Source: an uncultured Holophagaceae bacterium (GTDB lineage Bacteria; Acidobacteriota; Holophagae; Holophagales; Holophagaceae). From it: DNA of 64,000 nt. Under the pieces are notes generated by a model. It did not search any database, was not told the origin of the DNA, and saw nothing but the letters and a program-made list of their open reading frames with translations. The first letter of the stretch is position 1. Each line of letters begins with the position of its first letter. The stretch covers positions 1 to 64,000 of the forward strand of contig CAIOFF010000035.1 in assembly GCA_903857495.1 (NCBI GenBank), given 5' to 3'. A program made the position numbers and the translations under genes. Positions 1 through 64,000 of this stretch are shown here, in pieces.

Positions 1-354
1 CAGGCTTCGACTCGCTCTCGCAGGGGTGCCAACTCCGCAGAGGACGGTCGCTTCTTCCTTTTGCCCAAGGGGAATCTCCGATCCCCACGAGCCTATCGGC
101 GCCCACCTCACCCGGTCACGCACCCTTGCCGGAAAGACACTCTTTTTTCGCGAAGTCGCCCCGTTTTCGGCGATGAAGGTTGCCGTAAGTTGCATTTAGA
201 GGCAGGGACTGAGTCTGGCGAGTTCGCTGGATCGGCCAAGTGGGCCGATGGGGGATTTTGGGGCCAGAATCCGTTCGGCACACACGACGGCGCCCATATT
301 CCCTACCCATTCGTCATCAGGATCCTAATCACCCCCATATTCGGGGCCGATGCG
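1..354. other. Left edge, no supported gene
   Basis: No reading frame here gives a recognisable protein. A frame open from a TTG at 61 joins the MotA-like gene, but its first ~98 residues are basic and low in complexity and look non-coding. The segment probably holds the leader and promoter of the MotA-like gene. Confidence 0.4.
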
Positions 355-825
355 GTGAAAGGCCCATTCCGCCGCGGGAGGTCAGCCATCACCCGTTTCA
401 TTCTTGGAATCGTCTTCGCAATCGTGGCGCTGATGACAGGCGCGACCATGTTCGGGGGATCCCTGGTCACCTGGCTCCACCCTGCGGTGGGGGCGTTCTT
501 CCTGGTGGTCGTGGCGCCCTGGGTCGCGGCCATGGCGGTCTGGTCCCGCAAGGACGTGGCCCAGGCGTTCCGTGATGCCTTCCGACCTACGGGTGGACCG
601 GCACCGATCCCCGCGTCACCCGGTGTCTGGAAGACTTTCGAATACCTGTTCTACATCGCCAGCGTGATCAGCGTATTCACCGGGTTGGTGATCACCTTCA
701 ACCATCTTTCCTATGACCCGGCGAACCTTGGACCCAAGCTGGGCGCGTCCCTGATCTCGCCGTTCTACGGGGTTATGCTGGCCATGGTTGCCCGGCTTCT
801 TCGCATCCGGGTGGAGGCCCGATGA
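355..825 (+). CDS. Short MotA/TolQ/ExbB-like membrane protein
   Basis: A protein of about 156 residues from a GTG at 355; the start is uncertain, and an ATG at 433 is the alternative. It has two halves like a proton-channel stator subunit. The first is a hydrophobic segment, then a GGSLVTWLHP motif and a second hydrophobic segment. After a short proline-rich linker comes a pair of membrane helices (EYLFYIASVISVFTGLV and LGPKLGASLISPFYGVMLAMV) that resembles the MotA/TolQ core. The large cytoplasmic domain of true MotA is missing, so motor function is unlikely. The stop overlaps the next start by 4 bp, so the two are probably translated together. No MotB/ExbD-like partner is visible. Assignment to the fold is by eye. 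Confidence 0.55.
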   Translation: MKGPFRRGRSAITRFILGIVFAIVALMTGATMFGGSLVTWLHPAVGAFFLVVVAPWVAAMAVWSRKDVAQAFRDAFRPTGGPAPIPASPGVWKTFEYLFYIASVISVFTGLVITFNHLSYDPANLGPKLGASLISPFYGVMLAMVARLLRIRVEAR

Positions 826-1295
826 CCGATCAAGCCCTGGACGAGCAGATCCTGGACACCCTTCTCCAGGCCAAGCTGCTTGCCCAGCGCTATCGCCATC
901 TGACCGGGAAGCCGCTGGGCATCACGGGTGAGGTCGCGGAGTATGAGGCGGCCCGGATCCTGGGCATTCAGCTCACGCGGGCGCGTCAGGCCGGGTATGA
1001 CGCCATCGAGTTGGTCGGTCAGACCGAACGGCGGCTTCAGATCAAGGGACGGTGCATCCTGGAACAGTCGAAGCCGGGCCAGCGCCTCGGGTCGATCGAT
1101 ATCCACAAGGAATGGGACGCGGTTCTGATGGTGCTGCTCGATGGGAACTTCGATGCCGTCGAGATCCACCAGGCTGAACGGACTGCAGTGATCGCACGCC
1201 TTGCGGAACCGGGCTCAAAGTCACGCAACGAACGCGGCTCGCTTGGGGTGAACCAGTTCAAGGCCATAGGCCATCTCCGCTGGAAGCGACCGTAG
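822..1295 (+). CDS. DUF6998-like protein, possible nuclease fold
   Basis: A soluble 157-residue protein starting in an ATGA overlap with the MotA-like gene. Its order of motifs, ITGEVAEYEAARILG, GYDAIE, RLQIKGR, WDAVLMVLLD and NERGSLGVNQFKAIGHLRW, matches my memory of the DUF6998 family often found in defence-like or mobile contexts. The arrangement of an N-terminal helix with E, then GYDAI, then QIKGR is compatible with a PD-(D/E)XK-type core (D..QIK), but this is inference. The overlap with a membrane protein suggests the two work as a pair. No known cellular pathway is implied. Confidence 0.55.
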   Translation: MTDQALDEQILDTLLQAKLLAQRYRHLTGKPLGITGEVAEYEAARILGIQLTRARQAGYDAIELVGQTERRLQIKGRCILEQSKPGQRLGSIDIHKEWDAVLMVLLDGNFDAVEIHQAERTAVIARLAEPGSKSRNERGSLGVNQFKAIGHLRWKRP

Positions 1296-1436
1296 ACACA
1301 GCATCCCGTCAGTCTGGAACCGTGAACGGTTGCCGATGCCGATGAACGTTTCTTGGGTGGTGAAAATATCTCGACAAATTCAAGAACGGTTCTATCCTCC
1401 TCGCGTCGGGTCGCACCCGAGGAAAGGTCGGACATC

Positions 1437-1667
1437 ATGAGCAACAGGAAGACTTATCACGTCACCCCCCATGAGGGCGGATGGCAAGTGAAGGGCGAAG
1501 GAGCCAAGCGCGCCGCCGGCGTCTTCGACACCAAGGCTGAAGCCGTCAAGGCAGGTGTGCAAATCGCACAGAACCAGCCCCTTGGCGAACTCCGCATCCA
1601 TCGCCAGGACGGGACCATCCAGGACGAACGGACCTACGGCAAGGATCCATTCCCGCCGAAGGGCTGA
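1437..1667 (+). CDS. DUF2188 family small protein
   Basis: A 76-residue protein with the classic DUF2188 layout: YHVTPHEGGWQVKGEGAKRA near the N terminus, then FDTKAEAVKAG, then a C-terminal GELRIHRQDGTIQDERTYG. The start is set by an AGGAAAGG ribosome binding site 10-17 bp upstream of the ATG. The family is widespread and its function is unknown. It is monocistronic as far as I can see: a 141-bp gap separates it from the gene before, and it converges with the methylase gene 75 bp further on. Confidence 0.75.
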   Translation: MSNRKTYHVTPHEGGWQVKGEGAKRAAGVFDTKAEAVKAGVQIAQNQPLGELRIHRQDGTIQDERTYGKDPFPPKG

Positions 1668-1742
1668 AGGGCAACTGGCTGCAGTTGAATCACGGCAACC
1701 CGAACATCACGAGCTCAAATCAACGATCCGATTGGCGAAGCA

Positions 1743-2627
1743 CTACGCCCCTTGCCCGAGGAGGACTTCGTTGATGGCCTGGATTACTGACCCATTCGGG
1801 ATTCGGACGCTATCAGCGAAAAAGAACGCCTCCCGGCCCTTGTACGCCTTCCCAGCGTGATATTGAAGGTCGTACATGAAGAATTGCCGCGTGGCGAAGT
1901 GCGCCAGGACCTCCGGGGCGCCATCGTAGGAGACGACCCATGGGATCCGGATGTCCCGCTGGATGACCCGAGCGATCCTCGCGTGGTCCTCGGGTGTGTA
2001 GTGGTTTAAGTAAAGGCGCTCTGCCTTCTTAAAATACGGGGGATCGAGGTAGACCAGGGATTTCCGAGGCATCCCAGGAAGTTCCCTCCGGATGAAGTCC
2101 TCTGCGTCTAGGTTGGTAACCCTCACCAGCTCCCGCCGGTAGGCGATGGCTTCAATCCTGGCGATCAGGTTGCGCCGCGTGAACCTGGCGTCCATTTTCC
2201 AGCGGCCAGTTTGATCCTGCCCTCCTATCAGCCCGCCAGAAGGGATGCCTGACCGGTTGCACCGATTCAGAAAGAACAGGCTGAACCCGAGATCGAGCGT
2301 TCCAGCGGCTTCCCCTTCGGCCATGATCGCCTTCTGTTTCCGCCACTCGTCCACGGTCATGGAGGCACAGGCGATTCGTCGACAGAATTCCTCCGTCTCG
2401 TCCAGGATGGAACGCCAGAAGGCGTAGAGCGCCACTGAGGCATCGTTGAGATGCACTCGCGCCACGTCCCCTGCCAGCAGGAGTTCTATGGCGACTCCGG
2501 CGCCGCCGGCGTAGGGTTCGATGTAGTCGCCGCCCAGAAGACCGTTCGTCTCCATGACTTCCCGGATGAACGGCGCCAGCCGCTGCTTCCCGCCAGGGTA
2601 TCTCAGTGGGGTCTTGTATCGACTCAT
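1743..2627 (-). CDS. dam: DNA adenine methylase (Dam/DpnM type)
   Basis: A 294-residue class D12 N6-adenine methyltransferase, which transfers methyl from S-adenosylmethionine to adenine, usually in GATC-like sites. The SAM motif is at the N terminus (TPLRYPGGKQRLAPFI, then YIEPYAGGAGVAIELL), and the catalytic DPPY lies in SLVYLDPPYFKKAERLY. Length and motif order are normal, so it looks active. An AAGG ribosome binding site precedes the ATG. It lies 39 bp behind the ParB-like gene on the same strand, so the two are probably one operon. No matching restriction enzyme is adjacent, so it is an orphan or part of a modification-dependent defence unit. Site specificity cannot be read from the sequence. 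Confidence 0.9.
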   Translation of the reverse strand: MSRYKTPLRYPGGKQRLAPFIREVMETNGLLGGDYIEPYAGGAGVAIELLLAGDVARVHLNDASVALYAFWRSILDETEEFCRRIACASMTVDEWRKQKAIMAEGEAAGTLDLGFSLFFLNRCNRSGIPSGGLIGGQDQTGRWKMDARFTRRNLIARIEAIAYRRELVRVTNLDAEDFIRRELPGMPRKSLVYLDPPYFKKAERLYLNHYTPEDHARIARVIQRDIRIPWVVSYDGAPEVLAHFATRQFFMYDLQYHAGKAYKGREAFFFADSVRIPNGSVIQAINEVLLGQGA

Positions 2628-2666
2628 CCTTGCCTTTCAATCGCCGTCGGTTTCAGTATGGCCTGC

Positions 2667-4124
2667 CTATTCGTTCAGGGCCTCCAGCAAGGGGAAGATG
2701 TTGTGAAACACGATGGCGATGTGCTGGCCATCCACCGAGAAGTTGGGGTTGTGGACCAACTGATTCATCGAGTTGACGGATAGGATCCCATCGGGGTTCT
2801 TCAGGTCCGTGAGCGCCCCCTTGAGGCGCTTCAACACGATGGGGTCCTTTTTCCCGCTCGCGCCGTTCGTCATATGGTCGGTTACGTCCGTGAGGATGGA
2901 AGCTAGATCGCGTTCACGAGTTCCTGACTTGTCGATGTAGGTCAATCCGGATTTCGGATGGTCATCGCAATATGCCTTTGCGGAGATTTCAAACATGCTC
3001 CGAAGGAGGAAACAGAAGGCGTGCGGCTGTCCATCCAGATCAAGCTTGAGGCGTACGGCCTCATCCCTCAGGACGACGACCTTTCCCCGATTCGCGCCCT
3101 TGGGGGCGAACTTCTTCAGGGCGGCGATCACGGAAGCCGGGTTATTGTGCGCCTTGGCGCTCGGTTTCTTTGGAGCGGCAGGTTGTGGTGCGGGTGAGCC
3201 ACCGGTGGATCCCGGACCTACCCCGCCAGGAGACGTTCCCGGCTTCTTCGATTTTCCATTTCCTCCATTCCCGGGTTGAAGAGCTCCCGAGCTACCCGGC
3301 GAGGGCCCAGCGGGGGTGCCGCCATTGATGATGAAGCCGAATTTCACGAATTGGTCGTCCGTATCAACACGCAACTGCCTGGTGGAAAAGGATTCCTCAC
3401 CGATCGCGAGCAGCAACTCCTCCAGGTGCGGCCGGTTGGTGCCCTTCGGGTACTTGTCCACAACCTCCCGAGCGTTCTTCAGGCCAATTCGAGGGGCAAG
3501 CTTTTGCAACGCCTCGTTCAGGATCGTAAGCGGGTAATCCCCACCCCACCGTTCCCGCTGATGGGTCTGCATGTTCTTACCCGCCTTCAGGTAGCGTTCG
3601 AGCAGATCCAGTCCCGGCTCATCCGCGGAATTGATATCCCGGTTGTGTCTGGCAGTGGCCACCGCTTCCCACTTCGTCCGTGCGGCCTGATCCCCCTTCC
3701 CGTGGATCCTGGTGATGCACTTGTCTAGCAAATCGGCTTCAGAGGCGTCATAGACAAGGCATGGGACCTCCTGAAGGAGTCCCTTGATCTCGTCCGATAT
3801 GGCCGCCATGGACGCTTGTAGGTTCTTGGGGGTGTTCACGCCGTCACCGGGCACGATGCCGAGAATCAGCTTGATCGCGGCGACTCGGCGATTCCCCTCT
3901 TTGACAATGAGGTCCTTGCCTCCCTTGCCGGACTTCAGCAGGAGCAGGTTGTCCGTGGGATGGTAGCCATCCTCCAGGAGACTTGAGACCAAGGCCCAGA
4001 ATCGATCCGTGTTGATGTTGATGATCGCCTTGAGGGCATCCTCTTCGTTCGTCTGCGGAAGGATGCGGTAATTCTTCAGATCCAAAATGATGGATTTGAC
4101 GGGGATCGTGCGCTGGTCCGCCAT
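2667..4124 (-). CDS. ParB/Srx-like domain protein with helical C-terminal domain
   Basis: A 485-residue protein; the ATG at 4124 is chosen because GGAGG lies 8 bp upstream. The N terminus carries a ParB/sulfiredoxin-like fold: TIPVKSIILDLKNYRILPQ, then LIVKEGNRRVAAIKLI, the VxEGNRRxxA box of ParB-related nucleotidases. A Gly/Pro/Ser-rich linker (about residues 275-330) leads to a helical C-terminal domain with FLLRSMFEISAKAY and LNQ-like SMNQLVHNPNF motifs. The plasmid partition helix-turn-helix is absent, so a role in segregation is unlikely. Similar ParB-domain proteins sit in phage-defence and mobile loci next to methylases, as here with dam 39 bp downstream. The exact function is unknown. 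Confidence 0.7.
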   Translation of the reverse strand: MADQRTIPVKSIILDLKNYRILPQTNEEDALKAIININTDRFWALVSSLLEDGYHPTDNLLLLKSGKGGKDLIVKEGNRRVAAIKLILGIVPGDGVNTPKNLQASMAAISDEIKGLLQEVPCLVYDASEADLLDKCITRIHGKGDQAARTKWEAVATARHNRDINSADEPGLDLLERYLKAGKNMQTHQRERWGGDYPLTILNEALQKLAPRIGLKNAREVVDKYPKGTNRPHLEELLLAIGEESFSTRQLRVDTDDQFVKFGFIINGGTPAGPSPGSSGALQPGNGGNGKSKKPGTSPGGVGPGSTGGSPAPQPAAPKKPSAKAHNNPASVIAALKKFAPKGANRGKVVVLRDEAVRLKLDLDGQPHAFCFLLRSMFEISAKAYCDDHPKSGLTYIDKSGTRERDLASILTDVTDHMTNGASGKKDPIVLKRLKGALTDLKNPDGILSVNSMNQLVHNPNFSVDGQHIAIVFHNIFPLLEALNE

Positions 4125-4357
4125 GGGAGGGACCTCCGTGGGCAAGGGATTGGTCTGAATGAATTAGCCTGAACCGAGAGTATCCCTTTCCGCCGCCATG
4201 GGAAATACAGACATCGATCATGTTGGATAGATGACCCCTTGGGACGATGGAGCCTTCCACATCCCCGTTCGGGATCCCCTCTTTCCGAGAGGGATTTCGC
4301 GCTCACCGCTGGGGAATCGCCCGTTCTCTTGTGTCCAGGACCGCCGAACGCATGTGT

Positions 4358-4735
4358 TCAGAAAAGGGGTTGCTGCACCCCGTTCAATTTTTTCAGCGCC
4401 GCACGGACGAAGCGCTCATTCAATTCAAAGCCAATCGCCCGTCTGGCGTTAGAAGCGGCCACCACAAGCGAAGTTCCGGTCCCCGCAAAGGGATCAAGAA
4501 CGATGTCATCCCGGGGGGATGAACTGAGGATCCTCGGTTCGATAAGCCTGGTGGGAAAGGTGGCGCTGTGGCCGTCTGTCCCCGCCGAGACATTCACCTT
4601 TTGAACGTCGTGAGGAAGGTCTCCGGCAGCCTCTAGGTCGTAGTGGTACCTCGCGCGCCCTTCCTTCAGCCGCTTCACGAAGTGGAAGAAGTGCTCATGG
4701 GTGGAGGCAACGGGATAGTGATCCCATAGCCAATG
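4358..4735 (-). pseudogene. 3' fragment of a DNA (N4/N6) methyltransferase
   Basis: The frame encodes only the C-terminal part of an N4/N6 DNA methyltransferase: STHEHFFHFVKR, then GHSATFPTRLIEPRILSSS, then the SAM-binding DPFAGTGTSLVVAA and the terminal GFELNERFVRAALKKL. The catalytic (D/S)PPY box and the target recognition region, which should lie upstream, are missing. The frame stays open to about 4810 but homology fades near 4735, at the edge of the caspase cassette on the other strand. The arrival of that cassette probably removed the 5' half of this gene. It is therefore a remnant, not an active enzyme. Confidence 0.75.
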
Positions 4736-4801
4736 TCCTACGTTCGCGCATCGGGAACGTGTAAGCTTCCAGGCAGACCATGCGTCATGGAGGGGGTGGA
4801 A

Positions 4802-5596
4802 ATGAACGGCCTAGGTATAAGGGCATCACGACATGCATTGATCATCGCCGTTCCAAATGCCCGAGGGGAAAAGGAGATTCCTGGGACAATCGCCGACCTG
4901 AATTCATGGCAGAGGTTCCTGGTAGAAGATGGCGCTGGAGCATGGGAACCGGGTGAGATCACGCCATTGCTGAATCCTACGAAGGTCCAAGTATTGACCT
5001 GCGTGGAAAGGATTCGTAGGGCCAAACCTGACTATGTTCTCGTCGCATTCAGTGGACACGGGGATCACGCTTTGACATCAGCCACCAGTGGGTTTGATCG
5101 GCTGGTTCTTGGCGATGGTGAATGCGTTTCCGAAACGCAACTGGATCCCGGCACTGGAAGGACTCTTCTGGTTCTGGACGCGTGCCGTGGCATCAGCCTG
5201 GATCTGATTTTGAAAGCCCAGCGTGAACTTGCCGGAATGATGAAATTCGCCGAGGACAGGGGAGGCTATCGCGCAGCCTGTCGCCAAGCTTTTGATCGGG
5301 CGGTGCTTGCAGCAGAACAAGGAACCATCACACTGCGATCATGTGCTGTGGGCGAGTCCGCAAGCGAAGACAAAAGAGCAGGTGGTGCCTTCACGCAAGC
5401 CTTCATCTTCGCTGGTAGCGAATGGGTCAGAGCGAAAGGGCCGCTCCGTTCGCCTGCCGACCAAGTTTTGGAATGTGATGTGGCTTTCTCGACTGCCAGT
5501 GTTGATGTGACAGCGAAATTCCCAAACCAGCACCCTGTGGCGACGATCGGTCGTAGGCGAAAAGCCTTCCCGTTCGCCGTTGCTCCAGCGCGATGA
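4802..5596 (+). CDS. Caspase-like protease (peptidase C14)
   Basis: A 264-residue caspase-fold peptidase. After RHALIIAVPNA, a typical first strand of bacterial metacaspase-like proteins, come the catalytic histidine in VLVAFSGHGDH (His86) and the cysteine in TLLVLDACRG (Cys128). The ATG at 4802 is preferred because GGAGGGGG lies just upstream. There is no signal peptide or fused sensor domain, so this is a compact cytoplasmic protease. Its stop overlaps the start of the next gene (ATGA), which encodes a 4-TM protein. Bacterial caspases linked to membrane proteins commonly act in cell-suicide or anti-phage systems. That function is inferred from context. Base composition is lower in GC than the chromosomal part of the window. 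Confidence 0.85.
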   Translation: MNGLGIRASRHALIIAVPNARGEKEIPGTIADLNSWQRFLVEDGAGAWEPGEITPLLNPTKVQVLTCVERIRRAKPDYVLVAFSGHGDHALTSATSGFDRLVLGDGECVSETQLDPGTGRTLLVLDACRGISLDLILKAQRELAGMMKFAEDRGGYRAACRQAFDRAVLAAEQGTITLRSCAVGESASEDKRAGGAFTQAFIFAGSEWVRAKGPLRSPADQVLECDVAFSTASVDVTAKFPNQHPVATIGRRRKAFPFAVAPAR

Positions 5597-6435
5597 CGAC
5601 AATGAACGGGGCGGATACTCAAGATCCCCAGCCGGAAGATTTTCCTGCCGGGTTGCACACGCCGTCACCAGTGGGCGGCACGTGGCCAGAAAAGAAGGAA
5701 ATCGCATACCTGATTCTAGAGACGGACCACTTCATTGTCTTTCTGGATGAGAAAAACGACGTCGACTGGGCCACCCGGGATACCTACAAGGTCGATATCC
5801 GAGGGAAAAGGGAGCAAGGTAAGGCCCTCGTCGAGGTGGCATATCTTCAGGGTCTTCCAACCGGATTCCTGCGGGAAGATCAGCATCTAGCCTTCAGGCG
5901 AATGCTTGGGGAAGCCGTGGCCCACGCCCTGAACGAGGACTACAAGAGCTCGCAAAGGATGCTCACCCTCGCTAGGGATTACGCGGAGGGGCGTGGTCTT
6001 GAAGTCGCCCGAATCTGGTATCTCTCGGGAAGCACGCTTGCCTCCCTGACAATGATGGTGGCTTGGTGCATCTGCTGGTGCTTTCGGGCTCACCTGAACA
6101 CACCCATGACCTTCGTCCTGTTCGCCATGTTCGCGGGCAGCCTTGGGGCACTTTACTCTGTGCTGCTTCGCCTTCGTACGATCCCACTTGAACCAACGTC
6201 CAGGCCCAAGATGCACTACATCGAAGGGGCGGCGAGGATCGGTGTCGGGGCACTTGGCGCACTTCTGGTTGGAGTAGCCGTTCGACTGAAGGTTCTTGGA
6301 TTCCTTCCCGGGGCGGGGGACCCCTCCTTGCTGAACTTTGTTTTCGTGGGCTTCATCGCGGGCGCATCGGAGCGACTTGCCCCTTCCTTGATCGAGAAGA
6401 CGACATCCACTTCAAGCGGAACGACTGACAAGTAA
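5593..6435 (+). CDS. Four-helix membrane protein coupled to the caspase
   Basis: A 280-residue protein with a soluble N-terminal domain (about 1-135) followed by four predicted membrane helices near residues 141-163, 171-192, 213-231 and 246-258. The last ends in FVGFIAGASERLAPSL, a G-x-x-x-G-x-SER-type ending I associate with membrane subunits of conflict systems. The soluble part has no motif I recognise. The ATG lies inside the caspase stop region (ATGA), so the two products are probably made in fixed ratio. The protein could be a pore or membrane effector cleaved or released by the caspase, or the sensor that controls it. I cannot name a family. Confidence 0.65.
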   Translation: MTTMNGADTQDPQPEDFPAGLHTPSPVGGTWPEKKEIAYLILETDHFIVFLDEKNDVDWATRDTYKVDIRGKREQGKALVEVAYLQGLPTGFLREDQHLAFRRMLGEAVAHALNEDYKSSQRMLTLARDYAEGRGLEVARIWYLSGSTLASLTMMVAWCICWCFRAHLNTPMTFVLFAMFAGSLGALYSVLLRLRTIPLEPTSRPKMHYIEGAARIGVGALGALLVGVAVRLKVLGFLPGAGDPSLLNFVFVGFIAGASERLAPSLIEKTTSTSSGTTDK

Positions 6436-6526
6436 GCCGAACAGGTTCACGGAGGTTGAATATCGCATCCAGGTTCAACAATGGCCAAGTGTTCAGCGGA
6501 ATCCGCCACCCCGGGAAGGAATCCAG

Positions 6527-7243
6527 ATGTCCCCGATGAGTGCCGTTAAGGACATGACTTCCGATCAAAAAGGCCGGATAGGTGAGGACACTGTTTGCCT
6601 TGGTTTTAGAAAAATGGGCTATGACATATTTAGGACAGGGATTGAACACACGGAATTAGTTACATTATCCCGAGATGCCAATATATATAGAAATCCTCTA
6701 TTTCAACAAAAACGAAAAAGTCCCGATTTTTTGTTCAAAAAAGGAGATTTTTCCTATTTTGTTGAAGTTAAACTCCGCGCGAGTATTACGGACCCACTCA
6801 ACCCTAATTTCATCAAAGGATTGATTACCTACTATCTTGGCAAGCCGATCACAGAAGGATCGGATAGCAATCCCTTGCAGCGAACGCAAAGGCTTGGTCA
6901 AAAATATTTTAGTCTATATCGCGACGTTTGTATGGTGTTGCTCATGCCTGACAAGGCTCACTTGGCGCGCCTTGGTGACCTGTTGTGGGCTGGACAGGAT
7001 CAATCTGGACTGTCTGATACCTGGCAAAATGCTTGGAAAATGTTCAACTCCAACACTTGGGAACACATCGAACGAGAATATGGTGACAACCCGAGCGAGG
7101 AAGGAAAAGCAGCGATGAGACAACGCATCGCTTATTTCAATTGTCTTGGTGAGGATTGGCAAAAATTCTCCACCTACTACGATGCGGTCAAAAGATCTTT
7201 CAGCTTGTCGGATTACGACCGTGGAGGGCCACCCAAATCATAG
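6527..7243 (+). CDS. PD-(D/E)XK nuclease-like protein, AT-rich gene
   Basis: A 238-residue protein with an N-terminal helix containing GRIGEDTVCLGFRKMGY, a common opening of restriction-like nuclease folds, followed by SPDFLFKKGDFSYFVEVKLR. The D...EVK pair fits a PD-(D/E)XK active site (D near 67, E-x-K near 78-80). The rest is helical with no known domain. The start has a GGAAGG ribosome binding site 7 bp upstream. The coding DNA is strikingly AT-rich compared with all neighbours, especially 6600-6800, which points to recent transfer. Its 3' end overlaps the convergent LRR-like gene by 31 bp. Confidence 0.6.
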   Translation: MSPMSAVKDMTSDQKGRIGEDTVCLGFRKMGYDIFRTGIEHTELVTLSRDANIYRNPLFQQKRKSPDFLFKKGDFSYFVEVKLRASITDPLNPNFIKGLITYYLGKPITEGSDSNPLQRTQRLGQKYFSLYRDVCMVLLMPDKAHLARLGDLLWAGQDQSGLSDTWQNAWKMFNSNTWEHIEREYGDNPSEEGKAAMRQRIAYFNCLGEDWQKFSTYYDAVKRSFSLSDYDRGGPPKS

Positions 7244-7764
7244 AGGCCGTCCGTAGTCGCGATTCGCCCATGCGGCGTGAACGGCCCGACGAACGTTCCG
7301 AGATCCGCGAGAATCACTGCGCCAGGAATGTCCAAACCGGCGGGCAGAATGTGATCCCACGATTCGCATCCCTGGATGTTGATGTAAGTGCCAGCGCTAA
7401 GGCAATTCGGAAGGGACCTCAGATTCAAACAGTCCCTTAGCTCCAAGGTGTCGCGGATGTCCATGGATTCCGGAAGCGAACGCACCCATGATCGCCCGGA
7501 CAGGTCGAGGTCGATCATCCACTTCCCGTCGCCCCACGTCAGGAAGGCCGACATCGCCGCGTCCGGGTCTACCTCTGCGATCAGGTCCAATGCTTCGACA
7601 ATGCCCATCCCGCTTGCGAGAAGCGGCGTCAGCGATGCCAACGGATCGGGCCGGCCTGTCGCAACTTCCCGGGCATCCTGGGTCGAATCAACGTGTGGGT
7701 CCCCCTTGCGGCTTTCCGGAAGTCCATCAGCCAGAGCGAACCGTCCGTTGGTCCCTTTCCCCAT
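7213..7764 (-). CDS. LRR-like protein of unknown function
   Basis: A 183-residue protein; the ATG at 7764 is chosen for the AGGAAGGGG upstream. The C-terminal half is built of short leucine-rich-like repeats of the form L-x-L-x-x-C-x-x-L-x-x-L-P, for example LELRDCLNLRSLPNCL and INIQGCESWDHILPAGL. The same unit, including GCxSWDxxxPxGxxI, recurs in the broken gene at 8906-9170, so they are paralogues. Such repeats are usually protein-binding surfaces. There is no signal peptide and no enzymatic motif. It is convergent with the nuclease-like gene, overlapping it by 31 bp. The function is unknown. Confidence 0.55.
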   Translation of the reverse strand: MGKGTNGRFALADGLPESRKGDPHVDSTQDAREVATGRPDPLASLTPLLASGMGIVEALDLIAEVDPDAAMSAFLTWGDGKWMIDLDLSGRSWVRSLPESMDIRDTLELRDCLNLRSLPNCLSAGTYINIQGCESWDHILPAGLDIPGAVILADLGTFVGPFTPHGRIATTDGLYDLGGPPRS

Positions 7765-7925
7765 GGCTGAACCCCTTCCTGGTTTCAGGGTTTCACGTCC
7801 GATGGGCGAAGGGACGGCCTTCTGGTCTAGGGGTTGATGTCGGACTGAACTGGCTTTCGTCGCGGGTTTCAATGGGGCCTACGGACTGGTAGGCTCTCGG
7901 GAAACCTCTTCAGGAACCGACCACT

Positions 7926-8885
7926 ATGGCTATCCGCATCCCTTGGTCGTACACCCCAAAGCATGAACCCGTCGCCGCGAAGGATGTGGATCCTGAAGCA
8001 CGGTGCGATCACTACTCCTGTCCCAAGTGCGACGTCAAGCTGGCCTTCAACAAGGCTTACGACAGGAACGCCGGCGAGGACATCATCCATGTGCCCGCGT
8101 ATTTCAAACTGTGGCCGAATGAAGTTCACACGGTGGCCTGTCCATTCAACCTGACCGAACAGTTCAAGGTGATCGCGAGCGAATCCGAAGAGGCGGGCGA
8201 GTTCCTCAAAAAGGAACCGAACGCGAGGAAGTATCGCTTTCGCCTCATGGCGCTGCCGAGTTCAGGCAAGGCGGAAGTCGGGCCAGACGGGGAGGCGCTT
8301 CCGGCCCGACTTCCGCATGCCAGGAATCCCGACTTTCAGCTTTCCGAAAACAAGCTGCCGGCGTATCTGAGCACCGCCAAGCGGATCTTTGCGCTCCGGA
8401 GTCTATGTGAAAGCAACACCGGCTTCGAGGAGGCCCTTGAGCTCGTCTACGAGGGCAGGACTATTGCGTGGTCGGAAGTCTGCTTTGAGAAGGATGGGTT
8501 CATGACTGCCCACGCGGCGGTCGATGGGGCTAATGGACGGACGCACCCGATGGCCCTGATAGGAAAGGTGAAGGACACGTTCAAGACCACAAGGAACAAC
8601 AAGACGTCCCATGTCCTAGCCATGGAGCCATTCCGTTCCCGGCGCAGCCCCGAGGGGATCGTGACGAGTGTGGAACCGAGGGTCAGCGCCCCGAAAGAGT
8701 TCTTTCTTGAAGGCATCTCCAAGGGGGACATCGTCGTCGCCTTCGGCCACTGGAACCCTTTCCAGGCTACTGACGGCGAAGACAAGGAACGCGGCACGAC
8801 GTTCAAGAATCATTTCCTGTACCTGAACCCTCGCCGTAAGGACCAAATCGCCAAGGCGCCCAGGGAACCCGAAGGGGCCGAATAG
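7926..8885 (+). CDS. Unknown protein with CoiA-like zinc motif
   Basis: A 319-residue protein. Near residues 27-73 it has C-x4-C-x2-C, later HVPAYFKLWPNEVHTVAC, an arrangement like the zinc-binding N terminus of CoiA-type competence proteins (CPxC followed by HF-H-x-x-x-H-x-x-C). No nuclease motif typical of full CoiA is evident. The middle and C-terminal parts (VLAMEPFRSRRSP, GDIVVAFGHWNPFQ) are not familiar. It stands alone between two LRR-like genes on the opposite strand. It could be a DNA-processing or defence protein, but nothing beyond a possible zinc site can be supported. Confidence 0.5.
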   Translation: MAIRIPWSYTPKHEPVAAKDVDPEARCDHYSCPKCDVKLAFNKAYDRNAGEDIIHVPAYFKLWPNEVHTVACPFNLTEQFKVIASESEEAGEFLKKEPNARKYRFRLMALPSSGKAEVGPDGEALPARLPHARNPDFQLSENKLPAYLSTAKRIFALRSLCESNTGFEEALELVYEGRTIAWSEVCFEKDGFMTAHAAVDGANGRTHPMALIGKVKDTFKTTRNNKTSHVLAMEPFRSRRSPEGIVTSVEPRVSAPKEFFLEGISKGDIVVAFGHWNPFQATDGEDKERGTTFKNHFLYLNPRRKDQIAKAPREPEGAE

Positions 8886-8905
8886 CCGCTTCGGAGAAGG
8901 CATGG

Positions 8906-9170
8906 TCAGCGACGGATGGCGCCGCCGATGGCCGCGCCCTTGGGGATCCTCCCGTCCCAAGACCGGCAGCCGTCCATGACAAGGTCTCCCACGACCTTGA
9001 GGCCGATGGGCAGGTGCCTCAGGGAAGCGCATCCACCAAGGGTCATGGTTCCCCCGACCGATAGGTTCGCTGGTAGCGACACCAGGGCGCGGCAGCCCGG
9101 CAGGATCAGACTCCCGCCCACGCTGGCGGTTCTGACGCGTTCCAGAGCTGTACATCCTGGTGCCCACAGA
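8906..9170 (-). pseudogene. 3' fragment of an LRR-like gene
   Basis: On the minus strand the frame encodes only the last three or four leucine-rich-like units (SVGGSLILPGCRALVSLPA, then GGTMTLGGCASLRHLPIGL, then GDLVMDGCRSWDGRIPKG). They closely match the repeats of the gene at 7213-7764. Upstream of about 9170 the repeat pattern stops abruptly, and the complementary strand starts to encode TniB from its Walker A motif. The gene has therefore lost its 5' part at this junction. The frame stays open into tniB, but that extension is antisense shadow. Confidence 0.7.
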
Positions 9171-10066
9171 TCATCGGGCCGACCGGGGTGGGGAAGACGA
9201 CCCTGATCAAGTCCCTGGAGGACCGGGTCATCGAGCGGTGGAAGGACGAGATCAGGCGCGATCCCGGATTCGTCCCCGTGGTTTCCGTGGTGGCACCTGA
9301 ATCCGGGGAACGTGGGTTCTCTTGGAAGATGCTCTATTCCCGCCTCGGCGATGCCCTTCATGAGCCCCTGATGGACCGGAAGCTGGAGTCCCGCCAGGAA
9401 GACGGCAGGACGACGGCCCGCCTTTCCCCTGGGGGCAGCACCACCACCGGGATGCGCATGGCGTTCGACAAGCTCCTGCTCCAGAGGCGCACGAAGATCG
9501 TCATCATCGATGAGGCGCTTCCCCTGCTGAAGCAGAACGGCGGGAACACCCTGTTGAACCACATGGACGCCATCAAGACCTTCGGTTCCGGGCGCGCGAT
9601 CCTGGTCCTGGTCGGATCCTACGACCTCCAGCGGTTGGCGAGCCTGAACGACCAGGTGGCCCGGCGCGTTGGCGTCGTCCACTTCTCGCGCTACCTGACC
9701 GGGGTGCTGGACGACGAGGATGACTTCAAGCAGGCGATTCGCAAATTGCAGGGACATCTGCCCATCCACGGCCTCCCGGACCTGACCGAATATGCCGAGG
9801 ATCTTCACCTGGCGTGCCTCGGCTGTATCGGCCTGTTGAAGACCGTTCTCGCCACGGCGTTGGAATATTCGTTTAAGAACAACGGGCGTTGGTCCCAAGA
9901 CTTCCTGGAGCGGTCCACCCTCAGCCAGACGGCCTTCGAAACCATCCTGCGTGCCACTGTTGAAGGGGAAGCCAGCGTCAAGAAGGCCATGATCGGTTCC
10001 GGGAGCTTCAAGTCCTTCCGCGCCAAATCCAAGGAAGTCCTTGCCGCGATCAAGGCAAGCGCATGA
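9170..10066 (+). pseudogene. tniB: 5'-truncated TniB/TnsC-like transposition ATPase
   Basis: The product is the AAA+ regulator that links target selection (TniQ) to the transposase (TniA/TnsB) in Tn7/Tn5053-like elements. The Walker A motif GPTGVGKTTLIKS is present, then the Walker B in TKIVIIDEALPLL and the sensor-like region AILVLVGSYDLQRL. The reading frame enters directly at IIGPTGVGK with no usable start: the only GTG (9188) is inside Walker A. The N-terminal ~60-70 residues that bind the transposase are thus missing. The break coincides with the end of the LRR-like fragment. The 3' end overlaps tniQ by 4 bp, as in intact elements. No tniA/tnsB is in the window. Confidence 0.8.
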
Positions 10067-11415
10067 CCGAGATCGATCGTGAATGGGAGGTTGTCGGACC
10101 GGATACGTGGGCGAAGATGCCGCCCCGGTCCCGGTTGGTGTGTCTTGAGCCGCTTGGGATGGGGACGCACTTCCGGGAAAGCCTGGGCAGCAACTACATG
10201 CGGCTGGCCGATGCCCATAGCCTCCACCCTACGGACCTGGCCTGGGAAGCCGTATTCCCCGAATACGCCGAAACCCGCCGAACCCATGACGAGTTCTGGA
10301 GACGCCCCTACTTCAACGGGATCGGCGACCCCACCCAGGAATGGGTGCAGCGGCTGGAAGGGCTGACCATGACCAGTGGATTGGGGCCGCTGACCATGGG
10401 CTTCCTTCGGGGGCGGGCTTCCTTGCGGGGGCTTGTCTGTCAGAAGGACCGCTGGTGCCCAGCCTGTTTCAAGGAGGATGCCGAAGTGGGTGTCCCCTAT
10501 GGCCGACTGCTTTGGAACTTTCAGGCGGTGACCTGCTGTCCGAAACATCGGACCAGACTGGTCGAGCGATGCGGTTGCGGCGCCGATGACACGCGGGCAT
10601 CAGGGTTGGCCAAGTGTCTTCCGAACATCTGCGTGAGGTGTTCCTGTGACCTCGGGGATTCCCAGGACCTGGATCCAGAAGTCCCGACCCCCCGGGAAGT
10701 GCGTCACGCAGAACTGGTGGCCGACCTGCTGATGAGTGAGGTCGCCTTGGGTGGACAGGCCCCAGGACGGGATCTGACCCATTTCCTAAATGATTCCGTG
10801 ACGAAGAATGCGGAAGGCAAGGCATTGAGGCTTGCCCGCCTGCTAGGCGTTGGCAAATCGACCTTCCATGGCTGGATCCACGGATGCCACTTCCCTGAAT
10901 TCTCCCAAATCATCTCGATCGCGGAGGCCCACGGCTGTTCGATTTCCGATGTCCTGTGCGGTCGTTCAGAGGTCACGACCAGGAACCCGATGATTCCCAG
11001 TGGCGAGCAGACCCATTCAGAGGGAGAGGCCGCCCGCAGCACCCCCCGTAAGCATGATTGGGACGCCATCGAGAAGAATCTGAATGACTTCCTGTGCGCG
11101 CAGGAACCACTCACCCTGGTTGAGATCAGCCAGCGGCTGGGAATCGCCAAGGAGACGCTTCGTCAGAACAAGCCGGCCATCTGCGCGGCCATCTCCGCCC
11201 GCTGGAAGGATTGGAACATGGACACCGCCAAGCGCCGCGCTCTGGACCTGGAGGAACAGGTTCGCAAAATCGCACGGGGACTGGCGCAACAAGGGATCAC
11301 GCCGACTTGGCGGAAGATCGTCCAGGAAGGCTTCTCATCCACCCTGTCCTGGCGTGGGACCCGGCGTCTCTACGCCATCTGCAAGGAAGCCCGACTGCAG
11401 GACCAGGCAGGTTAG
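10063..11415 (+). CDS. tniQ: TniQ/TnsD-like target-selection protein
   Basis: A 450-residue TniQ-family protein, which recognises the attachment site for a Tn7/Tn5053-like transposon. The zinc-binding core has CPACFKEDA (Cys132, Cys135) and VTCCPKHRTRLVERCGCGA (Cys158/159, His162), with more Cys pairs at 190-195. A helix-turn-helix-like segment follows (LRLARLLGVGKSTFHGWIHG, about 262-281), and a second DNA-binding-looking region lies at the C terminus. It is longer than the short TniQ of Cascade-guided elements and closer to TnsD-type proteins that read a fixed DNA site. It starts in an ATGA overlap with tniB. The nearby tRNA-Pro is the likely target. Confidence 0.85.
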   Translation: MTEIDREWEVVGPDTWAKMPPRSRLVCLEPLGMGTHFRESLGSNYMRLADAHSLHPTDLAWEAVFPEYAETRRTHDEFWRRPYFNGIGDPTQEWVQRLEGLTMTSGLGPLTMGFLRGRASLRGLVCQKDRWCPACFKEDAEVGVPYGRLLWNFQAVTCCPKHRTRLVERCGCGADDTRASGLAKCLPNICVRCSCDLGDSQDLDPEVPTPREVRHAELVADLLMSEVALGGQAPGRDLTHFLNDSVTKNAEGKALRLARLLGVGKSTFHGWIHGCHFPEFSQIISIAEAHGCSISDVLCGRSEVTTRNPMIPSGEQTHSEGEAARSTPRKHDWDAIEKNLNDFLCAQEPLTLVEISQRLGIAKETLRQNKPAICAAISARWKDWNMDTAKRRALDLEEQVRKIARGLAQQGITPTWRKIVQEGFSSTLSWRGTRRLYAICKEARLQDQAG

Positions 11416-11605
11416 GTTGCCAGGAAGGCTGATGATGTGTTGAATTCCGTCCTGCCTCCAAGGATTCCGAAATCCAAAAATATGATGACAAGACCGAAGA
11501 TATAAGGATTTTGGTCCCTTTTATGCCAAGACATTGACCAATGAATGTCCGGCTTGACAAGACGATATCTTGATGAGAAACTCTCCTCGTAGACCGGAGG
11601 ACCCT

Positions 11606-12250
11606 ATGGTCACGCCAACAGAAAATGAAGCCCTTCGCATCTTCCTCGTGGAAGATGCCAAACGGCTTGAGGTTGCGGAATACAACGACCGGTACAATGC
11701 CCTGGCCAAGTGGATCGAGGATACACGCACCCTGTTCCCGGGCTACTTCGATGGGACACCCGTGGAATCGTGGCAGCCAAGTTTCAGGCTCCGGGTGCTC
11801 CACTTCTCGCCGGATCTGGTGATTCCCACCGCGGTCGCCCCTGCCACCCGCGTTATGGCCCCCACTCCTGCCACCGCTGTTGCACAGCCGCTTTCGCAGG
11901 ATGATCCCGGTCCACATGCCGGGGATGAATATGAACGCGTGATCTCATCGATCCGAGTCCGCCCTCGTGCGGCGGCAAGGCGCAGCAACGAGGAGGTTGC
12001 AGAGAAGGCCCAATCCGTATTGGAAAGGGTAGGCGGCCCCTTGCACATCAACCAGCTCGTGAAGGAAATGAAAGCTGATGGCTGGCCTGGGTTCACCCAG
12101 GCCGGAAATGAGTGGGCTGAGTCCCGCCAGCTTTACCGCATCCTCCAAGGTCGGACGCTGATCTTCAGGCTCGTGGGACGGAATGTATGGGCACTCGTGA
12201 AGGATGATCCTTCACCAGGGCAACCACCACTGGAGGGCGACATGACCTAG
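11606..12250 (+). CDS. Unknown protein with C-terminal winged-helix-like domain
   Basis: A 214-residue protein; the ATG at 11606 follows GGAGG at 5 bp. The N-terminal part (about 1-70) is helical, the middle is Pro/Ala-rich and disordered-looking, and the C-terminal part has EKAQSVLERVGGPLHINQLVKEMKADGWPGF, then LYRILQGRTLIFRLVGRNVWAL. That layout fits a HARE/winged-helix domain of the kind found in DNA-associated conflict proteins. It lies 190 bp downstream of tniQ. It may be transposon cargo or an accessory DNA-binding protein of the element. The family is not identified. Confidence 0.5.
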   Translation: MVTPTENEALRIFLVEDAKRLEVAEYNDRYNALAKWIEDTRTLFPGYFDGTPVESWQPSFRLRVLHFSPDLVIPTAVAPATRVMAPTPATAVAQPLSQDDPGPHAGDEYERVISSIRVRPRAAARRSNEEVAEKAQSVLERVGGPLHINQLVKEMKADGWPGFTQAGNEWAESRQLYRILQGRTLIFRLVGRNVWALVKDDPSPGQPPLEGDMT

Positions 12251-12428
12251 GCGCTGGCAGCGAACACCCTCGCCCGCCAGTACGCGGGAAGGGCGGACCC
12301 GTTGTTCGACCAACGAATCCGCCCGAGGAACCTAAACCACTGGGGAGTGATTTTCGGCAACCGACCTACAACGGTTAGTCTAGGTCACCAACCCCCAGAT
12401 CTCAATAACATCGATCACAGGGGCGAAC

Positions 12429-12566
12429 ATGAGTCGACCTAAGAGACCGATGAAGGATGGAACGTGGGTGCTGATCCACGCCAAAGCCCTCCCGGAGCCG
12501 TATTCCGGGAAGTGGCGTCGCAGGCGTGACGGTCGGCCCTACGCCATCTGGATTCGGGTGGCCTAA
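12429..12566 (+). CDS. Small basic protein (45 aa)
   Basis: A short frame from ATG at 12429 with CAGGGGCG upstream encodes a 45-residue, strongly basic protein (MSRPKRPMKDGTWVLI, later GKWRRRRDGRPYAIWIRVA). A perfect 13-bp hairpin starts 6 bp after its stop codon, which supports a real transcription unit. I recognise no family. It could be a small DNA- or RNA-binding protein carried by the element. Confidence 0.4.
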   Translation: MSRPKRPMKDGTWVLIHAKALPEPYSGKWRRRRDGRPYAIWIRVA

Positions 12567-12572
12567 AGAAAG

Positions 12573-12604
12573 ACCCCTTGGGGCGTCAACTTCACGCCCC
12601 AAGG
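12573..12604. terminator. Perfect 13-bp hairpin
   Basis: CCCCTTGGGGCGT at 12573-12585 pairs with ACGCCCCAAGGGG at 12592-12604 around a 6-base loop. It directly follows the small gene ending at 12566. There is no strong T-run, so it may be a weak or bidirectional terminator. Confidence 0.6.
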
Positions 12605-12708
12605 GGATCTTCTCGCCAAACCTCTTGTCGAACATGTCGCCATCTGACCCAAGTGTGCGTATCGCACCAGATAGGGTCTCCCGATGATCGGATCCGGAAG
12701 GAAACCAG

Positions 12709-13920
12709 ATGACCGACTTTGTTTACATCCCCATCCTCAAGCTGAAACTTGGCGAGAGGGGGGCACTGTTCCAACTGCCCCCGGCCGATAAGGCCAAGCT
12801 CAGGCCCCTCCTTGAGGTCCTGCCTGAATCTCTGAAGAAGAAGCCAGGCAAGGTTAAGCCCGGGGGTCCCCCGCCGCCCACGCACGCTGAGCTTGTCGCC
12901 CAGCAAGTCGCGGACGCCTGGGGGACCGAGACCCCCATCTTCATTGACTGCGCCTACCAAATTGCGGGCCTTGAAGGAAGCACTACCGCCCCAACCGCCA
13001 TCACCGACATCTTCGATGCCATGCGGTCGGCGAAGATTCAGGCCATTCCAGTCTTCACGGGCCATGAGGCCCCGTCCCTGACGACGGCCTTGAGGGCGAT
13101 CATCGCAACCGATGGTCGTGGTGCCTGCCTTCGGGCTCACCATCAGCTTCCCAAGGGTGGAACCCTCCATGCACCCCTGGCCACCGGCTTCTACACGCGA
13201 TCCATTGCTGCTTTGGGACTCAAGGCCGCCCAAACGCATCTGCTGGTGGACATGGGGATCTTCCTCCCAGGGATGGCAGGCCCACATGCCGCTTCTGTAC
13301 GCGGCATCATCAACGCGCTGCCGTCCGTGTCGAGTTGGCGAACCCTTGCCGTTGCCGGGACCGCCTTCCCCAAGTCCTTTGCGGGACTTGCGAACTATTC
13401 CATCAACACCTACGAACGGACCGAGTGGCTGGTGTGGGACACCCTTCGCCGCAACACGAAACCTAGCGAGCGAATGCCCCTGTTCTCGGACTATGCGATC
13501 AACCATCCGGGTTACCTGGAATTTGATCCGGTGAAGATGCAGCTCAACGGCCACATCCGCTACACCACGCCGACGCAGTTCCTGTACGCAAAAGGTCAAA
13601 ACCTCACCACCCGGCGGCGGAAGACCGTAATCATCAGCACCCCCGGGGCCGTTCAGTTCCGTGGAATCGCGGCATCCCTGGTTGCCCATCCGGACTTTTC
13701 TGGTCCGTCGTTCTCTGCGGGGGACCAGTACATCGATGACGTCGCGAACAGCAGGACCGCTACGCCCGGAAGTCCCACTACTTGGCGCCGGGCAGGCACC
13801 AACCACCACCTCACGCTGGCAGTCCGGCAGGTGATTGCGGCATCGGGTTCTGGAGGGGGCGCCAGTCTGTTCGCCCCCTCAGGGCCGACCGGACCAGTCT
13901 CCCCAGCTCTGGCATCGTGA
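12709..13920 (+). CDS. Beta-family / sce7725-like protein
   Basis: A 403-residue protein whose opening (FVYIPILKLKLGERGALFQL, followed by LRPLLEVLP) matches the T4 beta-protein family (Pfam 'Beta protein') and the related sce7725 group, which start with a YxPxLxxKxGE-type motif and a following PLLEV strand. The rest is consistent with a TIM-barrel-like fold (VFTGHEAPSLTTALRAII, LLVDMGIFL, FPKSFAGLAN). A GGAAGG ribosome binding site lies upstream of the ATG. Family members are found in phage genomes and mobile islands next to sce7726-type nuclease genes, as here, but on opposite strands with a 110-bp tail-to-tail overlap. The biochemical activity is unknown. Confidence 0.75.
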   Translation: MTDFVYIPILKLKLGERGALFQLPPADKAKLRPLLEVLPESLKKKPGKVKPGGPPPPTHAELVAQQVADAWGTETPIFIDCAYQIAGLEGSTTAPTAITDIFDAMRSAKIQAIPVFTGHEAPSLTTALRAIIATDGRGACLRAHHQLPKGGTLHAPLATGFYTRSIAALGLKAAQTHLLVDMGIFLPGMAGPHAASVRGIINALPSVSSWRTLAVAGTAFPKSFAGLANYSINTYERTEWLVWDTLRRNTKPSERMPLFSDYAINHPGYLEFDPVKMQLNGHIRYTTPTQFLYAKGQNLTTRRRKTVIISTPGAVQFRGIAASLVAHPDFSGPSFSAGDQYIDDVANSRTATPGSPTTWRRAGTNHHLTLAVRQVIAASGSGGGASLFAPSGPTGPVSPALAS

Positions 13921-14422
13921 CTGACTGCACCAGCAAGTCGTAGAGTTTGTATTTTGGAAGCGAGAGGGCGCTCTTCGGGGCGCCCTTTCCCTTCATGGCC
14001 GCAACTACCTCGTCGCGCCAAAGCAGTTCCACCAAGGCATTAGGGTTCACCGCGGGATTCGCCCGCCCTCGGCGGTAGTGGTCGAACCTGACTCCACCAC
14101 GGGGCCCCGCCGTCACCACCTTGATGGCCCACCAGTCAGGGATCAGGGCCTTTGCGGCTTCGGCATGCCGCTCATGGGTCACCAATGTGACGCGATCCAT
14201 GGTCGCGTTGTAGGCATCAATCTGGCGGGCCAGGCGGTGAAGCGAATCCATCTCGCTCTTGATTTCATATCCGTGCAACTGCCCTTCGGCTACAACCGCC
14301 ACATCGACCCTCGCGAACCCGCCACATATCCCCAGCTCATCGATCACGAGCGTGGATGGGTTCCTCCAATGCCCACGAAGGATCGACTTGTGCATGGCGG
14401 TTCTGATCATCGGGTCATTCAT
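13811..14422 (-). CDS. sce7726-like protein, PD-(D/E)XK nuclease-like
   Basis: A 203-residue protein with the sce7726 family core: an N-terminal helix, then IDELGICGGFARVDVAVVAEGQLHGYEIKSEMD, in which D (in RVDVAVV) and E-x-K (YEIKSE) form a PD-(D/E)XK-type site similar to Holliday-junction resolvase or restriction folds. YNATMDRVTLVTHERHAEAA follows. It pairs with the sce7725/beta-like gene. Their 3' ends overlap by 110 bp in convergent orientation, which is unusual because such pairs are normally collinear. The ATG at 14422 lacks a clear ribosome binding site. The transposon end begins about 200 bp upstream. The role is unknown, with defence suspected. Confidence 0.7.
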   Translation of the reverse strand: MNDPMIRTAMHKSILRGHWRNPSTLVIDELGICGGFARVDVAVVAEGQLHGYEIKSEMDSLHRLARQIDAYNATMDRVTLVTHERHAEAAKALIPDWWAIKVVTAGPRGGVRFDHYRRGRANPAVNPNALVELLWRDEVVAAMKGKGAPKSALSLPKYKLYDLLVQSVTMPELGRLVRSALRGRTDWRPLQNPMPQSPAGLPA

Positions 14423-14623
14423 TGCGAAAGTATGCCCACACTAGGTGATTCGGTGGAGCCGCCCCTGGTGAACGTGCGTGAACCTTGAGGATGGGCCTCG
14501 GTCGAGGGCCTCGCCCTCTGGCTAGGCATACCCTTCACCCGCGGCCAGTAACCGTTCCGCCACTCGGAGAATCAGCCTGGAGTCGTGCGTAAGTCCAACA
14601 AATGCGGGTTGAGATCGCTGGTG

Positions 14624-14693
14624 GAACAATAGTTTGTCGTTTGGGGATTTGGAACCATAGTTTGTCGTTTGCGACAAACTATGGTTCACGACA
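14624..14693. repeat. Tn7/Tn5053-like transposon end with repeated binding sites
   Basis: Three copies of a roughly 15-bp unit, ATAGTTTGTCGTTTG, occur here: direct at 14629 and 14657, and inverted at 14672-14682, the last two forming a palindrome around TTTG. Read from the outer edge inward on the minus strand, the sequence starts TGTCGTGAACCATAG. The TGTCG/TGTCA terminus followed by clustered transposase sites is the normal form of Tn5053- and Tn7-like ends. The next five bases, CAGGC (14694-14698), would be the target duplication, but the other end is not available to confirm this. Confidence 0.65.
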
Positions 14694-14724
14694 CAGGCTT
14701 CATAGCAAGTCGCCTTATTTTACT

Positions 14725-14801
<77 letters not shown>

Positions 14802-14812
14802 ACTGAAGCTCT

Positions 14813-14818
14813 AGTATA
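14813..14818 (-). promoter_or_regulatory. Candidate -10 box for tRNA-Pro
   Basis: TATACT on the minus strand, about 12 bp before the tRNA 5' end. No strong -35 is visible. It lies inside the segment bounded by the 23-bp repeats, so the segment supplies the tRNA promoter. Confidence 0.4.
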
Positions 14819-15011
14819 GCAACCCATTAGAGTTGCGGGGTGGGGGCTGGTTCAGAGATGGCCCCATGTGGGGGCGAGAAGTAACTCTATTGCAACCCGC
14901 CCACTGGGCACCCCGCTTCAACCCCCTATAGGTCCCTGGCACCCGGTGGGTCTCTTTGTGTCGATGGGTAAAAGCTTCTCGGTGCCTGAAGCCCCTGCCA
15001 AAGGCCTAAGG

Positions 15012-15326
15012 CTAGGACTCCTTCAGGAATTCCCGGAAGCGCTCCATGGCCTCCATCATGCGGGGAAAGCCCGCTGTTGGAGCGATGAGCAGGAGGGTGT
15101 GCTCGATCTCGTCCGGCGTGCAGCCCGCCTCCCGGGCCTTGATCATGTGGGTGAGCTGGGCCTTGGCGATGCCCACCGTGGCAGACACGGCCACTTTCAC
15201 AAGCCAGCGGGTCTTCTCGTCCAGGGGCCCACCCTGGTCGTGGACCGCCTTTCCAAACCGGGCGTAGGCCTCGTAGATCTCCGGGTGCTTTGCGATAAGG
15301 GCGTCAAGGTTCTGCCTTGGCTTCAT
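15012..15326 (-). CDS. Carboxymuconolactone decarboxylase / AhpD-like protein
   Basis: A 104-residue protein of the CMD/AhpD helical family: LDEKTRWLVKVAVSATVGIAKAQLTHMIKAREAGCTPDEIEHTLLLIAPTAGFPRM is the standard core. The CxxC redox pair of AhpD is absent, so peroxidase-reductase activity is unlikely and it may be a CMD-type decarboxylase or an uncharacterised member. The ATG at 15326 is chosen for AGGAGG 6 bp upstream. It lies 87 bp downstream of the triple RidA gene on the same strand, with a hairpin between them. Both are inside the segment flanked by the 23-bp tRNA repeats. Confidence 0.8.
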   Translation of the reverse strand: MKPRQNLDALIAKHPEIYEAYARFGKAVHDQGGPLDEKTRWLVKVAVSATVGIAKAQLTHMIKAREAGCTPDEIEHTLLLIAPTAGFPRMMEAMERFREFLKES

Positions 15327-15356
15327 GGGAGCCTCCTGGGACACAAGCACCATAAA

Positions 15357-15396
15357 CCCCCTGCGGTGGAATGGGGCGAAGTCCACCCGCAGGGGG
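15357..15396 (-). terminator. Strong hairpin between RidA-like and CMD-like genes
   Basis: CCCCCTGCGGTGGA (15357-15370) pairs with TCCACCCGCAGGGGG (15382-15396), allowing one bulge. It lies just after the RidA gene and ahead of the CMD gene, with no clear T-run. It may stop or attenuate transcription into the CMD-like gene. Confidence 0.5.
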
Positions 15397-15413
15397 TCCA
15401 GCAGTCCGCTCTT

Positions 15414-16685
15414 CTACGCCTTTGGAGGGGTGCTCTCCGCGTTTGATAAAACAACATCGATTTGCACCAGGGCATCCTCAAGTATCGCGGAAACGCCAAC
15501 GGTTCTGCGGGCAGGAACACCACCCGGGAAGAAGGTTGTGTAGACTTCGTCGACAGCATCGAGATCTGCAATGTTTTTTAGGAAGATATTCACTTTAACC
15601 ACATCTTCCATATGGTGGTCGATGCTTTCCACGATGGCCTTGATGTTTTTCAGGCACTGTCCAGCCTGCTCTTTGGCACCACCAGTGACTATTTTACCCG
15701 TTTTTGGATTCAATGGTAATTGGGCGGAAAGATGGTTGTAGTGAGAAAAGGCTACCGTTTGCGTAGAGAGAGAGCATTTTGGTGCATTATTCGTATTGCT
15801 TGGTTCCATGACGAGCCGATGCCTGTCTTCAAGGAGTTGCGGGGGTGTGCCATCTCCATGGGACACCACGGCTTCGATTTGCACCAAGGCATCCATCGGC
15901 AGGGCCGAGGCGGCAATAGTGGTCCGTGCAGGAACATAGCCTGCGGCCCTGGCAATGGCCGAGTCTGGGAAAAAGGTTGTATACACTTCGTTTACCGCAT
16001 CATTATCTGAGAGATTTTTAAGGAATATATTTATCTTCACAATATCATCAATAGGAACGTCGATACTTTCCAAGATGGCCTTGATGTTCTTTAAACACTG
16101 TCTAGCCTGTTCTTTTGCACCGCCAGCGACCACTCTACCCGATTTGGGATCGATAGGTAATTGAGCTGAAAGATTATTATAATGAGAAAAAGCGACGGCC
16201 TGGGTAGATAGCGCGCATATTGGCGCATTTGTCGTGTTGTTCGTCAGCTTGATGAGATCGCCTGCCTGGGGTGCGTTTGGAATGGTGCCGACACCATTTG
16301 AAACCAACACTTCGACCTGCACCAGGGCATCCAGGGGCAAGGCCGCCACAGCGACCACCGTACGGGTGGGAACATAGCAGGGGAAGAAAGCTCTGTAGAC
16401 CTCATCAACCGCTTCCACATCTTTGATGTTCGTTACGAAAATACTGACCCTGACCACATCGCTCATGGCCTGGTTGATGCTCTCCAGAATGGCCTTGATA
16501 TTTTTAAAGCACTGTCCAGCCTGTTCGTTGATGCCGCCGGCCACCTTTTTACCAGTTTCAGGATCGATGGGCAGCTGCGCGGAAAAATTATTGTAGTGAG
16601 AGAAGGCCACCGTTTGTGAATAGGGGCCGATTCCACTGGGAGCTCTATCTGTATTCCTAGCAAGTACTGCATTATAACCACTCAT
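15414..16685 (-). CDS. Triple RidA (YjgF/YER057c/UK114) domain fusion
   Basis: A 423-residue protein made of three consecutive RidA domains (about 1-130, 155-276 and 304-416), joined by linkers of about 25 residues. RidA removes reactive enamine/imine intermediates as a homotrimer with active sites between subunits. Each domain keeps the catalytic-type arginine in YVPTRTV (Arg108), YVPARTT (Arg254) and GVPARRT (393/394), and the VAFSHYNxxSAQLPxxP and GQCxKNIKAIxESI blocks. One chain could therefore fold as a complete pseudo-trimer. The ATG at 16685 has AAAGGAAAG upstream. Codon use is more AT-rich than in neighbours, and the domains are very alike, suggesting triplication within the gene. Confidence 0.9.
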   Translation of the reverse strand: MSGYNAVLARNTDRAPSGIGPYSQTVAFSHYNNFSAQLPIDPETGKKVAGGINEQAGQCFKNIKAILESINQAMSDVVRVSIFVTNIKDVEAVDEVYRAFFPCYVPTRTVVAVAALPLDALVQVEVLVSNGVGTIPNAPQAGDLIKLTNNTTNAPICALSTQAVAFSHYNNLSAQLPIDPKSGRVVAGGAKEQARQCLKNIKAILESIDVPIDDIVKINIFLKNLSDNDAVNEVYTTFFPDSAIARAAGYVPARTTIAASALPMDALVQIEAVVSHGDGTPPQLLEDRHRLVMEPSNTNNAPKCSLSTQTVAFSHYNHLSAQLPLNPKTGKIVTGGAKEQAGQCLKNIKAIVESIDHHMEDVVKVNIFLKNIADLDAVDEVYTTFFPGGVPARRTVGVSAILEDALVQIDVVLSNAESTPPKA

Positions 16686-16827
16686 GAAGGCTTTCCTTTC
16701 GTGGGTTGAAAGTTGGTTGAAAAAATAAGGGATAGAAATAGTGAGATGCAAGTGTTGGGGATCAGGATTCATCCTTGCGGGATCCACTCATAGGGACCTG
16801 GGGGTGGGGGAGGTGGGAACGGGTGAT

Positions 16828-16858
16828 GTCAAAAAATTTTTGTCGTAGACAAAAAATT
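16828..16858. repeat. AT-rich inverted repeat with TTTGTC/GACAAA arms
   Basis: TTTTTGTC, a GTA spacer and GACAAAAA form a near-perfect palindrome, with a further GTCAAAAAA half-site just to the left. It sits about 145 bp upstream of the triple RidA start. It could be an operator or part of a mobile-element end; its core loosely resembles the TTTGTCG...CGACAAA palindrome at 14660-14680. Confidence 0.4.
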
Positions 16859-17042
16859 ATCACACCTTTTGCGGATGGCAAGTCCAACCTCACATTCGCG
16901 TTCCGCTGCCGCCTCGCGTCTAGGGTGAAACCCTCCGCCCGGGAGAACACAGCCTTCACCCCAGGATCCAGGCGCGGCGCCCTGGCGGACCTCAACATGA
17001 CGCCGCCCATTGACGTCGTCGGTCACCTAAAACAGTTGCATG

Positions 17043-17065
17043 ACCAGGCTGCGCCACGCCCCGAC
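17043..17065. repeat. 23-bp direct repeat, copy 2 (tRNA-Pro fragment)
   Basis: An exact copy of 14781-14803. No other part of a tRNA is present around it, so it is a fragment and not a gene. It marks the far edge of the 2.26-kb segment that carries the CMD-like and triple RidA genes. Confidence 0.9.
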
Positions 17066-17141
17066 GGTCCAGAGCTGTGATGGAGGCGGTGGGGATGGGG
17101 TGTGGGACTGCGATGCTCGTGGGTGGTCCGATCGAGCGCGG

Positions 17142-17543
17142 TCAGCCAGGGTAGTCCCTCCGCTTGAGGGGCTTGCCCGCCCGGTGGGCCAGCACGATGG
17201 GCAGGGAGGCCCGGATCTTCTCCTTCGGGCGGTCCAGGGCCCACCGCTTGGATTCCCGCCGCTTGTCTGTTGGGCCCGTCAGAACGGACCTGGCCTGGGC
17301 ATAGGCGTCGTATTCCGGCCTACAGGCATTGGTGAGGGTCAGGGCGAGGGTGGCCGCATCCGACACCTGGTCATCCAGGGTCGCGACAAGCTCGCTGGCA
17401 CGGTCGAAGAAGGCGCGCCGGGTGCGGCTCACCTCCGCCTCGGCCTCAACCACCCAGGGCGGGGGTGGAGCTAGCAGGAGCAACGGCGTGCAGGAGAAGG
17501 AGCCACAGAGGGCGGCCGTCACGACGAGGGTCCTTCGCCACAT
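17142..17543 (-). CDS. Putative lipoprotein of unknown function
   Basis: A 133-residue protein that starts MWRRTLVVTAALCGSFSC: a short basic start, a hydrophobic stretch and a cysteine at 18 in a loose lipobox, so it is probably anchored in the cell envelope. The rest is helical and charged, with no motif I know. It lies about 33 bp upstream of the next secreted-protein gene's 3' end but on the same strand, so it is downstream of that gene and may be co-transcribed with it. Confidence 0.55.
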   Translation of the reverse strand: MWRRTLVVTAALCGSFSCTPLLLLAPPPPWVVEAEAEVSRTRRAFFDRASELVATLDDQVSDAATLALTLTNACRPEYDAYAQARSVLTGPTDKRRESKRWALDRPKEKIRASLPIVLAHRAGKPLKRRDYPG

Positions 17544-17576
17544 GACGCCCCCTTTCGCCGGGGCAGAGCCTTAAGG

Positions 17577-18716
17577 CTACTTGCCGATGGCGACGCTGCG
17601 CACGTTCAGGCCGGCGCGCTGGAGGTCGAATATCTTGGCGGCGAGGCCCAGGACCAGCTGGGTCTCCATGTCCTCGCGGCCGCGCTTGGTGGCGCCGGCG
17701 GGGGGAACAGAGGCGAGTTCGCTGGCGCTGCGGGTCTTGGACCAGGCGAGGTCCATGGCGAAGGACACGCGCTTGCCCGAGCCCGGGCTCAGCTCACCGG
17801 CGACGTTAGACATGCGGCCATCGCCGCCGTAGCCCACGCGCAGCCAACCCGGTCCCTCGAAGCCCCGGCTGGAGTTGCTGATGTTGACGGCCTGGAGGCG
17901 GCCCTTCTCGCCATAGCTGAAGTCCATGCGCGTATGCACGCCCTGGTCGTCGTTGCGGAACTCGAGGCGCACAGGCAGCTTGGTGGTCTTGTCGACGGCG
18001 ACCTCCAGCTTCCCGCGCTTCCAGAAGCCCAGGCTCTGGGCCAGGGTCTGCTCCCGCTTCTTGGCATCCCAGGCTGCGGTGGGGGCCGTGAAGACCAGCC
18101 GCTGAAGGGGGCGGCCCTCGACGGTCTCCTCGGCGGCCAGGCTGGGCTTGAAGGTGGAGGCATCAATGTAGACGGCCTTGATGTCGTTCAGGGTCTGGCG
18201 GAACCAGGACATGTAGGTCAGCGGCGCGTCGGGGGGGGGCAGGTCCACCCGGGTGGTGTAGGCGTTCTGTTCCTTGCTGTAGAGGAAGCCGCGGTTGCCG
18301 CGCCGGGTGAAGAGGATGGTCCCGAAGTCGCCTGCGAGGTCCGTCTTGAAGTCGCCATTGGCGAAGTAGATGCTCTTGACCCGGAGGTTCGTCTGGCCGC
18401 CCTGGCTGTTGCCCTGCACGAGGCCCTGGCTGAGGCTGTCCACCTTCTGGTTCACGGCGGCGCCGCTGAGGGCGATGCCCAGGGTGCCCTGGAGCTCCAC
18501 CGAGGTGACCCCCTGGTAGGCCTGGCCGAACCAGGCGGCGTCGATGGCATCGAGGGTCTCACGCAGGGCGCGGCGGGCGGTCTCGGCCTCCGGGCTTGGC
18601 TTGGGAGCAGCCTTGGCGGCCGCCGGCTTGGCGGCCGCCTTGGGAGCGGCCTTGGTCGGGGCCTGGGCAGGCAGGAGGGTGGCGACGAGCAGGAGGGGCA
18701 GAAGGCGCAGGCGCAT
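17577..18716 (-). CDS. Secreted protein, LolA/LppX-like fold possible
   Basis: A 379-residue protein with a signal peptide (MRLRLLPLLLVATLLPAQA), an Ala/Pro/Lys-rich linker (about 20-45) and a long beta-rich domain. Segments such as GDFKTDLAGDFGTILFTRRGNRGFLYSKEQNAY and KGKLEVAVDKTTKLPVRLEFRN-like strands recall periplasmic LolA/LppX half-barrels that carry lipid, but no defining motif allows a firm call. It lies in the same direction as the zinc-ribbon gene upstream (13 bp away), so both are probably one unit. The function is unknown. Confidence 0.55.
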   Translation of the reverse strand: MRLRLLPLLLVATLLPAQAPTKAAPKAAAKPAAAKAAPKPSPEAETARRALRETLDAIDAAWFGQAYQGVTSVELQGTLGIALSGAAVNQKVDSLSQGLVQGNSQGGQTNLRVKSIYFANGDFKTDLAGDFGTILFTRRGNRGFLYSKEQNAYTTRVDLPPPDAPLTYMSWFRQTLNDIKAVYIDASTFKPSLAAEETVEGRPLQRLVFTAPTAAWDAKKREQTLAQSLGFWKRGKLEVAVDKTTKLPVRLEFRNDDQGVHTRMDFSYGEKGRLQAVNISNSSRGFEGPGWLRVGYGGDGRMSNVAGELSPGSGKRVSFAMDLAWSKTRSASELASVPPAGATKRGREDMETQLVLGLAAKIFDLQRAGLNVRSVAIGK

Positions 18717-18729
18717 GGAAACCTCGGAG

Positions 18730-19113
18730 CTATCGATGAGGGTGTCGGGGAGCGGGCTTTTGTTCCGGGCGCGCCTTGGCGAAGCAGGCTCGGCAGAGGG
18801 CCTTGGCCGGGTCCTCGGGGATGAAGGGCAGGTATTCCGTGGCCCCGCAGCTGGCGCAGGTGATGTGGGTCAGGATGCGGGCCGTCTCCTGGCCGCCCTT
18901 GCGCTTGTAGACGAAGGAGCGCCGGTAGCAGTCCGGGCAGAGGTAGAACTTCTGGCCCTGCTCGACGCGGAAGTGCACGCCGCACTCGGAGCAGATCTTC
19001 TCCCGGGGGGCGGCAGGGTCCGGCGGCGCGACCGCGACGCGCTTGGTGAGAAGCACGGGTGCAGGCTTTGGGGCCGCAGCGGGAGCCGAATCCCCAGCCG
19101 CGGGATCGCTCAT
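18730..19113 (-). CDS. Double zinc-ribbon protein
   Basis: A 127-residue protein with an Ala/Pro-rich N-terminal tail and two four-cysteine ribbons. The first is CSECGVHF with CPDC, the second CASCGATEYLPF with CRAC. The spacing fits CxxC zinc-ribbon modules of small regulatory or RNA-binding proteins. The ATG at 19113 is preferred; an upstream ATG at 19134 would add seven residues. It is divergent from meaB, with a 127-bp shared upstream region, and is followed closely by the secreted-protein gene. No enzyme function is implied. Confidence 0.65.
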   Translation of the reverse strand: MSDPAAGDSAPAAAPKPAPVLLTKRVAVAPPDPAAPREKICSECGVHFRVEQGQKFYLCPDCYRRSFVYKRKGGQETARILTHITCASCGATEYLPFIPEDPAKALCRACFAKARPEQKPAPRHPHR

Positions 19114-19240
19114 GGAAAGAGGCCCTTTTTTCATGGTGTTGGTTCCAGTCCGGCCTGTGCCGAGAAGCCAGGGTACCCCAACCCGACCCGGGGCGCGAGT
19201 TCCGCTCCGGCCCGGGGGCCTTGTCTGGCATGCTGGGCGC

Positions 19241-20179
19241 ATGTCTCCGAGCGCCGAACTCCTCGAACCCCTGCGCCGTGGCGAGGCCCGGGCCCTGGGC
19301 CGGGCCATCTCCTGGATGGAGAACGGCCACCCCGGCGCCCGGGAGCTCATGTCCGCGCTCTGGCCGCACCTGGGGCGGGCGGCGGTGGTCGGCATCACCG
19401 GCTCCCCCGGCGCCGGCAAGAGCACTCTGACGGACCAGTTGGCCCGGGCGCTGCGGGCCGAAGGCCAGAGGGTGGGGATCCTGGCCGTGGACCCCACCTC
19501 CCCCTTCAGCGGCGGGGCCATCCTGGGCGATCGCATCCGCATGGGCCGGTGCGCGGCGGATCCGGGCATCTTCATCCGCAGCATGGCCACCCGGGGCGCC
19601 CTCGGTGGCCTGGCGCGGGCCACCCAGGACGCCATCGACCTGCTGGACGCCGCGGGCTACGACACCATCCTGGTGGAGACCGTGGGCGTGGGCCAGGACG
19701 AGGTGGACGTGGTGAGCTGCGTCCAGACCTGCTGCGTGGTCCTGGTCCCGGGCATGGGCGACGAGATCCAGGCCATCAAGGCCGGCATCATGGAAGTGGC
19801 CGACCTGTTCGTGATCAACAAGGCGGACCGGGACGGGGCCGATCAGGTGGAACAGGGCATCGAGGCCATGAAGTCCCTGTCCTGTGTCCGACCCTGGGAT
19901 CCCCCGGTGCTGCGCACAGTGGCCCAGCAGGGCCAGGGCATCCAGGAGCTCATCGCCCGGATCCGGGAACACGGCCTGTGGCTCCGGGCGCACGGCGGCC
20001 TGGAGCGCAAGGCCCGGGAGCGCGCCCGGTTGCGCTTCGAGTCCCTCCTGGCCGAGGCCGCCTCCCGCCGGGCCAAGGCCCGCGTGGGCGCCCCCTGGGT
20101 GGAGGCGGGCATCCAGGCCATCGCCGACCGGGTCCGGGACCCCTACTCGGTCGTGGCCGAGCTCCTCGACAAACTATAG
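19241..20179 (+). CDS. meaB: Methylmalonyl-CoA mutase GTPase chaperone MeaB/ArgK
   Basis: A 312-residue G3E GTPase that protects and reloads the adenosylcobalamin-dependent methylmalonyl-CoA mutase. Walker A is GITGSPGAGKSTL, followed by the switch regions AVDPTSPFSGGAILGDRIRM and ETVGVGQDEVDV, and the guanine motif NKAD. All are canonical and the length is normal, so the protein is expected to be active. The mutase genes are not in the window. A separate start (ATG 19241) is chosen over longer in-frame options because the conserved N terminus begins there. The next gene follows after 29 bp. Confidence 0.92.
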   Translation: MSPSAELLEPLRRGEARALGRAISWMENGHPGARELMSALWPHLGRAAVVGITGSPGAGKSTLTDQLARALRAEGQRVGILAVDPTSPFSGGAILGDRIRMGRCAADPGIFIRSMATRGALGGLARATQDAIDLLDAAGYDTILVETVGVGQDEVDVVSCVQTCCVVLVPGMGDEIQAIKAGIMEVADLFVINKADRDGADQVEQGIEAMKSLSCVRPWDPPVLRTVAQQGQGIQELIARIREHGLWLRAHGGLERKARERARLRFESLLAEAASRRAKARVGAPWVEAGIQAIADRVRDPYSVVAELLDKL

Positions 20180-20208
20180 TTCCAGGGGCTTTGCCCGATG
20201 AAGCGGCC

Positions 20209-21381
20209 ATGGGCACCACGAGCCTCAACAAGGACCAGCACGAGGCCATCCGCATGGTCTTCCAGCGGCTGTGTGAGGACGAGGGGACGGTCAGCCTGAT
20301 CTTCGGCCACTTCCGCGGGGACTTCCGGGTGCTGGCCGAGGCTTCCGACCGGGTGGTCCTCGGCATCTCCGACCTGGGGCGGGGGCAGTGGGGCCTGAAG
20401 CCCGGCTCCCGGGTCACCCTGCACCTGCTGGACCGGGGTCTGCCCTACGAGGCCGTGGTGGACCTGCAGGGTCACGGCAAGTTCCACGGCACCGAGGCCT
20501 GCCACGTCGCCATGCCGCGCCTCCTCAAGGCCCTGGACACGCACCGGTTGGCGGAATACGCCCCCGACCGGCCCGTGCCCTGCCCCTTCGCGGACCAGCT
20601 GAACAACGTGCAGGATGGCTTCGCCCTGGCTTTCGGGGAGGACGGCCTGGAGCTGGCCCCACCGGAGGCCACCCGGATTCTCGGCGACATGCTGAGGCTG
20701 AACGCCACCACCTCCGTGGAGCTGCGGGCGGCCGTCGGCGAGAACCTGGCCCTGCCCATGCGGGTGGCCTACTTCGGGGATCGAGTCTGGGGCCTGCGCA
20801 TCACCGAGTCCGCCGACAAGAAACGGCTGAGCCGCTACCGGCAGTGGCTCATGGAGGCCAAGCACCACCAGGCCCAGCGCGACGTGTCCCGCTTCGTCCC
20901 GGGGGGCATGGAGTCGGCCCGCCTGGTCCCCCGCAGGGAGACCACCGCCCCGGCGGCCCTGCCGAAGATCCTCGTGGACCGCGACCCGATGCTGCTGGTC
21001 CTTGCGGGTGAGGACGCCTTTCCCGCCCGGCTGGCCGAGGCCGTCGGGCGGAAGTTCGGTGTCGCCGCCCTGGACATCATGAAGGGGCCCGTGCTGCCTT
21101 CGCTGGCCGAGCTGGGTGGCGGGGAGGGCGCGTGGGGCCGCATCAAGCTGGTGCTGATCCACCACCGCCAGCGCGCCGGCACCTCGCTGGAGCGCTGCGG
21201 CCGCCTGGTCCAGCAGGAGAAGTGTCCCCTCCCCATCCTGCTCGCGGGCACCGACGAGGAGTTCGACCTCAAGCGGAACCGGGCCATGGCCGCCGGCGCC
21301 GTGGACTACCTGGTGGTCGAACCCTTCCACATCCTCAGCGTGATCCGGATTCTGGACGACACCCTGAAGCTGCTGGGCTGA
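20209..21381 (+). CDS. PilZ/YcgR-like protein with degenerate receiver domain
   Basis: A 390-residue protein. The N-terminal half has features of flagellar-brake/PilZ proteins: a beta-rich first domain (GTVSLIFGHFRGDFRVLAEASDRVV), then PYEAVVDLQGHGKFHG and a second beta domain. The RxxxR/DxSxxG c-di-GMP motifs are not clear. The C-terminal ~130 residues resemble a response-regulator receiver (KILVDRDPMLLVL, IKLVLIHHRQRAG, PILLAGTDEE, AVDYLVVEPFHI). The phospho-acceptor Asp is replaced by His and the conserved Lys before PF by Glu, so it cannot be phosphorylated in the usual way. It sits between meaB and a chemoreceptor gene; a role in motility or surface behaviour is plausible. Confidence 0.5.
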   Translation: MGTTSLNKDQHEAIRMVFQRLCEDEGTVSLIFGHFRGDFRVLAEASDRVVLGISDLGRGQWGLKPGSRVTLHLLDRGLPYEAVVDLQGHGKFHGTEACHVAMPRLLKALDTHRLAEYAPDRPVPCPFADQLNNVQDGFALAFGEDGLELAPPEATRILGDMLRLNATTSVELRAAVGENLALPMRVAYFGDRVWGLRITESADKKRLSRYRQWLMEAKHHQAQRDVSRFVPGGMESARLVPRRETTAPAALPKILVDRDPMLLVLAGEDAFPARLAEAVGRKFGVAALDIMKGPVLPSLAELGGGEGAWGRIKLVLIHHRQRAGTSLERCGRLVQQEKCPLPILLAGTDEEFDLKRNRAMAAGAVDYLVVEPFHILSVIRILDDTLKLLG

Positions 21382-21450
21382 TTATCAGGTATCCCCCCCC
21401 GAGGTCCGATGAAAGGGGGGGCCTGCTTCGAAGTCCCTCCGGGAGCCCTT

Positions 21451-22635
21451 ATGTCTCTGTCCAGTCGCCTGAGCGTGCGCGGGAAGCTGTTCTTGATGAT
21501 CCTGCCACCGGTGCTGGGCTACGCCTTCTTCAACATCCACGACACCTGGACCACCTACGATCAGCTCCGGGACCAGGGCCTGCTGCAGGGCGGGATCGAC
21601 CTGTCCAAGGGGCCCTGGCGGACCTTCCTGCTGGACTTCGCCCTCTCCTTCGTCCTCTGGATGCTCACCTTCACCGTGGTCTACCGGGTGAGCCTCTGGA
21701 TCACCCGGCCGCTGCAGGCTCTCGCCGAGGGCCTGAGCCGCAGCGACCTGACCCTGCAGCTTCCGGTCGCCAGCCAGGACGAGATCGGCGCGGTCGCGAC
21801 GGCCTTCAACAGCTACAACGCACGGATCCGGAGCATCTTCCAGAGCCTGATCAGCACCTCGGGCTCCGTGGCCAGCGGGGCCACCCAGCTCTCCGCCTCC
21901 AGCGAGCAGATGGCGGCCACCAGCGCCAGCCTCGCCGGCAACTCCGAGGCCCAGCGGGCGGCCTTCGAGCGGGTCGCCGCGGCGGTCACGGAGCTTTCCG
22001 CCTCCATCGAGCAGGTCTCGGAAAACCTCCAGCGCTCCCGGCAGGAATCCGCGTCGGCCGTGGCTGCGGTGCAGCAGGGCGCCCAGGCTGGCGCCGCCAG
22101 CGCCCAGGCCATGGAGGACATCCGCCTCGCCACCTCCAGCATGGTCGCCGCCGTGCGGCTGATCCAGGACATCGCCCGGCAGACGAACCTGCTGTCCCTC
22201 AACGCCGCCATCGAGGCGGCCAAGGCCGGCGCCATGGGCAAGGGCTTCGCGGTGGTGGCCGAGGAGGTCCGCAAGCTGGCCGAGCGCAGCGGCGCCGCGG
22301 CCCGCGAGATCGGCGAGCTCATCGAGCGCAGCAACAGCTCCGTGACCCAGGGCGCCGAGATGGTCGGCGCCACGGTCACCGCCCTCGGCACCATCGAGGC
22401 CAGCATCCAGGCCCTGGCCTCGGTGCTGCTCGAGGTGGGCGCCGCCGCCGATGAGCAGGCCCGCACCAGCGCCGAGGTGGCCGAGCAGGTGGACGTGAAC
22501 CTGGACCGGGTGGCCCACAACGCCGCGGCCACCGGCCAGATGGCCCAGACCGTGGCCGAGGTCGCCCGCACCGCCGCCGAGCTGGCCCGCGTCGCCGAGG
22601 ACCAGAACCAGCAGGTGGGGCAGTTCCAGGTCTAG
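21451..22635 (+). CDS. Methyl-accepting chemotaxis-type receptor
   Basis: A 394-residue receptor. Two membrane helices (about 11-30 and 60-85) enclose only ~35 extracellular residues, so there is no real ligand-binding domain and sensing may be internal or through partners. A HAMP domain follows ([18 protein letters not shown]...), then the long coiled coil with the signalling hairpin ([38 protein letters not shown]). The ATG at 21451 has GGGAG upstream. It ends 4 bp from the convergent aguB stop. No other chemotaxis gene is nearby. Confidence 0.9.
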
Positions 22636-22639
22636 GTGG

Positions 22640-23494
22640 CTACCGCTCGGCCAGGATGCCGTAGAGGTCCGGGCGGCGGTCCCGGAAGAAGCCGAAGGAG
22701 GCGCGGTTGCGGCGGATCTCCTCCAGGTCCAGATCCGCGACGATGACACCGGTGTCGGTGCGGCCCAGCTCCGCCACCAGCTCGCCGCGGTGGCTGGCGA
22801 TGAAGGAGTGGCCGTAGAAGGTCTGGTCGCCTTCGGTGCCGATGCGGTTGGAGGCCACGATGGGCACCACGTTCGACACCGCGTGGCCGACCATGGCGCG
22901 CTGCCACAGGTCCTTGGTGTCCAGCTCTGGGGTCTCGGGCTCGGTGCCGATGGCCGTGGGATAGAAGAGGATCTCGGCGCCCAGCAGCATCATCGCCCGG
23001 GCGCACTCGGGGTACCACTGGTCCCAGCAGATGCCCACCCCCAGGCGGCCGAAGCGCGTGGGCCACACCTTGAAGCCCGTGTTGCCGGGCCGGAAGTAGA
23101 ACTTCTCCTCGTAGCCCGGGCCGTCCGGGATGTGGCTCTTGCGGTAGACGCCGAGCAGGGCGCCATCCGCGTCCACCATGGCCAGGCTGTTGTAGTGGGC
23201 ATGGCCGTCGCGCTCGAAGAAGGACACGGGAAGCACCACCCCCAGCTCCCGGGCCAGGGCCTGGAAGCGGGCGATGGTCGGGTGGCCCTCCACGGGCCGG
23301 GCGAGGTCGAAGAACGCGTCCTTCTCCTCGCGGCAGAAGTAGGGTCCCTCGAACAGCTCCGAGGGCAGGATCACCTGGGCGCCCTGGGCCGCGGCCTGGC
23401 GCACGAGGCCCTCCACCCGGGCGACATTCTCCTCGAGGCTGGCGGTGAAGGCGCACTGGGTGGCGGCGACGCGGACGGTGCTCGACGGGCTCAT
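22640..23494 (-). CDS. aguB: N-carbamoylputrescine amidohydrolase
   Basis: A 284-residue nitrilase-family enzyme that hydrolyses N-carbamoylputrescine to putrescine, CO2 and ammonia, the second step from agmatine. The catalytic triad is visible: Glu in LPSELFEGPYF, Lys in GVYRKSHIPDG and Cys in GVGICWDQWYPE. The FEGPYFCREE, HIPDGPGYEEKFYF and ASNRIGTE blocks are typical of AguB and not of other nitrilases. The start overlaps the aguA stop by 4 bp, so the pathway is one operon, aguA-aguB. This operon makes polyamines from arginine after decarboxylation. Confidence 0.93.
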   Translation of the reverse strand: MSPSSTVRVAATQCAFTASLEENVARVEGLVRQAAAQGAQVILPSELFEGPYFCREEKDAFFDLARPVEGHPTIARFQALARELGVVLPVSFFERDGHAHYNSLAMVDADGALLGVYRKSHIPDGPGYEEKFYFRPGNTGFKVWPTRFGRLGVGICWDQWYPECARAMMLLGAEILFYPTAIGTEPETPELDTKDLWQRAMVGHAVSNVVPIVASNRIGTEGDQTFYGHSFIASHRGELVAELGRTDTGVIVADLDLEEIRRNRASFGFFRDRRPDLYGILAER

Positions 23495-24516
23495 GGGACC
23501 TCCGGCTGCTGCTGGGTGATGCAGTGGAAGGCGCCACCCCCGCTCAGGATGGCACGGGCCGAGCGGCCCACCACCCGGCGCCCCGGGAACAGGGCGGCCA
23601 GAGCGGCCACGGCGGCCTCATCGAAGGGCGTGCCGTAGGTCGGCACCACCACGCTGCGGTTGCCGAGGTAGAAGTTCACGTAGCTGGCGGGCATGGGCTC
23701 GCCCTCGTCGTCCAGCAGCACCCCGGGCGAGGGGATGCGTACCACCCGCAGGCGGCGGCCCCGGGCATCGGTGCTGGCGGCCAGGTCCGCCGCCAGCCGG
23801 TCCAGGGTGGCGGCATTGGGATCGCCCGCCTCGCGGGACTCCATGCAGACCACCACCCCCGGCGCCACGAACCGGGCCAGGGTGTCGATGTGGCCGTCGG
23901 TGTGATCGTTGAGCAGGCCCTCGTCCAGCCAGAGCACCTTCTCCGCGCCGAGGTCCCGGCGCAGCGCCGCCTCGAGGGCGGCCTCGTCCAGGCCCGGGTT
24001 GCGGTTGGGATTCAAGAGGCACTGGCGCGTGGTAAGCAGAGTGCCCTCGCCATCGGCCTCGATGGAGCCGCCCTCCAGGATCCAGTCGTGGACCCGCTTA
24101 GGAGCGCCGCTCAGGGCGGCCACGCGGCCCGCGACCTGGTCATCGCCAGGCAGGACATACTTCCCACCCCAGCCGTTGAAGCGGAAGCAGGCGGCCCCCA
24201 GGGCGCCGGCCCCCTCCCGCACGAAGATCGGCGCCGTGTCCCGCAGCCAGATGTCGCCCACGGGCACCTGATGGAACCGCACCTTCTCCAGCACTGGAGC
24301 CAGGGCCGCGCGGGCCTGGGCCTCGGCGGCGGCATCCTGTACCAGCAGCTCCAGGGCCTCGCCGCCCTGCTCGGCGATGGCCACACAGAGGGCCGCGAGC
24401 TCGGCCTGGGCCGGGGCCAGGTTCTCCTGCCAGAGGTGGCCGTGGCTGGGCCAGGCCAGCCAGCAGGCGCTGTGGCGTTCCCATTCGGCGGGCTGCTGCA
24501 CGGTGGCTTGAGTCAT
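23491..24516 (-). CDS. aguA: Agmatine deiminase
   Basis: A 341-residue peptidylarginine-deiminase-type hydrolase converting agmatine to N-carbamoylputrescine and ammonia. The N-terminal PAEWERHSACWLAWP, the VGDIWLRDTAPIFV region and FNGWGGKY are standard. The active-site Asp/His pair lies in LNDHTDGHIDTLARF, and the nucleophilic Cys is in GGGAFHCITQQ, eight residues from the end. It starts at an ATG at 24516 and is the first gene of aguAB. It is divergent from the CocE-like gene, with about 160 bp between them holding both promoters. Confidence 0.93.
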   Translation of the reverse strand: MTQATVQQPAEWERHSACWLAWPSHGHLWQENLAPAQAELAALCVAIAEQGGEALELLVQDAAAEAQARAALAPVLEKVRFHQVPVGDIWLRDTAPIFVREGAGALGAACFRFNGWGGKYVLPGDDQVAGRVAALSGAPKRVHDWILEGGSIEADGEGTLLTTRQCLLNPNRNPGLDEAALEAALRRDLGAEKVLWLDEGLLNDHTDGHIDTLARFVAPGVVVCMESREAGDPNAATLDRLAADLAASTDARGRRLRVVRIPSPGVLLDDEGEPMPASYVNFYLGNRSVVVPTYGTPFDEAAVAALAALFPGRRVVGRSARAILSGGGAFHCITQQQPEVP

Positions 24517-24675
24517 GGGGAGCGGGTTCCTGGCGCGGCGACCCGGCGCGGGACGCACCCTCCAGTTCAGCAAAAGCCGGGCGCCCCGTCGAGCGGAATG
24601 GGGATCGGCGCTCCCGCCAGGCCCACCGCGGAGCAAAATACCGCGTAACATGAGGCCCAATCCCCGGGGGTCCTG

Positions 24676-26580
24676 ATGCCGCTCCGCGTCCTGCGCGCTG
24701 CTGTCCTGCTGTTGCTGCTGTTGGGCGGGCTCCCGCCGGTTCTGCACGCCCGGCAGGCGGCCCCGGTCGCGGCCACAGCCCCGCTCCGCGATCTCTACAT
24801 CAAGCGCGAAGTGCTGATCCCCATGCGGGACGGCGTGAAGCTCTTTACCGCCATCTACACACCGAAGGACCTGACGCGCAGCTATCCGTTTCTCCTGCAG
24901 CGCACCCCCTACGGCGTGGGGCCCTACGGCGCCGAGGCCTTCCCCGCGCAGCTGGGGCCCTCGCCCCGGTTCCAGCAGGAGGGCTTCATCTTCGTCTACC
25001 AGGACGTGCGCGGCCGCCAGATGTCCGAGGGCGACTTCGTGAACCTGCGCCCCCAGCGCAACGTGACCGGCGCCGCCGTGGACGAGAGCACCGACACCAG
25101 CGACACCCTCGACTGGCTGCTGCGGAACACCGAGCGCCACAACGGCAAGGTGGGCCAGTGGGGCATCAGCTACCCGGCCTTCTACGCCGCCGTGGGCATG
25201 CTCTCGGGCCACCCGGCCCTCAAGGCGGTCTCGCCCCAGGCGCCCATCGTGGACTGGTTCCAGGGCGACGACTTCCACCGCAACGGTGCCCTCTGGCTGC
25301 CCCACGCGTTCAACTTCATGGTGAACTTCGGTAAGCCCCGCCAGGGCCCCAGCCCGAGCTGGCCGACCCCCTTCCGGCACGGCACCTCTGATGGCTATGC
25401 CTGGTTTCTGCGCCTGGGCAGCACGGCCGCCACCCGCCAGTTCACGGCGGACGTGGCCTTCTGGAACGAGATGCTGGACCACCCCGACTACGACGCCTTC
25501 TGGCAGGGCCGCAACCTGCGCCCGCAGCTGAAGGGTGTCAAGCCCGCGGTGCTCACCGTGGGCGGCTGGTTCGACGCCGAGAACCTCTTTGGCGCGCTCC
25601 AGCTGGCCAAGACTCTGGACCGCCAGAGCCCCGGCACCGACAGCCGCCTGGTCATGGGGCCCTGGTTCCACGGCGGCTGGGAGCGCGGCAGGGGTGACCA
25701 CCTGGGCCCGGTGCAGTTCGGCGCGGCCACCTCCGACTGGTTCCAGGCCGAGGTGCTGTTCCCCTTCTTCATGCACCACCTGAAGGGCAGTCCGGACCCC
25801 GCGCCGACCAAGGCCACGGTCTTCGAGACCGGCGCCAACCGCTGGCACCGCCTGGAGAGCTGGCCCCCAAGGACCGTCCGCGCCGCCCGGCTCTTCCTCC
25901 AGCCGAAGGGGCAGTTGGGCTTCGAGCCGCCCCCCGCGGACGGCGCCGCCGACAGCTTTCTCTCGGATCCCGCCAAGCCCGTGCCCTTCACCGAGCAGCT
26001 GGCCATCGGCATGCCCCGGGAATACATGACCGCGGACCAGCGCTTCGCTGGGCGCCGCCGGGACGTGCTGGTGTTCCAGACGGACCCCCTGACCGAGGAC
26101 CTCACCTTCGCCGGCCCCCTGCGGCCGGAGCTCTTCGTCGCCACCACGGGCACCGACGCGGACTGGGTGGTGAAGCTCATCGACGTGCACCCGGACGCCT
26201 ACCGGAACCCGGACTTCAAGGAGGGCGGGTCGCCCTGGGAGCGCACGCCCAATCCCATGGGCGGCTACGAGCAGCTGATCCGCGGCGAGGTCATGCGGGG
26301 CAAGTACCGCGACAGCCTGGAGCACCCCCGGCCCTTCGTGCCCGGCCAGCCCACCCGCGTGGCCTGGTCCATGAACGACATCTGCCACACCTTCCGCAAG
26401 GGGCACCGGATCATGATTCAGCTCCAGAGCAGCTGGTTCCCCCTCATGGACCGCAACCCCCAGGTCTACACCGACATCAACAAGGCCAAGCCCGGCGACT
26501 ACCAGTCGGCCACCCACACGGTCTTCCACGACGCCGCGCGGCCCAGCGCTCTGGAGGTGGGCGTCTGGCCCCGGCCCTGA
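24676..26580 (+). CDS. Secreted CocE/NonD-type (S15) hydrolase
   Basis: A 634-residue alpha/beta hydrolase with a signal peptide (hydrophobic stretch to about 25). The family (X-Pro dipeptidyl peptidase S15 / CocE / glutaryl-7-ACA acylase) cleaves acyl or peptidyl bonds. Motifs are the N-terminal VLIPMRDGVKLFTAIYTP, the nucleophile in VGQWGISYPAFY (Ser), and in the C-terminal part a jelly-roll domain (LTFAGPLRPELFVATTGTDADWVVKLIDVHPD). The substrate cannot be named from the sequence. It stands alone between the divergent aguA and the convergent MidA-like gene. Confidence 0.85.
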   Translation: MPLRVLRAAVLLLLLLGGLPPVLHARQAAPVAATAPLRDLYIKREVLIPMRDGVKLFTAIYTPKDLTRSYPFLLQRTPYGVGPYGAEAFPAQLGPSPRFQQEGFIFVYQDVRGRQMSEGDFVNLRPQRNVTGAAVDESTDTSDTLDWLLRNTERHNGKVGQWGISYPAFYAAVGMLSGHPALKAVSPQAPIVDWFQGDDFHRNGALWLPHAFNFMVNFGKPRQGPSPSWPTPFRHGTSDGYAWFLRLGSTAATRQFTADVAFWNEMLDHPDYDAFWQGRNLRPQLKGVKPAVLTVGGWFDAENLFGALQLAKTLDRQSPGTDSRLVMGPWFHGGWERGRGDHLGPVQFGAATSDWFQAEVLFPFFMHHLKGSPDPAPTKATVFETGANRWHRLESWPPRTVRAARLFLQPKGQLGFEPPPADGAADSFLSDPAKPVPFTEQLAIGMPREYMTADQRFAGRRRDVLVFQTDPLTEDLTFAGPLRPELFVATTGTDADWVVKLIDVHPDAYRNPDFKEGGSPWERTPNPMGGYEQLIRGEVMRGKYRDSLEHPRPFVPGQPTRVAWSMNDICHTFRKGHRIMIQLQSSWFPLMDRNPQVYTDINKAKPGDYQSATHTVFHDAARPSALEVGVWPRP

Positions 26581-26622
26581 GGCGGGCCCTCGCTCGGCAG
26601 CACGCAACCGCCTGGAGCCCGC

Positions 26623-27684
26623 TCAGCCCTGGGCCTTCCAGCCCTCGAGCACGCGGAACCGGCTGCCCATCAGATTGGGCAGGGTGAGCTGCAGGAGGTT
26701 CTCGGTGCGCCGCATGCGCTCGGGGGCCGGCAGGGCCAGCCACCCAACACCCCACTCATCCAGGGGGGCGTGGGCCCGGATCCAGCGGCTGAGCTCCACG
26801 TGGGCGAGCTCCGCCAGGCCCTGGCCCTCCAGCAGGGAGGCCAGGCGGGTGAAGTCGACGTCCGCTGTCAGGTCCGCTTCGCCCAGGTTCTCTTGCCACT
26901 TCCCGTCCACGCTGTGGGCCATGAAGCGCCGCAGGTCTGCGCCCTTGGCCAGCAGCCGGTCTGCGGCCTCGCCGTAGTCCACGGCCAGGAACAGGCCCGC
27001 CTCCAGGGGTGCCGCCAGCTCGCGCACCACGCCGGGCAGGGCCTCGCACCAGATGCTGCCGTCCCGGAGCTCCAGCCCGTCGGTGTGGGCCGCAAACCAG
27101 GCCCCGGCCTCGCCGGGATCGGCCGCCTGCCACTCGGGGCCGGCGCTGGTCAGCACCTCCCACGTCCACTGGCTGCCGTCCCAGCGCCAGGGCTGAGCGG
27201 GCAGGGCGTCAAACAGCTCATTGCTGAAGACCGCGCCTACGAACGGCTCCAGCGCTTCGGATTCGGCGACAAATCGCGCGCGATTGGTCGTCAGGAAGGG
27301 AGCCAGGGCGATTTCTGCGGCGCTTCTTGCGGCGGGGTTGTCGTCGCGGTGGACGTAGACCAGGGCCTCGGCGAAGGGGCCCGAGACCGCGTTCAGCAGA
27401 TCCCGGCCCAGCCAGCCACGCCCGGCCCCGGGCTCCAGGGCCGTGAAGCGCGCCGGGCGGCCCAGGCGCTCCCAGGCCGCCTCCAGACGCACGGCCAGGG
27501 TCTGGCCCAGGAGGGGCCCCAGGTCCAGGGCCGTGTAGTAGTCCTTGCCCTCGAAGCCCCAGGGGCCCTCCGCGCGCCGGTAGTAGCCGTGCTCCGGGTG
27601 GTAGAGGCCCAGGGCCATCACCTCCGCCGCAGGAACAGGGCCCTCGGCAAGACGGGTTTGGAGCATATCGTTCAGCGGGTTCAT
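26623..27684 (-). CDS. MidA-like SAM-dependent methyltransferase
   Basis: A 353-residue protein of the MidA/NDUFAF7 group (COG1565). Landmarks are an N-terminal PLYHPEHGYY-like block (ALGLYHPEHGYYRR), FTALEPGAGRGWLGRDLL for SAM binding, VFSNELFDALP, and AGLFLAVDYGEA near the middle. The mitochondrial relative methylates an arginine on complex I; the bacterial target is unknown. It starts in an ATGA overlap with the RND gene, so it is the last gene of a four-gene unit beginning with the sigma factor. Nearby respiratory genes are absent. Confidence 0.8.
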   Translation of the reverse strand: MNPLNDMLQTRLAEGPVPAAEVMALGLYHPEHGYYRRAEGPWGFEGKDYYTALDLGPLLGQTLAVRLEAAWERLGRPARFTALEPGAGRGWLGRDLLNAVSGPFAEALVYVHRDDNPAARSAAEIALAPFLTTNRARFVAESEALEPFVGAVFSNELFDALPAQPWRWDGSQWTWEVLTSAGPEWQAADPGEAGAWFAAHTDGLELRDGSIWCEALPGVVRELAAPLEAGLFLAVDYGEAADRLLAKGADLRRFMAHSVDGKWQENLGEADLTADVDFTRLASLLEGQGLAELAHVELSRWIRAHAPLDEWGVGWLALPAPERMRRTENLLQLTLPNLMGSRFRVLEGWKAQG

Positions 27685-30230
27685 TTCCTCTCCAACGGCC
27701 ACTTCTCCAGCAGCACGGGCAGCAGCCACTGGGTGAGGAGGAGGGCGAGGGCCACACCGCCCAGGCAGGCGAGGCCGAGGCCCCGCAGGCCGCGGTAGCC
27801 GCTGAACACCATGCCGCCGAAGCCCGCGAGGGTGGTGCCGGCGCAGACGGCATTCACCCGGGCCACCCGCTGGGGCGCGTCGGCCTCGCCCCGGGCGCGG
27901 TGCAGCAGGTTGAAGGCGGTGTCCACGCTCACGCCCAGGGCGATGGGGATGGCCATGAGCGACAGGAAGGTCAGGGGCTCACCGCCCCAGCCCAGGGCAC
28001 CGAAGACCCCGGCCTGGCTGGCCACCAAAGGCACCAGCGCAAAGAGCGCGAAGCGGAAGCTGCGGCCGAAGAGGGAGATGATCCCGAAGATCCCGGCCAG
28101 GGCCAGCAGCACCGCCTGCTGCACGGCGTCTTTGGCGATGCCCTTCACCACACGGAAGAGCGGCTGCGTGCCGACGAAGCGCCCCCCGGCGGCTTCCACC
28201 TGGGGCGTCAGGCGCACCAGGGAGGCCTCGTCCAGCCGCAGCGGCACGATCAGGGCCGGGTCCAGGGGTGCGAGCTTCCGACCGCGCCGGAAACCGTCCC
28301 AGAGGTTCCAGGGGTGGCGGATCTCGGGGGGGGTGCTTCGGGGCAGCAGTGACTGCAGGGCGCGCACCGGCTGGGCCGGGTCTGCGGCGGCGGCGGCCAG
28401 CGCGGAGAGGGGTCCCTCCAGGCCGGCGGGATCCAGCCCGGCCCGGGCGGCGGCTTCAAGCACCTGGTGCCGCCAGGTCTCGGAACCCAGCACGTGCCGC
28501 AGCTCGGGGTCCAGGCTCTGCCAGTCGGGCACGGGCAGGCCGGCCTCACGGAGGATCGGGCTCAGCTTGTTCCAGCGGGCGGGCAGGCGATCGACATCCT
28601 CCAGAGGGATCTGCAGGGCCAAGGGCTGGAGGCTGGCGCCCAGGGTCTTCGTCAGCCGCTCCTGCAGCGTCAGGGCGGGATTGCCCTGGGCGCGGAAGCG
28701 CCGCAGGTCCTCCTCCCAGCGGGTGCGGGGAGCCCCGATCAGGGCCAGCACCAGCACGGCGAGCGCCGCCCAGGGCGCCCAGCGGCGCCGGGGCGCCAGC
28801 GCCTGGGGCGGGCCCGGGGCGAAGGTGCCCGTGCCATGATCCAGGCCCAGCAGGAGTGCGGGCAGCACCAGGAAGGTGGCCACGAGGCAGGCCAGCAGGC
28901 CCAGGCCCGTGGTGATGCCCAGGTCCCGGATGCCCGGGAAGGGTGCGAAGGCCAGGGCGAGGAAGGCCAGGGCCGTGGCCAGGGCGCCCGCCACGACGCC
29001 AGGCCCCGTGCCGAGCAGGGCGGCCTGGAGCGCCCGCTCCTTGGGTTGACCGGCCCGGCGCTCATCCCGGTAGCGGCTGAAGAGCAGGATGCCCACGTCA
29101 TCACCCACCCCCAGCAGCACCGCACCGAAGCCCGCGGCCATGAGGTTCACCCGGCCCAGCACCCAGCCAGTGAGGCCCAGGGCCCAGAACATGCCGATCA
29201 GCAGCGGCACCATGACGAAGCCGTAGCCCGCCAGGGTCCGGAACCCCAGCCAGTAGACCAGACCGATGAGCACGAAGCTGAAGCCCAGGCTGAGCAGCAC
29301 CTCCACCGTGAGCCGGTGGGACTCCCAGGCGGTGATGGCGTGGGCCCCGGTGACCTGCAGGGGAAAGGCCCGGCCCGCCATGGGGGCGAGGGCCGCCTCG
29401 ACCTCCCGCAGGCTGGCGCTCGGCGGCAGGGGACCGACCGCCCCGCGCCCCAGCCAGGCCATGGCCCGGGTGGTGGCCTTGGCATCCGAGGCCGGGAACC
29501 CGGCCACCAGCGGCAGCAGCACGAAGCGCCCGTCCTTGGTCTCGAAGTAGCCCGTGCGGACCCGCAGGGTGAAGGCCCGACCCAGGGCCGTGGCCTTGGT
29601 CATGCCCTCCCCGTCCTGGGGGGCCAGGTCGCGGAGGCCCAGCGGGTCAAGCCGGGCCAGGGCCGCGTGCAGGGGTTCGGGCGAGGCCAGGGCCTTGGCG
29701 GTGGCCTGCAGCCGGAGGCGCAGCGCGGCGGGGTCCAGCAGCGGCTGGAGGCGGTCGCCCAGCCAGGCCGGGGCAAGGGTGTAGAGGGTCTCGGTGGTGA
29801 GGCGGCCCACGGCGGCGTCGCCCTCCGCAATGGCGCCCACGGCGAGGAGCGCCGGCCAGGGACTCAGGCCACCGGGTCCCGGCACCGGGACGGGCTCGGT
29901 CAGGCGGCCCTCCGCAGCCAGGCCATTCAACGGCAGGTTGCCCTCGGTGAGCAACCGGTCCACCAGGCCCTCGGCCCAGGTCCGCCGGGCCTCCAGGTCG
30001 GCCTCGCCGCCCTCGGCCACGAGCCAGAGCAGCTCCTGCTGACCGACACCGGCCTCCAGGTTGGCCCGCACGGCCGGGTGCTCCGCGGGCAGCAGGCTCA
30101 TGAGGTCCAGGGCGCGCTCGACACGGAGGGTGCCCCAGCCCAGCACCAGGGTCAGGCCGATCCCCAGGAACCAGAGCCCCCTGGCGCGGGCAAGATGCAG
30201 GCGGAGCAGCGCGGCGAGCAGTGCTCTCAT
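27681..30230 (-). CDS. RND/MMPL superfamily exporter
   Basis: An 849-residue membrane protein with the duplicated RND plan: TM1, a large periplasmic loop, a block of five helices (LSLGFSFVLIGLVYWLG through LLACLVATFLVLPALLLGL), then a second copy ending with VALALLLTQWLLPVLL. The GDDVGILLFSRYRDER loop and IALGVSVDTAFNLLHRARGE are typical of the MMPL/HpnN branch, which exports lipids or hydrophobic compounds. No adaptor or outer-membrane channel gene is adjacent. It overlaps the genes before and after by 4 bp each. The substrate is unknown; lipid export is a guess. Confidence 0.85.
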   Translation of the reverse strand: MRALLAALLRLHLARARGLWFLGIGLTLVLGWGTLRVERALDLMSLLPAEHPAVRANLEAGVGQQELLWLVAEGGEADLEARRTWAEGLVDRLLTEGNLPLNGLAAEGRLTEPVPVPGPGGLSPWPALLAVGAIAEGDAAVGRLTTETLYTLAPAWLGDRLQPLLDPAALRLRLQATAKALASPEPLHAALARLDPLGLRDLAPQDGEGMTKATALGRAFTLRVRTGYFETKDGRFVLLPLVAGFPASDAKATTRAMAWLGRGAVGPLPPSASLREVEAALAPMAGRAFPLQVTGAHAITAWESHRLTVEVLLSLGFSFVLIGLVYWLGFRTLAGYGFVMVPLLIGMFWALGLTGWVLGRVNLMAAGFGAVLLGVGDDVGILLFSRYRDERRAGQPKERALQAALLGTGPGVVAGALATALAFLALAFAPFPGIRDLGITTGLGLLACLVATFLVLPALLLGLDHGTGTFAPGPPQALAPRRRWAPWAALAVLVLALIGAPRTRWEEDLRRFRAQGNPALTLQERLTKTLGASLQPLALQIPLEDVDRLPARWNKLSPILREAGLPVPDWQSLDPELRHVLGSETWRHQVLEAAARAGLDPAGLEGPLSALAAAAADPAQPVRALQSLLPRSTPPEIRHPWNLWDGFRRGRKLAPLDPALIVPLRLDEASLVRLTPQVEAAGGRFVGTQPLFRVVKGIAKDAVQQAVLLALAGIFGIISLFGRSFRFALFALVPLVASQAGVFGALGWGGEPLTFLSLMAIPIALGVSVDTAFNLLHRARGEADAPQRVARVNAVCAGTTLAGFGGMVFSGYRGLRGLGLACLGGVALALLLTQWLLPVLLEKWPLERK

Positions 30231-31111
30231 CGCTCGACGCGGTCGAACCAGGGCTTCAGCGCTGGCACCATCTCCACCCGCTCCGCGCCCCGCAGGCGCT
30301 CCAGCAGGCTGCTGTCATCGAGGCGGGCCAGAGGATGGTTCTCCCGGCGGTCGATGGCCTCGGGTGGCCCGGCGGCGGTGAGGATGGTGGGCAGCTCGGC
30401 GCTGTAGCGGTGGTCCAGCAGCTGCGCCAGGGCCGCGGCGACGCGGAGGTCCGAGTCCATGCGGTCCCAGTCGTCCAGCACCAGCAGGGCCGGCTCCTGC
30501 AGGGGCTCGATGAGGTCGCGGACACTCTGGAAGGCCTGGTTCTGGAAGCTGCGCACGTCGTAGTAGGAGTCCTTGATGGCCTGGCTGAGGGTGCGCACGG
30601 ACACGAAGCGCCCGCCCTTACCCGTGCGCTCGGTCCAGGCCCGCAGCGCGGCGGCGGCCAGGGTGCTCCGGCCACTCTGGGCGGGGCCGTGGATCCACCA
30701 CAGCTCCCAGCCGTGCCGGAACTTGTGCTTGCCGACCGTGGCCCACTGGGACAGGCTCTCGGCGCCCGCGGGGCGGATGCCGTGCTCGGGCCGCTTGCGG
30801 AGGGCGGCGAGCAGCTTCACCAGGTCATCCCGACCCTCCAGCTCTCCCACTTCCTCCGGGGGGCGGGCCAGCAGGTCCTCCAGCTCGCCGACGCGGTTGA
30901 GCAGGGTCCGGGCGGTGCTCGCCTGGACGTTGTTCCACCACTTCCAGAAGCGGGCGAAGTCCGCCTCGCGGTAGCGGGCGGGCAGGCCCAGGGTCTCCGC
31001 GTCCGGCGCCAGATCCGCGGTGCAGCCGCAGACCCGCACGGGCTTCAGGGGATCTGGATCGAAGACCAGGCCCTGCCCCTGACAGCGGGGGCAGTCGGGG
31101 CGGCCCTTCAT
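30227..31111 (-). CDS. DnaC/IstB-like ATPase with altered Walker A
   Basis: A 294-residue protein with an N-terminal zinc knuckle (CPRCQGQGLVF...VRVCGC) and a C-terminal P-loop domain like DnaC/DnaI helicase loaders: WELWWIHGPAQSGRSTLAAAAL, then ALLVLDDWDRM and an RxxE-like end. In the P-loop GxxxxGRS the invariant lysine is arginine, so ATP hydrolysis may be weak or lost. It overlaps the sigma-factor gene upstream and the RND gene downstream by 4 bp. It is probably the chromosomal helicase-loader relative or a regulator in the same unit. It shares no context with insertion sequences, so an IstB role is unlikely. Confidence 0.7.
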   Translation of the reverse strand: MKGRPDCPRCQGQGLVFDPDPLKPVRVCGCTADLAPDAETLGLPARYREADFARFWKWWNNVQASTARTLLNRVGELEDLLARPPEEVGELEGRDDLVKLLAALRKRPEHGIRPAGAESLSQWATVGKHKFRHGWELWWIHGPAQSGRSTLAAAALRAWTERTGKGGRFVSVRTLSQAIKDSYYDVRSFQNQAFQSVRDLIEPLQEPALLVLDDWDRMDSDLRVAAALAQLLDHRYSAELPTILTAAGPPEAIDRRENHPLARLDDSSLLERLRGAERVEMVPALKPWFDRVER

Positions 31112-31974
31112 GGACCATCCCCGCCGCGCAGGAAGCCGCCGAGCACCTCGCGCCGACGCTCGCGGATCCGGGCCAGGGCCCGCTCTTCCAGCTGGCGCAC
31201 CCGCTCCCGGGAGATGGGCGGCGTGAACTGCTTGCCGATCTGCTCAAGGGTCAGCGGATCCTCGCCGCCGAGGCCGAAGTGCAGCGCGATGATTCGGCGC
31301 TCCTTCTCGGTCAGGGACTGCAGGCTCGCCTCGATCTGCTCGAGGAAGGCCTCCTGGTCCAGGGTGTGCATGGCGGAGGGCTCCACCTCCTGCTCCAGGC
31401 TGTCGCCCACGGTGAGGTCCGAGTCCCCGAGGCCCTGCTCCGTGGACACCGTCGACGTGGTCTGCTGGAGCAGCTGGAGCCGCTCGACCTCTTCGACGCT
31501 CAGCCCGATGGCGTCGGCGATCTCCTGCAGCAGGGGCACGCGGCCGAGGTTCTGGCTCAGCTTCTGGGTCGCGCGGTTCAGCTGCACCAGGTGCCCCGCC
31601 ACCTTCTGAGGCAGGCGGATCTTGTTGCCGTGCTCGGCAAGCGCGTGGAAGATGGCCTGCCGCACCCACCAGGAGCCGTAGGTGAGGAACTTGTTCTGCC
31701 GCTCGGGGTCAAAGCGCTTGGCCGCCTCGATGAGGCCCAGGTTGCCCTCGCTGATCAGGTCCAGCAGGTCCAGGCCCATGCCCTCGAACTTCCGCGCCTC
31801 CTTGACCACGAAGCGGAGGTTCCCCTCCACCAGGCGCCGCAGGCCTTCCGGGTTGCGGTCGTTCTGCCACAGGCGACCGTTGATCCGCTCTTCCTCTGCC
31901 GTAAGCAGAGGCAGGTGCCGGATGGAGTCGAAGTATTTATCGAGCGAGCGCTCTTCGAGATGCCGGAGGGGCAC
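31108..31974 (-). CDS. Sigma-70 family RNA polymerase sigma factor
   Basis: A 288-residue group 1-3-type sigma factor. Region 1.2 (SLDKYFDSIRHLPLLTAEEE), region 2 (NLRFVVKEARKFEGMGLDLLDLISEGNLGLIEAAKRFDPERQNKFLTYGSWWVRQAI), region 3 (LPQKVAGHLVQLNRATQKLSQNLGRVP) and region 4 with its helix-turn-helix (LTLEQIGKQFTPPISRERVRQLEERAL) are complete. Region 1.1 is absent and the protein is shorter than a housekeeping RpoD, so it is probably an alternative RpoS/RpoH-like factor. It is the first gene of the overlapping sigma, DnaC-like, RND and MidA-like operon. A heat-shock or stationary-phase role is possible given the neighbouring dnaJ-hspR but is not shown. Confidence 0.88.
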   Translation of the reverse strand: MPLRHLEERSLDKYFDSIRHLPLLTAEEERINGRLWQNDRNPEGLRRLVEGNLRFVVKEARKFEGMGLDLLDLISEGNLGLIEAAKRFDPERQNKFLTYGSWWVRQAIFHALAEHGNKIRLPQKVAGHLVQLNRATQKLSQNLGRVPLLQEIADAIGLSVEEVERLQLLQQTTSTVSTEQGLGDSDLTVGDSLEQEVEPSAMHTLDQEAFLEQIEASLQSLTEKERRIIALHFGLGGEDPLTLEQIGKQFTPPISRERVRQLEERALARIRERRREVLGGFLRGGDGP

Positions 31975-32066
31975 GGTGCTCCTTGGGGGGAACGATCAGC
32001 ATACCAAGCGTTCGGCACCCTTTGGCATCTGTCTAGGTAATTGACTCGACAGACCTTCGCGCCTTG

Positions 32067-32092
32067 GAAAAAGCCTCGCGTGTTGGCGAGGT
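32067..32092 (-). terminator. Rho-independent terminator after hspR
   Basis: On the minus strand ACCTCGC and GCGAGGC form a GC-rich stem, followed by TTTTTCC. It lies directly behind the hspR stop codon and ends the dnaJ-hspR transcript. Confidence 0.75.
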
Positions 32093-32093
32093 G

Positions 32094-32468
32094 TCAACGC
32101 TTCCGCAAGCCGTGGGTGGTCAGCTTCACCAGGCCTGTGGACGAGATGGGCCGCGGCACATCCTTGAGTCCCGCCGCCTCCAGCACCTGGGCCAGTCGCT
32201 CCAGGTCCTCCTGCAGGTGGTTGAGGCGGTCCCGCAGGCCCAGGACCACTTCCACGCCCGCCAGGTTCACGCCCAGGTCCCGGGTGAGGTTCAGGATGAA
32301 CTCCAGGCGCTCCAGGTCCTCGTCGCTATAGAGGCGGGTCTTGCCTTCGGTGCGGCTGGGGGCGAGCAGCCCTTCCCGTTCATAGAGGCGCAGGGTCTGG
32401 GGGTGCACGCCGTAGCGCATCGACACCACCCCGATCATGTAGGCGCCCATGCGGGGATCCTTAGCCAT
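32094..32468 (-). CDS. hspR: HspR-like MerR-family heat-shock repressor
   Basis: A 124-residue MerR-type regulator. The helix-turn-helix and wing read [59 protein letters not shown] is the HspR form. A C-terminal coiled coil follows. HspR, with DnaK as corepressor, represses dnaK and related genes by binding CTTGAGT-N7-ACTCAAG-like sites. Here it follows dnaJ, overlapping its end by 8 bp, which is the classic arrangement. The ATG at 32468 is supported by GAGGTG upstream. Half-sites upstream of dnaK suggest a local target. Confidence 0.85.
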
Positions 32469-33531
32469 GGTCGGCACCTCGCTGCTTCAGAAGCTCAGCA
32501 TCATTCAGCTCGGCCAGCTCCCGGAGGAGCTCCTTGCTCTTCTCGTCCTGGATGTGGGGGGTCACCACGACCACCTCGGCGATGAGGTCGCCCCGCTGGG
32601 AGCCTCGCGGGATGGGCATGCCCTGGCCCTTGAGCCGAAGCTTGGCGCCGGTCTGGGTACCTGGTGGAACCTTGATGGTCTGGTGGCTCTCGGGGGTCGG
32701 CACCACCACCTTCGCGCCCAGGGCGGCCTCCGAGAAGCTGATGGGCAGCCGCACGTAGAGGTTCGGCCCCTTGCGCTCGAAGCGGGCATCCGGTTCCATG
32801 CTGATCTGCAGGAAGAGGTCGCCAGGCCCGCCGCCACGGCGGCCCGCCTCGCCCTTGCCGGCCACCCGCAGCCGGGCTCCATCCTCGACCCCGGCCGGGA
32901 TGGCGATGGTCACGGTTTCCTGGCGCGCGTGGCGCCCGGCGCCGTCGCAGTCGGGGCAGGCCGGCAGCCGGCTGCCCCGGCCGCCGCAGTCCGGGCAGGA
33001 GCGGCCGAAGGACAGGAAGCCGGAGCCGGAGCCCAGCTTGCCCTTGCCCTGGCAGGTGCGGCAGACCTCAGGCTTGCGGTTGGCCTCGCCGGTGCCCCGG
33101 CAGGCCAGGCAGGGCTCGGAGCGGTTCACCCGCAGGTTGAGCCGGGTGCCCTCGAAGGCCTCGCGGAAGCCCAGGCGCACGGCGTGGAGCAGGTCCTCGC
33201 CCCGCTCGGGGCCATGCCGCAGGGGTCGGCCGCCGAAGCCCGCAAAGATGTCCTCGAAGGCGAAGCCGCCGCTCCCCTGCTGGAAGCCCGGCGGCGCCTG
33301 GGCGCCGGGCCCGGCCGGGTCGCCATAGGTGTCGTAGTTCTTCCGCTTCTCCGCGTCGGAGAGCACATCGTTGGCTTCGGACAGCTGCTTGAACGCCGCC
33401 TCAGCCTTCGCGTCCCCAGGGTTCAGGTCCGGGTGGTGCTTGCGCGCCAGCTTGCGGTACGCCTTCTTGATGTCCTCCTCGGAGGCCGACCGGGGCACGC
33501 CCAGGATCTTGTAGTAGTCGGGGTGGGACAT
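32461..33531 (-). CDS. dnaJ: Chaperone protein DnaJ
   Basis: A 356-residue class A J-protein, cochaperone of DnaK. The J domain with HPD ([11 protein letters not shown]) is at the N terminus, then a short Gly/Phe region, the zinc finger with four CxxCxGxG units ([32 protein letters not shown]), and the C-terminal substrate-binding domain. It is slightly shorter than the E. coli protein but complete. It is 75 bp downstream of dnaK, separated by a strong terminator, so it needs its own promoter or read-through. The ATG has no clear ribosome binding site. It is followed by hspR. Confidence 0.95.
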
Positions 33532-33564
33532 GGCTTTAGTCTAAGGCACTAAGATTTCCTACAG

Positions 33565-33601
33565 CCATAAAAAGGGGCGCCGGAAGCGCCCCTTTTTATG
33601 G
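33565..33601. terminator. Bidirectional terminator between dnaK and dnaJ
   Basis: CCATAAAAAGGGGCGC (33565-33580) and GCGCCCCTTTTTATGG (33586-33601) are perfect inverted copies. A-runs and T-runs flank the GC stem on both strands, the form of a factor-independent terminator. It should cut dnaK off from dnaJ. Confidence 0.9.
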
Positions 33602-33606
33602 CTGGC

Positions 33607-35511
<1,905 letters not shown>

Positions 35512-35559
35512 GGTTGTTCCTCCTCGTGATCAGGGCCAGGCCTTGCCCGCCCTTGACTC

Positions 35560-35616
35560 CTTGAGCATAAGGGCAGAAAACCGCCTGTCAAGAAGATCTT
35601 CTAAAATTCACTCAAG
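35560..35616 (-). promoter_or_regulatory. dnaK promoter with possible HspR half-sites
   Basis: On the minus strand TTGACA (35586-35591) and TATGCT (35564-35569) are 16 bp apart, a sigma-70-type promoter about 50 bp before dnaK. ACTCAAG lies at 35610-35616 and CTTGAGC at 35560-35566, matching the two arms of the HspR operator but not at the usual 7-bp spacing. The operator call is tentative. Confidence 0.5.
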
Positions 35617-35651
35617 TTTTCTTCCGATTTGCAGTCGACCTCTAAAGCGAT

Positions 35652-35852
35652 ATGCTGACAGCCATGATCCTGCGCCCCTGCCCCGTGTGCCGAACCCCCA
35701 CCTCCTGGGAGGGGAATGCCTTCAAGCCCTTCTGCTCCGAGCGCTGCCAGACCCGGGACCTGGGCGCCTGGGCCAGCGAGAGCTACCGCGTCCCCGAGAA
35801 GCCCCAGGAAGAGGACGGCGAGGGCTGGAGCGGCGAGATCGAGGGGAGCTGA
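35652..35852 (+). CDS. yacG: YacG-like DNA gyrase inhibitor, zinc-binding
   Basis: A 66-residue protein (62 if the second ATG at 35664 is used). CPVC near the N terminus and CSERC after about 15 residues form the single YacG zinc finger, followed by DLGAWASESYRVPE, which is the conserved tail. YacG binds GyrB and blocks DNA binding by gyrase. Length matches the family. It is divergent from dnaK and converges with the ABC transporter ATPase gene. No ribosome binding site is obvious at either start. Confidence 0.85.
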   Translation: MLTAMILRPCPVCRTPTSWEGNAFKPFCSERCQTRDLGAWASESYRVPEKPQEEDGEGWSGEIEGS

Positions 35853-35856
35853 CCGG

Positions 35857-36918
35857 TCAGAACAGCCAGAGGTGTTCGGCGGGGATCTCGACCAGGTGCT
35901 CGCCCGGGGGCATGGCCTCGCCGCCGTAGCCGCGGAGGGACGTCCCCGCCAGGTCGAAGATGTATTCCCAGCTGCTGCCGAGGTAGACCGAGGCCGTCAG
36001 GGGCAGGCGGAGGGCATTCTCCTTCGCGGCCGGAACCATCTTGATCCGCTCCAGTCGCACCACCGCGGTGGCCTCATCCCCGACCTTCAAGGAGGACCGG
36101 AGCCGGCCCCGGAGGGCCCAGCCCTCCCCCTCGATGCGGGCGAAGTCCCCGTCAAGCTCCGCGATCCGTCCCTTGATGGTGTTGTTGGCACCCATGAACT
36201 CGGCCACAAAGAGGCTCTGGGGCTCTCCGTACATCTCCTGGGGCGTGCCGGCCTGCTCGATGACACCGTCCTTGAGCAGCACCACCTTGTCGGCCATGGC
36301 CATGGCCTCGGCCTGGTCATGGGTGACACAGACGGCAGACAGGTCCAGCTTGATGATCAACTGCCGAAGCCAGATCCGGGCCTCCTCGCGGAGCTTGGCA
36401 TCCAGGTTGGAGAGGGGCTCGTCCAGCAGGATCACGCGCGGGTTGTAGACCAGCGAGCGGGCCAGGGCGACGCGCTGCTGCTGTCCTCCGGAGAGCTGAT
36501 GAGGGTGGCGCTCACCGAGCTCGCCGAGCCCCAGGTTGTCGAGGACGGTCTGGACCCGCTCCTTGATCTCGGCGGCAGGGATCTTCCGCAGCTTGAGCCC
36601 GTAGGCCACGTTCTGGTACACCGTCCGGTGGGGCCAGAGAGCGTAGGACTGGAAGACGAACCCCAGGGCCCGCTTTTCGACGGAGACCTCGATCTTCTGG
36701 GCGGAGTCGAACACCGTCTGCTCGCCGATCCGGAGGGACCCCTGGGTCGGGAGCTCCAGCCCTGCAATGGCGCGGAGCAGGGTGGTCTTGCCGCTGCCCG
36801 AGGGGCCGAGGAGGGCCACGATCTCGCCCCGATTCACCTCTAGGCTGACGCCCTTAAGGATGTGGTTCTGGCCGAGGGTGACGTGCAGGTCTTGGACGCT
36901 CAGTTCGATGTCAGTCAT
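35857..36918 (-). CDS. ABC transporter ATPase (FbpC/PotA-type)
   Basis: A 353-residue ATPase with Walker A GPSGSGKTTLLRAIAG, signature LSGGQQQRVALARSL, Walker B VILLDEPLSNLDA and the H-loop in VCVTHDQAEAMAMADKV. The C-terminal ~110 residues form a TOBE-like regulatory domain. The FbpC/PotA class serves ferric-iron or polyamine import. It overlaps the permease gene by 8 bp at its start. The order is binding protein, permease, ATPase, all on the minus strand. Confidence 0.9.
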   Translation of the reverse strand: MTDIELSVQDLHVTLGQNHILKGVSLEVNRGEIVALLGPSGSGKTTLLRAIAGLELPTQGSLRIGEQTVFDSAQKIEVSVEKRALGFVFQSYALWPHRTVYQNVAYGLKLRKIPAAEIKERVQTVLDNLGLGELGERHPHQLSGGQQQRVALARSLVYNPRVILLDEPLSNLDAKLREEARIWLRQLIIKLDLSAVCVTHDQAEAMAMADKVVLLKDGVIEQAGTPQEMYGEPQSLFVAEFMGANNTIKGRIAELDGDFARIEGEGWALRGRLRSSLKVGDEATAVVRLERIKMVPAAKENALRLPLTASVYLGSSWEYIFDLAGTSLRGYGGEAMPPGEHLVEIPAEHLWLF

Positions 36919-38584
36919 GCAGCTTCACTCCATAGCGCAGGGCGATGCCCATCCCCGCACTGACCAGCAGGATGTTGATGAAGGAGAGGGCCGAGATGAT
37001 GTCGATGGCGCCCGCGCCCCAGAGGGAGACCATCAGGGAGCCGATCACTTCGGTGCCGGGACCCAGCAGGTAGACGCCCGTGGAATACTCCCGCTCGAAG
37101 ATCATGAAGATCATCAGCCAGCTGGCCAGGAGCCCGTAGCGGATGAGGGGGAGGGTGATGTGCCGGTTGACCTGGCCCGGGTTGGCCCCAGTCACCCGCG
37201 CACTCTCCTCCAGCTCAGGACCGACCTGCAGGAGAGAGGTGCTGATGAGGCGCATGCCGTAGGCCAGCCAGACCACGGTATAGGCCAGCCACAAGCTCAC
37301 GAGGGTTTTCCGGAAGGGCACCAGGGGCGGGAAGAAGAGGAACACCCACAGGAAGGCTAGACCCGCCAGCAGCCCCGGAATCGCCCGGGGCGTCATGACG
37401 GTGTAGTCCAGGAGTCGAGTCCACCCATTGTCCTTGCGGTGGGCAGAGAGGCCAATGAAGGCGAAGCAGATCACCGAGAGGCCGCCGCCAAAGACACCGA
37501 GCAGCACCGTGTTGGTGACCCCCCGCATGAGGTTCGTCTGTTCGAAGACCGCCTTGAAGTTGTCCAGGGTGAAGGCCTCCCGGAAGGTGACACCTTCGCC
37601 CCAGTTGGTCACAAAGGCCCGGAAGACCACTCCGGAGACCGGAACGATCACGGTCAGGACCAGCCAGGCCAGCACCAGGGTGATGGCCACCCAGCGCCAG
37701 CCCCCCAGGGGCAGGGACCGCTGGCGGGCGCCTTTGCCCTTGAGGGTGATGTACTTGTGGGCATTCCTCAGCAGGAACCGCTGGGACAGCACCATGGGCA
37801 CGGTGATACCCACGATGCACATGGCCACCGCGGCCATCAGGTGGTAGGACGGCACCCCCAGCTTGTTCGTGAGCTTGTAGAGGTAGGTGGCCAGGACCAG
37901 GTGGCCCTCGGGGTCCCCCAGCACCAAGGCCAGGCCGAAGATCTGGAAGCCCAGAAAGAAGACCAGCACACCACTGTAGAGCAGCGCGGGCATGACCATG
38001 GGCAGGCTGACCGTCGCCGCCACCCGGAGGGGGCCCGCCCCGGCCACCCGTGCCGCTTCTTCCACGTCAGAGCTGAGGCTCCGCAGGGCCGACGCGGTGT
38101 AGAGATACACATGGGGGACATGGGAGAGCCCCGCGATGAGGACGATGCTGGTCATGGAATACAGGTTCCAGGGCACGCTGCCCACCAGCCGCTCGGTCCA
38201 CAGAGAGACAAAGCCGACGGGCCCCACGGCCACGGTGTAGCCGAAACAGAGGATCATCGGCGAGACGAACACCGGGATCAGCAGCAGGGGTTCGATCCAC
38301 TTCCGTCCCGGGAGGTCGGTCCGCACCATCAGGAAGGCAAGCACCCCCCCCAGGGGCACCGCGATCAGGCCCATGCCGCAGGAGATGTAGAGGCTGTTGA
38401 GGAAGGACCGCTTGAAGTCGGGATCGTCGAAGATGAACCGGTAGGCATCCAGCCCCAGATGCTTCTGGGCCTGGAAGAAGGGCGCGTCCAGCAGGCTCTG
38501 CCAGCAGAGCAGGCCGATGGGCAGGAAGACCACCACCGCCGTGAGCAGGATCACGGTGATCCGGGCTGGGGACATCTTCCGCAT
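36911..38584 (-). CDS. ABC transporter permease, two fused halves
   Basis: A 557-residue permease with about 12 membrane helices arranged as two similar halves, as in FbpB/SfuB iron permeases. Each half has an EAA-type loop: LSSDVEEAARVAGAGPLRVAATVSLPMV in the first and VGPELEESARVTGANPGQVNRHITLPLI in the second. These loops dock to the ATPase. A fused permease plus one ATPase is the usual ferric-iron form. No Fur box could be recognised. The ATG at 38584 is 3 bp after the binding-protein stop. Confidence 0.88.
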   Translation of the reverse strand: MRKMSPARITVILLTAVVVFLPIGLLCWQSLLDAPFFQAQKHLGLDAYRFIFDDPDFKRSFLNSLYISCGMGLIAVPLGGVLAFLMVRTDLPGRKWIEPLLLIPVFVSPMILCFGYTVAVGPVGFVSLWTERLVGSVPWNLYSMTSIVLIAGLSHVPHVYLYTASALRSLSSDVEEAARVAGAGPLRVAATVSLPMVMPALLYSGVLVFFLGFQIFGLALVLGDPEGHLVLATYLYKLTNKLGVPSYHLMAAVAMCIVGITVPMVLSQRFLLRNAHKYITLKGKGARQRSLPLGGWRWVAITLVLAWLVLTVIVPVSGVVFRAFVTNWGEGVTFREAFTLDNFKAVFEQTNLMRGVTNTVLLGVFGGGLSVICFAFIGLSAHRKDNGWTRLLDYTVMTPRAIPGLLAGLAFLWVFLFFPPLVPFRKTLVSLWLAYTVVWLAYGMRLISTSLLQVGPELEESARVTGANPGQVNRHITLPLIRYGLLASWLMIFMIFEREYSTGVYLLGPGTEVIGSLMVSLWGAGAIDIISALSFINILLVSAGMGIALRYGVKLHD

Positions 38585-38587
38585 GGG

Positions 38588-39691
38588 CTACTTGACGGTG
38601 CCGAGGGCCTGCTGCCACTTCTTCAGGAAGTCGAGGCGCTTCTTCTGGTCCAGAAACTCCACGGTGTCCTGCCCGATAGGAATGGGCTTGGCCCCGGTCC
38701 CAAGGATCTTGGCCAGGTTGGCCATGGTGGTCTCGCCCTTGATGTCCGCACGGATGGAGAAGAGGTCGGCCTTGTCCGAGATGACCTGCTGGCCCCGGGC
38801 CGAGAGGATGTAGTCAGCCCAGAGCTTGGCGGCGTTGGGATTCTTGGCGTGCCGAGAGATGAACATGACCCGGGACATGACCACCGTGTAGTCCGAGGGG
38901 TAGAGGTAGCCAATGGAGGGGTCCTTCTTGGCCTTGAGGAAGGCGTAGGACCCGATGATGTTGTAGCCCAGGAGGGCCTCACCGCTGCTGACCTTTTCCA
39001 TCATGGCGCCGGTGCTGGTGTAGACCTTCACGCTGGCCTTGCCCAGGGCGCCGGCCATGTCCCAAAAACCCTTGGGGTTATTCTTCAGGTCCTGGGTCAG
39101 GTAGGAGAAGCCCACCCCGCTGCGCTCAGGGTCGTAGGTGACGACCTTGCCCTTGAAGCGGGGGTTGGCGAGCACCTTGGCCAGGTCCGCATGGGACCTG
39201 GGGAACTCACCTTCCTTGAGGAGGCGCTTGTTGTACAGGAAGCTGATGGGCTCGTAGGTGGTGCCCCAGGCCATGTCCTTCCAAAGGGCCCAGGTGGGAA
39301 TGTTTTTCGCTTCAGGGGACTTGTAGGCCACCGCATGGCCATCCATGACCAGCTTCACCTGCAGATCCATGGCAGAGCTCCAGGTGACATCGCCCGTGCC
39401 CGCTCCAGCGGCAGCCTCGCTGATGTAGCGGTTGTACAGCTCGGTGCTGTTGAGGTCGTTGTATTCCACCTTGATGCCCGGGTAGAGGGCCTCGAAGTCC
39501 TTGACGATGGGCTCGGCGGACTTGCTGTCCGTGGTGGCGTAAACCACCAGCTTGCCCTCCTTGCGGCCGGCTTCGATGAGCTTCGGGTAGTCCGCCGGGT
39601 AGCCCGGAGGGGCTGAGGCCAGGGGAAGGCTCAGGACGAACAACGTGGCGAGGACGCGCAGGATGCCTCGGGCTTTGACATGGCTGGACAC
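38588..39691 (-). CDS. Periplasmic ABC substrate-binding protein (probable Fe3+)
   Basis: A 367-residue secreted protein: a GTG start at 39691 with GGAGG upstream, then a hydrophobic signal (GILRVLATLFVLSLPLA). The mature part begins KLIEAGRKEGKLVVYATTDSKSAEPIVKDFEALYPGIKVEYNDLNSTELYNRY, typical of the iron/thiamine/AEP family. The later block ALLGYNIIGSYAFLKAKKDPSIGYLYPSDY is common in ferric-binding members. Iron is the likely ligand but phosphonate or another anion is not excluded. It is the first gene of the transporter operon. Confidence 0.8.
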   Translation of the reverse strand: MSSHVKARGILRVLATLFVLSLPLASAPPGYPADYPKLIEAGRKEGKLVVYATTDSKSAEPIVKDFEALYPGIKVEYNDLNSTELYNRYISEAAAGAGTGDVTWSSAMDLQVKLVMDGHAVAYKSPEAKNIPTWALWKDMAWGTTYEPISFLYNKRLLKEGEFPRSHADLAKVLANPRFKGKVVTYDPERSGVGFSYLTQDLKNNPKGFWDMAGALGKASVKVYTSTGAMMEKVSSGEALLGYNIIGSYAFLKAKKDPSIGYLYPSDYTVVMSRVMFISRHAKNPNAAKLWADYILSARGQQVISDKADLFSIRADIKGETTMANLAKILGTGAKPIPIGQDTVEFLDQKKRLDFLKKWQQALGTVK

Positions 39692-39779
39692 GGGATTCCC
39701 TCCGGGGGTTTGGGCTTCGTCCCTCCATGGTTCCCGCAACCCGCCTTGTTTGCACCAGGGATTCGGGGGGGGCACCCGG

Positions 39780-40742
39780 TCAGTCGGCCTGGTGGACCTT
39801 CCGCACCATGTAGCGGGGCCGGTCGCGCACCTCCTGATAGATGCGGCCGATGTACTCGCCCAGCAGGCCGAAGGCGACGAACTGGCAGCCCACGAAGAAG
39901 AAGAGGATGGCGAAGAGGGTGAACACGCCCTGCGCCGTGCCTTCCGGGTGCAGGAATCGGTAGGCCACGAGGCCGAGGAACAGCAGGAACCCGATGCCTG
40001 CGGTGACCACGCCGAAGACGCTGAGCATCTGGAGCGGCAGCAGGCTGAAGCTGGTGAGCAGGTCGAACTGCAGGTTGATGAGCTTCCAGACGCCGTACTT
40101 GCTCTCTCCCGCCGCGCGCTCGGCGTGCGCCACGGGCACCTCGGTGATGCGCCGGGCAAAGCTGTTGGCCAGGGCCGGGATGAAGCTCGACCGCTCCTTG
40201 CAGAGCAGCATGGCGTCCACCACCTCGCGGCTGTAGGCCCGCAGCATGCAGCCGTAGTCGTGGAGCTTCACGCCGGTGGTCTTGCGGGTGACGGCGTTGA
40301 CGATCTTGCTGGGCATGGTGCGGAAGAAGCTGTCGTTGTCCGTGCGGCCCTGGCGCCAGCCGCCGACCACGTCGAAGCCCTCCTCCACCTTGGCCACCAG
40401 CTTGGGGATCTCCTCCGGGGGGTTCTGCAGGTCCGCGTCCAGGGTCACGACCACCTGGCCCCGGACCTCGGCGAAGGCGCCGAAGATGGCGCTGTGCTGG
40501 CCGTAGTTCCGGTTGAACTCCACCACCCGCACCCGGGGCTCGGTCCGGGCGATGTCGATGAGCATGGGCAAGCTGCGGTCCCGGCTGCCGTCATCCGTGA
40601 AGATGACCTCCCAGCTGTGGGCCGGATCCGCGAAGTGCTCGGTCAGCACCCGGGAGAGGCGCTCCCACAGGACAGGGATGTTCTCCTCTTCATTGAAGAT
40701 GGGGATGACGATGCTGAGGAAGGGGCTCGACTGGGGGTCCAT
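39780..40742 (-). CDS. Polyprenyl-phosphate glycosyltransferase (GT2, ArnC/GtrB-like)
   Basis: A 320-residue family-2 glycosyltransferase. The catalytic domain holds LSIVIPIFNEEENIPVLWERL, IFTDDGSRDRS and VVVTLDADLQNPPEEIPKL with the nucleotide/metal DAD. KLHDYGCMLRAYSREVV is typical of ArnC/GtrB enzymes. Two C-terminal membrane helices (LSVFGVVTAGIGFLLFLGLV and FTLFAILFFFVGCQFVAFGL) anchor it. It moves a sugar from UDP/GDP to undecaprenyl phosphate for envelope glycan modification. It is divergent from the response regulator. Confidence 0.88.
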   Translation of the reverse strand: MDPQSSPFLSIVIPIFNEEENIPVLWERLSRVLTEHFADPAHSWEVIFTDDGSRDRSLPMLIDIARTEPRVRVVEFNRNYGQHSAIFGAFAEVRGQVVVTLDADLQNPPEEIPKLVAKVEEGFDVVGGWRQGRTDNDSFFRTMPSKIVNAVTRKTTGVKLHDYGCMLRAYSREVVDAMLLCKERSSFIPALANSFARRITEVPVAHAERAAGESKYGVWKLINLQFDLLTSFSLLPLQMLSVFGVVTAGIGFLLFLGLVAYRFLHPEGTAQGVFTLFAILFFFVGCQFVAFGLLGEYIGRIYQEVRDRPRYMVRKVHQAD

Positions 40743-40796
40743 GAGTGCTCCGAGCTCTCATTCTAGTAGGATCAAAGGCTGCCCCTGGAGTTTGCC

Positions 40797-41516
40797 ATGT
40801 CCGAACCCAAGATCCTGCTGGTGGAAGACGAGCTGAGCCTCGCCGAGGGCATCAAGCTCAACCTGGAGCTGGAAGGCCTCGCCTGCACCTGGATCCCCCG
40901 GGGGGACCAGGCCCTGAAGCAGATCCTGGCGGAGACCTATGACCTGGTGATCCTCGACGTGATGCTGCCGGGCCTGGATGGCTACACCATCTGCGAGCGG
41001 GTGCGGGAGGCCAAGAACTTCACGCCCATCCTGTTCCTCACCGCCAAAAACACCGACGATGACCGGGTCCACGGCTTCGAGACCGGCGCCGACGACTACC
41101 TGGGCAAGCCCTTCCAGGTCCGGGAGCTGCTGCTCCGGATTCGGGCCATCCTCCGCCGCGAGTCCTGGTACAAGAGCCGGGAGATCAACAGCCGGCAGAC
41201 CTTCGGGGCCTACTGGGTGGACTTCGACAACTTCTGCGGGGAGGGGCCGGGCGGGCCGTTCCAGCTCGGCGTGAAGGAGTCCATGATCCTCAAGCTGCTC
41301 ATGGAGCGGCCGGGCCAAGTGGTAAGCCGCACCGACATCCTCGACAAGGTCTGGGGGGAGGACGCCTACCCCACGAGCCGCACCGTCGACAACTTCATCG
41401 TACGGATCCGCCGGGTCATGGAAGACGATCCCCACCACCCCCGCTGGGTCCACACCCTGCGGAGCGTGGGCTACCAGTTCGACCCTGAGGGCCGCCAGCG
41501 GAAGGGCGAGGAGTAG
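40797..41516 (+). CDS. OmpR-family response regulator
   Basis: A 239-residue regulator. The receiver has KILLVEDELSLAEGIKLNLE, the phosphate-accepting Asp in LVILDVMLPGLDGY, the Thr/Ser in LFLTAKN and Lys in YLGKPFQVRELLLRI. The C-terminal winged helix has MILKLLMERPGQVVSRTDILDKVWGEDAYPTSRTVDNFIVRIRRVMEDDP. It looks active. A cognate kinase is not adjacent, so it is an orphan in this window. It is divergent from the glycosyltransferase, 54 bp away. Confidence 0.92.
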   Translation: MSEPKILLVEDELSLAEGIKLNLELEGLACTWIPRGDQALKQILAETYDLVILDVMLPGLDGYTICERVREAKNFTPILFLTAKNTDDDRVHGFETGADDYLGKPFQVRELLLRIRAILRRESWYKSREINSRQTFGAYWVDFDNFCGEGPGGPFQLGVKESMILKLLMERPGQVVSRTDILDKVWGEDAYPTSRTVDNFIVRIRRVMEDDPHHPRWVHTLRSVGYQFDPEGRQRKGEE

Positions 41517-41534
41517 GGGGAGTGGGGCGGGGCC

Positions 41535-42629
41535 CTATCTGACGTCCAGTTCCCGGCTGCGGCCCAGCTTCTCGAAGAGGGCCGACTGCTCGGCAGGCGT
41601 CGCCGGGGCGGGGCCCTGCTTCACCTCCATCAGCACGGCGCGCTTCTCCTCGCCCGGGGCGAACTTGCTGTCGCCCAGCACGGGCTCGAAGGTCGGCAGC
41701 AGCGCCAGCTCGCCCGGGACGCCCTCGGGCGCCTTGCCGGCAGCCAGATCGGCTGACCTCGCGAGCAGGCCTGCCCCTGGAGCGGCGCCGAGACGACGGA
41801 GGTCCAGCCACCCGAAGGCAGGGTCGCGCAGCAGGACGAGGTCCTCCTTGTCCAGCCAGGCCAGCAGGTCGTTCAGGGCCTTGGTCTGCACGGGATCGGG
41901 CAGCCGCCGGCTCTTCTTCTCGCCGTTGACCTCCACCTCCTGGGGGGTGTTCTCGACCCAGGCCTGGGCGCGCTTCACCCAGAGGGCCGTGATGGCCTTC
42001 TGCTCGGCGAAACCCTCCGGGGAGGCGGGGGCCTTGGCAGCCTTGGCCTTCTTCCCCTTGGCGGGGGCCTCGGGCTCCGCCCAGCCCGGCGCCACAGCAT
42101 CGACCTTGGCGTCGAAGAGCAGGCCCTTGAGCTTGAGCAGGCGGGGCTCAAGGCCCGGGTGCCCAACCTTGGCCGCAGCGCGGGCGGCGGCCTGGAGCTC
42201 CTTCCAGGTGCACCCGAGCAGCAGCTTGGCGCCGGTGGCGTCATAGAGTCCGCGGTTGGCCCGAAGCTGGGTGAGGTAGGCCTCGACCGCCGGTAGCGAG
42301 GCGGAGGCCTTCTCGGGAAGCACGGGCTTGGCCGCCAGCAGCTCTCCGAGGGCGGTCCGCACTTCCACGGCCCTGGGGTGGCTCCGGTAGGTACCCAGCT
42401 CATGGGCCGAGAGGGCGGCCCGGTGGAGGGTATAGACCAGCTTCCGCTGGCTGGGTCGCAGCTGCTCGAAGGCCTTGGCTTCGACAGGCTTGGGGGCTTC
42501 GGTCGCGGGCGTCGGCGGCGGCTCCGGCTTGGGGGCCTGGGTCACGGGGACGGACGGTGGCTCGGGGGACGGCGCCTGGGCCAGCAGGCCCGTGGCCAGG
42601 ATCCAGGTCATGACCCAGCGTCGCTGCAT
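41535..42629 (-). CDS. Secreted protein of unknown function
   Basis: A 364-residue protein with a signal sequence (MTWILATGLLAQA; the methionine at 42629 is six residues before it) and a Pro/Ala/Lys-rich linker to about residue 50. The helical body (EQLRPSQRKLVYTLHRAALSAHELGTYRSHPRAVEVR) vaguely resembles peptidase M49-type N termini, but the catalytic HExxGH motif is missing, so no enzymatic role is supported. It converges with the response-regulator gene 18 bp away. Probably periplasmic. Confidence 0.45.
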   Translation of the reverse strand: MQRRWVMTWILATGLLAQAPSPEPPSVPVTQAPKPEPPPTPATEAPKPVEAKAFEQLRPSQRKLVYTLHRAALSAHELGTYRSHPRAVEVRTALGELLAAKPVLPEKASASLPAVEAYLTQLRANRGLYDATGAKLLLGCTWKELQAAARAAAKVGHPGLEPRLLKLKGLLFDAKVDAVAPGWAEPEAPAKGKKAKAAKAPASPEGFAEQKAITALWVKRAQAWVENTPQEVEVNGEKKSRRLPDPVQTKALNDLLAWLDKEDLVLLRDPAFGWLDLRRLGAAPGAGLLARSADLAAGKAPEGVPGELALLPTFEPVLGDSKFAPGEEKRAVLMEVKQGPAPATPAEQSALFEKLGRSRELDVR

Positions 42630-42686
42630 TGGAGACTCCTCGGGAAGGGAACGGTGAAGGCTCCCAGTATGCGCCCGAGCGGCCCC

Positions 42687-45053
42687 TCACGCCTCCGTCG
42701 GACTCCCCAGGAGGAGCTCAAGACTTTGCTTGAGTTGTTTTAGATCGAAGGGCTTACCCAGGTAGGGCACCTGGTTCGTTTCCAGGAACTCACGGGTCTT
42801 TGCATCGAAGGAATCCCCCGTCGTGTAGAGGATCCGCCGGGTCATGTCGGGCCGCTCGACTTTCAGCCAGTCATACAACTCGACACCCGACAACCCCGGC
42901 ATGCGGATGTCAGAAACGATCAGGTCGAAGGCCCCCTGCTGCAGCTGCTCGATGGCTTCCTCTCCCCGGGTGCTGGAGGCGACGTCCACGCCCCAGGCGC
43001 CGAGGGCATCCACCAGGCACTCCAGCAGGAAAGTCTCGTCGTCCACCACCAGGACCCGCTTGCCCTGGAGTCCATTCCTGGGCGGGACGACCCGGGGCGC
43101 GGCAACCCCATGCGGGAGCTCCATCAGGAAGGCGTTGCCCGACCCTTCCTGGCTCTGCACGCTCAGGCGGCCACCGTGCTGCCGGCAGATGGCATCGGCG
43201 ACGGGAAGCCCCATGCCCTCGGTGCTGGTGATCTCGGCCGCATCGAACAGCTCGGCCTGCCGGGCTTCAGGGATCAGCGGGCCGCTGTCCTGCACCACCA
43301 CGTGGAGGCTGTCCCCGGAGAACCGGGTGCTCACCCGCAGCTGCTTGACAGGGCGGAGGGTCAGGGACTGGAAGCTGCTCAGGAGCAGGCTGGTGAGGGC
43401 CTGCCGCAGGAGTCCCGCGTCCAGGTCGGACACGGGCAGGCTCGGGTCCAGGCTCAGCTGAACCGCCACTCCCACCTCCTGCGCCTTGGGCTGAACCAGC
43501 GCAGCGACCTCCGCCACGAGCTCATTGAGCTGGACAGGCGTCCGCACGGGCGTGGGCGGATTAAGAAGGGTCTGCAGGGGAAGCAGCAGGTCCTGGATGG
43601 AACCCACGGCCTTCACCAGGCGGTCGACCGGCTCGGAATCCTTGCCGGCTTCAGCCAGCCTCTGCGCTTCCAGGAAGACGGGGGTCAGGCGGTTGGCAGC
43701 CTCATGAAAGAGGGTGGGCACCAGCCGACCCAACGCCTCGTGCTTCTGGGAGTGGACCAGCCGCTCCTGGAGATCCTTCTGCTCACTCGTGTCCCGGACC
43801 AGGGCGGAAAAGGCCAGCACCCGGTCGTCGCTGCCCCGGACAGGGGCATAGGTGATGCTGGCTGGGAAGGGGATACCCCCCTTGCGCATCCGGGTCGTGA
43901 CCACCCCCCGGATGACCTGGCCCCGGGCCACCTGCTGGGCCACCTGCTCCAGTTCCCCGAGCAGGTGATCCGGCGTCAGCTGGGCCATGCTCCGACCCAC
44001 GATCTCAGGCCGGGAATACCCAAAGATGCGTTCCGCCGCCATGTTCCAGGTGAGGATCTTGCCGTCCGGCGAGTAGGAGATGACCGCTTCCCCGATGTTC
44101 TGCACCAGCCCTTCCAGGTAGCGGCGGGTCTTGAGGTTGTCCTGGTTGGCCCGGTCCAGCTGGGAGTAGAGCGCGCTCAGCTCCTCGTTCTTCTTCTCCA
44201 GGGCCTCCTTCATCTGCTTGAGCTCAGAGTAGAGGCGGGCCGTCTCCATGTTGGACTTCAGGGCATCTTCCAGCAGCTCGTGCGCGTCTGCGACCTTGCC
44301 CGGCAGGAGGTCGGCCACGCTCACATTGCTGTGTCTCAGCACCGTCGTCTCGATGGCGGACATCGAGGGTCCTGGCTCAGGCGGCGGCAGCTCCCGCATG
44401 CTCGTCCGGACATTGGCGTCGATGAGGTTCAACATCTCATCGAAGTCCTTGATCTTCTTGTCGAGGTGGTACTTCTTGAAGGTGTGGCCGACGGTCTCCC
44501 GGGTGATGGAGAGGAAGGTGTCCAGCACGCCGACGCCGCGGTTGGCGATGGATTCGAAGTAGGGCACGCTGCGGAAGTTCAGGCGGCGGTTCATGACCCC
44601 CACGGCCATGGCGTCCGGAAGGTCCCGCTTATTGTACTGGATGACAAAGGGGATCTGCTTGATGTTCAGCCGATTGGCATTGAGGTTGTGGTACAGGTTC
44701 GAGAGGGAGTCCACGTTGTCCTGCATCTTGGACTCGCAGGAATCCGCCACGAACACGACCCCATCCGCACCCCCCAGGACCACCCGCCGGCTCGCGTCGT
44801 ACTGCACCTGGCCAGGCACGGTGTAGATCTGGAGGTGAATGGCATTGCCGTAGATGTAGCCGAGGTTGATGGGCAGCAGGTCGAAGAAGAGCGTGCGGTC
44901 TTCCTGGGTGTTGACCGAGAACATCTCCCCCCGCTGCGCGTCGGAGCACATGGCGTGCAGGGACTGCAGGTTGGTTGTCTTGCCGCTGAGACCCGGCCCG
45001 TAATAGACCAGTTTGAGCAGAATCTCATTGCCTCGCGTATTGAACTGAACCAT
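42687..45053 (-). CDS. MglA-like GTPase fused to PAS, kinase-like and receiver domains
   Basis: A 788-residue fusion. Residues 1-195 are an MglA-type Ras-like GTPase: YYGPGLSGKTTNLQ (Walker A, Lys25), TVPGQVQYDASRR and VIQYNKRDLPDAM (guanine motif NKRD). A coiled coil leads to a PAS domain (EAVISYSPDGKILTWNMAAERIFGYSR), a kinase-like part with the phospho-histidine in LFHEAANRL, and an ATPase-like part with degenerate N and G1 boxes (LLLSSFQSL, DSGPLIPE). A complete receiver follows (VLVVDDETFLL, IVSDIRMPGLSGVELY, GKPF). MglA normally sets cell polarity with MglB; no mglB is near. The start is the ATG at 45053. Confidence 0.88.
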   Translation of the reverse strand: MVQFNTRGNEILLKLVYYGPGLSGKTTNLQSLHAMCSDAQRGEMFSVNTQEDRTLFFDLLPINLGYIYGNAIHLQIYTVPGQVQYDASRRVVLGGADGVVFVADSCESKMQDNVDSLSNLYHNLNANRLNIKQIPFVIQYNKRDLPDAMAVGVMNRRLNFRSVPYFESIANRGVGVLDTFLSITRETVGHTFKKYHLDKKIKDFDEMLNLIDANVRTSMRELPPPEPGPSMSAIETTVLRHSNVSVADLLPGKVADAHELLEDALKSNMETARLYSELKQMKEALEKKNEELSALYSQLDRANQDNLKTRRYLEGLVQNIGEAVISYSPDGKILTWNMAAERIFGYSRPEIVGRSMAQLTPDHLLGELEQVAQQVARGQVIRGVVTTRMRKGGIPFPASITYAPVRGSDDRVLAFSALVRDTSEQKDLQERLVHSQKHEALGRLVPTLFHEAANRLTPVFLEAQRLAEAGKDSEPVDRLVKAVGSIQDLLLPLQTLLNPPTPVRTPVQLNELVAEVAALVQPKAQEVGVAVQLSLDPSLPVSDLDAGLLRQALTSLLLSSFQSLTLRPVKQLRVSTRFSGDSLHVVVQDSGPLIPEARQAELFDAAEITSTEGMGLPVADAICRQHGGRLSVQSQEGSGNAFLMELPHGVAAPRVVPPRNGLQGKRVLVVDDETFLLECLVDALGAWGVDVASSTRGEEAIEQLQQGAFDLIVSDIRMPGLSGVELYDWLKVERPDMTRRILYTTGDSFDAKTREFLETNQVPYLGKPFDLKQLKQSLELLLGSPTEA

Positions 45054-45290
45054 GTGTTTTGCCAGGAAAAAGGATGGGCTAAAGCCTACCACGATGGGTC
45101 GCGGGGGAGACCAGCCTCTCCCCTCTCAACGGCAACCCACGTGTTAGCATTATCTTTTGGAATTTTGTCGACATTTTCAGCGCGCGATGACCGCTCAGAC
45201 CCGCTCCAAGCTTATCCCTCCAGCAAGCTCCCGGGGCCACCGCGAGGTTGGCCATGCGGTCCGGCCCGGCCCCTCTCTCTCAGGCACACG

Positions 45291-45977
45291 ATGACGGTCC
45301 CAACCCACGTCGCAATCATAATGGACGGCAATGGCCGCTGGGCGGCGCAGCGGGGCTGGGCGCGCATCAAGGGCCACAAGGCTGGTGTTCAGGCGGTGGA
45401 GCGCATCCTGGAGGCGGCCTCTGACGAGGGCATCCAGCACCTGAGCCTGTATGCCTTCTCCACCGAGAACTGGAAGCGTCCCCCCGCCGAGGTGGCGGCG
45501 CTCATGGCCCTCCTGCGAATGTACCTGCGCATGTTCGTCCACCAGCTCGCCCGAAAGGGCATCCGCTTCCGGCACCTGGGAGATCTCCGGGGCATGCCCG
45601 GGGGCATCCAGGCAGACGTGAAGACCCTCGAGGAGGCCACCGCCGGCAACACCGGGATGACCTTCCACCTGGCCGTGAACTACGGGTCCCGCCTGGAGCT
45701 GGCCCAGGCTGCCCGGCGCTGCGTGGAAGACGGCCTCCGCCCCGACCAGGTGGACGAGACCGCCCTGGGGGCGCGCCTCTGGACGGCCGGGGTGCCCGAC
45801 GTCGATCTGCTCATCCGCACCAGCGGGGAGCACCGCATCTCCAACTTCCTGCTCTGGCAATCCGCTTATGCTGAGCTCTACATGACAGATGTTCTGTGGC
45901 CGGATTTCGGTCCCGCGGCGCTGAAGGAAGCCCTCGAGGACTATGCTCAGCGTGAACGGCGCTTCGGGGGAATCTGA
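45291..45977 (+). CDS. uppS: Undecaprenyl diphosphate synthase
   Basis: A 228-residue cis-prenyltransferase that makes the C55 carrier for cell-wall synthesis from farnesyl diphosphate and isopentenyl diphosphate. The conserved blocks are present: AIIMDGNGRWAAQRG with catalytic Asp, GHKAG, LSLYAFSTENWKRP, HLGDLRGMPG and DLLIRTSGEHRISNFLLWQSAYAELYM. The ATG at 45291 fits the family start. Its stop overlaps the cdsA start by one base. It is first in uppS-cdsA-dxr-rseP, the usual bacterial order (here interrupted by a GxxExxY gene). Confidence 0.96.
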   Translation: MTVPTHVAIIMDGNGRWAAQRGWARIKGHKAGVQAVERILEAASDEGIQHLSLYAFSTENWKRPPAEVAALMALLRMYLRMFVHQLARKGIRFRHLGDLRGMPGGIQADVKTLEEATAGNTGMTFHLAVNYGSRLELAQAARRCVEDGLRPDQVDETALGARLWTAGVPDVDLLIRTSGEHRISNFLLWQSAYAELYMTDVLWPDFGPAALKEALEDYAQRERRFGGI

Positions 45978-46864
45978 TGGAACGGACCACGCCCAGGATG
46001 GATACCGGCAACCTGGCCACCCGGGTGGCCACGGCCCTGGTCTTCGGCCTCTTCTTCTTCAGCCTCCTCTGGTTCGGGGACCGCCCCTGGGCGCCGTGGA
46101 CCTTCCTCGTGGTCATGGCCGGGGCCATCCTCATGGGCGTGCGCGAGATGACCCTCATGGCCCGGGTCCGGGGCTTCAACCCTTCGCTGGTCACGGGTGT
46201 CCTGGTCGCCTGGGCCCTGCTGCTCCACTTCTTCCTGGCCACGGGCAACCAGGATCCGCTGCCCCTCTGGCTCGTCCTTGCGGGCGCCGTCCTGGTGATC
46301 CACCTCGGCGCCCTCTTCTTCGACCCCAAGCTTGAGGAAGCCCTGCCGAGCCAGGCCATCACCTGGCTCGGCGCGCTCTACATGGGCCTCGGCCTGGGTT
46401 TCCAGCTGAAGCTGTTCATGCTCCAGGGCACGCTGCCCAAGACCGGCAGCCGCCTGATCCTGGCGCTGTTCATCATCACGTGGTTCGGCGACACCGCCGC
46501 CTACTTCGTGGGCAGCTACTTCGGCCGCCGCAAGCTGGCTCCGCGGGTGAGCCCCAAGAAGAGCTGGGAGGGCGCCTTCGGCAACCTCGCAGGCAACCTG
46601 CTCGGCGCCTTCCTCATGCAGGCCACGGTCTGCTCTGAGTGGTCGCTGGTGGATGTCCTCGCGCTGGGCCTGTTGCTAGGCACCGTGGGCCAGCTGGGTG
46701 ACCTGGCAGAGAGCACCTGGAAGCGCAGCGCCGGCGTGAAGGACTCGAACGTGGGTGGTGTCGGCATCCCCGGCCACGGCGGCATGCTGGACCGGGTGGA
46801 CAGCCTGGTCTTCGCCGCGCCGGTGCTCTACGCCTACGTGCACTTCGTCCACGGCTTCAACTAA
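45977..46864 (+). CDS. cdsA: Phosphatidate cytidylyltransferase
   Basis: A 295-residue integral membrane enzyme that makes CDP-diacylglycerol from phosphatidate and CTP. About seven helices are visible. The signature at the C terminus reads SPKKSWEGAFGNLAGNLLGA, then GDLAESTWKRSAGVKDSN and IPGHGGMLDRVDSLVFAAP, with the metal-binding Asp residues. It starts within the uppS stop (TGATG). Its stop codon is followed immediately by the CACGAAGG repeat that precedes the GxxExxY gene. Confidence 0.94.
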   Translation: MERTTPRMDTGNLATRVATALVFGLFFFSLLWFGDRPWAPWTFLVVMAGAILMGVREMTLMARVRGFNPSLVTGVLVAWALLLHFFLATGNQDPLPLWLVLAGAVLVIHLGALFFDPKLEEALPSQAITWLGALYMGLGLGFQLKLFMLQGTLPKTGSRLILALFIITWFGDTAAYFVGSYFGRRKLAPRVSPKKSWEGAFGNLAGNLLGAFLMQATVCSEWSLVDVLALGLLLGTVGQLGDLAESTWKRSAGVKDSNVGGVGIPGHGGMLDRVDSLVFAAPVLYAYVHFVHGFN

Positions 46865-46866
46865 TC

Positions 46867-46904
46867 TCCACGAAGGACACGAAGGAGACGAATGGACACG
46901 AAGG
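46867..46904. repeat. CACGAAGG repeats, left arm
   Basis: Copies of (C)ACGAAGG occur at about 46870, 46879 and 46898, plus the variant AGACGAATGG at 46886. The outer edge reads AATCTCCACGAAGG. The start codon and first residues of the GxxExxY gene are inside the repeat. The right arm at 47292-47334 is an inverted copy. Confidence 0.8.
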
Positions 46905-47275
46905 AATTGCGCTTCAAGGACGAGGTGTTCGCCATCGTCGGTGCAGCCATCGAGGTTCATCGGGCCCTTGGCCCTGGGTTTCTGGAAGGGGTCTATGCCG
47001 AAGCGCTGGCTTTGGAGTTGGCCCAGGCCAAGATTCCTTTCGAACGCGAGGTATCCCTTCAGATCCTCTACAAGGGGGAGCCCCTGAAAAAATCCTACCG
47101 GGCGGACTTTGTCGCCTTTGGTGTGGTTCTTGTCGAAATCAGGGCCTCTAGCGGGTTGGGGGAGGCTGATCGGGCCCAGCTACTCAACTACCTGAAGGCC
47201 ACAGGAAGCCCTGTCGGGGTGCTGCTGAATTTTGGACGCCATCCCAAGCTTGATTGGCTCCGGATGGTTAACTAA
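46892..47275 (+). CDS. GxxExxY family protein
   Basis: A 127-residue protein with the family-naming motif in LGPGFLEGVYAEALALEL, plus GEPLKKSYRADFVAFGVVLVEIRA and AQLLNYLKATGSPVGVLLNFG. The fold is thought to be PD-(D/E)XK-related; here the D...ExK site reads D...EIR, with Lys replaced by Arg, so catalysis is doubtful. It splits the otherwise contiguous cdsA-dxr pair. It is bracketed by inverted CACGAAGG repeats, and its first residues (MDTKEL) are encoded by the repeat. It behaves like a small mobile cassette; function is unknown. Confidence 0.88.
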   Translation: MDTKELRFKDEVFAIVGAAIEVHRALGPGFLEGVYAEALALELAQAKIPFEREVSLQILYKGEPLKKSYRADFVAFGVVLVEIRASSGLGEADRAQLLNYLKATGSPVGVLLNFGRHPKLDWLRMVN

Positions 47276-47291
47276 GCGCCTATGCCAACCC

Positions 47292-47334
47292 CCCTTCGTG
47301 CCCTTTTGCTTTGCCCTTCGTGCCCTTGGTGGAG
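47292..47334. repeat. CACGAAGG repeats, right arm (inverted)
   Basis: CCTTCGTG occurs at about 47293 and 47314, and the block ends CTTGGTGGAGAT. Its reverse complement starts ATCTCCACCAAGGG, close to the left arm's ATCTCCACGAAGG, so the two arms are inverted repeats of each other. Its GGTGGAG may now serve as the dxr ribosome binding site. Confidence 0.8.
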
Positions 47335-47346
47335 ATCCCTTTCCTG

Positions 47347-48501
47347 ATGCGCCACCTTGCGGTTCTCGGGAGCACGGGCTCCATCGGCACCTCCACGCTG
47401 GACGTGGTGCGGGCGCACCCGGAGCGGCTGGGCGTGGTGGCCCTGGCGGCGGGACGGAACCGCGACCTGCTGAAGGAACAGTGCGAGGCCTTCCGGCCCC
47501 GCTCTGTCTCCGTGGGCTCCCAGGAAGACGCGGCATGGCTGCGCGCCAACCTCGCCTACCAGCCTGAGCTGCACTGGGGGAGCGAGGGCCTCCTGGCTTG
47601 TGCCCTGGATGCCGGGGTGGACACCGTGGTGGCGGCCATCGTGGGCAGCGCTGGCCTGGCCAGCACCGAAGCCGCGCTACGGGCCGGACGGCGGGTCTGT
47701 GTCGCCAACAAGGAGTCCCTGGTGGTGGGCGGCGCGCTCATGCACGAAGCCGCTCTCGCCGGTGGCGGCGAGCTGCTGCCCGTGGACAGTGAGCATGCCG
47801 CCCTGCACCAGCTGCTGGACGGCCGCGACCGGGCCACCCTGCGCGAGGTGCGCATCACCGCCAGCGGTGGTCCCTTCCGGGACTGGTCCCTGGAGCGCAT
47901 CCAGGCCGCCACTGTGGAGCAGGCCCTCAACCATCCCACCTGGAAGATGGGGCCCAAGATCACCATCGACAGCGCCACCCTCATGAACAAGGGCCTGGAA
48001 GTCATCGAAGCCTCCGTGCTCTTCGGTCTCGGTGCCGATCAGCTCTCGGTCACCGTGCATCCCCAGAGCCAGGTCCACGCCATGGTGGGCTTCCACGACG
48101 GCAGCTACCAGCTCCAGGTCTGCGCCAACGACATGAAGCTGCCCATCCAATACTGCCTCTTCCATCCCGACCGGCTACCGGGCCCCGTGCCCCCCTATTC
48201 CTGGGACCAGACCCGGACCTGGACCTTCGAGCCCCCAGACCTGGAGCGGTTCCCCTGCCTGGGCCTGGCCTTCTCGGCCCTCCGGGCCGGAGGAACGGCC
48301 CCGGCCCTCCTGAACGCCGCGAACGAGGTGGCCGTCGAAGCCTTTCTGCAGGGACGCTTGGGCTTCTGGGACATCCAGGCCTGCAACCAGGACACCCTGG
48401 CCCGTCTTCCGGTGACCCCGCTGACCTCCCTGGCCCAAGTGCTGGATGCAGACCGGGCCGCAAGGCGTCATGCTGAAGGTTGGGTCCAAACTCGGGCCTG
48501 A
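47347..48501 (+). CDS. dxr: 1-deoxy-D-xylulose 5-phosphate reductoisomerase
   Basis: A 384-residue enzyme of the MEP isoprenoid pathway that makes 2-C-methyl-D-erythritol 4-phosphate with NADPH. Motifs are LGSTGSIGTSTLDVV for NADPH, VANKESLVVGG, ITASGGPFRDW, HPTWKMGPKITIDSATLMNKGLEVIEA and VHPQSQVHAMV. The ATG at 47347 starts the conserved MRHLAVLGSTGSIG; an in-frame upstream ATG at 47311 lies in the CACGAAGG repeat and would add unrelated residues. It sits between cdsA and rseP as expected. Confidence 0.96.
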   Translation: MRHLAVLGSTGSIGTSTLDVVRAHPERLGVVALAAGRNRDLLKEQCEAFRPRSVSVGSQEDAAWLRANLAYQPELHWGSEGLLACALDAGVDTVVAAIVGSAGLASTEAALRAGRRVCVANKESLVVGGALMHEAALAGGGELLPVDSEHAALHQLLDGRDRATLREVRITASGGPFRDWSLERIQAATVEQALNHPTWKMGPKITIDSATLMNKGLEVIEASVLFGLGADQLSVTVHPQSQVHAMVGFHDGSYQLQVCANDMKLPIQYCLFHPDRLPGPVPPYSWDQTRTWTFEPPDLERFPCLGLAFSALRAGGTAPALLNAANEVAVEAFLQGRLGFWDIQACNQDTLARLPVTPLTSLAQVLDADRAARRHAEGWVQTRA

Positions 48502-48515
48502 TCCTCTGGGTGTCC

Positions 48516-49646
48516 ATGTATCGCTTTCGCCTGTCTTGCGTCCTGAGCCTCGCCATCCTGTCCCTCGTGGCCTTCAAACTGCCCGGGGTCGGGTTCTGGG
48601 GCCCCGTGGTCATGCTGGGGGGCCTGATCTTCCTGCATGAGGGCGGCCACTTCCTGGCGGCCAAGTACATGGGGATGCCTGTGGAGTCCTTCTCCCTGGG
48701 CTTTGGACTCCGCCTCGTCGGGTTCCAGTGGCGGGAGACCGATGTCTGCCTGCGCCTGCTGCCCCTGGGGGGGTATGTGAAGCTGGCGGGCTTCAACCCC
48801 GAGGAGCCCGGCGCCGAAGATCCCCACGGCTTCCTGAAACAGCCCTACGGGAAGCGGATGCTGTTCTACAGCGGGGGCATCTTGGCCAACCTGCTGACCA
48901 CCCTCGTCTTGTTCACCTTTGTGGGCGCGGACCAGGCCCGGGTGGTCAAGGTCCAGGAATCCTGGACGGTGGTCGAGGTGATCGCGGGCGGCGCCGCAGA
49001 GCAGGGCGGCCTCAAGGTCGGTGACGAGCTGCGCGGCATTGGCAGCCTCCGGTTTCCCGGTTCCCAGTGGGAGGAGGCCGTGAGCTTCATCCAGGGCCAC
49101 CCCGGGGAGTCCGTCTCGTTCTCGATCACGCGGGAAGGCAAGCCCCTGGAGTTGCCCCTCACCCCCCGGCTGGACGGCGGCAAGGGGCGCCTGGGCTTCA
49201 TGCCCATGCCCATGCCCCTGCCCCTGGAGCGCCGGGCCTACCGCCCTGGTGACTTCCTGACGGGCGGCCGCTATGCCGTGGTCAAGTCCTGGCAGATGAG
49301 TGGCCAGGTGCTGGGCTTCCTCAAGCGGCTTGTCAGCTTCCAGGCCCGGAGCGCCGAGGTGGCTGGACCCATCGGCATCATCCGCCAGGGCAGCCGCGCG
49401 GCCAAGACCGGCTGGGATGTCTTCCTCTTCATGTGTGGCGCCATCAGCCTGCAGCTGGCCATCCTGAACGCCCTGCCCATTCCGGCCCTGGACGGGGGCC
49501 ACATGGCCCTCCTGACCTTCGAGAAGCTGCGCCGCAAGGACCTCACTATCGAGCTGAAGGAAAAGATCCTCACCGGCGGCTTCCTGCTGCTGGCCTCCCT
49601 GATGGCTCTGGTCATCGTGATGGACCTGCTCAAGCTCCGGAAATAG
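48516..49646 (+). CDS. rseP: Site-2 metalloprotease RseP
   Basis: A 376-residue intramembrane zinc protease that cleaves anti-sigma factors and leftover signal peptides. The zinc site is LIFLHEGGHFLAAKY, the third ligand is in ILNALPIPALDGGHMALL, and a single PDZ domain lies between (VVEVIAGGAAEQGGLKVGDELRGIG). Four membrane helices are visible. The last of uppS-cdsA-dxr-rseP. The ATG at 48516 is chosen; a few in-frame codons upstream overlap dxr. Confidence 0.93.
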   Translation: MYRFRLSCVLSLAILSLVAFKLPGVGFWGPVVMLGGLIFLHEGGHFLAAKYMGMPVESFSLGFGLRLVGFQWRETDVCLRLLPLGGYVKLAGFNPEEPGAEDPHGFLKQPYGKRMLFYSGGILANLLTTLVLFTFVGADQARVVKVQESWTVVEVIAGGAAEQGGLKVGDELRGIGSLRFPGSQWEEAVSFIQGHPGESVSFSITREGKPLELPLTPRLDGGKGRLGFMPMPMPLPLERRAYRPGDFLTGGRYAVVKSWQMSGQVLGFLKRLVSFQARSAEVAGPIGIIRQGSRAAKTGWDVFLFMCGAISLQLAILNALPIPALDGGHMALLTFEKLRRKDLTIELKEKILTGGFLLLASLMALVIVMDLLKLRK

Positions 49647-49658
49647 GCCGGTCCCCGC

Positions 49659-50345
49659 TCAGGCCTGGGCCCGCGGCGGGAAGATCCTGAAGCACGTGCC
49701 CCGGCCGAGCCCGCTCTCGACCCGGATGGCGCCGTGGTTCTGCTTCCCCGCGCTGTGGACCATGGCCAGGCCCAGCCCCGTGCCCCTGCCTGGGGCCTTG
49801 GTGGTGAAGAAGGGTTCAAAGATCCGCGCCACCACCTCGGGCGTCATGCCGCAGCCGCTGTCCGTCACGCTCAAGCAGACGTGGTCGCCGGGCACGAGGT
49901 CGGCCAGATTCGCTCTGCGGCGAGGCGGCGGTGCTCGGTGATGTCCCGGCCGATGCCCAGCACGCCGATGGGCGTCTTGAGGACCTCCAGCTGAATCCGG
50001 CTGCCCGTCTCGGCCTGGGTGACCCACTCCTCGTTCTCCCGGGTGATTCCCGCCGCCATGGCTTCCTGGTCCTTCTGGCGGAAGAAGTCCGCCTGCTCCC
50101 GGGAGAACAGGTCGCCGTCCGTGAGGCCGAGCAGCTCCGCCTTGCAGACACCGCAGAGGGGCTCGAAGGCCCGGTTGCAGCCGAGGTAGGTCCCCTCGGA
50201 GCTCTTCAGCCACACCAGGTCCGGGATGGCGTGGATGAGGGTCTGCAGCTTGGCCTCCCGGCTCGCCACCCCGGCCACCAGCCGCTTCACCGTGACGATG
50301 AGCAGGGCCGCGGTCACCGCCACGAAGACCCACCCCTGCCCCCGC
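49659..50345 (-). pseudogene. Remnant of a PAS sensor histidine kinase
   Basis: The parts of a kinase are present but not in one frame. A membrane helix ([16 protein letters not shown]) and a PAS domain ([30 protein letters not shown] ... [18 protein letters not shown]) run in one frame. At about 49910-49925 the other frame takes over inside the ATPase domain ([39 protein letters not shown]). The phospho-histidine region and N box are absent, so about 100 residues were deleted at the junction with loss of frame. The N terminus before the helix is also gone, near the gpx start. It is non-functional. Confidence 0.8.
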
Positions 50346-50416
50346 CCGAATCCACCTCTCTGGCTTGGAACGCCCGGCCCGCCGCCGGCAACCAACACAG
50401 CACCCCTGGAGGTTTC

Positions 50417-50959
50417 ATGCGCCCCAACCCGATCCCCGCCCTCCTCGCCCTGTTTTGCCTCCCCCTGCCTGCCGCCGAAAGGAAGGTCCCCATGAACCTC
50501 CACGAGATCACCCTCCCCGCCCTGGACGGGAAGCCCCAGTCCCTGGCCGCCTACCGGGGCAAGGTCGTCCTGGCGGTCAACGTGGCCAGCGAGTGTGGCT
50601 ACACGCCCCAGTACGCGGGGCTGCAGAAGCTCTACACCGACTACAAGGACCGCGGCCTGGTCGTCCTGGGGTTTCCCTGCAACCAGTTCGGCGCCCAGGA
50701 ACCCGGCGGCGCCACACAGATCCAGGCCTTCTGCCAGAAGAACTATGGCGTGACCTTCCCGCTCTTCGAGAAGCTGGAGGTCAAGGGACCCCGTCAGGCT
50801 CCGGTCTACCAGTTCCTCACGGCCCGGAACGGGGAGCCGGCCTGGAACTTCCACAAGTACCTGGTCGGCAAGGACGGTCAGGTCATTCAGGCCTTTCCCA
50901 GCAAGGTGGCTCCCGACAGCGCCGAGCTGAAGGCCGCTCTGGAAGCCGCCCTCAGGTAG
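50417..50959 (+). CDS. Glutathione peroxidase family protein, secreted
   Basis: A 180-residue thiol peroxidase with a signal peptide ([19 protein letters not shown]). The peroxidatic cysteine is in [19 protein letters not shown] (Cys in place of selenocysteine); [15 protein letters not shown] and [15 protein letters not shown] complete the Gpx core. Bacterial members usually use thioredoxin. GGAGG precedes the ATG by four bases. It lies 22 bp upstream of the acyltransferase gene. The signal peptide places it in the periplasm. Confidence 0.9.
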
Positions 50960-50981
50960 GCGCTGCCGCTACCATGTCGGC

Positions 50982-51644
50982 ATGCCCGTCCCGAAGCCGC
51001 CCCGCCCCAGCCCCGCCCCTCCGCCGGACCCGGCGAGGCTCGCGGCCCTGCGGGAACAACACCAGCGCCGCCTCGCCTGGATGCCCTGGCTCTACTTCGC
51101 CTTGAAGCCCCGGCACCAGGGGTGGGCCCAGGCCTGGCAGGCCGAGGTGCAGGCCCTGCTGCAGGGCCAGGAGACCGTCGAGCTGGGGGAGGGCTGCTTC
51201 ATCGCCCCGGACGCGGCCATCTTCGGCGAACCCGGCCGCGCCGTCATCCTGGGAGACCGCTGCGCCGTGGCGGCCCAGGCCTTCCTCCACGGGCCGATCA
51301 CCCTGGGCAACGATGTCAGCGTCAACGCCTCGGCGCGCCTCGACGGGGGGCGCAAGGGCCTCCACATCGGCGACGGCACCCGCATCGCCAGCGGCGCCGC
51401 CCTCTACGCCTTCGACCATGGGCTCAAGCCCGACCGCGACCTCAAGGACCAGCCGGTGCGCTCCCGCGGGATCCGCATCGGCCGGGATGTCTGGATCGGC
51501 GCCAACGCCGGCGTCACGGATGGCGTCAGCATCGGCGACCACGCCGTGGTGGCCATGGGCGCGGTGGTGACGCGGGATGTCCCCGAGTGGGCCATCGTCG
51601 CGGGCGTGCCCGCCGTGGTCGTGGGGGACCGCCGCGAGCGCTGA
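50982..51644 (+). CDS. Hexapeptide-repeat acyltransferase
   Basis: A 220-residue left-handed beta-helix protein. After a Pro-rich N terminus and a short helical part, the hexapeptide turns are clear: [34 protein letters not shown], then [22 protein letters not shown], then [38 protein letters not shown]. The loop with [17 protein letters not shown] is typical of maltose/galactoside-type acetyltransferases. The acceptor is unknown. It follows the Gpx-like gene by 22 bp. Confidence 0.85.
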
Positions 51645-51734
51645 GGGCCGGATTGGACAACCTGTGTCCAAGGACCCGCCGCATGCTGAAACAGCGTCAG
51701 CTCTGCCACCCCGAAACAATTTTCGTGTCCGGTC

Positions 51735-51763
51735 TTGACACACACGAAAAAAAGACGAATACT
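51735..51763 (+). promoter_or_regulatory. Strong sigma-70 promoter
   Basis: TTGACA (51735-51740), a 17-bp spacer and AATACT (51758-51763) stand just upstream of the small gene at 51790. It is the cleanest consensus-like promoter seen in the window. Confidence 0.75.
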
Positions 51764-51789
51764 GGGTGAAAGGGACAAACGGAGCCCCC

Positions 51790-51990
51790 ATGCGGACCGA
51801 AATTCGCAGTTTCGCCTACAAGTTCAGCGGCTACTTCATGGAGTACGGCCCCATTGAGGCCGATAGCCTGGAGACCGCCAAGGCCATCATCCGGCGCCGC
51901 CTCGGCGTGAGCCGGCTGCCCCTGGGCATGCAGATCTGGGATCTGGCGGAGCGCCCCCTGACCCGCTGGCGCATCGCCGTGGCCAGCTAG
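51790..51990 (+). CDS. Small protein of unknown function (66 aa)
   Basis: A 66-residue protein (MRTEIRSFAYKFSGYF..., ending WRIAVAS) with GGAG six bases before the ATG and a near-consensus promoter directly upstream, so it is a genuine gene. It has an aromatic N-terminal part and a basic middle (ETAKAIIRRRLGVSRLP). No family is recognised. It is monocistronic and convergent with ribF. The strong promoter suggests abundant expression. Confidence 0.6.
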   Translation: MRTEIRSFAYKFSGYFMEYGPIEADSLETAKAIIRRRLGVSRLPLGMQIWDLAERPLTRWRIAVAS

Positions 51991-52006
51991 CGGCGAGGGG
52001 TTTTCG

Positions 52007-52942
52007 TCAGTCCTTCCAGGCCTGCCACCAGGCCTGACCTGCGGCCACGTCCCGGCTGATCTGGTCCCGCAGCTGGTCCACGGTCTCGAACCGGGCCTCC
52101 CCGCGGATGCGGTGGAGGAAGCGCACCTCCATCCGTGCGCCGTAGAGGTCGTCCCGGAAGCCCGGCAGGTGGGTCTCCACCGTGAGCTGCTGGCCTTCGA
52201 AGGTGGGCTTCTCGCCCACGTTGGTGAGCCCCAGGTGGGCGCCCCCGTGGTGGGGGAGGACCGCTTCCGTCACATAGACCCCGAAGGCCGGCAGCTGCTC
52301 CTGCTCCCAGTCCAGGTTGGCGGTGGGGAAGCCCAGGTGGCGGCCCCGGCGGTCGCCCTCGACCACCACCCCGGTCAGGGCATAGGGATGACCCAGGAAG
52401 GCCGCCGCCGCGGCGACATCGCCTTCGTCCAGGGCCTCCCGGATCCGGGTGCTGGAGAGCCGGCCGCCGTCCGGAGCCCGCAGGGCCAAGGTGTGCACCT
52501 GACAGCCGTGCTCGGCCCCCCAGGACGCCAGCGTATCCACATTGCCACTCCGGTCCCGGCCGAAGCAGAAGGCCCGGCCCACATGCACCTCCACCGGCGA
52601 CAGGATCTGGCGCAGGCGATCCAAAAAGGCCCAGGGCTCCAACTCCGAGAAGGCCCGGCTGAAGGGGATCACCCAGGCCAGGTCCATGTGCTCGGCCTCG
52701 AAGGCCGCCAGCCGCTGCTCCAGGGTCATCAGCAGCTTGGGCCGCCGCTGGGGCGCCACCACCACCGCGGGATGGGGATCAAAGGTCACCACCGCCGCCC
52801 GGTGGCCGTCGGCCTGGGCGCGACCCGCCGCCGCGCGGAGCAGCTCCCGGTGCCCGGCGTGCACCCCGTCAAAGGTGCCCAGGGTCAAGACAAAGGGACC
52901 CGAGGCCGGGGCGTTCTCCAGGGCGTGACGCCAGACTTCCAT
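52007..52942 (-). CDS. ribF: Bifunctional riboflavin kinase/FAD synthetase
   Basis: A 311-residue enzyme making FMN and then FAD. The N-terminal FAD synthetase domain has FVLTLGTFDGVHAGHRELLRAA and SSTRIREALDEGDV. The C-terminal kinase domain has GVVVEGDRRGRHLGFPTANLD and KPTFEGQQLTVETHLPGF. The ATG at 52942 overlaps the terC stop (TGATG), so translation is probably coupled. No FMN riboswitch is visible upstream. Confidence 0.94.
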   Translation of the reverse strand: MEVWRHALENAPASGPFVLTLGTFDGVHAGHRELLRAAAGRAQADGHRAAVVTFDPHPAVVVAPQRRPKLLMTLEQRLAAFEAEHMDLAWVIPFSRAFSELEPWAFLDRLRQILSPVEVHVGRAFCFGRDRSGNVDTLASWGAEHGCQVHTLALRAPDGGRLSSTRIREALDEGDVAAAAAFLGHPYALTGVVVEGDRRGRHLGFPTANLDWEQEQLPAFGVYVTEAVLPHHGGAHLGLTNVGEKPTFEGQQLTVETHLPGFRDDLYGARMEVRFLHRIRGEARFETVDQLRDQISRDVAAGQAWWQAWKD

Positions 52943-53886
52943 CAGCTCTCCCCGCCGTGTTCCTCGGGCCAGGCCAGGCTGGCGACGATGCTGCCCGCTA
53001 GCACCGCGGCAATGACCAGGAGGCTGTAGTGCACGGGGATGGGGAGCCAGTGGGTGAGGCACATCTTGACGCCCACGAAGGCCAGCACCACAGCCAGCCC
53101 GGTCTTGAGCCGGTGGAAGCGGCCCATCATCTTGGCCAGCAGGAAGTACAGGCTGCGCAGGCCGAGGATGGCGAAGATGTTCGAGGTGTAGACCACGAAG
53201 GGATCCCGGGTCACCGCAAGGACCGCCGGGATGGAGTCCACCGCGAAGACCAGGTCCGCCACCTCAATGGTGAGGAGGACCAGCAGCATGGGCGTGGCGA
53301 AGGTCCGCCCGTCATGCCGTGTCAGCAGGTGGGTGTGCCCGGCAGACTCGTCGTAGGGCACCACCCGCTTGAAGGCCCGGACCAGGGGACTCTGGGCGGG
53401 GTTGGACTCCTTCTCCTCCACCAGCAGCATCTTCAGGCCCGTGTAGACCAGGAACCCGCCGAACACGTACATCATCCACTCGAAGCGGTTCAGCAGGGCC
53501 GTGCCCGCGAGGATCATGACCGCGCGCATCAGCAGGGCCCCGAGCACGCCCCAGAAGAGCACCCGGTGCTGGTGCCGCAGGTCCACCTGGAAGCTCTGGA
53601 AGACCAGGACGAACACGAAGAGGTTGTCCACGCTGAGGGACTTCTCGAGCACGTAGCCCGTGAACCACTCCAGGCCCTTCTGGGTGCCCTCGGCCTGGAA
53701 GATGAGGGCGTTGAAGGTGAGGGCGAGGCCAATCCAGACCCCGCTCCAGATGGCCGCTTCCCGCACCGTCGGGGCATGGACGCGCCGGTTGAAGACCCCC
53801 AGATCCAGGGCCAGCATGAGGAACACGAAGGCGTGGAACCCTACCCAGGCCCACCAGGGCGCGGCTTGGAGCAGTGCATCGACCAA
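52942..53886 (-). CDS. TerC family membrane protein
   Basis: A 314-residue polytopic protein of the TerC/Alx group, with about eight helices and the conserved acidic motif EKSLSVDNLFVFVLVFQSF and its second copy VADLVFAVDSIPAVLAVTRDPFVVYTSNIFAILGLRSLYF. Members export Mn2+ or insert membrane proteins and are linked to metal or tellurite stress. There is no other ter gene, so a role in metal homeostasis is more likely than tellurite resistance. ribF follows with one-base overlap. Confidence 0.9.
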   Translation of the reverse strand: MVDALLQAAPWWAWVGFHAFVFLMLALDLGVFNRRVHAPTVREAAIWSGVWIGLALTFNALIFQAEGTQKGLEWFTGYVLEKSLSVDNLFVFVLVFQSFQVDLRHQHRVLFWGVLGALLMRAVMILAGTALLNRFEWMMYVFGGFLVYTGLKMLLVEEKESNPAQSPLVRAFKRVVPYDESAGHTHLLTRHDGRTFATPMLLVLLTIEVADLVFAVDSIPAVLAVTRDPFVVYTSNIFAILGLRSLYFLLAKMMGRFHRLKTGLAVVLAFVGVKMCLTHWLPIPVHYSLLVIAAVLAGSIVASLAWPEEHGGES

Positions 53887-53945
53887 GGTTCCTCCAGAGC
53901 CTCCAGCTTATCGAAAGAGGGAAGCCTCCGTGGGATCATGAGCGG

Positions 53946-54671
53946 GTGAGCCTCCCCCGCCTCTTCCTTACGGCCCTCCCCGCCGCCGAAAACACCTTGG
54001 TTCCCCTGGGAAGTGAGGCCGTGCGGCACCTCCGGGCCCTGCGCCTCAAGGCCGGGGACGCCCTTGAGGTGGTGCTGGGGGACCAACCCTGGAAGGCCGA
54101 CCTGGCGGAGCTGGACCGGACCCGGGCCGTGGCCCGCCTGGTGGCGCCCCTGCACGAGGACCGGGAAGCCCCTTTCGCCCTCCAGGCCTGCCTGCCGCTG
54201 CCCGCCCAGCTCAGCCTCTTCGACGAGCTGCTGCCGCCCCTGGTGGAGCTGGGGGTCACCCTCCTCCAGCCCGTGGTCTATGCGCGCAGCGAGTTCGACC
54301 CCGCCAAGACCGCCGCCCGCATGGAGCGCTGGACCCGGCTCCTCCAGTCCGCCTGCGAGCAGAGCCACCGGAGCCGCCTCCCGGAGCTGCGGCCCCCCCT
54401 GGCCTTCGAGGCCCTGCTCGCCTGGGAGGCCCCCCAGAAGTGGGTGGCCTACGAGCTCGCCACGGGGCAGAGCAATCCCCCGCTGCGGGCCGAAGCCCTG
54501 GCCTTCACCAGCGGTCCCGAGGGGGGCATCACCGAGCAGGAGTTCGCGGCCCTGGTTGCCCACGGCTGGCAGCCCGTCAGCCTGGGCCGCAGCATCCTGC
54601 GGGCCGTGACGGCCCCCGTGGCCCTGCTGGGGGCCGTGCAGTTCCAGCTGCCGGGGCTGCAGCGGCCCTGA
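53946..54671 (+). CDS. rsmE: 16S rRNA m3U1498 methyltransferase
   Basis: A 241-residue SPOUT-fold enzyme methylating U1498 of 16S rRNA. The start is GTG at 53946 before SLPRLFLTALP, which fits the family N terminus. SAM-knot motifs are LAFTSGPEGGITEQEFAAL and VSLGRSILRAVTAPVALL (usually LG-x-R-ILR-x-ETA). EQSHRSRLPEL is also conserved. It is divergent from terC, 59 bp away. Confidence 0.9.
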   Translation: MSLPRLFLTALPAAENTLVPLGSEAVRHLRALRLKAGDALEVVLGDQPWKADLAELDRTRAVARLVAPLHEDREAPFALQACLPLPAQLSLFDELLPPLVELGVTLLQPVVYARSEFDPAKTAARMERWTRLLQSACEQSHRSRLPELRPPLAFEALLAWEAPQKWVAYELATGQSNPPLRAEALAFTSGPEGGITEQEFAALVAHGWQPVSLGRSILRAVTAPVALLGAVQFQLPGLQRP

Positions 54672-54814
54672 CCCAGCAGCCACCCTCAAGCAGTCGAGCG
54701 CGGGGATGGGCTAAAAAAATCAAAAGATATTTAGGGCTAATGAAAAAGCCGGACGGGACCGATGAAATCCCAATGCCGGCCTGGGGTGGCTTCGGACGGC
54801 CCAAGGAGCACCCC

Positions 54815-55312
54815 ATGAGGCTTTCAGCTTGGTTCGGCGTCGCGGCCCTGTCCTCTTGCGCCCTCGTCGCCGGGGACTACGATGCCATCGGCAAGGCCAT
54901 GCACGCCGCCTGGCCCCACGTAGCCACGGTGGCCATCGTATGCGACGCCAGTGGCAGCAAGGGCGTCCTGGACACCCTTGTCGGCTCCCTGCCGGGCATG
55001 AAGGTGTTTGTCGTGGACGTGAAGGGTCCCCAGGACATGGGCAAGGCCCTGGGAACCTTAGTCGGCCGGCACCCCGATGCGGTGCTGCTGGTGGCCACGG
55101 ACCGGGTCGTGGGAGACGGCAGCAGTGCGGCCACCTTCCTCATCCAGCGCATGGCCGCCATCAAGGTACCCACCGTAGCCACCACCGAGGCGGGGGTCCG
55201 CCAGGGCGCCGCGCTGGGCATTGGCCCTGGCACTGGCGGCAAACTGCTGGCCAACGCGAAGGTGGCGGGTGTGGCTGGGGTCAGCCTGCCCGCTGGTGCC
55301 ACGCCGATCTGA
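54815..55312 (+). CDS. Secreted protein, possibly ABC substrate-binding-like
   Basis: A 165-residue protein with a signal peptide (MRLSAWFGVAALSSCALVAG) and a Rossmann-like body with the strand-loop elements HVATVAIVCDAS, GMKVFVVDVKGP, DAVLLVATDRV, KVPTVATTEAGVRQGAALGIGP. The last resembles the end of ABC-substrate-binding (TrpX/PF04392-like) proteins, but it is half the usual length. An AT-rich 100-bp leader precedes it. The M28 peptidase gene follows after 53 bp in the same direction. Function is not assigned. Confidence 0.5.
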   Translation: MRLSAWFGVAALSSCALVAGDYDAIGKAMHAAWPHVATVAIVCDASGSKGVLDTLVGSLPGMKVFVVDVKGPQDMGKALGTLVGRHPDAVLLVATDRVVGDGSSAATFLIQRMAAIKVPTVATTEAGVRQGAALGIGPGTGGKLLANAKVAGVAGVSLPAGATPI

Positions 55313-55365
55313 CCGCGCGAAGCCACGTCTTGCGAGGTAACATGGGGGCTCTCCCTGGAGTTCCC

Positions 55366-56958
55366 ATGCGCGCCCTGCTGCCTTTCCTGGTCGCGGCCAG
55401 CCTCGTTGCCCAGTCCACACCCCCCAAGGTGCAGGAAGCTCCCCTGCGGGCCCACCTGGCCTTCCTCGCCGATGACCTGCTGGAAGGCCGGGGCACCGGG
55501 CAGCGGGGGGCCGAGCTCACGGTCCGCTACCTGGAGACCCAGCTGCAGGCCCTGGGTGCCGTCCCCGCCCGGGGTGCGTCCTACCGCCAGCCTGTGAGCC
55601 TGCTCGGGCTGCGGACCCTCGTGGGCCGCAGCACCCTCAGCTTCATGAGCGAGGGCGCCTGCTCCACCCCGGCCTTCGGCCCCGAGATCGTCTTCGGCTC
55701 TGGCGTGGCCAAGGCCGAGCAGACCTTCGACGCGCCGGTGCTGTTCCTGGGCTTTGGCATCGAGGCAGCGGACCACCGCTGGGACGACTTCAAGGGCGAG
55801 GACGTGCGCGGCAAGGTGCTGCTCGTGCTGGTGAACGAGCCGGCCCCCACGGCGGAGGAGCCCGGCCTCTTCGACGGCCCGAACCTCAGCATCTACGGCC
55901 GCTGGACCACCAAGTTCGAGATGGCCGCCCGGCATGGCGCCGCTGGGGTGCTGCTCATCCACACCACCGCCTCGGCCAGCTACGGCTGGCCCGTGGTCCG
56001 GAACGGCTGGGACGGTGAGCGCTTCAGCCTGGCCCAGGAAGCCGGGGGCACGCCCCTCGAGGGCTGGCTGACGGAGGAGACGGCCCGGGCGCTGATCAAG
56101 CGCGGCGGCCAGGATCTGGATGCCCTGCGGGTTCAGGCCCAGCGCCGCGACTTCCGCCCCGTGACCCTGGGCCTGACCCTGAAGGGCACCCTGGCCAGCG
56201 CCGTGCGGACCGTGGAGCAGTTCAACGTGGCCGGCGTGATACCCGGCACCGACTCCAAGCTGAAGCAGGAGCTGGTGGTGTATTCCGCCCACTGGGATCA
56301 CCTGGGCAAGGGCAGCACGCCCTCCCCGGACACCCATCCGGGCCACGAGACCGACACGATCTACAACGGCGCCGTGGACAACGCCTCGGGCTGCGCGGCC
56401 CTGCTGGCCATGGCCCAGGTGGCCGCGGCAAGGCCCGCGAAGCGCAGCCAGATGTTCCTGTTCGTCTGTGCGGAGGAGCAGGGTCTCCTGGGCTCCCGGG
56501 CCTATGCCGCCGCGCCCCTCTGGCCCCTGGCCCAGACCGCTGCGGACCTCAACCTGGACAGCCTCAACTGGGTGGCCCCCACCCGGGACATCGGCCTGCC
56601 CTTCGGCGAGCGCAGCACCCTCGGGGAGACGGGACGCGTCCTGGCCAAGGCCCAGGGGCTGGCCGTGGCGCCACCGCGCCCGGACACCGCCGGCGGCTAC
56701 TTCCGCTCGGACCACTACAGCTTCGTGCAAGCCGGCGTCCCGGCCCTGTCGGTGGGCGGTGGGAGGGACTACCTGGGCGACGATCCCAAGGCCCTCCGGG
56801 CCAAGGCTGCCACCATGGGCGCCCGCTACCACCAGGTGACGGATGAATACGATCCCGCCTGGGACCTGCGGGGCATGGTCCAGCAGGCCCAGTTCGCCTT
56901 CGACCTCGGCCAGGCCGTCGCCAACGCAGCCGTGAAGCCCCGCTTCCTGGGGCGCTGA
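55366..56958 (+). CDS. Secreted M28-family metallopeptidase
   Basis: A 530-residue aminopeptidase-like enzyme with a signal peptide (MRALLPFLVAASLVAQ). An inserted PA domain (about 110-260) precedes the zinc catalytic domain. Metal ligands are in VVYSAHWDHLGKG (His, Asp), AVDNASGCAALL (Asp), FVCAEEQGLLGSRAY (Glu/Glu), LNLDSLN (Asp) and RYHQVTDEYD (His). All are present, so it should be active. Substrate is peptide N termini. GGAG lies upstream of the ATG at 55366. It converges with the phosphofructokinase gene. Confidence 0.9.
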   Translation: MRALLPFLVAASLVAQSTPPKVQEAPLRAHLAFLADDLLEGRGTGQRGAELTVRYLETQLQALGAVPARGASYRQPVSLLGLRTLVGRSTLSFMSEGACSTPAFGPEIVFGSGVAKAEQTFDAPVLFLGFGIEAADHRWDDFKGEDVRGKVLLVLVNEPAPTAEEPGLFDGPNLSIYGRWTTKFEMAARHGAAGVLLIHTTASASYGWPVVRNGWDGERFSLAQEAGGTPLEGWLTEETARALIKRGGQDLDALRVQAQRRDFRPVTLGLTLKGTLASAVRTVEQFNVAGVIPGTDSKLKQELVVYSAHWDHLGKGSTPSPDTHPGHETDTIYNGAVDNASGCAALLAMAQVAAARPAKRSQMFLFVCAEEQGLLGSRAYAAAPLWPLAQTAADLNLDSLNWVAPTRDIGLPFGERSTLGETGRVLAKAQGLAVAPPRPDTAGGYFRSDHYSFVQAGVPALSVGGGRDYLGDDPKALRAKAATMGARYHQVTDEYDPAWDLRGMVQQAQFAFDLGQAVANAAVKPRFLGR

Positions 56959-56962
56959 AGCC

Positions 56963-58072
56963 TCAGTCCCCGAAGCAGATGCCCAGATCGCGGCCAGTCT
57001 GGATGGTGTCGCAGTCCAGGGGCACGCCCTTCATGCGGCCAGCGACCTCTTCCAGGGGCACGTAGTTCACGTTGGGGAAGCCCAGGGCCACCATGATGCC
57101 GCTGTGGCCCTCGTGCAGGGCCCGCACGGCCGCGGCGCCGAACCGCAGCGCGGCCAGGCGGTCGAAGCTGGTGGGGCTGCCGCCCCGGAGCAGGTGCCCG
57201 AGCACCACCACCCGGGCATCCTTCCCGGTGATCTCCTGCAGGGCCTTGGCCACCCGCTCGCCCTCGCCGCCCAGGCGCTCCTCGTGGCCGATCTCCGCTG
57301 CCTGCAGGACGGCGCGGTGGCCGTCGGCGGGCTTGGCGCCCTCGGCGACTGTCACCAGGCTGTAGAGGCGGCCCTGGTTGTCCCGCTCCCGGATCTTCGC
57401 GGCGACCTTGTCCAGGTTGAAGGGGATCTCCGGGATCAGGATGCTGTGGGAACCCCCGGAGATGCCCGCATGGAGGGCGATCCAACCTGCGTAGCGGCCC
57501 ATGACCTCCACCACGATGATGCGCTGGTGGCTCTCGGCGGTGCTGTGCAGGCGGTCCAGGCACTCCGTGGCGAAGGCCACGGCTGTGTCGAAGCCGAAGG
57601 TGGTGTTGGTCTTGTCTAGGTCATTGTCGATGGTCTTGGGCACGCCCACCACTCGAAGGCCCTTCTTGGCCAGCGCGTGGGCAATGGTGAGGGAGCCATC
57701 CCCACCGATGGACACCAAGGCGTCCAGCTCCCGGCGGCCGAAGAACTCCAGGATCTCATCGGTCCGGTCCACCTCCTTCACGGTGCCGTCTGGCATCCGG
57801 ATGGGGAAGTGCAGGGGGTTGCCCTTGTTGGTGGTGCCCAGGATGGTGCCACCCAGGTGGGCGATGCCCCGCACCCGGTCCCGGGTGAGCTTGAAAACCC
57901 CGCCATCTGGGTAGCGCTCCGGAAAGAGGATGCCGTTGTAGCCCTCGTGGATGCCGTAGCACTCCCAGCCCAGGTTGGTGGCCGCGATGACCGTGGCCCG
58001 GATGACCGCGTTGAGGCCGGGCGCGTCGCCCCCCCCCGTGCAGATGGCGATGCGGCGGATGGGACTGGACAT
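56963..58072 (-). CDS. pfkA: 6-phosphofructokinase
   Basis: A 369-residue phosphofructokinase. The N-terminal AICTGGGDAPGLNAVIRA, the phosphoryl-donor loop SIGGDGSLTIAHAL, the catalytic VPKTIDNDLDKTNTTFGFDTA, EVMGRYAGWIALHAG and GHLLRGGSPTSFDRLAALRFG are all present. GGDGS is compatible with ATP as donor, although the longer length is like the mixed-substrate group III. The ATG at 58072 follows a GAAGG region. It is divergent from gap, about 260 bp away, so the two glycolytic genes share a promoter region. Confidence 0.92.
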   Translation of the reverse strand: MSSPIRRIAICTGGGDAPGLNAVIRATVIAATNLGWECYGIHEGYNGILFPERYPDGGVFKLTRDRVRGIAHLGGTILGTTNKGNPLHFPIRMPDGTVKEVDRTDEILEFFGRRELDALVSIGGDGSLTIAHALAKKGLRVVGVPKTIDNDLDKTNTTFGFDTAVAFATECLDRLHSTAESHQRIIVVEVMGRYAGWIALHAGISGGSHSILIPEIPFNLDKVAAKIRERDNQGRLYSLVTVAEGAKPADGHRAVLQAAEIGHEERLGGEGERVAKALQEITGKDARVVVLGHLLRGGSPTSFDRLAALRFGAAAVRALHEGHSGIMVALGFPNVNYVPLEEVAGRMKGVPLDCDTIQTGRDLGICFGD

Positions 58073-58197
58073 GGTGGCCCTTCCTTCTTCGGAACTTTGA
58101 GGATACCGGAACCCCCGCCCGGGATCGTCAGATTGACCCCGAACACCGCCGGGGCGAACATGGATGGCGTGCCGTGGACCCTCGAGTCTTGGAATGA

Positions 58198-59331
<1,134 letters not shown>

Positions 59332-59351
59332 TCACCTGGATCAGCTCGACC

Positions 59352-59403
59352 CGGAACCCCGGTTCCATCCTCTGGGCGCTGCCCCTGGATGGCTGGGGTT
59401 CCG
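59352..59403. terminator. Hairpin between gap and rsmB
   Basis: CGGAACCCC (59352-59360) pairs with GGGGTTCCG (59395-59403), with an inner CCATCC/GGATGG stem. It lies between convergent genes and can serve both, though no T-run follows. Confidence 0.5.
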
Positions 59404-59408
59404 ATCGG

Positions 59409-60692
59409 TCAGGACCGCTCCACCGCAAAGCCCTGAAAGCCCTCGCCCTCCCAGGCGATGGGATTGGGCCGGAAGAAAGCTGTGGCACCTGCAGAAGCCT
59501 CCCGACCCGCCACCCTGGCCGCAGGCCAGACCTCCGCCGGACGCAAGTCTGGCCTTGCCGTGGCGAGCCATTCAGCGTGGGCAACCCCCTCCTCCGGCAG
59601 CCAGCTGCACACGGCGTAGATCAGCAGGCCACCGGGAGCCAGGCGCGCAGCGGCGGCGGTCAAGAGGCGGCGCTGCAGGCCCGTGAGGCGGGGCAGGTCG
59701 TCGTGGGAGATCCAGGGCCACTCCGGGTGTTTCTGCATCGTTCCGCTGCCGCTGCAGGGGGCGTCCAACAAGATCAAATCAAAGTCGCCGCTGGCGGTCT
59801 CCAGCCACTCGGCGGCGTCCGCCTGGATCACGTGGGCCTCGAGGCCGCGCTGCTGGAGGGTCTGGCGCAGGCGCAGCGCCCGCTTGGGGTGCACTTCCAG
59901 AGCCGTGAGGGCCGCGCCGGAATGCCGCAGGGCCAGCGAGGTCGTCTTGCCGCCAGGGGCGGCGCAGGCATCCAGGATGCGCGTAACGGGGCGATCCCAG
60001 ACATAAGCCAGCAGGGCCTGGGAGCTGCGGTCCTGGACCATGCCGCAGGAGGCCTCCAGCCAGGGACGGGGAAAGGACTCACCCTCGGGCAGGTGCAGGC
60101 AGCCCGGCAGCTCGGGGTCGGGCTGCATGCCCTCGGGCACCTCGCCCTTCAGGAGGCGGAAAGTGGGCCGGGGCGGCTTCTGGAGCCGGGCCCAGAGGAC
60201 CTCCAGCTCGCCCTCGGCCCCGTGGGGCGCCAGGGCCGCGGCCAGGGCCCGCTCCACCGCCGGGGTGCGGTCCAAGGCGGGGGGCAGGGCGTCCAGCTCC
60301 GCCGCGAGGGCGCTGCGGTCCTTGGCGGCCCGCCGCAGCAGCGCGTTGACCAGCCCCTTGTGGGGTAGGAAGCCCAGCTCCCGGCTGGCCGCCAGCTCCA
60401 CGGACTCGTTCACCGCAGCGTGGTCGCTGACGCCTGGTAGCCAGGCCAGCTGGGCGAGGCCCATGGCCAAAGCGACCCGCGTCCCCAGGGGCACGCCCCG
60501 GGTGGGATCCTTCAGGTTCGGCTTCACCCAGGCCTGCAGGCGTCCCCAGCGGCGCAGGCAGAGGCCGAGCAGGGCCTGGGCCAGGTGCGCGTCCTCGCCC
60601 AGGTCGCGGTCCCAGATGTCCGGCACGCGGCCGCCCTCCCCGAACACTTCATGCAGCGCGTGGGCGACGTGGATGCGGGCGGGGGTGGGCAT
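59409..60692 (-). CDS. rsmB: 16S rRNA m5C967 methyltransferase
   Basis: A 427-residue enzyme methylating C967 of 16S rRNA. The N-terminal NusB-like domain (about 1-130) has LGTRVALAMGLAQLAWLPGVSDHAAVNESVELA. The SAM domain contains ILDACAAPGGKTTSLAL, LILLDAPCSGSGTMQKHPEW (catalytic Cys) and LLIYAVCSWLPEE (second Cys). Start ATG at 60692. It is followed on the same strand by nothing closer than the convergent gap gene, and the CsgG-like gene lies upstream 41 bp away. Confidence 0.93.
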   Translation of the reverse strand: MPTPARIHVAHALHEVFGEGGRVPDIWDRDLGEDAHLAQALLGLCLRRWGRLQAWVKPNLKDPTRGVPLGTRVALAMGLAQLAWLPGVSDHAAVNESVELAASRELGFLPHKGLVNALLRRAAKDRSALAAELDALPPALDRTPAVERALAAALAPHGAEGELEVLWARLQKPPRPTFRLLKGEVPEGMQPDPELPGCLHLPEGESFPRPWLEASCGMVQDRSSQALLAYVWDRPVTRILDACAAPGGKTTSLALRHSGAALTALEVHPKRALRLRQTLQQRGLEAHVIQADAAEWLETASGDFDLILLDAPCSGSGTMQKHPEWPWISHDDLPRLTGLQRRLLTAAAARLAPGGLLIYAVCSWLPEEGVAHAEWLATARPDLRPAEVWPAARVAGREASAGATAFFRPNPIAWEGEGFQGFAVERS

Positions 60693-60733
60693 GGGGCTCC
60701 GAAGGACAGAACCCCGATTATCCCCCGATGTGC

Positions 60734-61897
60734 CTACAGCTCCTTCAGGATCTCGGCCTTCTTGGCCTCGAAATCCTTTTTCTCCAGCAAACCGCGCTTG
60801 TAGAGGTCCTGGATCTTCTGCAGGCGCTCCTCCGGGGTGGGCTTGCCGCTGGCCGCGGCGGCCGGGGCCACGGGTTTGGGCTGGCTCCGGGGCGTGGGCT
60901 CCGAGCGGGTCTCGACGCTGCGGAGGGCCGCCTGGAGGGCGATGGCCTCCTGGCACTCCCGCAGGGCTGCCTGGAAGATGCTGGCGTCAGACTGCATGTC
61001 CAGGGCCGTTCGGAGGAAGGGGAGGGCCTCCTCGTAGCGGCCCAAGATGAAGTGGATGATCCCCACGTTGTACTGGGTCCTGGGGTAGAACTTGGGCTTC
61101 TGGCCCTTGTCCCGCAGGGACTGCTCGAGGCCCTCCTGGGCCAGCTGCAGGGCGCCCGGCACATCCTTGGCCAGCAGCCGATCGTGCGCCTTCTCCATCC
61201 CGAAGGTCTCGTCATCGAAGAAGGTCAGCTTGCGGGGCTCGCTCCAGGCCAGCAGCATCCGCAGCACCTTGACCTTCGCGGTCTCGAAGGCCAGCCGGCG
61301 CACATCGGAGTCCCGGGGGTGGGCCGGAAAGCCGTCGTAGGAGGTGTTGCTTAGGCTGGGTGCGTCTTCCAGGCGCTGGGCGCCAAACACGCGGCCCGTG
61401 CTGAGGTCCAGCACCTGCACCGTGGCGCTGAAGTCCAGGCTGGTGATGCTGGTGCGCTTGATGCGGAGCACGTCCTTCTTGGTCTTGGAGTCGGTGGTCC
61501 ACTCTTCCTTGCTGGACTGGGTGCGGCTCAGGTCCGACCGGTTCACGTTGACGATCACCAGCACGCTGGGGCCCAGCAGCTTGCCCAGCATGGCGATGGT
61601 GGCGGGCTCCACATAGCCGCTGGCGCCCAGCTCCTGCTCCCGGAGCACCGCATCCAGGTGGGCCCGGTCCACCACCTCCACCTGCCGGCTCTGCACCAGA
61701 TCCGCCGTGAGGATGTCAGCCAGCTCCCGGGAGTTCAGGTCGCGGGCTGGCGCGAAGGCCAGCCGCTCCACCCGCAGGCCGAGCCCCGGGGGATGCACCA
61801 GGATCACCTCCACCTTGGGGTTGGCCAGCTCGCTCCAGAACTGGGCCTGGACGGGCCAGGCCAGCAGGGCCAAGGCGACAGTGAGCAGCGGGCGCAT
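60734..61897 (-). CDS. Secreted CsgG-like protein with SHOCT domain
   Basis: A 387-residue protein with a signal peptide (MRPLLTVALALLAWPVQA) and a CsgG-like N-terminal domain (ILTADLVQSRQVEVVDRAHLDAVLREQELGASGYV, ATIAMLGKLLGPSVLVIVNVNR). Next come TPR-like helices (TQYNVGIIHFILGRYEEALPFLRTAL) and a C-terminal SHOCT oligomerisation motif (ERLQKIQDLYKRGLLEKKDFEAKKAEIL). Likely periplasmic or outer-membrane associated; no curli genes are adjacent. The start at 61897 has GGAG upstream. Confidence 0.75.
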   Translation of the reverse strand: MRPLLTVALALLAWPVQAQFWSELANPKVEVILVHPPGLGLRVERLAFAPARDLNSRELADILTADLVQSRQVEVVDRAHLDAVLREQELGASGYVEPATIAMLGKLLGPSVLVIVNVNRSDLSRTQSSKEEWTTDSKTKKDVLRIKRTSITSLDFSATVQVLDLSTGRVFGAQRLEDAPSLSNTSYDGFPAHPRDSDVRRLAFETAKVKVLRMLLAWSEPRKLTFFDDETFGMEKAHDRLLAKDVPGALQLAQEGLEQSLRDKGQKPKFYPRTQYNVGIIHFILGRYEEALPFLRTALDMQSDASIFQAALRECQEAIALQAALRSVETRSEPTPRSQPKPVAPAAAASGKPTPEERLQKIQDLYKRGLLEKKDFEAKKAEILKEL

Positions 61898-61974
61898 GGG
61901 GGCTCCGAGAAGGCTGGTCCAGGCTAGCATGCGGGCCTGTGGCATCCTGGGAGTGGACTTCCCGAGGAGTGACC

Positions 61975-62421
61975 ATGGCCCACACCTATCCCCTCACCGT
62001 TGGCTGGACAGGCAACACCCTGGACGGCACCTACAACCGGAACGCCACGGTCACCAACCCGGGCAAGCACGCCCTGGCCGTCAGCAGCGCCCCGGAATAC
62101 GCGGGCGACCCCGCGCGCTGGAACCCCGAAGACCTGCTGGGCTCGGCCCTCGCCACCTGCCACATGCTCACGTTCCTGGCCCTCTGTGCGAAGACCAAGA
62201 TCCAGGTGCTGGCCTACGAGGACCACGCCGAGGCCGTGCTCGACACCGTGGACAAGGTCACGCGCATCACCAAGGTCCACCTGCGGCCCGTGATCCGGGT
62301 GGCCCGGGGCACCAGCATGGCCAAGGTCATCGAGCTGTTCGAGAAGGCCCACAAATACTGCTTCGTGGCGAACTCCGTCACCTGCGAGGCCGTCATGGCT
62401 CCCCGCGTGGTCGAGGTCTAG
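61975..62421 (+). CDS. OsmC/Ohr family peroxidase
   Basis: A 148-residue protein of the OsmC/Ohr family, which reduces organic hydroperoxides using two cysteines. The first is in LLGSALATCHMLTFLAL, the second in KYCFVANSVTCEAVM. The start GTGACCATG has AGGAG upstream. It is closer to OsmC than to Ohr. It is followed 11 bp later by nrdR, so the two may be co-transcribed. Confidence 0.9.
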   Translation: MAHTYPLTVGWTGNTLDGTYNRNATVTNPGKHALAVSSAPEYAGDPARWNPEDLLGSALATCHMLTFLALCAKTKIQVLAYEDHAEAVLDTVDKVTRITKVHLRPVIRVARGTSMAKVIELFEKAHKYCFVANSVTCEAVMAPRVVEV

Positions 62422-62432
62422 GGGGACGTCCG

Positions 62433-63002
62433 GTGCACTGTCCCTTCTGTGGACACCTCGAGGACAAGGTGGTGGACTCCCGTGAGTCCCGCGAGGGGGA
62501 CTCCATCCGCCGCCGGCGGGAGTGCCTCTCCTGCAGCCGCCGCTTCACCAGCTACGAGCGGGTGGAAGAGGTCCCTCTTGTCATCATTAAGAAGGACGGT
62601 CGCCGCGAGCCCTTCGACCGCCAGAAGCTCATGAAGGGCCTGCTGCTGGCCTGCCAGAAGCGCTCTGTCTCTCTGGCCCGCATCGAGGAACTGGTGCAGG
62701 ACCTCCACGCCCGGCTCATGGAGCGGCCCGACCGCGAGATCCGCAGCCGCGAGCTGGGCGAGCTGATCATGGACGAGCTGAAGGGCCTCGACCAGGTGGC
62801 CTACGTGCGCTTCGCCAGCGTCTACCGGGACTTCAAGGACCTGCCGGACTTCGTGAAGGCCCTGGAGGGCCTCATGCACAAGGAGGCCGCCACGGGCCGC
62901 GTGGGGGCTCCTCCCGTGCAGGAACCTCCCAAGCCCCTGCCTCAGGCCCTGTTCCCGGTGGAAGGGCTGGAGGCCCCGCCGCTGAAGGGTCGCCGGAAGT
63001 AG
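62433..63002 (+). CDS. nrdR: Transcriptional repressor NrdR
   Basis: A 189-residue regulator of ribonucleotide reductase genes. The zinc ribbon (HCPFCGHLEDKVVDSR ... CLSCSRRFTSYER) is followed by the ATP-cone (VIIKKDGRREPFDRQKLMKGLLLACQKRSVSL). The tail of about 45 residues beyond the usual ~150 is Pro-rich and extra. Start GTG at 62433 (VHCPFCG), with AGGGGGA upstream. It precedes lon. Confidence 0.94.
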   Translation: MHCPFCGHLEDKVVDSRESREGDSIRRRRECLSCSRRFTSYERVEEVPLVIIKKDGRREPFDRQKLMKGLLLACQKRSVSLARIEELVQDLHARLMERPDREIRSRELGELIMDELKGLDQVAYVRFASVYRDFKDLPDFVKALEGLMHKEAATGRVGAPPVQEPPKPLPQALFPVEGLEAPPLKGRRK

Positions 63003-63029
63003 GGCTACACTGGACGACCGAGGTTTTCC

Positions 63030-64000
63030 GTGGCCGACGATGTCCTCCTGCCCCCCCCTACCGATGAACAGCCCAAGCTGCCCGAAGAGCTCCCGGTCCT
63101 GCCCCTGCGGGATGTGGTGGTCTACCCCTATGTGATCCTGCCGCTCAGCATCAGCCGGGAGAAGTCCATCCGCGCCGTGGACACGGCCCTGGTCGAGCAC
63201 CGCATGATCCTGCTGCTCTCCCAGAAGCAGGTGGAGATCGACAATCCCCGGCCCGAGGACCTCTACCAGGTCGGCACCGCGGCCCTCATCATGCGCGTCC
63301 TGAAGCTGCCGGATGGCCGCATCCGCGCCCTGGTGCAGGGGCTGCAGCGCGTCCGCGTGGAGTATTTCACCCAGACGGACAGCCTCTTCAAGGCCCGGGT
63401 CGAGCCCCTCGCCGAGCCCGAGCTGGCCTCACCGGACCTGGAGCAGGACGCCCTGCTGCGCAGTGTCAAGCAGACCCTGGAGAAGGCCGTGGCCCTGGGC
63501 AAGACCCTGCCCCAGGAGGTCCTGGTCATCGCCAGCAACCTCGACAACCCCGGCCGCCTGGCGGACCTGGTGGCGTCCAACCTCGACCTGAAGCTCCAGC
63601 AGACCCAGGAAGTGCTGGAGATCGCCCACCCGGGGCTGCGGCTCAAGCGCGTGAACGAGCTGCTCATGCGGGAGATCCAGCTGCTGGAGGTCCAGCAGAA
63701 GATCACCATGGAAGCCCGCGGCGAGATGGACAAGAGCCAGCGGGATTACTACTTGCGCCAGCAGCTCAAGGCCATCCAGCAGGAGCTGGGCGAGGGCTCA
63801 GAGCTGGCCGAAGAGGTCAACATCTTCCGCGAGAAGCTCGCCAAGGTGACGGTGCCGGACGAGCCCATGGTCGAGATCGAGCGCAACCTGAAGAAGCTCG
63901 AGCGCATGCACCCGGACTCCAGCGAGACGGCGGTGACGCGCACCTACCTGGAGTGGATGACCGAGCTGCCCTGGGGCAGCTTTACGGTGGACAACCTGGA
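63030..64000 (+). CDS. lon: ATP-dependent protease Lon, N-terminal part (cut by window)
   Basis: The frame starts at GTG 63030 and is still open at the window edge. 323 residues are visible. They match the Lon N-terminal domain: LPEELPVLPLRDVVVYPYVILPLSISREKSI, LALVQGLQRV-like VQGLQRVRVEYF, and the coiled coil QRDYYLRQQLKAIQQELGEG. The ATPase and protease parts must lie beyond 64000. The start follows the nrdR stop by 27 bp. Confidence 0.9.
   Translation, partial: MADDVLLPPPTDEQPKLPEELPVLPLRDVVVYPYVILPLSISREKSIRAVDTALVEHRMILLLSQKQVEIDNPRPEDLYQVGTAALIMRVLKLPDGRIRALVQGLQRVRVEYFTQTDSLFKARVEPLAEPELASPDLEQDALLRSVKQTLEKAVALGKTLPQEVLVIASNLDNPGRLADLVASNLDLKLQQTQEVLEIAHPGLRLKRVNELLMREIQLLEVQQKITMEARGEMDKSQRDYYLRQQLKAIQQELGEGSELAEEVNIFREKLAKVTVPDEPMVEIERNLKKLERMHPDSSETAVTRTYLEWMTELPWGSFTVDNL

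Follow-up and report, generated by a model that had tools for sequence, protein, structure and literature searches.

We examined a window of 64,000 nucleotides, the whole stretch of DNA that was analyzed, from an uncultured Holophagaceae bacterium. A single minus-strand open reading frame, with its ATG at 45053, its stop at 42687 and no internal stops, encodes a protein of 788 aa. An earlier sequence-only reading had placed an MglA N terminus ahead of PAS, kinase-like and receiver parts within these 788 residues; its coordinates were exact, and the domains were confirmed by Pfam matches to Arf/Ras, PAS (residues 313-421), HATPase_c (546-648) and Response_reg (667-778). The linker that follows the MglA domain is poorly ordered and leads into a predicted helix (257-311). 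The features are:

42687..45053, minus strand: whole open reading frame, MglA-linker-coiled coil-PAS-DHp-CA-REC (ORF and Pfam, 36 further full-length orthologs).
44472..45053, minus strand: MglA (Ras-like GTPase), aa 1-194, with the GPGLSGKT P-loop, R53, TVPGQ (Q82) and NKRD (match to 6h17, invariant motifs, fold).
44220..44282, minus strand: conserved linker-helix motif, aa 258-278 (HELLEDALKSNMETARLYSEL region), opening a predicted continuous helix of aa 257-311 (regex and helix prediction).
43791..44117, minus strand: PAS, aa 313-421 (Pfam).
43554..43763, minus strand: DHp (HisKA-like), aa 431-500, with His450 at 43706-43704 (ortholog alignment, predicted fold).
43104..43541, minus strand: HATPase (CA), aa 505-650, with degenerate N box (S555/S559) and G1 box (DSGPL) (Pfam, alignment, intact control kinases).
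42708..43064, minus strand: receiver, aa 664-782, with the phospho-site Asp715 (42911-42909), Thr744 and Lys767 (Pfam, alignment).
45054..45290, no strand assigned: intergenic region in common with the divergent uppS, which starts at 45291 on the plus strand (locus comparison).

We also examined the neighborhood of the fusion gene. uppS and cdsA are its divergent neighbors in 42 of 49 loci; on its downstream side follow a 364-aa ORF, an OmpR-type regulator gene (40797-41516, syntenic in 26 of 49 loci) and a glycosyltransferase. The 364-aa ORF (window 41535-42629, minus strand) has no Pfam match; it accompanies the fusion gene in 24 of the 49 loci and shows about 66% identity there. Just 6 of the 49 related loci have a PDDEXK_3 (GxxExxY-type) ORF (window 46892-47275, plus strand) separating cdsA from dxr; these two genes are adjacent in close relatives, so the ORF has the look of a small insert in a conserved set of cell-envelope genes. 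A locally encoded MglB partner was rejected, there being no roadblock gene near the fusion, and the search for MglB (Robl_LC7) gave no above-threshold match anywhere in the genome, nor any on the contig of the fusion gene. An ordinary mglB-mglA operon exists elsewhere in the genus (L137:4460-5557); it was found neither in the assembly of this genome nor in that of the near relative G354. As its neighbor deoC is missing as well, either an assembly gap or operon loss is possible. Two more MglAs of this genome, with long low-complexity C-terminal tails, are encoded at L002:1378-2373 and L003:1450-2694; MglAs of this tail-bearing kind span several phyla and fall into separate groups in our tree.

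By sequence and fold, the window protein is an MglA-family GTPase beyond the usual single-domain definition of the family, its 788 aa comparing with a single-domain size of at most about 240 aa (PMC4316618). The MglA-family motifs are all present (G1 P-loop, switch-I Arg/Thr, G3 TVPGQ and NKxD). The best phmmer match among solved structures is Myxococcus xanthus MglA (6h17; residues 5-187, E 5e-55), and because this alignment is ungapped, Arg53 (the arginine finger), Thr54 and Gln82 occupy the same positions as in MglA, where Arg53 and Thr54 have been described (PMC6876712). The AF2 model of residues 1-312 agrees with the MglA crystal structures 6izw and 6h17 at a target TM of 0.94-0.95; it is good for the GTPase and does not fix the placement of the linker. 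The full-length model (pTM 0.37) is poor in its GTPase part, a probable effect of the nearly invariant alignment over this domain, and domain contacts were not taken from it; neither model gives a picture of the linker or receiver contacting the GTPase. Like the MglAs of M. xanthus and T. thermophilus, to which it has 38-49% identity over the structural alignment with a fold target TM of about 0.9 or more, the domain has the P-loop, arginine finger R53, TVPGQ with Q82 and NKxD. Known MglA, however, is a single-domain protein that works with MglB, whereas this one shares its chain with PAS, pseudokinase and receiver, and its gene adjoins no roadblock gene.

The histidine kinase boxes are in a different state. 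The H box (FHEAANRL) has His450 and the G2 box (EGMGLP) is partly retained; the N box (LTSLLLSSFQ) has Ser at both Asn positions, S555 and S559, and G1 reads DSGPL in place of DxGxG. Box by box, then, the sequence-only reading was correct in calling N and G1 degenerate and the receiver intact, the latter having its acidic pocket (VDDE), Asp715, Thr744 and Lys767. The kinase module, as read from its sequence, fails these two defining boxes, and the kinase is probably dead. Such degeneracy is not usual for the genome, since the H, N, G1 and G2 boxes are intact in all five of its best-matching other hybrid kinases. The predicted DHp/CA fold is that of a histidine kinase, with a dimer-type DHp and a fold match to DivL (4q20). 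The light input through PAS that had been suggested is not supported: direct reading of the translation found no LOV-type NCRF cysteine motif in the PAS domain. A redox input is conceivable.

The architecture recurs in many other genomes, where the sequence-only reading had proposed looking for it. Our bacterial genome scan for the fusion took the best 80 of 440 loci, and orthologs were found in at least 43 Holophagaceae loci (Geothrix and relatives), some of them cut by contig ends. The ortholog comparison used 37 full-length sequences, the window protein included; the other 36 measure about 784-806 aa and come from other Holophagaceae assemblies, named Geothrix strains among them. Mean pairwise identity is 93% for MglA, 84% for the linker helix, 72% for PAS, 70% for the receiver, 62% for DHp and 55% for HATPase. 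dN/dS indicates purifying selection across all domains; against seven relatives it is 0.02-0.10 for MglA and 0.18-0.52 for HATPase, the fastest-evolving domain, several-fold above MglA. No catalytic G-box residue varies among the complete Holophagaceae sequences, and the receiver Asp, Thr and Lys are kept in 37/37. The second G1 Gly is absent from all 37, G1 Asp589 is kept in every one, and the second N-box Asn is kept in most Geothrix-type orthologs. The window protein and most members of its genus retain the phosphoacceptor His; 8 of the 37 have Asn in its place. All eight still have a complete receiver, which their own His cannot phosphorylate, so the phosphate, if any, comes from elsewhere. 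Some Holophagaceae loci (L033 and L038) have lost receiver and His together, and another (L045) encodes MglA-PAS only, with everything after PAS gone and no kinase remnant found beside the gene at that locus.

Our survey of fusions was extended across Acidobacteriota, where MglA matches among 396 genomes often fall in long frames. In the loci taken from them, sensor-fused MglA occurs in 16 family-level groups (f1, f2, f3, f5, f6, f8, f15, f18, f26, f31, f35, f39, f45, f65, f76 and f86), and the fusion types are MglA with GAF-HisKA-HATPase, with PAS-HATPase, with PAS only and with GAF only, architectures of distant members being assigned by a mix of Pfam and home-made profiles. Intact kinases are found in f2, f5, f8, f31, f65, f76 and others (members include L124, L125, L127, L213, L214 and L216), His-less kinases in f3, f18, f35, f39/f86 and most of f45, and kinase-free fusions in f2 (MglA-PAS only, L149-L152), f6 (MglA-GAF, L126, L129 and L224) and single Holophagaceae. 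In four f39/f86 members (L219, L220, L221 and L222) the C-terminal part resembles a HATPase worn beyond Pfam recognition. Our maximum-likelihood tree was built from 100 MglA domains, a sample that is not random since frame length guided the choice of distant members. A branch with 100/100 support separates all sensor-fused MglAs from the sampled single-domain (MglB-type) and tail-only ones; midpoint rooting serves the drawing alone. A second tree, labeled by kinase state with the His states of distant members read by eye, has 7-9 changes of the His label, of which well-supported forks force at least 4-5. The His-bearing Geothrix group is there nested in His-less lineages, so that it may have acquired the residue anew, a possible sign that the residue is used. 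A linker motif before the coiled coil, [DE]L[LIV]xx[AS][VIL]xx[NST]xxx[AT], matches 44 of 55 sensor-fused MglAs and 0 of 25 tail-only ones by regex; having been derived by eye from family members, the pattern gives counts that are descriptive, not an independent test. Conservation runs in the order GTPase, then sensor, linker helix and (in Holophagaceae) receiver, with the catalytic kinase expendable.

The best explanation, which we consider somewhat better than an even bet, is a sensor-controlled MglA, with PAS, pseudokinase and receiver as an input module to the GTPase. PAS would respond to a cue from the cytoplasm; the DHp together with the degenerate ATPase would serve mainly as dimeric scaffold and relay, with no working histidine kinase, and the receiver would take phosphate from another source. 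Changes that PAS and the phospho-receiver bring about in this DHp/CA dimer would then pass through the coiled coil and linker helix to the switch regions of the GTPase or to its partner access. The outcome could be an altered nucleotide state, altered access of an MglB-type GAP, or altered partners. In this scheme we infer the loss of kinase activity, the direction of the signal, the source of the phosphate and the cellular output. The genome carries type IV pilus PilT homologues, which makes type IV pili a candidate output; naming these or polarity is a guess, and a polarity role for the window protein is one that we only infer.

Two known systems are precedents for the two halves of this scheme. 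RomR is a receiver protein that acts on MglA (PMC3441718), and RomR/RomX is a GEF for MglA (PMC10329633); here too a receiver would influence MglA, but RomR is a separate protein with neither kinase nor PAS, while the window receiver is on the MglA chain. DivL of Caulobacter is a pseudo-histidine kinase serving as an input sensor (PMC4211667), likewise combining PAS with a histidine-kinase fold devoid of kinase function and relaying a phospho-receiver signal inwards, as would the window protein, whose predicted fold matches it (4q20). DivL has no GTPase and no receiver of its own. It retains the N and G1 boxes without the His, the converse of the window protein, in which His is present and the N and G1 residues are missing. 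A third comparison is the actinobacterial conservon or AGPS (CvnA kinase, CvnB roadblock, CvnD GTPase), which similarly couples a sensor kinase to an MglA-family GTPase (PMC13343842, PMC4316618), and in Cvn8 a GAF accessory protein accompanies the sensor kinase, an arrangement that we liken to the window fusion. Conservon proteins, however, are separate products of an operon that includes a roadblock gene, whereas the window protein is one polypeptide from another phylum, its gene lying not in a cvnA-B-C-D operon but among uppS-cdsA-dxr, the orphan regulator and the glycosyltransferase.

The sequence-only reading suggested that the GTP switch may act on two-component signaling; the covalent wiring it implied stands, but the direction is probably reversed. 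The GTPase never decays, while repeated losses have affected the His, the ATP boxes or the kinase as a whole, which makes input into the GTPase likelier. The opposite case, in which the GTP/GDP state of MglA controls the kinase or phosphatase activity of the kinase-receiver part and so signals to a separate regulator (e.g., the OmpR-type product of 40797-41516), is unlikely in our estimate, yet draws on several observations. The window protein retains His450, like most of its genus, and has an intact receiver; some relatives have intact kinase boxes, and the regulator gene is syntenic as noted above. Phosphatase activity of a kinase is possible without all ATP-binding boxes. Given His450 and the second N-box Asn of most Geothrix-type orthologs, residual kinase or phosphatase activity is possible. 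Conservation of the GTPase, moreover, is a mark of importance and not of being the last step. Against control by the GTPase are the degradation of the His, G1 and N boxes, the rapid evolution of the CA domain, and the lineages that keep MglA-PAS or MglA-GAF with the kinase gone.

It is also conceivable, and a good deal less probable, that the kinase is active despite its odd boxes, the protein being an ordinary PAS hybrid kinase whose N-terminal GTPase acts solely in localization. Its HATPase_c match scores 46.7 bits, above the Pfam cut-off, the predicted fold is that of a histidine kinase, and Asp589 of G1 is universal among full-length orthologs; yet Ser stands at both N-box Asn positions of the window protein, no full-length ortholog retains the second G1 Gly, Asn replaces His in eight orthologs, and the boxes are intact in the five hybrid kinases of this genome that match best. 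A hub for scaffolding or localization, with a GTPase that works as free MglA does and other domains that merely dimerize and position the protein, would suit the predicted long continuous helix, coiled coil and dimer-type DHp fold, and other MglAs commonly bear disordered tails; a passive scaffold would not, however, need the strictly kept catalytic residues of the receiver, and we think this most doubtful. An artefact, whether a frameshift or an assembly join of two genes, had been raised by the sequence-only reading itself and has a negligible chance: we found no point that supports it and rejected it, given 36 further full-length orthologs from other assemblies and purifying selection in every domain.

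Extending the sensor-controlled MglA to the wider branch, we tentatively propose, as a picture with nearly even prospects, an Acidobacteriota lineage of one-chain G-protein sensors. An early fusion of MglA with a sensor kinase would have been followed by repeated loss of kinase catalysis, turning two-component parts into a GTPase input and dimerization module; the receiver in Holophagaceae would take phosphate from other kinases, and the linker helix would be the coupling element. The main survey of Ras-like GTPases in prokaryotes excluded sequences longer than 240 aa (PMC4316618), so that the sensor-fused branch fell outside its scope, and we found no earlier description of MglA-kinase fusions in the open-access literature searched. 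Coupling between bacterial phospho-signaling and small GTPases is known mainly through separate proteins (RomR/RomX-MglA and the conservons). Sensor-fused MglA places this coupling within one chain in many genomes, among them members with live, dead or no kinase, and so provides a comparative series both for two-component control of a Ras-like switch and for the passage of a sensor kinase into a pseudokinase input.
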